Source: a virus. Taken from it: DNA of 23,330 nucleotides. A program made the translations under genes and the position numbers. The DNA lies in IMG/VR virus record IMGVR_UViG_3300032288_006087, positions 1-23,330 of that record. One strand, given 5' to 3'. Below the pieces are notes generated by a model, which was not told where the DNA came from, made no database searches, and was given only the letters and a program-made list of their open reading frames with translations. Shown here piece after piece: positions 1 to 23,330 of the stretch (the first letter of the stretch is position 1; every line of letters starts with the position of its first letter).

Positions 1-84
1 GCATATTGTGAGGTGATTTTGCGACGGTTTGAATCCCTAACAGGTGAAGTCGCTAAATTAGTTGGTCATCTCCCAAAACAATAA
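1..84 (+). CDS. C-terminal end of an unrecognised protein (partial)
   Basis: Frame 1 is open from the first base and ends at TAA 82-84, giving 27 residues that finish KLVGHLPKQ. The start lies outside the window. The fragment is mixed charged and hydrophobic, with no motif that allows a family call. Nothing else occupies these bases. It may be a real gene end or a chance open frame, because it is short. Confidence 0.4.
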   Translation, partial: AYCEVILRRFESLTGEVAKLVGHLPKQ

Positions 85-127
85 AAACCCAGGAATTACC
101 CCAGGCTTTTAATCTATCGTGTGGCTA

Positions 128-385
128 CTATGCGCGACTGTAGGCGGTGATTATATACCCAAAGGCTTCATAGTACCCGTTACGACAAATGGCAGTTACT
201 TCGCTTAGAATCCGCCAACCGGATGCCGTGCCTACAACGTAATGGGGTTTATTGGTCTTAATGCTTTTAACCAGGGCTGCTAAACAGGTTTCACTAAACG
301 AAAATTGATCGTAGGAGAGGGATGTAGGGGATTCGTTAACCAGGTTTTTACCGATTAATTGGTAGCCCGTTTTTTTGAATTTCAT
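128..385 (-). CDS. Small hypothetical protein, 85 aa
   Basis: ATG start at 385 with an AAGGA-type ribosome binding site about 10 nt upstream. A well-formed promoter lies at 417-445, so the gene is very likely expressed. The product is soluble and starts MKFKKTGYQLIG; the C-terminal half is aromatic-rich (GYYEAFGYIITAYSRA). No known domain is recognised. It is divergent from the basic-protein gene at 565, and both promoters carry the same GTAGATAGAC box, so the pair is probably co-regulated. The small size and position resemble early or accessory phage/plasmid genes. That role is inference from context only. Confidence 0.6.
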   Translation of the reverse strand: MKFKKTGYQLIGKNLVNESPTSLSYDQFSFSETCLAALVKSIKTNKPHYVVGTASGWRILSEVTAICRNGYYEAFGYIITAYSRA

Positions 386-416
386 GGTGTTAGTCCTTAT
401 TGCTTAACTATTTATA

Positions 417-445
417 ACTATAGTAGATAGACGGCTATATGTCAA
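417..445 (-). promoter_or_regulatory. Promoter of the 128-385 gene with GTAGATAGAC box
   Basis: On the minus strand a consensus -35 TTGACA (445-440) is followed by exactly 17 bp and a -10 TATAGT (422-417). The decamer GTAGATAGAC (423-432 on plus, so inverted relative to this promoter) abuts the -10 box. The same decamer abuts the -10 of two other promoters at 470-498 and 4884-4913, so a shared operator is likely. Confidence 0.7.
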
Positions 446-469
446 GGGGTTTCTCAAAATTCTTTTTTC

Positions 470-498
470 TTTACAATTTCGAGTAGATAGACTACTAT
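470..498 (+). promoter_or_regulatory. Promoter of the 565-792 gene with GTAGATAGAC box
   Basis: The -35 TTTACA (470-475), 17 bp and -10 TACTAT (493-498) make a good sigma-70-type promoter. GTAGATAGAC (483-492) directly precedes the -10. Here it also forms the small inverted repeat AGTAG-ATAGA-CTACT. It is back to back with the 417-445 promoter. Confidence 0.65.
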
Positions 499-564
499 AT
501 TAATATGTCCTCTAGCCTTTTGGGTTAGAGGACAAAGTTAAGCAATAAGTGGGGCTATTATAAC

Positions 565-792
565 ATGAGCGAGTCACTGAAAAAGGCACAAGCCAAATAT
601 AATCAAAGCGACAAAGGAAAAGATCGGAACCTTGATTATGATCGTTCTGAGAAAGGTCGGAAACGGAAGCGGCGTTATGCTCAAAACCTTTCACCCGAAC
701 AAAAGGAAAAACAAAGGGAAGCTAAACGACTTAGTGCCAGACGGAAACGATGGAAAGATAAGCATGGGAATCTTGATGGTTTTAGCGAGTAA
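565..792 (+). CDS. Small very basic protein with SDKG/SEKG motifs
   Basis: 75 aa, rich in Lys and Arg, with no hydrophobic core segment. The motif NQSDKGK (residues 13-19) is echoed by RSEKGRKRKRRYAQNL, followed by PEQKEKQREAKRLSARRKR. A shorter paralogue at 5573-5728 shares NQSDKG, RYAQNL/KYAQNL, KQRE and KRLSA. Repeats of the (D/E)KG type are seen in some phage proteins, but I cannot name the family. The charge suggests nucleic-acid binding or a largely helical RNA/DNA-associated protein, which is inference. The promoter at 470-498 drives it; the upstream GTGGGG is only a weak ribosome binding site. Confidence 0.65.
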   Translation: MSESLKKAQAKYNQSDKGKDRNLDYDRSEKGRKRKRRYAQNLSPEQKEKQREAKRLSARRKRWKDKHGNLDGFSE

Positions 793-859
793 TTTAACAC
801 CCTCTAGTATTTAATCTTGGTGTGCGATCGCTATCTCTAAAAAAATTTCCCTTACCCCC

Positions 860-889
860 TTGACATCCTTACAATTAATCTTGTACAGT
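860..889 (+). promoter_or_regulatory. Promoter of the 926 gene
   Basis: TTGACA at 860-865 and TACAGT at 884-889 are separated by 18 bp. The leader then contains ACACAGAGGACAAATCAAAT, which recurs almost unchanged before the minus-strand gene starting at 4087 and in part before the genes at 3657 and 4946. It is a shared ribosome-binding leader for several genes of this element. Confidence 0.55.
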
Positions 890-925
890 ATTAAGTATAA
901 GGAAACAACACAGAGGACAAATCAA

Positions 926-1198
926 ATGACATTCACCCGCAAAAGCACAAAACAAGGTCTTGACATTATTACAGAATGGAACGTAGACCAAACCACCGCC
1001 CGAAAAATTATCAAAGGTTTGAAAGTGACAAGAGGTTCTTGGGAGTATACCAACGTTAAATTCCCATTAACTCAAGCAATCAAGACCGGATCTGAAACCG
1101 CTACATTCTACACAGAAGGTTTGTCAACTGGTCAAATAGCCAACAAGTTATATGGAATCCTGGGTTATGAGTCAGAACTGGTAACAGAAACGGAGTAG
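926..1198 (+). CDS. Small hypothetical protein, 90 aa
   Basis: ATG 926 is chosen over upstream in-frame starts because it follows the strong AGAGGA leader and lies downstream of the 860-889 promoter. The product starts MTFTRKSTKQGLDIITEW and contains TTARKIIKGLKVTRGSWEY, a mixed alpha/beta pattern. The C-terminus has LSTGQIANKLYGILGYESEL, which looks like a short helical HTH-type segment, but this is not a firm assignment. No transmembrane segment is seen. The leader shared with genes at 3657, 4087 and 4946 suggests joint expression. Confidence 0.6.
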   Translation: MTFTRKSTKQGLDIITEWNVDQTTARKIIKGLKVTRGSWEYTNVKFPLTQAIKTGSETATFYTEGLSTGQIANKLYGILGYESELVTETE

Positions 1199-1216
1199 CA
1201 GTTTAGTCAACAACCA

Positions 1217-1241
1217 AGCCACCGAGTCAAATCCGGTGGCT
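1217..1241 (+). other. Perfect 8-bp hairpin between two genes
   Basis: AGCCACCG and CGGTGGCT enclose a 9-nt loop, 18 bp after the 926 gene stop and 13 bp before ATG 1255. No T-run follows on either strand, so it is a weak terminator at best. It may be an attenuating or RNA-stabilising hairpin in front of the zinc-ribbon gene. Confidence 0.5.
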
Positions 1242-1254
1242 ACAAAACAAAAAT

Positions 1255-1485
1255 ATGCAATGCCCAAATTGTGACGTTCTAATGTGGCTTGACGGGTTTA
1301 GAAAGGGTCGTCAAGCCTACAAATGCCCTCAATGTCATAAACAACTTATAAACCCCGCAGAACAAAGGAAAACAGGTAGACCCAGTGGGACGGGAAAGGG
1401 TCGAACCTGCACACTCTGTGATAAACCTCATTTCTCTGGGGGTCTATGCCAGATGCACTATCGAAGGGAGAAAAGGAAGAAATAG
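1255..1485 (+). CDS. Small zinc-ribbon protein
   Basis: 76 aa. The N-terminal ribbon CPNC (3-6) ... CPQC (24-27) has two CxxC knuckles like the zinc ribbons of IS1-type InsA and related small DNA-binding proteins. A second metal cluster follows: CTLC (52-55), a further Cys, then QMHYRREKRKK, which resembles treble-clef or HNH-remnant sites. The linker KTGRPSGTGKGR is basic and flexible, like an AT-hook. Nucleic-acid binding is likely, but no catalytic domain is visible. No transposase ORF or inverted repeats surround it, so it is not evidence for an insertion sequence. Confidence 0.6.
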   Translation: MQCPNCDVLMWLDGFRKGRQAYKCPQCHKQLINPAEQRKTGRPSGTGKGRTCTLCDKPHFSGGLCQMHYRREKRKK

Positions 1486-1541
1486 TGCGATCGCCATACT
1501 TTTAATCGGGAAATTGCCAGACTAATTAATATTAATTGTGG

Positions 1542-1592
1542 TATAATAGTTAATAGAAATCGCCCTTCGCGGTACGCAAATACCCAAGAGCA
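1542..1592 (+). promoter_or_regulatory. Promoter plus hairpin leader, copy 1
   Basis: A consensus -10 TATAAT (1542-1547) is followed by TTAATAGAAATCGCCCTTCG and a small hairpin GGTA-CGCAAA-TACC (1571-1584). Copy 2 at 2068-2112 aligns along its whole length; its hairpin is GGTG-CGTGAA-CACC, a compensated base-pair change. Here the leader precedes a 5-codon frame (MTGSQ) and then the antirepressor remnant at 1617. Confidence 0.5.
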
Positions 1593-1616
1593 GTAAATCT
1601 ACATGACAGGATCACA

Positions 1617-1697
1617 ATGATTCATTTTAGCAAAGAACTGGCTTTAAATTTACTCGGATCTGGTAAAGAAAACCCCGTTGATTTTGAAGATGTTTGA
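1617..1697 (+). pseudogene. Remnant of an MSV199-type antirepressor gene
   Basis: The 26-residue frame MIHFSKELALNLLGSGKENP plus VDFEDV matches my recollection of the start of MSV199-like phage/virus domains, where a 'PVDFD.aW.WlGYs' pattern follows. Here a TGA interrupts directly after the aligned part and the rest of the domain is missing. The ATG overlaps the stop of a 5-codon frame (ATGA). It is either a decayed N-terminal fragment or a short leader peptide kept for the hairpin-leader promoter upstream. The family match was made by eye. Confidence 0.35.
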
Positions 1698-1728
1698 TTG
1701 ACAACCTATAATTAAACGTGAATTATAT

Positions 1729-1986
1729 TTGGTAGATAGTTTAGTGTTTACCGAGACTAGGAAGCACTTAGACGACTTGCAAAAGAAAATTATCTTGATG
1801 TTACTGGAAGGTAAAAAGTATAGTGAAATTGCTGAAAAGCACGGTTATGATAAGGGATATATAGGGGATAAAAGCAGGTATCTATTTAAAATTTTGTCTC
1901 GACAGGTAGGGGAAGAGGTTAATAAACATAATTTCTGTTGGGTGTTAGAAAGGTTTTCTGAGAGTAGAAATATTGTTATCGGTTAG
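1729..1986 (+). CDS. Small HTH protein resembling the vMAP N-terminal domain
   Basis: 85 residues from TTG 1729: LVDSLVFTETRKHLDDLQ, then a sigma-like HTH segment (EIAEKHGYDKGYIGDKSRYL) and VGEEVNKHNFCWVLERF. This order (KHL.DLQ, Y.EIAE..GY..GY, L.KLLS..GE.V...NF...LE) is typical of the N-terminal HTH of cyanobacterial vWA-MoxR-associated (vMAP) and large NACHT/WD40 proteins. Here it stands alone, without the large C-terminal part, so it may be a truncated remnant or a free-standing DNA-binding module. A possible promoter is TTGAAG-17-TATAAT ending at 1713. No ribosome binding site precedes the TTG, so the start is uncertain. Confidence 0.55.
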   Translation: MVDSLVFTETRKHLDDLQKKIILMLLEGKKYSEIAEKHGYDKGYIGDKSRYLFKILSRQVGEEVNKHNFCWVLERFSESRNIVIG

Positions 1987-2067
1987 CTGTTTAAAATGGA
2001 GACAATCAAGGGGGTTTTTCTCGTTAAATTAATCGATCTAATTGTACCCAATCAACAATAAAAATGT

Positions 2068-2112
2068 TATAATGTTAATAACAATTGCCTCTCGCGGTGC
2101 GTGAACACCCAG
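2068..2112 (+). promoter_or_regulatory. Promoter plus hairpin leader (copy 2) of the solitary repeat locus
   Basis: TATAAT (2068-2073) is followed by TTAATAACAATTGCCTCTCG and hairpin GGTG-CGTGAA-CACC (2096-2109). Three bases later the first solitary repeat begins. Relative to copy 1 (1542-1592), the G-C closing pair replaces A-T, which supports selection for the RNA hairpin. This would be the leader of a stand-alone guide RNA transcript reading plus. Confidence 0.5.
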
Positions 2113-2149
2113 CTTACAATTCTAATTTTTGCCTGTTATGAATTGAAAC
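2113..2149 (+). repeat. Solitary CRISPR repeat, variant A, in crRNA orientation
   Basis: This 37-bp unit is an exact reverse complement of the two most divergent repeats of the main array (5900-5936 and 5971-6007). Read on plus it begins CTTACAATTC and ends GAATTGAAAC, which is the crRNA orientation of the main array. It lies directly downstream of the promoter-hairpin leader and 26 bp before the tRNA-like gene. Confidence 0.85.
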
Positions 2150-2175
2150 ATCTATCTCTGTGTTATAATGTCAGT

Positions 2176-2249
2176 GCGACGGCAGTGAATTGGAGTTCAC
2201 GAGTGGCTCATAACCACTAGATAGGTGGGTTCGACTCCCCCGCGTCGCT
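2176..2249 (+). tRNA. tRNA-like gene with CAU anticodon (Met or Ile2), atypical
   Basis: A cloverleaf folds from 2176: acceptor GCGACGG/GCGTCGC (six pairs plus one G-G mismatch), D arm GTGA..GG..TCAC, anticodon arm AGTGG-CTCATAA-CCACT with anticodon CAT, and T arm GTGGG-TTCGACT-CCCCC. No CCA is encoded. Deviations from the canon are C at position 8, T in place of A21, and a T-C mismatch in the T stem. It could therefore be a degraded or phage-type tRNA, or a tRNA mimic. Its own TATAAT (2164-2169) puts transcription start near base 1. The whole gene sits between two CRISPR repeats. Confidence 0.7.
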
Positions 2250-2257
2250 TGCGATTC

Positions 2258-2294
2258 CTTGAAATTCCTTTTAATGCCTATCAGGAATTGAAAC
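2258..2294 (+). repeat. Solitary CRISPR repeat, canonical variant C, in crRNA orientation
   Basis: This 37-bp unit is the exact reverse complement of the eight identical repeats at 6185-6730. It begins CTTGAAATTC, ends GGAATTGAAAC, and follows the tRNA-like gene by 8 bp. The would-be guide after it starts TTGTAAACGGGGATTCC. No further repeat follows in this locus. Confidence 0.85.
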
Positions 2295-2368
2295 TTGTAA
2301 ACGGGGATTCCATCTTTTAACCCCTTGATCACAAAGTATGATTCTTTCATGTTGTTGGTGTGCGATCG

Positions 2369-2554
2369 CTACATCGCTCTAAGTAATCGATTGATAATGT
2401 CGCTCCGGCTTCCCTCTCCCTGAGCTACTAAAGCATCCAACTTACTCAATAGCTCAGGTTCTATGGTGAAGCTGGTTTTAACCCTTTTGACGGCTCCTAT
2501 TGGCTTTCTACCACTGTTGGGGTAGGAGCCGCCTCGACCGACGTATTTACTCAT
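2369..2554 (-). CDS. Ribbon-helix-helix DNA-binding protein
   Basis: 61 aa. ATG 2554 is chosen because it overlaps the end of the upstream gene (translational coupling) and because the RHH fold follows directly: VKTSFTIEPELLSKLDALV is the strand and first helix, then SRSDIINRLLRAM is the second helix. This is the CopG/Arc-like family of dimeric repressors, often autoregulators or antitoxins. The N-terminus (VGRGGSYPNSGRKP) is basic. The last 36 bp of coding DNA are identical to the end of the RHH gene at 3166-3366, indicating a recent duplication or gene conversion. A longer upstream frame is a shadow of the 2547 gene. Confidence 0.75.
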   Translation of the reverse strand: MSKYVGRGGSYPNSGRKPIGAVKRVKTSFTIEPELLSKLDALVAQGEGSRSDIINRLLRAM

Positions 2555-2819
2555 TTGAGGAAATGATGACGTGTTCTTCTGGAATTCCGTAATACCCCTG
2601 ACCTCTTTCTGCGCATTGATGTTCGCCCTTCGGGTGTCCTGGGTGATAGTCAGCCAGCCAAAAAAGTGTAAATGTTCGCTTCCCAAATCGATCTACCGCA
2701 CTACTGTATTCAATGCGGCATTTCGTCACCCTGCCGTCATCTACAACAGACCTCATTACAAGTGGGTATTTGTTGGGATTGTTTATAGCATCTGTCTTTT
2801 GCATTATTGTGGTTTTCAT
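2547..2819 (-). CDS. Hypothetical protein upstream of and coupled to an RHH gene
   Basis: 90 aa, soluble, with many beta-type segments (VTKCRIEYSSAVDRFGKRTF, TLFWLADYHPGH). Its stop overlaps the start of the RHH gene by a few bases, an arrangement often seen in two-gene toxin-antitoxin or regulator pairs. I recognise no toxin motif, so the pairing is only a contextual hint. A GGA-type site lies 14 nt before ATG 2819, which is far; ATG at codon 6 is an alternative start. A conserved hairpin (2859-2886) lies just upstream. Confidence 0.6.
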   Translation of the reverse strand: MKTTIMQKTDAINNPNKYPLVMRSVVDDGRVTKCRIEYSSAVDRFGKRTFTLFWLADYHPGHPKGEHQCAERGQGYYGIPEEHVIISSNE

Positions 2820-2858
2820 TGTTTTATCGTTTTGTCCTTTTTAATTTGGTTTGCTTGA

Positions 2859-2886
2859 CCCCTAGCCGTTTGATGTTTGGCTAGGG
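2859..2886 (-). other. Conserved intergenic hairpin, copy 1
   Basis: CCCTAGCC and GGCTAGGG (8 bp) enclose an 11-nt loop. The second copy at 3384-3414 (CCCCTAGC/GCTAGGGG) also stands directly upstream of an RHH-containing unit. No T-run follows on the minus strand, so it looks less like a terminator and more like a processing signal or leader hairpin copied together with the RHH module. Confidence 0.55.
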
Positions 2887-2941
2887 AAGGGGATTTTATA
2901 GCCGAACAATTCTTGATTCCGTGCCTTTTGGGTGTTATTGG

Positions 2942-3148
2942 TTATCGAACCTCAATACTTTCAGGTGTTTTGCCATTTATCATAAAATGATCAGTCTTCA
3001 TTTTATGAAGACGACTCCACGTTTCCGGGTCTGTTGCCCATAGTATGAGATGTCCATCTTCATAGTGACACTCTCCATGTATCCCTCTCCATCGGGGATG
3101 CCCGATAGGATTGATCCACTCATCATTTGTCAAAATTTTCAAAATCAT
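2942..3148 (-). CDS. Small hypothetical protein, 68 aa
   Basis: ATG 3148 follows AGGGACAAGTC, a good ribosome binding site. The product starts MILKILTNDEWINPIGHPRW and contains GECHYEDGHLILWATDPETW, rich in His, Trp and acidic residues with no membrane segment. No family is recognised. It lies 17 bp downstream of the 3166 RHH gene on the same strand, so the two are likely one operon with the RHH gene first. In phage and plasmid genomes such a small partner could be a toxin or regulator, but nothing in the residues shows this. Confidence 0.6.
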   Translation of the reverse strand: MILKILTNDEWINPIGHPRWRGIHGECHYEDGHLILWATDPETWSRLHKMKTDHFMINGKTPESIEVR

Positions 3149-3165
3149 GACTTGTCCCTGTGTTG

Positions 3166-3366
3166 TTATTGGGAATGCGATCGCATCGCTCTAAGTAATC
3201 GATTGATAATGTCGCTCCGGGTTTCCCCGGTTTTAGCAGCCAAAACGTCTAACTTGTCTAGCAGTTGCTCCTCTATATTGATTGAGGTAGTAACCCTTTT
3301 AGACTCGCCTAACAGGGGTCTACGGGCATTTTCCCTGTATCCCCCACGCTTGTCATTATTTTTCAT
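3166..3366 (-). CDS. Ribbon-helix-helix DNA-binding protein, paralogue
   Basis: 66 aa with an AAGGG site before ATG 3366. The basic N-terminus KNNDKRGGYRENARRP precedes the RHH core: VTTSINIEEQLLDKLDVLA (strand and helix), then TRSDIINRLLRAM (helix). It is a close paralogue of the protein at 2369-2554 with a few extra residues (RSHSQ). The family acts as dimeric repressors binding short inverted repeats; candidate operators in the window are the 9-bp inverted repeats at 3705 and 4143 and the GTAGATAGAC boxes. Which one it binds is unknown. Confidence 0.75.
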   Translation of the reverse strand: MKNNDKRGGYRENARRPLLGESKRVTTSINIEEQLLDKLDVLAAKTGETRSDIINRLLRAMRSHSQ

Positions 3367-3383
3367 CGTTTTAACCCTTTAGT

Positions 3384-3414
3384 TGACCCCTAGCCGTTTA
3401 ATGTGTAGCTAGGG
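3384..3414 (-). other. Conserved intergenic hairpin, copy 2
   Basis: CCCCTAGC and GCTAGGGG with a 13-nt loop. It shares CCCCTAGCCGTTT with copy 1 (2859-2886) and has the same position upstream of an RHH unit, which supports duplication of a whole hairpin-plus-RHH module. Confidence 0.55.
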
Positions 3415-3432
3415 GAATTTGTTGATTAAAAC

Positions 3433-3657
3433 CTAAAGTCTGGCAACTTTACGGGTTAAATCCTCGAATCTTGTCACCTCATAGTCCGATTTTTTAGCCG
3501 ATCTTAACTCTGAAGCTGTTGGAATTCGAGCCGCATTGATTCGTTGCTTGATAGCTTCGTTTCGTTCTTTCATTGAAGAAAAGGCTACTGGATACCAGGT
3601 ATTGGTAAAACCATCGCTTGTTTCGTTCGCGTAGTGATTCATCATTGCGTAATACAT
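3433..3657 (-). CDS. Small hypothetical protein, 74 aa
   Basis: Starts MYYAMMNHYANETSDG after an ACACAGAGGA leader. The second half is basic and helical (MKERNEAIKQRINAARIPTA, ASELRSAKKSDYEVTRFEDL). The pattern suggests a small alpha-helical protein, and no family is recognised. Its promoter at 3691-3733 is nearly identical to that of the next gene upstream (4129-4171), including a 9-bp inverted repeat over the -35 box. The two genes are therefore probably under the same repressor. Confidence 0.6.
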   Translation of the reverse strand: MYYAMMNHYANETSDGFTNTWYPVAFSSMKERNEAIKQRINAARIPTASELRSAKKSDYEVTRFEDLTRKVARL

Positions 3658-3690
3658 GGCGTTTTCCTCTGTGTTGTTTTCTATGATCTA

Positions 3691-3733
3691 GTTATACCAA
3701 GCATCTTTTGATTTGTCAATAGGTAATCAAAAG
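3691..3733 (-). promoter_or_regulatory. Promoter with 9-bp inverted-repeat operator, copy 1
   Basis: On minus: -35 TTGACA (3719-3714), 17 bp, -10 TATAAC (3696-3691). CTTTTGATT (3705-3713) and AATCAAAAG (3725-3733) form a perfect 9-bp inverted repeat that brackets the -35 box, a classic repressor position. The region repeats almost exactly at 4129-4171. Confidence 0.7.
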
Positions 3734-3745
3734 TATTTTATTGTG

Positions 3746-4087
3746 TTAGTTTACCAATTGCTGATATCTTTCGGCAGATACAAGGTAATGTCCATCACCG
3801 AAGGTTGCTAGTACGTTTTTGAGAGGGTTTGTCAGTCTTTCTGTCAATGGGCGACGGTCTAAAATTTCAACACCCCGTTCAGTTGTTCGGATTTTGTAGA
3901 AACGCTGACCGGATTTTCCTGCGTTAATACAATCTTGCCAGGTTAATTTACCAACACCTGGTGTTTTTGTTGCGGTTTCCGTTACAGGTTCCGTTTTAAT
4001 CTCTGGCTTGATAACGGCTTGTATTGTCATTTCTTGTCCGTCATTCGATTCTACTGTTTCGGCAATTTGTTTTTTAAAAACTGACAT
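3746..4087 (-). CDS. Hypothetical protein, 113 aa
   Basis: Starts MSVFKKQIAETVESNDGQEM after AGAGGACAAATCAA, the same leader as the plus-strand gene at 926. A Thr/Glu/Pro-rich linker (EIKTEPVTETATKTPGVGKL) is followed by a compact C-terminal part with WQDCINAGKSGQRFYKIRTT and HYLVSAERYQQLV. The layout suggests an N-terminal helix, a flexible tether and a folded C-terminal domain. No known domain is recognised. Confidence 0.6.
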   Translation of the reverse strand: MSVFKKQIAETVESNDGQEMTIQAVIKPEIKTEPVTETATKTPGVGKLTWQDCINAGKSGQRFYKIRTTERGVEILDRRPLTERLTNPLKNVLATFGDGHYLVSAERYQQLVN

Positions 4088-4128
4088 TTGATTTGTCCTC
4101 TGTGTTGTGTGTTGTTTTCTATACTCTG

Positions 4129-4171
4129 GTTATATCAAGTATCTTTTGATTTGTCAATAGGTAATCAAAAG
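4129..4171 (-). promoter_or_regulatory. Promoter with 9-bp inverted-repeat operator, copy 2
   Basis: On minus: -35 TTGACA (4157-4152), 17 bp, -10 TATAAC (4134-4129). CTTTTGATT (4143-4151) and AATCAAAAG (4163-4171) match copy 1. It drives the 3746-4087 gene. Confidence 0.7.
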
Positions 4172-4200
4172 TATTTTTAATAAGACGTTGGACATTAAAA

Positions 4201-4223
4201 AGCACGGGTTTTGACTCCGTGCT
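4201..4223 (-). terminator. Rho-independent terminator of the KilA-N gene
   Basis: On the minus strand AGCACGG and CCGTGCT (7 perfect pairs, 9-nt loop) are followed directly by TTTTT. It lies 30 bp beyond the stop of the KilA-N gene at 4253. Confidence 0.75.
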
Positions 4224-4252
4224 AGTTGGGGTGTTGAGGGCGATCGCTCTAA

Positions 4253-4789
4253 TTATTCTCCTTCTTCAAGGCTCCAGTGAGCGTATGTTTCAACCATCTC
4301 AAAGCGGTCATCAATGGCTATGGCATGATCAACGTCAAGTCTGAGGTCTGATAAGATTTCCTGCATTCTCTCAAATGGGTCAATGTCTAGGGATGTTTTA
4401 CCGTCGGACATCAGGACATAGGAATGAGCATCAAGCCAATTGGCGAGTTGTGGGCTAATCCATCGGGCAACCTTCACCGCAAGCAACGGGTGTCCCCATG
4501 TTCCTTGTTCTCTACTGTCCGAAAATTTTCCTTTTACAACCTCTAAGAGTGATTCCTCAGATCTGAGGGAATCAGACAGGGCATCCATTTCAGCCTTCGA
4601 CGTCTTCAACCGCAGCCAGTTGTCCAGCCTTTTATCATAGGCTTTGCACATCTGGGTTAGATTCACGTACCCATCTGACTCTCGGACAGAAATATTAATT
4701 CCTTCAAACTGAAGAGGAACAATTTTGCTATTATTATCCACAGTGAACCTGCTTACTAGGTTTGCTCGCGTCCCCGAATGCGACAACAT
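4253..4789 (-). CDS. KilA-N domain protein (phage antirepressor type)
   Basis: 178 aa from ATG 4789. The KilA-N domain spans roughly residues 28-125: INISVRESDGYVNLTQMCKA (the YVNLTQMCKA helix is diagnostic), DKRLDNWLRLK, and the GHPLLAVKVARWISPQLANW segment that closes the domain. KilA-N proteins are DNA-binding antirepressors and regulators of phages and large DNA viruses. ATG 4789 lies inside a leader hairpin and lacks a ribosome binding site. GTG 4741, preceded by CAGG, is an attractive alternative start that would leave the hairpin as untranslated leader. A terminator follows at 4201-4223. Confidence 0.85.
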   Translation of the reverse strand: MLSHSGTRANLVSRFTVDNNSKIVPLQFEGINISVRESDGYVNLTQMCKAYDKRLDNWLRLKTSKAEMDALSDSLRSEESLLEVVKGKFSDSREQGTWGHPLLAVKVARWISPQLANWLDAHSYVLMSDGKTSLDIDPFERMQEILSDLRLDVDHAIAIDDRFEMVETYAHWSLEEGE

Positions 4790-4798
4790 TGCGGGGAC
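4770..4798 (-). promoter_or_regulatory. GTCCCC leader hairpin, copy 1
   Basis: Stem GTCCCC/GGGGAC continued by an inner stem (ATG/CAT) around the loop CGACAA, with one bulged G. It stands a few bases after the minus-strand TATAAT-rich promoter (around 4803-4814), so it would form the 5' end of the KilA-N mRNA and covers ATG 4789. Copy 2 at 5742-5770 keeps loop and stem with compensating pair changes. Confidence 0.6.
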
Positions 4799-4883
4799 AC
4801 TTATTATATTATAGCCTATTTATCTACTCCAACCTATAGACCGCGCCTGTTTTGAGGAATTAAAAAATATTTTGCTTCAGGGG

Positions 4884-4913
4884 TTGACATTCTACTTGTA
4901 GATAGACCATAAT
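4884..4913 (+). promoter_or_regulatory. Promoter of the 4946-5728 operon with GTAGATAGAC box
   Basis: TTGACA (4884-4889), 18 bp, CATAAT (4908-4913). GTAGATAGAC (4898-4907) abuts the -10 as in the promoters at 417 and 470. The ACACAGAGG leader follows. Confidence 0.7.
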
Positions 4914-4945
4914 AAATCATAAGCAAAACACAGAGGCAACCCCCA

Positions 4946-5281
4946 ATGAAAGTTAATAAACAACTGACCGCTAAAGTTCTTGAAGTTAAAACCATAGAGT
5001 CGGGGATTATTGGAGATCCCACTCGGCGTAAAGGTAGTTTTAATGTCCTTGAATTCGGGAATGGATTGATCTTAGTCCCAGGTGAATCAACCCATGACTG
5101 GTTTTTTGATGATCGTGATTCAATAGACGCTTGTGGTACTGATATTGTTACATCCGTTGAAGAAACCGGAGAAACTGAAGAATGGACATCAGAACAACTT
5201 TTAAGAGCTATCCAAGAATCTGTCAAAGAATTCGGGGTTGATTCAGTTCCTCAAAAACACTTAGAACTCTGGAGAAAATAA
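4946..5281 (+). CDS. Hypothetical protein, 111 aa, first gene of a three-gene operon
   Basis: Starts MKVNKQLTAKVLEVKTIESG after ACACAGAGG. The N-terminal half is beta-rich (GSFNVLEFGNGLILVPGEST) and the C-terminal half is acidic and helical (EETGETEEWTSEQLLRAIQE). No family is recognised. The stop TAA overlaps the next start (TAATG), indicating translational coupling with the 5281 gene. A long frame on the opposite strand here is a shadow, since this strand has promoter, leader and coupled neighbours. Confidence 0.7.
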   Translation: MKVNKQLTAKVLEVKTIESGIIGDPTRRKGSFNVLEFGNGLILVPGESTHDWFFDDRDSIDACGTDIVTSVEETGETEEWTSEQLLRAIQESVKEFGVDSVPQKHLELWRK

Positions 5282-5580
5282 TGCCAGATATTAACAGAGA
5301 TAAAGCACTGCTAGAATCCGAAATAAATCGACTAGGATGTGAGAATTTCCTTAAAGTTGAATTTTCTTCAGACCCGCTAGATAGTGAAGGATTAGAACTT
5401 GTTCAAAGCAATGTTCATAATGGGTGGTTTACTGTTAATTTAAACATTACCCAAACTTTAGCAAACTGGAGACAACTCCCTGATAACGCTGGAGAGCTTA
5501 AAACATGGGAAGTTGTTGCTGATGACGATTACGATCCGCGCTTAGGTAAAAATACGGGGGTTAAATGGTCGGATGACTGA
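5281..5580 (+). CDS. Hypothetical protein, 99 aa, second gene of the operon
   Basis: The ATG overlaps the previous stop (TAATG). The product is acidic: helix MPDINRDKALLESEINRLG, then a beta-rich stretch with HNGWFTVNLNITQTLANW and a C-terminal acidic tail (VVADDDYDPRLGKNTGVKW). No known motif or membrane segment. Its last bases overlap the start of the small basic protein at 5573, so the three genes form a tightly coupled unit. Confidence 0.7.
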   Translation: MPDINRDKALLESEINRLGCENFLKVEFSSDPLDSEGLELVQSNVHNGWFTVNLNITQTLANWRQLPDNAGELKTWEVVADDDYDPRLGKNTGVKWSDD

Positions 5581-5728
5581 CTATTATAAAGAGGTTCAAC
5601 GTCGATACAATCAATCAGATAAGGGTAGGGCAAGGAAACGAAAATATGCCCAAAACTTAACGGAAGAACAACAACAAAAACAACGAGAATCTAAGCGTTT
5701 ATCCGCTCAGAAAAGAAGGAAAAAGTAA
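5573..5728 (+). CDS. Small very basic protein, paralogue of the 565 gene
   Basis: 51 aa starting MTDYYKEVQRRYNQSDKGRA, continuing with RKRKYAQNLTEEQQQKQRES and KRLSAQKRRKK. It shares NQSDKG, (R/K)YAQNL, QKQRE and KRLSA with the 75-aa protein at 565-792, which has about 11 extra residues after the first DKG unit. ATG 5573 overlaps the upstream stop (ATGACTGA). Charge and size suggest nucleic-acid binding; no family is recognised. It is the last gene of the operon. Confidence 0.65.
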   Translation: MTDYYKEVQRRYNQSDKGRARKRKYAQNLTEEQQQKQRESKRLSAQKRRKK

Positions 5729-5741
5729 CGGGTTTACTCAC

Positions 5742-5770
5742 GTCCCCAGATGCGACAACATCGTGGGGAC
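5742..5770 (-). promoter_or_regulatory. GTCCCC hairpin, copy 2, with minus-strand TATAAT
   Basis: About 50 bp around this hairpin align with the copy at 4770-4798, including flanking GTTTRCTCRCG and ACACTTRTTAT. The stem keeps pairing through compensating changes and the loop CGACAA is unchanged. On minus a TATAAT precedes it and the frame inside reads MLSHLGT-stop, versus MLSHSGT continuing in copy 1. It may be a short regulatory RNA, a leader scar, or an operator. It could also help end transcription of the plus-strand operon. Confidence 0.5.
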
Positions 5771-5812
5771 ACTTGTTATAATTATATCAATTTTATTGTC
5801 GGTTTATTTGCT

Positions 5813-5893
5813 TTATAAGGGGTTTTTGTGCAAGTCTTTTTGGGTTAATAATTCCTCAAATTCATTTGTTAAATAGGGAACTGTATTTTTCAT
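5813..5893 (-). CDS. 26-residue frame at the distal end of the CRISPR array
   Basis: On the minus strand the frame MKNTVPYLTNEFEELLTQKD plus LHKNPL begins 7 bp after the last (most divergent) repeat. It has no clear ribosome binding site. It may be a decayed gene fragment, a chance frame, or the trailing guide region of the array. Listed because it fills the gap between hairpin copy 2 and the array. Confidence 0.25.
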   Translation of the reverse strand: MKNTVPYLTNEFEELLTQKDLHKNPL

Positions 5894-5899
5894 GATATT

Positions 5900-6730
5900 G
5901 TTTCAATTCATAACAGGCAAAAATTAGAATTGTAAGTTCAGTATCCTTCTGGCTTTTTCTTCTAAGGTGAGTTTCAATTCATAACAGGCAAAAATTAGAA
6001 TTGTAAGCTGAACAGTCTAGTTTTGAAGCAATATCTGGTGATGTTTCAATTTCTGATAGGCATTGAAATCAATTTAAAGAATAATGATGCTGTCGGATGT
6101 TACCAGTTGTTTCGTTTCAATTTCTGATAGGCATTGAAATCAATTTAAAGTCGTAATAGAAAACCCGATGATTCCCATAGCCCCGTTTCAATTCCTGATA
6201 GGCATTAAAAGGAATTTCAAGTGTCTAGCAACTGCGGTACAGACAATAATTGTTTCAATTCCTGATAGGCATTAAAAGGAATTTCAAGCTTACGTTGACT
6301 CCGGGCATACCGTACCCGCGCTTTGGTGTTTCAATTCCTGATAGGCATTAAAAGGAATTTCAAGTCTATACTCCCGTCGCTCCCCTGAATCGACCCCAGT
6401 TTCAATTCCTGATAGGCATTAAAAGGAATTTCAAGCATCTGATAGAGATGATTCATAATAGCAATATAGGCTGTAGGTTTCAATTCCTGATAGGCATTAA
6501 AAGGAATTTCAAGCTGAAGCCACCGTTGAGCCTAATCAATATGGGCTAGTTTCAATTCCTGATAGGCATTAAAAGGAATTTCAAGAACATTCTAAAGCCG
6601 CCATTGAGGGTGCCAAGGCTGTTTCAATTCCTGATAGGCATTAAAAGGAATTTCAAGCATTTCTTCTCGAACTATTTGGGAGACTTTTTGTAGGTTTCAA
6701 TTCCTGATAGGCATTAAAAGGAATTTCAAG
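5900..6730 (-). CRISPR. CRISPR array, 12 repeats of 37 bp and 11 spacers
   Basis: Repeats start at 5900, 5971, 6043, 6114, 6185, 6252, 6328, 6399, 6477, 6549, 6621 and 6694. Spacers are unique, 30-41 bp (mostly 34-36). The last eight repeats are identical (variant C); 6043 and 6114 are variant B, and 5900 and 5971 are variant A. The minus strand is the likely crRNA strand: there the repeat ends ATTGAAAC, the common 3' end of crRNA repeats, and the degenerate repeats then fall at the distal end. The first repeat begins 3 bp after the stop of the Cas12-like gene on the same strand, so the two are probably co-transcribed. By eye no spacer matches elsewhere in the window. Confidence 0.97.
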
Positions 6731-6733
6731 AGC

Positions 6734-8416
6734 TTACCCCATAAGGGTCTTAGCCGTTTTATTCAAGTTTTCTAGGTACTTTTGTTTTATTATAGCACGA
6801 GTTTTGACGGTTTCGGCAATCAAAAATGCGCTAACCCCATTTTTGAACAAATCGTCTGGAATGCTTACTACGTCTTTCTTTTTGGCTTTTTTCTTCCCTT
6901 TCTTCTCCGAACAGCTAGAGGTTGTCGCATTTTTTAAGATTTGATACCAGAAATTATCTACTAACTCAACCCCATGATCCAATGCTAATTGAGCCAACCC
7001 TTTGAGCTTAACATTCTGACCGGAGTTAACATCACGAGCGACGGTATAACCACAATTAGCACAATGATGAATCCGTTGGGATAAGCTTTTTCGCTCTTCA
7101 TGCCCACAATTAGCACAGCGTAAAGTAGTGCCATAAGCAGGAACCCGAATTACCAATTTATCGTGTTCTTTAGCTTTGGTTTCTAATAGTTCAATCGCCT
7201 GACCAATAGCAATATCGCTCCCCGTTCTATTACTTCCCTTCTTGCGTTTTTGATTGTTTTTCTCATAAACAACAGCCCCATTATCTGCCGTCACTGGATT
7301 ACCTTGTTCATCGGTTTTAGTTTTAGCTTTTGCCTTCCGGTAGGCGTTAGCAGGTTTGTAATCTTCAACAAAAATCACGTCAAACCACTTAACTAAATTA
7401 GTTGAATGCCAGTGATTAAACGACCGTCTATGACGGGCTATTTTTTCATGCAGTTTAGCGATCCTTTGATTCAACTTCTCCCAGTTTTTTGTCTTCCCGT
7501 TGTTTATCCTAAACTTACGAGAGAGACGTTTTTGCATTCGTTTTAATCGTCTTAAATTCTGTTTTAAAGGTTGGGCGGCTTTGATTGTATGACCATTATC
7601 AAGTGCCATAACGAACTGATGTCCTGGGTCAATTCCACAAGCTAACCCAGTCTTCTTAAACTTTTTAACCGGAACAGTAGCGGTAAATTGAACATACCAA
7701 CCCGATGCTTTTTTACAGATCTTCATTGGGTTAAAATCAACGCCATACCACCGATTGTCAAACCCTATAACCTCTACATATCCCAGTTTAGGAATATTGA
7801 TGCTACTGCCTTTTACCCCAATATCCTTAGCGTTGTAATGCAATAGCGTCATCACCTTATCCCTAGCAGTCTTAAACCTTGGTCGGGAATGGCGGCCCGC
7901 TAGGAATCCATCCCATGCTTTTGAGAGTTCATGGCTAACCCCCTGAATGAATTTAGCAGGGCAATCCGTAAATTTAACCTTGCGCTCCTGTCCTCTGACC
8001 ATGTAGGTAATAATCCGGTCTTTGTGGTATTGATGACCGAATACCTTTAAGAATCCGTACAGAATAGATTTTTTGGAGTTGAGTGAGTCAATTTGCGGGG
8101 TATCCTTATCGATTGAGACGGGGTGAACCAACCCTTTTGAAGTCTCTTTTCTCTCGGTGCTTAGTTTCCAGTCGGGGATTTCTACTCTGACGAACTGTTT
8201 AAGCTTGCGATCATATCGTTGCAGAGGCATGGCAGGAACGTAAGACTTTGAAATCTTGTCGTAAGGGTTCCAATCATTAAATTCTTCTATTAACCCCAGT
8301 GAGCGATTCCAGACCCACTTACAAACTAACATCCAATCTTCTAGGGTTCGTTCCTGCTCAGGGGTCAGGATAAGCTTAAATTCTTTTGTGCGGACATTTT
8401 CGCTAACATTAGACAT
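6734..8416 (-). CDS. Cas12/TnpB-like RuvC nuclease, CRISPR effector candidate
   Basis: 560 aa. The N-terminus matches the TnpB/Cas12 start (KEFKLILTPEQERTLEDW, then CKWVWNRSL). All three RuvC residues are kept: D263 in GIDPGHQF, E351 in FVEDYKPAN, D462 in ARDVNSGQNV. A zinc ribbon CANC (434-437) and CANC (452-455) lies between motifs II and III. After residue 470 comes an extra C-terminal tail with a Lys-rich stretch. It is longer than usual TnpB (about 400 aa) and in the range of compact Cas12 proteins (V-F, V-M, V-K, V-U). No IS200/IS605 TnpA or ends are seen. With a CRISPR array 3 bp away and a tracrRNA-like RNA upstream, it is best read as an active RNA-guided DNA nuclease of type V, subtype unassigned. 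The minus -10 TATAAT is at 8460-8455. Confidence 0.9.
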   Translation of the reverse strand: MSNVSENVRTKEFKLILTPEQERTLEDWMLVCKWVWNRSLGLIEEFNDWNPYDKISKSYVPAMPLQRYDRKLKQFVRVEIPDWKLSTERKETSKGLVHPVSIDKDTPQIDSLNSKKSILYGFLKVFGHQYHKDRIITYMVRGQERKVKFTDCPAKFIQGVSHELSKAWDGFLAGRHSRPRFKTARDKVMTLLHYNAKDIGVKGSSINIPKLGYVEVIGFDNRWYGVDFNPMKICKKASGWYVQFTATVPVKKFKKTGLACGIDPGHQFVMALDNGHTIKAAQPLKQNLRRLKRMQKRLSRKFRINNGKTKNWEKLNQRIAKLHEKIARHRRSFNHWHSTNLVKWFDVIFVEDYKPANAYRKAKAKTKTDEQGNPVTADNGAVVYEKNNQKRKKGSNRTGSDIAIGQAIELLETKAKEHDKLVIRVPAYGTTLRCANCGHEERKSLSQRIHHCANCGYTVARDVNSGQNVKLKGLAQLALDHGVELVDNFWYQILKNATTSSCSEKKGKKKAKKKDVVSIPDDLFKNGVSAFLIAETVKTRAIIKQKYLENLNKTAKTLMG

Positions 8417-8443
8417 AGCCTATTAAAAGTTGAAACGCATATA

Positions 8444-8472
8444 TTGACATTTCCATTATATGCAACTATCAT
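8444..8472 (+). promoter_or_regulatory. Promoter of the tracrRNA candidate, overlapping the effector promoter
   Basis: Plus strand: TTGACA (8444-8449), exactly 17 bp, TATCAT (8467-8472), predicting a start near 8479-8480. The minus-strand -10 of the effector gene (8460-8455) lies within it, so the two RNAs come from overlapping divergent promoters and may compete. Confidence 0.65.
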
Positions 8473-8479
8473 TAATTTA

Positions 8480-8630
8480 CCGACGTTTAGATCGGCAAGC
8501 TGAAAAGCTGCCCTTCGAGCCGAAACATTAGGATTAGGCGATGAAGAGGGAATTCTCCAGTCAGATATGACTGGCAATTAATGATAGGCAAAAAATAAAA
8601 TAAGAGGGGGTTTATTCTCCCTCTTATTTT
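8480..8630 (+). ncRNA. Candidate tracrRNA of the type V locus
   Basis: No convincing gene fills 8417-8645. Reading plus from the predicted start, the RNA folds as CCGA/TCGG (8480-8495), an AGCT-GAAA-AGCT stem (8498-8509), CTTC..GCC/GGC..GAAG (8513-8546) and a perfect CCAGTCA-GATA-TGACTGG hairpin (8557-8574). Then comes CAATTAATGATAGGCA (8575-8590). This pairs at 14 of 16 positions with repeat positions 18-33 of the crRNA (TGCCTATCAGGAATTG), with one 2-nt internal mismatch. A terminator hairpin closes it at 8630. Stem-loops followed by a 3' anti-repeat is the layout known for tracrRNAs of V-K and V-F systems. Expression is not shown. Confidence 0.75.
8597..8630. terminator. Bidirectional terminator between tracrRNA and the 8646 gene
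   Basis: AAAATAAGAGGG and CCCTCTTATTTT, 12 perfect pairs with a 10-nt loop. On minus it is followed by ATTTTTT and ends the 8646-9437 gene; on plus the stem itself ends in TTTT and can end the tracrRNA candidate. Confidence 0.8.
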
Positions 8631-8645
8631 GCATTTGATTGATAA

Positions 8646-9437
8646 TTATTCACCGATGAGTAATTGGCGATCGCCTTTTTGATTAGCCCATAGTTCCGGC
8701 TCTGTATTTAACTCAATACCTTGATCAAGCTCATTGGCGACATTCAAAAAGTTAGACACTTCTGATAGAGGTAATTCAAACCATTCGCCGCGAATTCGAT
8801 AGGCATCATAGTATTCATGCAGCAATTTCTCTAACTGAGGGGCATCTACCGAAAAATATCTGTACAGAACACTGATTTCAAATGGGGTAGATGTCTGTAT
8901 GTTTGATGCTCTTTTGTAAACCTCTTTTGAGTAACCTATCTTGTAGCGTTGCACTCCCACAGCTTCTATGAGGTAGACAAACCCAGACGGATCTCGTTCA
9001 AATCTCGAAGTTTTTGAGAATATGTCAGGACTGCATCCTGTAAAGTGTTTTATTAATCCGTCAAAAAGTGTTAACTTTACAGCAAAATAAGCTTGCGCTT
9101 CTGCAATTTCTGGTTTACGAGGATCGGCACTCATGGCGACTAAATAACAAGCGTAACGGGAAAGTCGGTAGTCATTCCGTGGGCGACCCGAAGTTTTTGT
9201 CGGAGTTGACCCTGAAAAGTGCTTGCTGACTTCGTTTGAGCCTTGTTGCGCCTCACAGGAAACTATCGCTCGTTCAATAGCTACCTTGAATTCATTCCAT
9301 CGTGGATAACCTAACAACCCCATCAACTCCCGCGCCATCCAATACTCGTGTCCGTCTCTATCAATACGCTTGATTGAGTCAAAGGGTGATTCAGATTGAT
9401 TGTGATCTTGATTGCCGACCAATGTTATATTAGACAT
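8646..9437 (-). CDS. BRO/DinD-like N-terminal domain fused to a T5orf172 (GIY-YIG clan) domain
   Basis: 263 aa. Start at ATG 9437, which has a strong GGAGGG site 5-6 nt upstream; an upstream in-frame ATG at 9512 falls at the predicted transcription start and lacks one. The N-terminal part (about 20-130), with YWMARELMGLLGYPRWNEF and DYRLSRYACYLVAMSADPRK, resembles BRO-N/DinD-like antirepressor domains. The C-terminal part (about 150-235), with GFVYLIEAVGVQRYKIGYSK and LHEYYDAYRIRGEWFELP, is a T5orf172/Mug113-type domain related to GIY-YIG nucleases. Such fusions are typical of phage regulators. A terminator lies at 8597-8630. Confidence 0.85.
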   Translation of the reverse strand: MSNITLVGNQDHNQSESPFDSIKRIDRDGHEYWMARELMGLLGYPRWNEFKVAIERAIVSCEAQQGSNEVSKHFSGSTPTKTSGRPRNDYRLSRYACYLVAMSADPRKPEIAEAQAYFAVKLTLFDGLIKHFTGCSPDIFSKTSRFERDPSGFVYLIEAVGVQRYKIGYSKEVYKRASNIQTSTPFEISVLYRYFSVDAPQLEKLLHEYYDAYRIRGEWFELPLSEVSNFLNVANELDQGIELNTEPELWANQKGDRQLLIGE

Positions 9438-9471
9438 AGACCCTCCATTGGGTTGAAAAATAAAGGTTTTC

Positions 9472-9510
9472 GAGAAAGGCTGGAGATCTTCACTTCCTCC
9501 GGCTTTTCTC
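9472..9510 (-). promoter_or_regulatory. Leader hairpin of the 8646-9437 gene
   Basis: The minus-strand mRNA starting after TATAAT (9525-9520) begins with a 14-bp stem, GAGAAAAGCCGGAG against CTCCAGCCTTTCTC, with two A-C mismatches. An 11-nt loop closes it, and a T-rich stretch (TTTATTTTTC) follows before the ribosome binding site. This layout resembles an attenuator. The promoter context AAATAGGCTATAATA is shared with the KilA-N gene promoter near 4803-4818. Confidence 0.5.
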
Positions 9511-9600
9511 ATTTTTATTATTATAGCCTATTTATTAATAAGAATGTAGTAAAATAATTTAAAACAATGTATTAACATAAACACCAGGCGATCGCTTATC

Positions 9601-9834
9601 ATGAACAGCCTTCAATCAGTTGACAGCTTACGGTTTGAGCTAGATAAAAAGGATCGAGAGATTAAATATTTGAATGACACCTACCTGATATCTATCGATG
9701 GTTGGAACTACGAATTAGAAAAGAAAAATCAAATTATCGCTAAATTAAATAGAGAAATATTTGAGAAGGATCGAGAGATCTCAGAACTGAAGCGAAAACT
9801 AGACACTGACAGGTTGATCACAGACACGATATAA
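9601..9834 (+). CDS. Small coiled-coil protein
   Basis: 77 aa, almost entirely heptad-like: SLRFELDKKDREIKYLNDTY, then YELEKKNQIIAKLNREIFEK and DREISELKRKLDTDR. DREI occurs twice and the helices are highly charged, so a dimeric coiled coil is likely. No enzymatic domain. No convincing ribosome binding site is seen; HIP1 GCGATCGC lies just upstream of ATG 9601. A strong terminator follows at 9857. Function unknown; scaffold or regulatory roles are possible. Confidence 0.55.
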   Translation: MNSLQSVDSLRFELDKKDREIKYLNDTYLISIDGWNYELEKKNQIIAKLNREIFEKDREISELKRKLDTDRLITDTI

Positions 9835-9856
9835 TCAAAGCCTCTGTGTTGATTTT

Positions 9857-9897
9857 GGCTCCTGGCTACCACTACAGTTGGCTAGGAGTCTTGTTTT
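9857..9897 (+). terminator. Rho-independent terminator after the coiled-coil gene
   Basis: GGCTCCTGGCTA pairs with TGGCTAGGAGTC over about 12 positions including G-U pairs, and TTGTTTT follows. It lies 22 bp after the stop at 9834. Confidence 0.7.
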
Positions 9898-9940
9898 AAA
9901 GGAGTGTTTTGCTGTCTAAGCTTTTCAGTTTTTTTGCAAG

Positions 9941-10012
9941 AAAAAACCAACCCGTTAAGGTTGGAGATGGACATCAAACCAAAAAGCTTATCCATGACTA
10001 TTGCTTGTTCCT
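9941..10012 (-). ncRNA. Possible ~70-nt minus-strand small RNA
   Basis: The 326-bp gap 9835-10160 holds no clear gene. On minus, TTGGCT-16-TATTAT (-10 at 10024-10019) predicts a start near 10012. A terminator hairpin CCAACC-TTAACG-GGTTGG (9964-9947) followed by TTTTTT ends at 9941. A 37-codon frame MDKLFGLMSISNLNG... starts inside and runs past the terminator, so a peptide is less likely than an RNA. The rest of the gap is AT-rich, with the presumed promoter of the 10161 gene near its end. Confidence 0.35.
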
Positions 10013-10160
10013 GTAAACATAATATCACAAAATCAATAAAAGCCAACTAAAAAGCTGGCATAAACGCAAAAGGAATTTTATGTGTGAAAGCCTTTATATT
10101 ATATCCTGCTTATCACGTTTTGTTAGTGTGTTACTATGATAGAAAATACAGGTAAAATCA

Positions 10161-10523
10161 ATGGCTTTAGTTGAAAACATTAGAGAGAAAATCAACAATT
10201 TGAATATTCTGCTAAATGCAAATAGCGATCGCATGGTAATCGGAGGGATAGCCTCCAACCTACTCCCAACGAATGCCTACCTAACCTTAAAACCTTTTCT
10301 GGTTAACGCGAAAATTGAACAAGGAATCCCCTGGCAATTGCAGACTAAAACCTTTATTCCTGTCGGCGGGAAAATAAGAGCATGGGCAACAGATACCCCA
10401 GTTAATTTAATTTGGGATTTAGACGATGTTGATGCCTGGAATTCAGGAAATCAAGAAGATTGGAATACTCCCGAATCGGGGGATGCTTCTGTTTTATTAG
10501 ACCTAACAGTTGCCCCTATTTAA
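10161..10523 (+). CDS. Hypothetical structural-type protein, 120 aa
   Basis: Starts MALVENIREKINNLNILLNA. An N-terminal helix is followed by a beta-rich body (FLVNAKIEQGIPWQLQTKTF) and WDLDDVDAWNSGNQEDWNTP. It is the first of three same-strand genes, followed by a fibre-like protein and a GH10-domain protein, so a virion or tail-associated part is the best contextual guess. No named family is recognised and the ribosome binding site is weak. Confidence 0.6.
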   Translation: MALVENIREKINNLNILLNANSDRMVIGGIASNLLPTNAYLTLKPFLVNAKIEQGIPWQLQTKTFIPVGGKIRAWATDTPVNLIWDLDDVDAWNSGNQEDWNTPESGDASVLLDLTVAPI

Positions 10524-10557
10524 GTTAAAATACGAGTAATCTATAGGGGAATTAATA

Positions 10558-11274
10558 ATGGCTTGGATGGGAGCAAGATCTAACGTTGCTGCTATAACAG
10601 CTTTAGATGTAACTGATTTACAAGATAATATTGTCTTTGCTGCCACATCAGAATTGAAGTTTTTGTTGCTTCAAAAAACATCGACGGCAACGGCTGACAA
10701 TTCAACGGTGTGGGCTGCTACTCCATCGGGACGATGGCATCTTGTAGGGGGGAATAATTCAGTTATTGAGCTTGCTAATTTAGCAGCATTAAAAGCACTG
10801 ACAACAGCTTCTCAGGATAGATTTTACATCCTGAATACAACACCCCCAGTTATTTACAATTGGGATGCTCAAAGCACTGCGACACCTGATGATGATTTAA
10901 TCGTTAAGGTAACAGCGATCACTACTGGACGGATGTATAAAATATATCCTTCTGGGGCTTCAACAATCGTCTCTGCGTCAGCACCTACAACTGTATTGGC
11001 ATCAGGAACAATTTATGTGTGGACGGAAAATACGAGCGGAACAAAACCTGCTGATGCTGATGGTAATTATCCAAATTCAACTATTACTTATGTTAGTAAT
11101 GGTACGATTTGGAAAACGATAAATGCTTGTAAAATTCATTATCTTGGAAGTCCTACATCGGCAGATAAACTTCCTAATGACATTCAAGAGGAATGGGTGG
11201 ATTTAAGTTCGGGCGGATATCGATATGGTGCTACAAATCAAGGTTCAAGTACACTAACATGGGAGATTATGTAA
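10558..11274 (+). CDS. Tail-fibre/adhesin-like protein, 238 aa
   Basis: The AGGGGAATTAATA leader precedes ATG 10558. Composition is Thr/Ser/Ala/Asn-rich with short alternating beta segments (LKFLLLQKTSTATADNSTVW, YKIYPSGASTIVSASAPTTV, GTIYVWTENTSGTKPADADG), and it ends GSSTLTWEIM. This low-complexity beta pattern, with repeated W/Y and 'SGRWHLVGG', is typical of phage tail fibres or baseplate-linked adhesins and of some surface proteins. No signal peptide is visible. It ends directly at the start of the GH10 gene (TAAATG), so the two are probably translated together. Confidence 0.65.
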   Translation: MAWMGARSNVAAITALDVTDLQDNIVFAATSELKFLLLQKTSTATADNSTVWAATPSGRWHLVGGNNSVIELANLAALKALTTASQDRFYILNTTPPVIYNWDAQSTATPDDDLIVKVTAITTGRMYKIYPSGASTIVSASAPTTVLASGTIYVWTENTSGTKPADADGNYPNSTITYVSNGTIWKTINACKIHYLGSPTSADKLPNDIQEEWVDLSSGGYRYGATNQGSSTLTWEIM

Positions 11275-12114
11275 ATGCGTTTATTAACTTCTGGTTCACG
11301 CTTGGAAATTCCATCTGAAATTATGTCAAATTTTGATGGTGTTTTTGCTGGGTATTTTTGGGATTTGTGGAGTCAGCAACCAAATGTGAATGTCAAGAAA
11401 ATTGCTGATAAGTATGGTAAAGCAGAGATTTGGTCAACGTTCCTTTACGGTAACAATCATCAATCCCCAGACCCGGCATCAGGAACTAGCACGATTGAAG
11501 AATGGGTGAAAAAACGAGTAAGTACATATTCTTTTGTAACGCATTGGAATTTAATTAATGAGTTTATAAATGATAGAGATGAATATAATCCCTATCCAAA
11601 CTATCAATATGAAGACATTAAAAAATATTTAATAGCAGCAAAAGAGGCTAATCCAGCTATCAAATTAATAATATCTGATTTCCGACCGTATCAACTTGAT
11701 AGATGGCGAAAAATCAAGGATATTTGTGAGCAGTTATTAACAGAGGGTGTCCCTCTTGATGGCGTGGGGATTCAAGTGCATTTCAAAACAGCCAACGCAT
11801 ATTCACCTATTCCGGGTGTTCCTTATGTACTTGATGCCTTGCCGAAAGTTATAGATATGTTTTCGGGGTTAACTCCAGTACATTTGACAGAGGTTTCTGG
11901 ATGGCGACATTATACCGAATCACCGGATAAACTTATCCCACTATGGGATAAGCTTTTAGTATTAGCTCGAATCAAAAATATTGAAAGCATTTGTCCTTGG
12001 TGGCTAAATGAAACCGATGAAAACTACCCCAGGAAAATGCCATCATTTGAGGAATTTTTGGGTTCTGGAATCTATGATAAAGATTGGAATCAAAGATTAA
12101 GAATCAGTGTTTAA
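11275..12114 (+). CDS. GH10-like glycoside hydrolase (endo-beta-1,4-xylanase fold)
   Basis: 279 aa with GH10 landmarks: HWNLINE (E96 as acid/base, compare WDVVNE), GVGIQVHF (163-170, compare GxGxQxH), and PVHLTEVSGW (E206 as nucleophile), then a late Trp pair (CPWW). The TIM-barrel order is right, although the protein is shorter than most xylanases (300-350 aa) and lacks a signal peptide. It follows the fibre-like gene without a gap, so it is probably virion- or tail-associated and cuts surface polysaccharide or sheath during host contact. That is inference; the substrate cannot be told from the sequence. Confidence 0.75.
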   Translation: MRLLTSGSRLEIPSEIMSNFDGVFAGYFWDLWSQQPNVNVKKIADKYGKAEIWSTFLYGNNHQSPDPASGTSTIEEWVKKRVSTYSFVTHWNLINEFINDRDEYNPYPNYQYEDIKKYLIAAKEANPAIKLIISDFRPYQLDRWRKIKDICEQLLTEGVPLDGVGIQVHFKTANAYSPIPGVPYVLDALPKVIDMFSGLTPVHLTEVSGWRHYTESPDKLIPLWDKLLVLARIKNIESICPWWLNETDENYPRKMPSFEEFLGSGIYDKDWNQRLRISV

Positions 12115-12120
12115 CTATTG

Positions 12121-12162
12121 AGTATTGGATATTAAGGCAAAAAACACGCTATATCCAATACT
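12121..12162. terminator. 12-bp inverted repeat between converging operons
   Basis: AGTATTGGATAT (12121-12132) and ATATCCAATACT (12151-12162) lie between the stops of the plus-strand GH10 gene (12114) and the minus-strand gene ending at 12132. There is no clear T-run, but the site between convergent genes suits a bidirectional terminator. It runs into the C-terminal codons of the 12132 gene. Confidence 0.45.
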
Positions 12163-12758
12163 TGCCCTGTAATAGTATTTTCCCAAAAGGTATTAGTCGC
12201 ACCCGTATAATTCGGGTCAAGGTTTGGGTAATACGCCCCGCCTTTTAAGCTTTGTTTTAAACCTATCTTATTGATAGTAACATCAACGCTTCTCTCGATT
12301 GGAATAGAATCTTCAAATGGCATTAAATCATCACTCCAATACTCACCAAACCGCCCATGATAAGTGAGGTCAAATTGAAAATACTCTTCAGGATCTACAA
12401 GCTTATATTCTATAAATCTAATTTTTTTTGTTGTTTGATTATCATTATAAGCGGCTCCTATTCCGGGGTTGGGGTTAGGAATCCCTAAGCCTTTTAATTG
12501 TATGATTTGTTTTGATGGGATTAAATTCACGGGTTTACCATTTTCTCCTCTCTCAACGGTCATTATTTCTAATTCAAAATTAAAGTATTCTTCAGAGGTT
12601 AAAAAAGCCTCTATAAATGGCTGTAGTTTACTTTTTTGTTGCGGAGAACCCAGAGGTGAATCGGAAGAACTATTAGCAGACTCCGCTACATCACTATAAT
12701 GATTGTATCTAAGATTTTTTAATAATTTTATTTCAGGAAGACTGTCTCTAAAGGTCAT
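12132..12758 (-). CDS. Hypothetical protein, 208 aa, last gene of a structural-type operon
   Basis: Overlaps the end of the 733-aa gene by 11 bp, which supports ATG 12758. It starts MTFRDSLPEIKLLKNLRYNH, has a Ser-rich linker (ESANSSSDSPLGSPQQKSKL), then a soluble mixed body with YFNFELEIMTVERG and a similar YFQFDLTYHGRFGE further on, and ends QVLDIACFLP. The two YF.F(E/D)L segments may be a weak internal repeat. No family is recognised. By position it is an accessory virion/tail or assembly protein. Confidence 0.65.
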   Translation of the reverse strand: MTFRDSLPEIKLLKNLRYNHYSDVAESANSSSDSPLGSPQQKSKLQPFIEAFLTSEEYFNFELEIMTVERGENGKPVNLIPSKQIIQLKGLGIPNPNPGIGAAYNDNQTTKKIRFIEYKLVDPEEYFQFDLTYHGRFGEYWSDDLMPFEDSIPIERSVDVTINKIGLKQSLKGGAYYPNLDPNYTGATNTFWENTITGQVLDIACFLP

Positions 12759-14949
12759 AACGCCACACTCCTCTTAATTTCATAACAGGAAATGATCTAG
12801 GGGATATTCTAACCCATTTTTGGATTAAATTATTTTTAATAATAGCACTCCCCAGAAAACAATTATACTCTACTATTTTATCAATGAATCCATAGTTACC
12901 TGTTGCAATGCTCGTATAATCATCAAGAAAAATATCAGTAGGTTTATAATCATTAGCTTCATGTCTGGGAGTCCTGCCATAACCTGAGAATAATCCAGGT
13001 GTTTCAAAGTAAAGGTTCTTTTTTCTTTCTGGCGTTTCGCTTGACGAATAATCAACAAAATAATTAGCAGGTTTTTCGCTCAATAAATAAATAATCCAAT
13101 CCAAATCAGTCCACGATTCTTGAGGTGTTAGAAAAGGTGGGAATGAGTAAGGGGGGAGTTCGTCTGCATATCGTCTGTCAACACCTAAGCCAATTTGAGG
13201 ATATACAATTGGATAGCCACAATAGCCCCGTTTTCCTGTTGTTGGTGGCACAACTCCATTAGTCGGGAGAATATAGGCTATCCAATTCATAAACTGCAAC
13301 GGCTTTACTTCTGTTGTATGGTCTAACAAAACATAATCTTTTGTTATTTCATGAGTCCATCCATTTTGTGATATAGTTTGATTTTCTCCTCTTGAATAAG
13401 TGACATCTTCTACAATCACCATGTCACTTTGTCTAATCTTAAATACTCGACATTTGTTAAACCAATCAATTTGCGGAACGACAGCACGAGTGGTATTAAG
13501 ATAATTATTTGTGCCTGGTGGATATGTTAATTTCCTGGTTTCAATTGTCCATGCCCACTCGTTGTTGTAATAGCCGCCTTCGTTGCTATAAGGAGTTGCA
13601 TAAGGTTTCTCACCAGCTTTCCATTCCCTGAAAGGGGCGTATAAAATCTTGGCATAAATATATTCTGAATCTAATTCTATAAATCCCTTGAATAGTTCGG
13701 AAGTCCACTGAGCAACAACAGGTTGTAGACCCGACGTTGGAGAAATATTTTTGTTGTAAAATGCTGCATTCCCATACTGAACCTTTGTTGCACGGGTCGG
13801 GAATCTAATTGGTAATTTAATTTCTTTAACTTGTCCATCTCCTTGCAGATTGACAAAGATTTCAGAATACCTGCCGTAATAGGTTGCGGAAGTCACCGGG
13901 GGGATAACTTCGGGGTCTGGGTCGTCGGGGAGTCCGCCACCATTTAAATCTCCAGTTGTAGAGCATCCGAAAGGGTTTGCAACTACTTTTAATGAAATGC
14001 CACTGTCTAGTTCCCAATAAGAAGCAGCTTCACCTAATAATGCAGCAAAATCTCCTAGTTGATTTCGTGACCCTTTGAATACGACATATCCACATCCTTC
14101 GTCAACAAGAATGTCACCACCATAAACCCATTGTTCGTCATCATATATTGAAAAAGAACCACCACCAGCTAGATTCCAATCATAATGATCAATATTAGAA
14201 TTGCAAGCAAAACTAGAGGCTTCATGAGTGACCCAGGCTTTTTTAGTGCTTAAATTAAAACCGTCTTGATGGTCTTCTTCTCTATAAAAAGCATAAGTTT
14301 CCTCGGTATTAATACCAGAAGAACTACCCCCTCTCGGCCAGTAATATACATTCCCTTCAGTAAAAGCTGATTTGTTCCACCGTCTAACTTCCACGTTATA
14401 ACCAATAGTTGTCCCTATTAAATTTATCGGGATATCTAACCCTTGAAACAATATTGCTTTATTGATAGATAATATTGGCTGCATTCCAAGAAAAAACGGC
14501 CCTGCATCATCAGACCTATCACTCCAAAACGCTGCTTTTATAGGTAAATCACCAACCCTGCTTGGCAATAAATTTAAAATATTAAAATTTTCTCTTATGT
14601 ATGGGTTGGTATTATTTCCAATTGTAAATAATGCGATGACAAAATCTGCTGGGTTTAAACCTGAACCAGCATCATTCCCAGACTGAGGAGCATATTTAGA
14701 ATCTAATTTCCTAATTAAACAGTCTGAAAGTGTGGCATAATTTCCACAATTATCCGGCATTTCATGGCAGAAAAAGGATTGTTCTGCAGCTTTTGAAACA
14801 GGATATAATGGTTGCATTCTCCGCCATGAACGAATGGGGGAAGTATATTGAAATAATTCATCTGTTTCTGTTAGTTTAGAGTATAAAAAGGCGACTCTAA
14901 CTGGATTTTGAGCGTAGGTCTTAAAGTTATATTTTCCAGAAAATGACAT
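12748..14949 (-). CDS. Large beta-rich structural-type protein, 733 aa
   Basis: The largest gene of the minus-strand block. It starts MSFSGKYNFKTYAQNPVRVA and is dominated by aromatic, Asn/Gly-rich beta segments (YWELDSGISLKVVANPFGCS, TSATYYGRYSEIFVNLQGDG, ATKVQYGNAAFYNKN). A Gly/Asp/Pro-rich linker near the middle (LNGGGLPDDPDPEVIPP) divides it into two halves. There is no signal peptide or membrane helix. It begins 4 bp after the upstream stop and overlaps the downstream start. Size, composition and neighbours suggest a tail, baseplate or host-binding protein. No motif allows a firm name and another surface role is possible. Confidence 0.7.
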   Translation of the reverse strand: MSFSGKYNFKTYAQNPVRVAFLYSKLTETDELFQYTSPIRSWRRMQPLYPVSKAAEQSFFCHEMPDNCGNYATLSDCLIRKLDSKYAPQSGNDAGSGLNPADFVIALFTIGNNTNPYIRENFNILNLLPSRVGDLPIKAAFWSDRSDDAGPFFLGMQPILSINKAILFQGLDIPINLIGTTIGYNVEVRRWNKSAFTEGNVYYWPRGGSSSGINTEETYAFYREEDHQDGFNLSTKKAWVTHEASSFACNSNIDHYDWNLAGGGSFSIYDDEQWVYGGDILVDEGCGYVVFKGSRNQLGDFAALLGEAASYWELDSGISLKVVANPFGCSTTGDLNGGGLPDDPDPEVIPPVTSATYYGRYSEIFVNLQGDGQVKEIKLPIRFPTRATKVQYGNAAFYNKNISPTSGLQPVVAQWTSELFKGFIELDSEYIYAKILYAPFREWKAGEKPYATPYSNEGGYYNNEWAWTIETRKLTYPPGTNNYLNTTRAVVPQIDWFNKCRVFKIRQSDMVIVEDVTYSRGENQTISQNGWTHEITKDYVLLDHTTEVKPLQFMNWIAYILPTNGVVPPTTGKRGYCGYPIVYPQIGLGVDRRYADELPPYSFPPFLTPQESWTDLDWIIYLLSEKPANYFVDYSSSETPERKKNLYFETPGLFSGYGRTPRHEANDYKPTDIFLDDYTSIATGNYGFIDKIVEYNCFLGSAIIKNNLIQKWVRISPRSFPVMKLRGVWRYDL

Positions 14950-14953
14950 AATA

Positions 14954-15787
14954 TTAAATAATAATAATTTCAGAGTTAAAAGAAACCTGCGTTACTATTT
15001 TATCATAACTTATTCCCTGCCCCACAGGAGAAGTATAACCATAAGCAAAAGAGACCAATGAATCATTGTTTTTGTCAACTGAATACAAAAATAATATATT
15101 AGCTTTATCTTCAGTGTCAATCAAGCTAACACCCGTTGATAACTGAATAGACACCCAAGGGGATAGGGTTGAGACACTGCCTAGAATTTGAATATTTGTA
15201 TGGGGAATCACTGTGGTTGAGTTATCGATAATTCCCGCTAGAATGTCATCTGATTTAACTGTAACAAACCCTTCATTATTAACAATAAGAGATGTTAAAG
15301 TTTGAGAATCATAACCAAACCCAGTAAACCAATCATTATCACTACTAAACCAGCTTAAACACTCCCTAGAGAAGCAATCCAAAGGCGGGGCTGTTGTTAC
15401 ATTATTAGAGTTTTTATCATAATTTGAAACTGATATAACCTCGTTGCCATTGTCCCCAATTCTAAACAAGAATAAAGATTTTGCCTTGGCAATCTTATTT
15501 GATGGAATGGATAGATCGTTGAAACTGACTAATACTGGAGATGATTCCGGCCTGGTGTAGCCGAACGGTATTTTGATTGATTTTGTTCCCAGGGGAGACT
15601 CTAGGAATTCGCTCTCTGAGTTAAGGCATAGCCACTCAGAGTTTGTTGAAGAGTAAAAAAGCGGCGTGATAGTTGATAGCCCCACGCCATAACTCGCCTC
15701 ACTCCCCCATTGTTTCTTGGCTATATACTCCAAAAAGTCAACAGTAGGGAGCAGGGAAATAGAGCTAACATAATCAGGAGATGTCAT
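14954..15787 (-). CDS. Hypothetical structural-type protein, 277 aa
   Basis: ATG 15787 follows AGAGGAGAGCGATCGC and overlaps the preceding gene by 14 bp. It starts MTSPDYVSSISLLPTVDFLE and is rich in Ser, Asn and Asp with repeated beta-type segments (SIKIPFGYTRPESSPVLVSF, ANILFLYSVDKNNDSLVSFA, YGYTSPVGQGISYDKIVTQV). G(Y)T(R/S)P occurs twice, hinting at an internal repeat. No family is recognised. Tight coupling places it with the 61-aa and 733-aa genes in one structural operon. Confidence 0.65.
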   Translation of the reverse strand: MTSPDYVSSISLLPTVDFLEYIAKKQWGSEASYGVGLSTITPLFYSSTNSEWLCLNSESEFLESPLGTKSIKIPFGYTRPESSPVLVSFNDLSIPSNKIAKAKSLFLFRIGDNGNEVISVSNYDKNSNNVTTAPPLDCFSRECLSWFSSDNDWFTGFGYDSQTLTSLIVNNEGFVTVKSDDILAGIIDNSTTVIPHTNIQILGSVSTLSPWVSIQLSTGVSLIDTEDKANILFLYSVDKNNDSLVSFAYGYTSPVGQGISYDKIVTQVSFNSEIIII

Positions 15788-15959
15788 TGCGATCGCTCTC
15801 CTCTATTGGTTCGACTGGAGAAAATATAATATTCCCTTTAACATCTATTGTTACCTTACATTTAACTCGCTTTCCCTGATTGTTAAGCAGGTATCCAACG
15901 ATAGAAGGTTGCTCTACATCGTCTAATTGCATCTCTAAACTAACCGTATTAACTATCAT
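15774..15959 (-). CDS. Small hypothetical protein, 61 aa, first gene of the minus-strand structural operon
   Basis: GAAGGATTGAA precedes ATG 15959. It starts MIVNTVSLEMQLDDVEQPSI and contains GYLLNNQGKRVKCKVTIDVK, a single small beta domain, and ends in an acidic tail. The HIP1 site GCGATCGC lies in its last codons. It is divergent from the small frame and methyltransferase at 16000-16634. No family is recognised. Confidence 0.6.
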   Translation of the reverse strand: MIVNTVSLEMQLDDVEQPSIVGYLLNNQGKRVKCKVTIDVKGNIIFSPVEPIEESDRNDIS

Positions 15960-15999
15960 TTCAATCCTTCAAATATTTACTATTATTCTATCATTAATC

Positions 16000-16083
16000 A
16001 TGCTAAAATTAAAACAGCCAATAGAGATGCAACTCCACTGGCTGATGTGTGAACTCTTGGAGGGTAAAAAGCTCACGGTATGA
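16000..16083 (+). CDS. Short coupled leader-type ORF, 27 aa
   Basis: MLKLKQPIEMQLHWLMCELL followed by EGKKLTV; its TGA overlaps the methyltransferase start (ATGA), a typical translational coupling. A recognisably homologous but interrupted copy lies at 19047-19088 (MLKFNQSIELQLY-stop), and upstream bases ATTAATMATGCTAAAATT also match, so the segment is a repeated module. Inside it CAGCCA...TGGCTG forms an imperfect hairpin, the counterpart of the perfect palindrome of the other copy. No ribosome binding site is seen. It may be a coupled leader peptide for the methyltransferase. Confidence 0.45.
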   Translation: MLKLKQPIEMQLHWLMCELLEGKKLTV

Positions 16084-16634
16084 TTGTACAACAATTATCG
16101 CTTTTTGAGACAGAAACAATCCCAACAGGGAAAGAATCAGACGAGAACTACACACCGTCCGATCTAATCTCGTTAGTGCATCAATTTTATGGACATCCTG
16201 AGCTAGACGCTTTTAGTTGCGAGTCAGCCAATAAAGTTGTCAAAGCTTCTAAGATATTTACGATTAAGGACAACGGCTTCGATCAAGACTGGAGAGGATA
16301 TAAAACTATCTGGCTGAATCCTCCCTACAGTGCAGGATTCCTAGAGCCAGTTGTTGATAAATTAATTGAATTGTTAGAGATAGAATACCCTGAAGTTTTC
16401 CTGCTAACAAATACTGACTCAACTCAGTGGTACAAAAAAGCGTTGCAGCGTTGCGATCGCTTTGTCCTCCCCTCAACTCGCCTCACCTTCTACAGTCCAA
16501 AACGTGCTGCCGAAGGGAAGAAACAAGACCAAAACCGATTTTCCCAAACCCTTTTCTACTTCGGGTTACAACCGCAAAGAGTAGAAGAAATTTTTGAAGG
16601 CTGGGGGATTGTTTGTCAAACTTCTAAATGGTGA
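16080..16634 (+). CDS. dam: Phage-type DNA N6-adenine methyltransferase (Dam family)
   Basis: 184 aa. YTPSDLISLVHQFYGHPELD and the catalytic NPPY (80-83, in TIWLNPPYSAG), followed by FLEPVVDKLIEL, LLTNTDSTQWYKKAL and LPSTRLTFYSPK, give the layout of the phage Dam family. It methylates adenine using S-adenosylmethionine, probably to shield the element from restriction or to mark its replication state; target site unknown. The N-terminus MIVQQLSLFETE contains QLSLF (5-9), a match to the beta sliding-clamp-binding consensus, which suggests coupling to replication. The symbol is a family label only. It starts inside the stop of the 27-aa frame. Confidence 0.85.
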   Translation: MIVQQLSLFETETIPTGKESDENYTPSDLISLVHQFYGHPELDAFSCESANKVVKASKIFTIKDNGFDQDWRGYKTIWLNPPYSAGFLEPVVDKLIELLEIEYPEVFLLTNTDSTQWYKKALQRCDRFVLPSTRLTFYSPKRAAEGKKQDQNRFSQTLFYFGLQPQRVEEIFEGWGIVCQTSKW

Positions 16635-16635
16635 T

Positions 16636-16938
16636 ATGCACAAAATACAAACCCCCAAAGAAGCTATAGAAATGATTGAGGATAAGATAGTCTCAATGTG
16701 TTTTGAGTCCGATCCTCAAGTATTTGTTAGTTGGCTCCGGGTGATGGTGGGGAATGCGACAATTGAGGATGATGTCGTTCTCTATCAAACCCTCGACGGG
16801 AGGACTGGTGGGTTTGATTTTCGGTGCGATCCTTCTACTAAGGCTGTGATGGTTGCTAGTGCGATCGCTGGTATGCTTTGGACTTCAATCTTCCCTGGAC
16901 TAATGAGGAAGATTGGTAAAACTTGGAAGAAGAAATAA
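16636..16938 (+). CDS. Hypothetical protein with a hydrophobic C-terminal segment, 100 aa
   Basis: ATG 16636, directly after the methyltransferase stop, is preferred to an upstream TTG, giving MHKIQTPKEAIEMIEDKIVS. The middle is acidic (NATIEDDVVLYQTLDGRTGG); near the end AVMVASAIAGMLWTSIFPGL is hydrophobic enough for one membrane helix and is followed by the basic tail RKIGKTWKKK. A small tail-anchored or peripheral membrane protein is possible. No family recognised. It shares the operon and terminator (16945) with the methyltransferase. Confidence 0.6.
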   Translation: MHKIQTPKEAIEMIEDKIVSMCFESDPQVFVSWLRVMVGNATIEDDVVLYQTLDGRTGGFDFRCDPSTKAVMVASAIAGMLWTSIFPGLMRKIGKTWKKK

Positions 16939-16944
16939 AAAAAT

Positions 16945-16968
16945 AAACCCGGTAAACCTACCGGGTTT
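16945..16968. terminator. Bidirectional terminator
   Basis: AAACCCGGTA and TACCGGGTTT (10 perfect pairs, 4-nt loop) lie between converging genes ending at 16938 (+) and 16982 (-). On minus a T-rich run (ATTTTTTT) follows the stem. Confidence 0.85.
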
Positions 16969-16981
16969 TAAAGCTTAAGAT

Positions 16982-17281
16982 TTAATACATTATCAATGAT
17001 TTATAACGCTTTACTGCGTCCCACTGCTCTTGTGTGGCAGCTAAGTGAACATTATGGTAGTCGTTACCTTCACACCTTTTATGATGATGGGCGATGACTC
17101 CCTCCAGTGAAACGCCTAGACATTCCTTTTTGTCGTCTTGAATCATTTCGTCCAGGGTGATAATTACCTCAATCCCGACGTTATTGGGATCGTAAGCAAT
17201 AGAGCTTAATCCTTCTGGGAGAATACCGTCATAGTGACGGTATCGGGCGTGAATGAGTTTTGAATTGGGTTTAGGTTTCAC
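16982..17281 (-). CDS. Hypothetical protein, about 99 aa, GTG start
   Basis: GTG 17281 is preferred because GAGG lies 9-10 nt upstream and it overlaps the end of the upstream gene by 11 bp; an earlier ATG would make a long overlap. The product VKPKPNSKLIHARYRHYDGI contains GLSSIAYDPNNVGIEVIITL and a His-rich stretch (EGVIAHHHKRCEGNDYHNVH) that might bind a metal. No family is recognised. It is co-transcribed with the 17271-17633 gene and ends at the terminator 16945. Confidence 0.6.
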   Translation of the reverse strand: MKPKPNSKLIHARYRHYDGILPEGLSSIAYDPNNVGIEVIITLDEMIQDDKKECLGVSLEGVIAHHHKRCEGNDYHNVHLAATQEQWDAVKRYKSLIMY

Positions 17282-17633
17282 TTTCAAAAACCTCAACTCG
17301 AATATCGATTGACATCCCATTGTCGACAATATCAACATTTATTTGCTCTTCCCCTGTCACGGGAGAATCAAATCCATTGGGAGTCAAAGCCATTGTAGCT
17401 AACTCCTGTCGAATATCAGCTAATTCCATGTCAATCTGCAATCGTTCTTTGCTATAGTTAGCAATCCCACCCCCTTTTAAAAAGAGGTTTTTTGCAACAT
17501 CGCTAATTTTAATTCCGTTGTTAACAGCAAAACTTGCTGTGGGTTTATCGTTGTGAAACTGATTGAATTTATTTTCACGAATCACCGACTCTTGACGGTC
17601 TTTGCTTAATAAAAAAGGTTTTGTAGAATCCAT
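17271..17633 (-). CDS. Hypothetical protein, 120 aa
   Basis: AGAGGAC lies about 8 nt before ATG 17633. It starts MDSTKPFLLSKDRQESVIRE, includes ASFAVNNGIKISDVAKNLFL and a helical part ERLQIDMELADIRQELATMA, and ends in an acidic beta segment. No membrane helix or known motif. Position and overlap put it in one operon with the 16982 gene and probably the 17696 gene, 62 bp upstream. Confidence 0.65.
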   Translation of the reverse strand: MDSTKPFLLSKDRQESVIRENKFNQFHNDKPTASFAVNNGIKISDVAKNLFLKGGGIANYSKERLQIDMELADIRQELATMALTPNGFDSPVTGEEQINVDIVDNGMSIDIRVEVFESET

Positions 17634-17695
17634 TGTTTTAGTCCTCTATAATTTATTATGCGGATTTGTTGAGGCGATCGCATCCAGCCAGTAAA

Positions 17696-18709
17696 TTAAC
17701 TGCGTGGGGGATATCCCTCACCTTCTGCTATACACTCGCCTTTAACGATTTTCATCCAACCATACCGAGCTTTGTTGTTGTCGGCTCCGCCTGCTTCTTT
17801 CCACTGATAAAGTCCGGTGGGGAGATGATCATAACGGATTTTAACAGTGTGTTTTTTGGAGCGATGCGCTCTTTCTTGTTCCTCGTCACAGGTTGGCTTG
17901 CCATAGTCAGCTTGAGTGTAATCTGCTTTTCCGTTAATTACGGGACAAAGATAAGCGTTAATTCCTTTACTTCGATAAGAAACTAACTCAATATATTTGA
18001 ATTCTGATTCGGATTTAGCAGGGGGATTATGGCGAAAATGATTGACTAAATCAATCAGTATATCGACTGACTTACCTTTCATCCCTTCATAATTTAATCG
18101 GTCAAAAATTTCTGTTTCATCCATTTCACCGGATGCTAAAATTTTTGAGGCTTCAAGAGGAATGCGCTCGTCCCAGTAGCGATTTACTTGATCCTCCCCA
18201 GATAGCTTAATCGCATCGCCCATAGTGGGAGTGTAATTGATAGGTTGTACCTGTTGATGCTGTGCTTTAATTTTGTCTTCTAGGAAGTTATCAATATCTT
18301 CATTTGAAATATGGTCAAAACCACACTGACCATAGTAGTTTTTTTGAACCGATACCGACTCCTCATATTTTTCAAGCTCGGTGATCGCTTGATTGTAAAC
18401 CTGCTCATTAGGAGCTATCCAGGCTTTCTTAATGGAATCCCATTTACATCCCCAACTCTTGAGTTGATCTTTGATGTGAAATGTATTTTTGCTGACTATT
18501 TCTAAACTCATCGGTTTAACACCCCAAATTGTTAACTGTTTTGGAGCCTCCGGTTTCCGGGCTTCGAGGGCTTCCACTTTCCCTTCTAAAACAGTCAACT
18601 CAAAACCCCACTTCCGAACAAGACTGCGGACGCGGGGAAATTTAGCGATTAAGTTGTTCAATTGTTGAATTCTGTTTTTGAGTTGTGCAACTGTCAGAAA
18701 GGATTTCAT
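17696..18709 (-). CDS. Hypothetical protein, 337 aa, N-terminal coiled coil and WD-motif domain
   Basis: Start at ATG 18709, preceded by GAGGGC at 5 nt; an in-frame ATG 6 codons earlier lacks a site. Residues 1-60 are helical (LTVAQLKNRIQQLNNLIAKF). Around 75-115 the segment FHIKDQLKSWGCKWDSIKKA followed by WIAP fits the pattern K..LK..G..WD...K.W..P seen in DUF5710-like domains. The C-terminal half (SESEFKYIELVSYRSKGINA, HTVKIRYDHLPTGLYQWKEA) is beta-rich. Function unknown; such domains are frequent in proteins of plasmids and phages that act on DNA. It has a structured leader at 18710-18835. Confidence 0.6.
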   Translation of the reverse strand: MKSFLTVAQLKNRIQQLNNLIAKFPRVRSLVRKWGFELTVLEGKVEALEARKPEAPKQLTIWGVKPMSLEIVSKNTFHIKDQLKSWGCKWDSIKKAWIAPNEQVYNQAITELEKYEESVSVQKNYYGQCGFDHISNEDIDNFLEDKIKAQHQQVQPINYTPTMGDAIKLSGEDQVNRYWDERIPLEASKILASGEMDETEIFDRLNYEGMKGKSVDILIDLVNHFRHNPPAKSESEFKYIELVSYRSKGINAYLCPVINGKADYTQADYGKPTCDEEQERAHRSKKHTVKIRYDHLPTGLYQWKEAGGADNNKARYGWMKIVKGECIAEGEGYPPRS

Positions 18710-18835
18710 TTTGCCCTCAACGCCCATTCCCGGTGGCGACCCGATAAAAAGTTGTTTGAAAATGCCGTCTTTCCGGCTGTCAGCCTACCCACGCCCTCAA
18801 GGTTCAATCCTTGTATTTGCTACTTCTTAGGGTAA
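18710..18835 (-). promoter_or_regulatory. Structured 5' leader of the 17696-18709 gene
   Basis: On minus, TTGTAT-17-GACAAT predicts a start near 18832. The leader of about 120 nt contains the hairpins CAAGG-ATTGAA-CCTTG and GCCG-GAAAGA-CGGC, with further GGC/GCC pairs between them. The T-loop-like look of the first hairpin is not supported by a full cloverleaf. It may control translation; no known riboswitch is recognised. Confidence 0.35.
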
Positions 18836-18857
18836 TTGTCACTTCAGTAGCCTAGCG

Positions 18858-18873
18858 ATACAAAATCTTGTAT
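18858..18873. promoter_or_regulatory. Small inverted repeat between divergent genes
   Basis: ATACAA-AATC-TTGTAT is a perfect 6-bp inverted repeat over the -35 of the minus-strand promoter and 28 bp before the RHH gene start. An autoregulatory operator for the RHH protein is plausible. Confidence 0.4.
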
Positions 18874-18901
18874 ACTTTATTTATACTCCTAATTTAGAAA
18901 T

Positions 18902-19060
18902 ATGTCAAGAGGAAAATGGAAAAAAGATCTAAAATACCAGAAGAAGCTACAGGTATGGCTTTCGGAAATTGAAAGGGAGAGGTTAGAGGCGATCGCATCC
19001 TCTCTCAACCTCTCCCTATCTGAGTTAATCAGGTATTGGATTAATAATGCTAAAATTTAA
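18902..19060 (+). CDS. Ribbon-helix-helix DNA-binding protein, 52 aa
   Basis: MSRGKWKKDLKYQKKLQVWL continues SEIERERLEAIASSLNLSLS and ELIRYWINNAKI. A basic N-terminus, a short strand (KLQVWLS), a helix (ERERLEAIAS) and a second helix starting with SLSELIRYWI fit the CopG-like RHH fold. The likely role is an autoregulated repressor; the inverted repeat at 18858 is a candidate site. No clear ribosome binding site is seen. Its last codons overlap the start of the interrupted MLK module and the 38-bp palindrome at 19058. Its transcript would read on into the solitary repeat at 19099. Confidence 0.7.
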   Translation: MSRGKWKKDLKYQKKLQVWLSEIERERLEAIASSLNLSLSELIRYWINNAKI

Positions 19061-19095
19061 TCAATCAATAGAGTTGCAACTCTATTGATTGATTA
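19058..19095. repeat. Perfect 38-bp palindrome with interrupted MLK-module copy
   Basis: The arms read TAATCAATCAATAGAGTTG and CAACTCTATTGATTGATTA with no spacer. The frame MLKFNQSIELQLY-stop (19047-19088) runs through it and matches the 27-aa frame at 16000, with TGA where the other copy has TGG. No T-run follows, so it is not a typical terminator. It may be a protein-binding site, a processing hairpin or a recombination site. Confidence 0.75.
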
Positions 19096-19098
19096 GTG

Positions 19099-19135
19099 AT
19101 TTCAATCCCAATTTTTGCCTATCAGGAATTAAAAC
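19099..19135 (+). repeat. Solitary degenerate CRISPR repeat at the end of the ATPase gene
   Basis: On plus the 3' half, GCCTATCAGGAATTAAAAC, matches the canonical crRNA repeat with one change; the 5' half (ATTTCAATCCCAATTTTT) is divergent. It overlaps the last 7 bp of the minus-strand gene at 19129. The bases after it, which would be a guide (TGGACTGGCAAAAAATTCAC), are antisense to the 3' end of that gene. Confidence 0.65.
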
Positions 19136-21039
19136 TGGACTGGCAAAAAATTCACGCTCCGAAACCCGTTAACTTCCTTGATTAGCTTCTGTCCAAAACC
19201 AAATTCTTGAAGCTCGTCGAAAACCTGCTCTGTTGTTTCTGCATTCAGTCCGTATTGAGTGCGGAGTGATGATTTGCGATAACAATCACGGGCGGGAATT
19301 GGCTCACCATTGAACACTTCCAACAGAAAATCATAAACAGCTTGTGCTACCTCCGATGGGATTTTTTCGGGTAGTTGCTTCTGGTTTGTTCCATTCCAAG
19401 GGGATTTATACTTGGCTTGCAACTCTGACTCAAGACTTAACCGCTTCTGTTCCTCCCATCCCTTTGTGATATAAAAAGCAATTTTTACTTCAACATTTTC
19501 GATGGATTCAAGATGTTTTTTGATGTGATGCTCCCAGTCGCCTTTGTTGTTCCAGCGTCTCCACAAATCCTTAGATTGTCCAATATAAAGAGGGTTTTGA
19601 TACCCTTCTACAAACACAGCGTAAACCCCGGCTTCATGCTGTGGCAACCATTGTAATCCGTCGGGATAATCAACAGATTGCCACGTCATCGGGTTAAGAG
19701 GATCTATTGCTTCTAATACTTCTGGGATATTAGCTTTTTTGAGATCAATCTCATGTTTTCGTGGAACTACATTCTCGTTTTTAACCCATCTTAGATCGCT
19801 TAGTAAACTCAATGATACTCCCCCTAACGTACAAAATAATAACTGCTTGCTTTCTGCAAGAGATATGGCTTTTAGTTTTTTGTATTCAGAGATCAATTTT
19901 TCTCTAATTCCCGTTCCGGGTTTAACGATGTACTGATTATTTAGAACACTGTCAACCGAATCAAATCCACCTGATTCACCCCTCTCTGTATAAGACTTGA
20001 AGCCAAGTCCCATTAGAATTAAGCAATTTCTAATATCAGCACCCTCTAATCCTAATTGTTTTAAATTAAAGGAATGGGCAGAAACATACAGAGTGACATT
20101 GAATTCACGTCCCACAGTAATCAAAAATGCGATATTAGATATAAACTCTTTAAGCGTTTTACCCCCTACAGCACTAATACTGGTAAAAGTTGCTGTATAA
20201 TCATCAAAAATCAAGCGGACTGGCTTATTTTCAAAGTCTCTATCTTCTTCGGGGGTTTGGCATCTTTCCTTTAGAATCTCACAGACTTTAGAAACTTTTT
20301 CTATCAACTCATCGATTTCAGTATTGACAACAGTTAAAACCCCTTTTATAGATCCTAACCCCAACCAATTATCTCGTTTTTGACCAATTATAAAAAACTG
20401 AGTTTCAGGAGTATTGGCAACAGTTGCCCATAGCCATGCAAGGGTTAACGTTGTTTTTCCAGTTCCGGGTTGAGAACAAAGCAGTATAGAGGTTCTACAG
20501 ATAGCCAAGTCCTGTATTATTTTGTCAATTTTCAGGTCGTTACTTTCCAATTCTTTTACTGTGTCAACAAGGGAATCTTGGAGAAGGATCTGTGGAGTTA
20601 AAGAAACTTCTTCTCTCTCTAATACCGCAAGCTGACCGCGTGGCTGTTCTGTTTCATATTCTTCCGACGGTGGGAGTCTTGGGTTTTGGGGTTGAGGATA
20701 GGGGTGTTGTTGACGCGCGATCGCCTGTTGGCTTTCTGCAAAATAAACAGCATCTCTAAGTTTGTCTAACTCGCTTTCCATTCCCAGCCGTCGCAGGAAT
20801 ATCGCCTCTGTTTGCTCCTCTAATTTGGCTTGCAACTTGGAGGATTTCTCGGACTGGGAAGACATCACCCATCCGGCAACAGATAACGCGGCTCCGGTGG
20901 CGGTTCCTGTGATCGCCCACTGGGGAGATTTATTGATAGCAATTGGGGAAAACATAGATAGCCCACACCCGGCAATTGTTAACCCTAATGCCCACGCTGA
21001 AAGGTGAGGGTTTTTGAGATGATCGGGGATATGACTCAC
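19129..21039 (-). CDS. Membrane-anchored P-loop ATPase fused to a GIY-YIG nuclease domain
   Basis: 636 aa from GTG 21039, chosen because GGAGGAATC precedes it and the GTG overlaps the upstream stop (GTGA). Two N-terminal membrane helices (ALGLTIAGCGLSMFSPIAI and WAITGTATGAALSVAGWVM) are followed by a helical linker. A P-loop domain has Walker A SQPGTGKTT (about 189-197) and Walker B RLIFDDY (about 275-281). A GIY-YIG domain (about 480-560) has GVYAVF, PLYIGQSKDLWRRW and a downstream LESELQAKYKSPWN. The tail (FLLEVFNGEPIPARDC onward) looks like a winged helix. A DNA-translocating or coupling role at the membrane is likely (conjugation, packaging or entry), but this exact fusion is not one I recognise. 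Confidence 0.8.
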   Translation of the reverse strand: MSHIPDHLKNPHLSAWALGLTIAGCGLSMFSPIAINKSPQWAITGTATGAALSVAGWVMSSQSEKSSKLQAKLEEQTEAIFLRRLGMESELDKLRDAVYFAESQQAIARQQHPYPQPQNPRLPPSEEYETEQPRGQLAVLEREEVSLTPQILLQDSLVDTVKELESNDLKIDKIIQDLAICRTSILLCSQPGTGKTTLTLAWLWATVANTPETQFFIIGQKRDNWLGLGSIKGVLTVVNTEIDELIEKVSKVCEILKERCQTPEEDRDFENKPVRLIFDDYTATFTSISAVGGKTLKEFISNIAFLITVGREFNVTLYVSAHSFNLKQLGLEGADIRNCLILMGLGFKSYTERGESGGFDSVDSVLNNQYIVKPGTGIREKLISEYKKLKAISLAESKQLLFCTLGGVSLSLLSDLRWVKNENVVPRKHEIDLKKANIPEVLEAIDPLNPMTWQSVDYPDGLQWLPQHEAGVYAVFVEGYQNPLYIGQSKDLWRRWNNKGDWEHHIKKHLESIENVEVKIAFYITKGWEEQKRLSLESELQAKYKSPWNGTNQKQLPEKIPSEVAQAVYDFLLEVFNGEPIPARDCYRKSSLRTQYGLNAETTEQVFDELQEFGFGQKLIKEVNGFRSVNFLPVQF

Positions 21040-21389
21040 GATTCCTCCTGTTGTGGAGGTAGGGAGAAAAAGACCCAAGATGAAATAGCGACAGTTAGCA
21101 ACAGACACCACAGAAGCAACCTAAGAGCTATCCAAGCTTGACCCAATCCCAGGGCGTAGAAGATGCCAATTAATAATGCTACGACTCCAAATATTATCTC
21201 GGCTGTGTCAAAATTACCTTGAGATTCAGAGAAGAGATAGAGGGCGATCGCTCCAACAATTCCCCCTAGATAAAGGCAAATTAAAAGCACTCTAATCTCA
21301 GGGAGAATCAAGGCAAAATGAGATAGCAAAAAGGAACAAGATAAACCTGTTCCAAAGATTGAAAACTTTTTGACTTTCCATAGTTTCAT
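21036..21389 (-). CDS. Small polytopic membrane protein, 117 aa
   Basis: Four hydrophobic segments can be seen: FGTGLSCSFLLSHFALIL, VLLICLYLGGIVGAIALYLF, IIFGVVALLIGIFYALGLG and LLLWCLLLTVAISSWVFF. The N-terminus MKLWKVKKF is positive, as expected for the cytoplasmic side. The stop overlaps the GTG start of the ATPase gene, so the pair is translationally coupled and the protein may be a membrane partner of that ATPase. No family recognised. A hairpin sits just upstream of its start. Confidence 0.65.
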   Translation of the reverse strand: MKLWKVKKFSIFGTGLSCSFLLSHFALILPEIRVLLICLYLGGIVGAIALYLFSESQGNFDTAEIIFGVVALLIGIFYALGLGQAWIALRLLLWCLLLTVAISSWVFFSLPPQQEES

Positions 21390-21396
21390 ATTTTGA

Positions 21397-21418
21397 TTGG
21401 GGGATTTTTCACCCCCAA
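21397..21418 (-). other. Intergenic hairpin before the 117-aa membrane protein
   Basis: TTGGGGG and CCCCCAA (7 pairs, 8-nt loop) lie between the stop at 21425 and ATG 21389. No T-run follows on minus, and the hairpin takes the place where a ribosome binding site would be expected, so it may reduce translation of the next gene or trim the operon mRNA. Confidence 0.5.
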
Positions 21419-21424
21419 ATAAAT

Positions 21425-21940
21425 TTACAGTTTCATCGAGTTTTCAATTTTGTCCAACTGGCGCATCACGTTAACAGCCCCTACATTTTCGTTAGCGTAA
21501 TTACCAACGATTTGCATGTATTTAGGAGCTTGACCATCTAACATTTTTTGAGTTTGAATCTTTTCCTCAAAACGTTTCAATGAACCTTCTGCCACACCTT
21601 TAACATATTGTTGGTCAGCTTCGTACCACTCAGTACGAGCTTTATCAACTTTCAATTGAGCTTCGACAATTACCTTTTTATTTGATGCTGCTTTGATTGC
21701 ATTTTCGGCAATAATCTTAGCTCCCTTAGCTTCATTTTCAGATGGGTTAACTCGGTCAGGAATATTGAACTGTTGGTCAAATTCATCGGTTCCTGCATAG
21801 GAGCGTTCACGGGTATAGGGGGTGATATCACCTTTTCCTGTTGGACTCATCACCTTAGAGAAATTAGCGCCCGTGCCAGCTTCTTTGATAATGTTTCCAG
21901 TTGAAAAACGATTGCGTAAACCGTCTAATTTAGTTGCCAT
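21425..21940 (-). CDS. Hypothetical charged soluble protein, 171 aa
   Basis: ATG 21940 is chosen because GGAGAAAAAGAA precedes it. MATKLDGLRNRFSTGNIIKE is followed by a disordered-looking part (SPTGKGDITPYTRERSYAGT) and a long helical part (IIAENAIKAASNKKVIVEAQ, RTEWYEADQQYVKGVAEGSL, RFEEKIQTQKML). No membrane helix or signal peptide. It is the only sizeable soluble protein in an operon of membrane proteins, so it may be a structural or cytoplasmic scaffold part. Family unknown. Confidence 0.65.
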   Translation of the reverse strand: MATKLDGLRNRFSTGNIIKEAGTGANFSKVMSPTGKGDITPYTRERSYAGTDEFDQQFNIPDRVNPSENEAKGAKIIAENAIKAASNKKVIVEAQLKVDKARTEWYEADQQYVKGVAEGSLKRFEEKIQTQKMLDGQAPKYMQIVGNYANENVGAVNVMRQLDKIENSMKL

Positions 21941-22196
21941 TTCTTTTTCTCCATTCAATAATTAGCTGTTCTTTGCACCCTTCGCCACCTTTGTTTTTCA
22001 GGCATTTTTCATAACCTGAAAGGTTGGCTACGGCTACAAACTTTTGAAACTCCTCAGTTGGTTTATTTGTCAATCTGACAACTTCAAAAGCTATCAAACC
22101 AACTAAAACCAAAGATAACAACCCCATTGACCAATTGAATACCATCACGCCTGTTATCTGGGGGGAGGTCTGGGTTTCAGATTGTTGTAAATACAT
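21930..22196 (-). CDS. Single-pass membrane protein, 88 aa
   Basis: MYLQQSETQTSPQITG is followed by one hydrophobic helix (VFNWSMGLLSLVLVGLIAFE) and a soluble C-terminal part with two cysteines (YEKCLKNKGGEGCKEQ) and a basic end. The Cys pair could form a disulphide if the C-terminus lies outside the cytoplasm. ATG 22196 directly follows the rhomboid stop (TAAATG), and its end overlaps the 21425-21940 gene. No family is recognised. It may be a rhomboid substrate or partner, by proximity only. Confidence 0.65.
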   Translation of the reverse strand: MYLQQSETQTSPQITGVMVFNWSMGLLSLVLVGLIAFEVVRLTNKPTEEFQKFVAVANLSGYEKCLKNKGGEGCKEQLIIEWRKRNGN

Positions 22197-22751
22197 TTAG
22201 TTTGTCCCCAATTTTCTCTGACTGTTTGCATCTAAATACCCCGCAACTACACCAGCAACAAAACCGAGTAAATGACCTTCCCAACTAATACCTTGACTTG
22301 CCAGTGCGGGCGACATTCCGCCCATGAGTTTTTGAAACATGACCCAAGTGATTACAGCGCAAACTATGTTTGGGAAGTCTGACCTAAAGATTGCTGATAA
22401 CAAACAGAAACCAAAAAAACCATAGATTGTACCGCTTGCCCCAATATGAGTTGAACCAGGTTGACCCATCACCCAAACACCTAAACCAGTTAGGACTGAG
22501 ATTATCCAGAAGTTTTTATTAAACTGTCCAGGTGCTTTGAGAATGGTCAGGGTTGCTAATGGGATAAACCCGATAGTATTTCCGATTAGATGCTCTGGAT
22601 TGCCATGCAAAAAGGGTGCAGCAATTATACCCATCAGTCCTATTCCTTCTACACCTGGTCTGATTCCAAAATAGTCACCTATTGGGAAAAACATTTCTAA
22701 AGCCCACATTATTCCCAGATAGGTAGCTGCCCATTTAAAATCTTTGAGCAT
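22197..22751 (-). CDS. Rhomboid-family intramembrane serine protease
   Basis: 184 aa, six predicted membrane helices. The motif HLIGN (54-58) after FLHGNPE, the catalytic serine S106 in GASGTIYGFFG, and H160 in WEGHLLGF form the Ser-His dyad pattern of rhomboids. These proteases cut single-pass membrane proteins within or near the membrane. Several tiny single-pass proteins are encoded next to it (88 aa, 52 aa, 45 aa), which are natural candidates for substrates. Size fits the minimal bacterial six-helix form. A rhomboid inside what looks like a mobile-element membrane operon is unusual. Confidence 0.9.
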   Translation of the reverse strand: MLKDFKWAATYLGIMWALEMFFPIGDYFGIRPGVEGIGLMGIIAAPFLHGNPEHLIGNTIGFIPLATLTILKAPGQFNKNFWIISVLTGLGVWVMGQPGSTHIGASGTIYGFFGFCLLSAIFRSDFPNIVCAVITWVMFQKLMGGMSPALASQGISWEGHLLGFVAGVVAGYLDANSQRKLGTN

Positions 22752-22755
22752 GAGA

Positions 22756-22914
22756 TTACCAGTCTAAATTTATTGAGCCTGGTGTTTGATGTTGCGGTGA
22801 CTGTGATTGATGCTGACCCGGTAAACTTAATTTTCCAGAGTAGAGGGAAAAAGCCAATGCGACTAACGCGATACCGCCCCAAATTAAATTTTGTTTGTTT
22901 TTAAAAAAATCCAT
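22756..22914 (-). CDS. Single-pass membrane peptide, 52 aa
   Basis: GGAGACAA precedes ATG 22914, an excellent ribosome binding site. MDFFKNKQNLIWGGIALVAL continues AFSLYSGKLSLPG: a short positive N-terminus, one hydrophobic helix, then a Gln/His/Pro/Ser-rich tail (HQSQSPQHQTPGS). It ends 4 bp before the rhomboid start. It looks like a small membrane-anchored structural or regulatory peptide; no family recognised. Confidence 0.65.
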   Translation of the reverse strand: MDFFKNKQNLIWGGIALVALAFSLYSGKLSLPGQHQSQSPQHQTPGSINLDW

Positions 22915-22932
22915 TTGTCTCCTTTGTTTTTT

Positions 22933-23070
22933 TTATTTGTTAGCTCTGATTTGTTCAAAATACCTGTTGCAAACAATATTGTTGTGAATCACGACTAGCG
23001 GGGGGATTGCCAGGTACATAAAGATTCCAAAAATCATCCACTGTACAATAAATCTTTTGCTGATTACCAT
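22933..23070 (-). CDS. Single-pass membrane peptide, 45 aa
   Basis: AGGGGGATTT precedes ATG 23070, and the ATG overlaps the stop of the next upstream gene (ATGGTAA). MVISKRFIVQWMIFGIFMYL continues AIPPLVVIHNNIVC and NRYFEQIRANK: a basic start, one hydrophobic helix, and a polar end. A 62-codon frame covering 22955-23143 in another phase is rejected in favour of this pair of coupled genes. Function unknown. Confidence 0.6.
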   Translation of the reverse strand: MVISKRFIVQWMIFGIFMYLAIPPLVVIHNNIVCNRYFEQIRANK

Positions 23071-23228
23071 AAATCCCCCTGGACATAAGCTCGACAAAAG
23101 GCTCCGGTATTTTCTGGGGTGCGATTATCGGTAATATCTGCACCCCCTCTTTGTAAGCAAAGGAAATAAGTTAAGAACCAAACTACTATCCAAAACATCA
23201 TTTCCTTTTTTGTATAAATGCTATCCAT
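23064..23228 (-). CDS. Single-pass membrane peptide, 45-54 aa
   Basis: ATG 23228 overlaps the preceding stop region (TAGATGG), giving MDSIYTKKEMMFWIVVWFLT; the double ATG at 23201/23198 after AAAAAGG is an alternative start giving 45 or 44 aa. One hydrophobic helix (FWIVVWFLTYFLCL) is followed by a polar tail with a Cys (NRTPENTGAFCRAYVQGD). The end overlaps the next gene by 7 bp. Function unknown. Confidence 0.55.
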   Translation of the reverse strand: MDSIYTKKEMMFWIVVWFLTYFLCLQRGGADITDNRTPENTGAFCRAYVQGDLW

Positions 23229-23330
23229 CTATCGGTTATTGATAATTACGGGATTACTTGGTGGCACATAATTAATCTGTCTTGTGCCTCCCAAGAGAAT
23301 AGGCCAGAAAAACAGCAAAAACAGAAAACC
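23229..23330 (-). CDS. C-terminal part of a small membrane protein (partial)
   Basis: The frame is open from the window edge: GFLFLLFFWPILLGG, then TRQINYVPPSNPVIINNR and TAG. One hydrophobic helix and a short polar tail, the same architecture as the following genes. The start lies beyond the window. Confidence 0.5.
   Translation of the reverse strand, partial: GFLFLLFFWPILLGGTRQINYVPPSNPVIINNR

Follow-up and report, generated by a model that had tools for sequence, protein, structure and literature searches.

Engineered polycistronic tRNA-gRNA arrays are used in plant editing, where tRNA processing frees the guides. Among viral elements, Racrs, or viral solitary repeat units, are single intergenic phage repeats that lie outside an array behind a promoter and have no cas genes associated with them (PMC10651486; reviewed in PMC11656645). 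A previous study on Aphanizomenon phage CL131 reported a minimal locus with a type V-U2 (C2c8) effector and no tracrRNA (PMC6293099), and a review table appears to give no tracrRNA for C2c8 (PMC11641405). Viral CRISPR mini-arrays, which are short repeat-spacer units, have been implicated in interviral conflict (PMC6858448). In CAST V-K, where Cas12k is found with TnsB, TnsC and TniQ, a delocalised crRNA is encoded by an altered, repeat-like unit outside the array, and its spacer matches a nearby tRNA gene (PMC11656645). We describe herein a phage locus in which two solitary repeats flank a tRNA-CAU-like gene.

The window (the whole stretch of DNA analysed, a 23,330-base virus record) is a contig of a cyanobacterial virus that has a small CRISPR system of its own; its closest named relative is Planktothrix phage PaV-LD. 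The effector (6734-8416, minus strand, 560 aa) is a type V-U2 protein of the C2c8/Cas12u2 kind (PADLOC Cas12u2, E=4.8e-109) with intact RuvC motifs (GIDPG, VEDYKP and RDVNSG) and two CxxCG motifs of a zinc ribbon, and the three RuvC motifs were present in all 17 relatives checked. The main array (5900-6730, minus strand) starts 3 bp past the end of the cas12u2 gene and contains 12 repeats: eight of variant C, two of B and two of A. In the V-U2 relatives L009-L027, the array repeats are of a different type, and no tRNA was found in the stretches of these relatives that were examined. A Cas12u2 search of genome contigs gave no cyanobacterial match. On a further virus contig (L040/L229, about 17.3-18.1 kb), a 12-repeat array has a C-like repeat, and a V-U2 effector was not found there.

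The two solitary repeats lie 3.6-6 kb from cas12u2 and its cognate array. Repeat A (2113-2149, plus strand) is identical to the array repeats at 5900-5936 and 5971-6007 (minus strand), and its identity with the second of these extends by 3 nt to a run of 40 nt (2110-2149 against 5971-6010). Repeat C (2258-2294, plus strand) is identical to all eight array C repeats. Solitary and array copies alike run as ...GAATTGAAAC, with the same orientation towards the DNA that follows. Since each solitary repeat matches an array variant exactly, chance is excluded as their source; the sequence-only reading, which had placed them in crRNA orientation and 108 bp apart (2150-2257), was right on each point. 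The would-be spacer of repeat A (2150-2175, plus strand) consists of 11 unique nt and a promoter box of the tRNA, TGTTATAATGT (2161-2171), and that of repeat C (2295-2330, plus strand) is 36 nt long. No credible target was found for either; for the latter, the matches were 17-19 nt only, a length expected by chance.

Between the repeats, 8 nt upstream of repeat C, lies the tRNA-CAU-like gene (2176-2249, plus strand). It is the single tRNA call of ARAGORN in the whole window (anticodon CAT), as the earlier proposal of a cloverleaf at this place would have it, and because, on copies of the window generated by a first-order Markov model, ARAGORN made one false call in 7 Mb, such a cloverleaf is very unlikely to arise by chance. 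The Rfam covariance models did not bear out this call: RF00005 had no match in the window (E<=0.001) or at the tRNA place in the relative L041 (E<=0.1), and the top Rfam match was tRNA-Sec at 28.4 bits against a cut-off of 47. The several non-canonical positions noticed earlier are indeed there, namely a G7/G66 mismatch in the acceptor stem, an unpaired U (a bulge or mismatch) in the T stem, U73, and a 3' end at which CCA is not encoded. The middle and 3' part resemble phage tRNA-Met genes. A tRNA so degenerate may escape recognition by RNase Z.

Directly 5' of the tRNA, the TGTTATAATGT box at 2161-2171 (TATAAT at 2164) would set the start of a transcript at about the first tRNA base. When a transcript from 2176 is folded, the prediction retains both the cloverleaf and the repeat hairpin; when the transcript begins at the upstream promoter, the cloverleaf is disrupted in the prediction. 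No terminator was found 3' of repeat C. Both TATAAT boxes, at 2068 and 2164, were read from the sequence in their extended -10 form, and a two-hexamer promoter scan lists neither. Promoter-like sequence thus read lies at most 250 bp from each of the repeats at 2113 and 2258, outside the array.

The element ahead of repeat A (2065-2111, plus strand) comprises a phage promoter (extended -10, TGTTATAAT) and a truncated 5'-UTR hairpin element. The TATAAT (2068-2073) and the inner hairpin of the leader proposed earlier are present; that it is dedicated to this locus does not hold, as the element is reused by phages. Further copies occur at 1543-1600 of the window, in PaV-LD (72,09x) and in L163, L164, L165 and L166, and these other copies precede the ATG of protein genes (small or antirepressor-like ORFs). 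Behind the 1543-1600 copy is a very short ORF (1618-1698), the start of which resembles PaV-LD ORF099; it is probably truncated. The element follows the pattern GCCYYT-CGC-GGTG...CACC-C-ARRGGC, with the outer stem, GCCYYT...ARRGGC, full or nearly full in the other copies. The copy at 2065 lacks the 3' half of that stem, ends at CACCCAG, and gives way to repeat A at the break, so it is a fused fragment rather than a dedicated leader.

The only close relative found, L041 (9,462 bp), is 97% identical to the window over 1616-1984. It has the tRNA, repeat C and the 49 nt 3' of it, would-be spacer included, all identical to the window, and lacks a segment of 96 bp that comprises the leader element and repeat A. 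In the window this segment is bounded by two 11-bp copies of TGTTATAATGT (2065-2075 and 2161-2171), as expected if it was gained in the window or lost in L041 by recombination. Capture of the tRNA between repeats by recombination had been suggested earlier; the direct repeats agree with recombination at this place, and what they flank is the leader and repeat A. From the tRNA box onward (2161-2343, 183 nt), including the 25 nt of 2161-2185, there are no differences from L041; the neighbouring sequence has 11 in 369 nt, from which about 5.5 would be expected in the block (p about 0.004, a Poisson estimate). This hints at constraint on the block, which could also be a recent recombination tract; because the 102 nt of 1883-1984 are likewise identical, the case for constraint is not conclusive.

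The notion of a fixed three-part machine enclosing the tRNA is weakened by L041, which has no leader and no repeat A, and the same comparison shows that a repeat-tRNA-repeat unit is not a necessary one. With the pattern used, no second repeat-CAU tRNA-repeat was present in 2.9 million viral contigs. For a tRNA followed by a repeat, the window and L041, both metagenomic, were the only two loci among the matches listed and examined; the search among relatives that had been proposed thus recovered the tRNA with repeat C and not the complete arrangement. A scan for a repeat next to a CAU tRNA gave three matches of one tRNA-cluster phage type, with ATTGAAAC by chance, and L227/L228 proved to be unrelated phage tRNAs; all were set aside.

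Upstream of cas12u2 and on the opposite strand, a divergent noncoding RNA (8479-8630, or 8444-8630 at its widest, plus strand) contains an anti-repeat (8574-8600) and ends in a Rho-independent terminator. The block of about 150 nt, with a promoter-like start, a hairpin and the terminator, is kept in 10 relatives including PaV-LD, where it is retained though just 23 residues of cas12u2 are still detectable. Seven predicted pairs, located in the hairpin, the terminator hairpin and one other stem, are changed on both sides. The PaV-LD locus (NC_016564, about 68,800-69,180) is a V-U2 relic that has retained the tracr-like RNA together with two repeats. In the window, the anti-repeat pairs with repeats A, B and C at about -19 to -21 kcal/mol (-20.9 for repeat A and -19.7 for repeat C, the latter equalled by 3 of 1000 shuffled versions) and with the repeats of other phages at -7 to -16. 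The copies in other phages favour their own repeats; that is, the anti-repeat tracks the local repeat type. This RNA is probably the tracrRNA of the phage V-U2 systems, and the matched anti-repeat suggests that this V-U2 lineage uses one. As repeats A and C retain the core that pairs with it, they should, by these pairing predictions, be usable as crRNAs.

Solitary repeats are not peculiar to this locus. The window has a third, diverged one (19099-19135, plus strand) at the 3' end of ORF 19129-21111; directly before it, at 19058-19095, is a perfect palindrome of 19+19 bp. G010 (15579-15612) and G016 (18649-18682) have a solitary C-type repeat at a common site directly 3' of a stop codon, and the array of these phages is of a different repeat type. 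Solitary C-type repeats occur also in G026 (10114-10150) and G027 (6875-6911 and 21975-22011), one of them intergenic and common to both and the other a second repeat of G027; no V-U2 was present in the DNA recovered from these two. The solitary repeats of these four phages all adjoin gene ends. No tRNA was called at the other solitary-repeat loci examined. Because they recur at loci without a tRNA call, solitary repeats are a recurrent feature of this phage group, independent of the tRNA.

We tentatively favor, as a reading somewhat short of even odds, that the tRNA-CAU-like gene is flanked by two solitary repeat units belonging to the V-U2 system that this phage encodes, and that the tRNA and the downstream repeat are transcribed together. 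It draws on the exact identity to the array, the block shared with L041, the direct repeats, the anti-repeat pairing, the fold from 2176, and the recurrence of solitary repeats. Counting against it are the lack of targets found for both would-be spacers, the small number of tRNA loci (two), the chance that the identical block is a recombination tract, the absence of a terminator in the search 3' of repeat C, the degenerate tRNA, and the cloverleaf disrupted in the fold from the upstream promoter. The downstream unit (the tRNA, 8 nt, repeat C and 36 nt) is one block common to L041. Transcription from the extended -10 box would start at the first tRNA base (2176) and continue through repeat C; RNase Z processing of the tRNA 3' end would then free a crRNA-like RNA, which, once paired with the tracrRNA of the phage, would load Cas12u2 from outside the array. 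In the upstream unit, a borrowed phage promoter would drive a second crRNA-like RNA; this unit may be an add-on or the survivor of recombination between the TGTTATAATGT boxes. The tRNA is best read as a neighbor and a possible processing site, rather than as the part around which a device is built. The sequence-only reading had also offered a guide precursor matured by RNase P/Z; this may hold, mainly for the downstream repeat common to L041. A stronger form, that the locus is a natural tRNA-crRNA tandem in which cleavage at the tRNA 3' end frees a guide made outside the array, or a decoy, for the phage's own tracrRNA-dependent V-U2 nuclease, we consider distinctly unlikely.

The alternative that survives best, though it is doubtful, is that the locus is a passive relic, with the repeats being functionless by-products of recombination among array copies, promoter elements and the tRNA gene. 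The chimeric junction between the truncated UTR element and repeat A, the homology to the array copy at 5971-6010, which runs 3 nt past the repeat, the 11-bp direct repeats, the patchwork surroundings with a shortened antirepressor-like ORF, and the lack of targets found for the would-be spacers all suit such an origin. However, both repeats are exact and their tracr-pairing cores are intact, L041 shows no change in repeat C or the next 49 nt, and several relatives have solitary repeats, some at common sites.

It is unlikely that the locus is an RNA anti-CRISPR decoy of the Racr type, in which transcribed solitary repeats would tie up Cas12u2 or tracrRNA belonging to rival phages or to a system of the host. 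A promoter followed by a solitary repeat unit is known Racr anatomy (PMC10651486), and the locus could, by analogy, act like a Racr despite the nearby cas genes. The solitary C-type repeats of G026, G027 and G010/G016 pair better with the window-type than with the L-type anti-repeat, the preference being weak in G010 (-15.1 vs -13.5). One V-U2 array spacer (L012, at 12109) has a 35/35 match in the sister phage G010 (contig about 62835-62869, L202:2835-2869; protospacer 5' flank ...CGCAAAGTT), which makes phage-phage targeting within this group plausible. Against this, the repeats in the window are those of the phage's own array, so that a decoy made from them would act on the system of the phage itself, and the 19-nt repeat core had no cyanobacterial match among 84,980 species genomes.

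A dedicated dual guide precursor, with RNase P ending a first guide, RNase Z starting a second, and the tRNA kept for that purpose, would fit the spacing, and engineered tRNA-gRNA arrays function in this way; it is nonetheless improbable, as the first guide is missing in L041, the tRNA 5' end has a promoter box of its own, the arrangement was single among the viral contigs searched with the pattern used, and the examined tRNA-repeat matches among those listed had no further repeat of such a kind. Homing on, or immunity at, a tRNA gene by a delocalised guide like that of V-K transposons is extremely improbable: a guide-like segment does adjoin the tRNA, and 2149-2166 is partly complementary to 2210-2227, but this complementarity was reached in 42 of 500 shuffles and 45 of 500 random 27-mers and is thus at chance level, the effector is a V-U2 protein with RuvC motifs and not Cas12k, and the 20 ORFs scanned in the window, itself a fragment, had no Pfam match to TnsB, TnsC or TniQ.

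Compared with the systems described, the locus thus resembles CAST V-K in having a repeat unit outside the array near a tRNA, and differs in its effector, in its exact rather than altered repeats, in having no transposition genes found, and in having no spacer that matches its own tRNA gene. With the viral mini-arrays, it has in common short repeat-spacer units and, within the phage group, a spacer against a sister phage; unlike them, it has a tRNA between its repeats, and no target was found for the solitary units. CRISPR loci of the CL131 kind come closer, with the same effector family, a minimal locus, a PaV-LD-related lineage and a tRNA-Met; in CL131, however, the tRNA-Met lies elsewhere and overlaps the 3' end of a CDS, and no tracrRNA was reported, whereas the window has a conserved noncoding RNA with an anti-repeat. 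Racrs share the single intergenic repeats behind a promoter outside the array, but the phage of the window has a cognate effector and array, and one of its units is joined to a tRNA gene. Cyanophages of this group occur with and without V-U2, with more than one type of solitary repeat and with one spacer that matches a sister phage; even if the proposed processing is untrue, they form a tractable setting for asking whether such repeats are guides, decoys or relics. If it is true, a virus would have a route to make guides outside its array. As in the engineered tRNA-gRNA arrays, a tRNA is followed here by a guide precursor; there the arrangement was designed, whereas here it is natural and the processing is a proposal. 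Should the tRNA-repeat unit be processed in the manner proposed, it would represent a natural counterpart of those engineered arrays.
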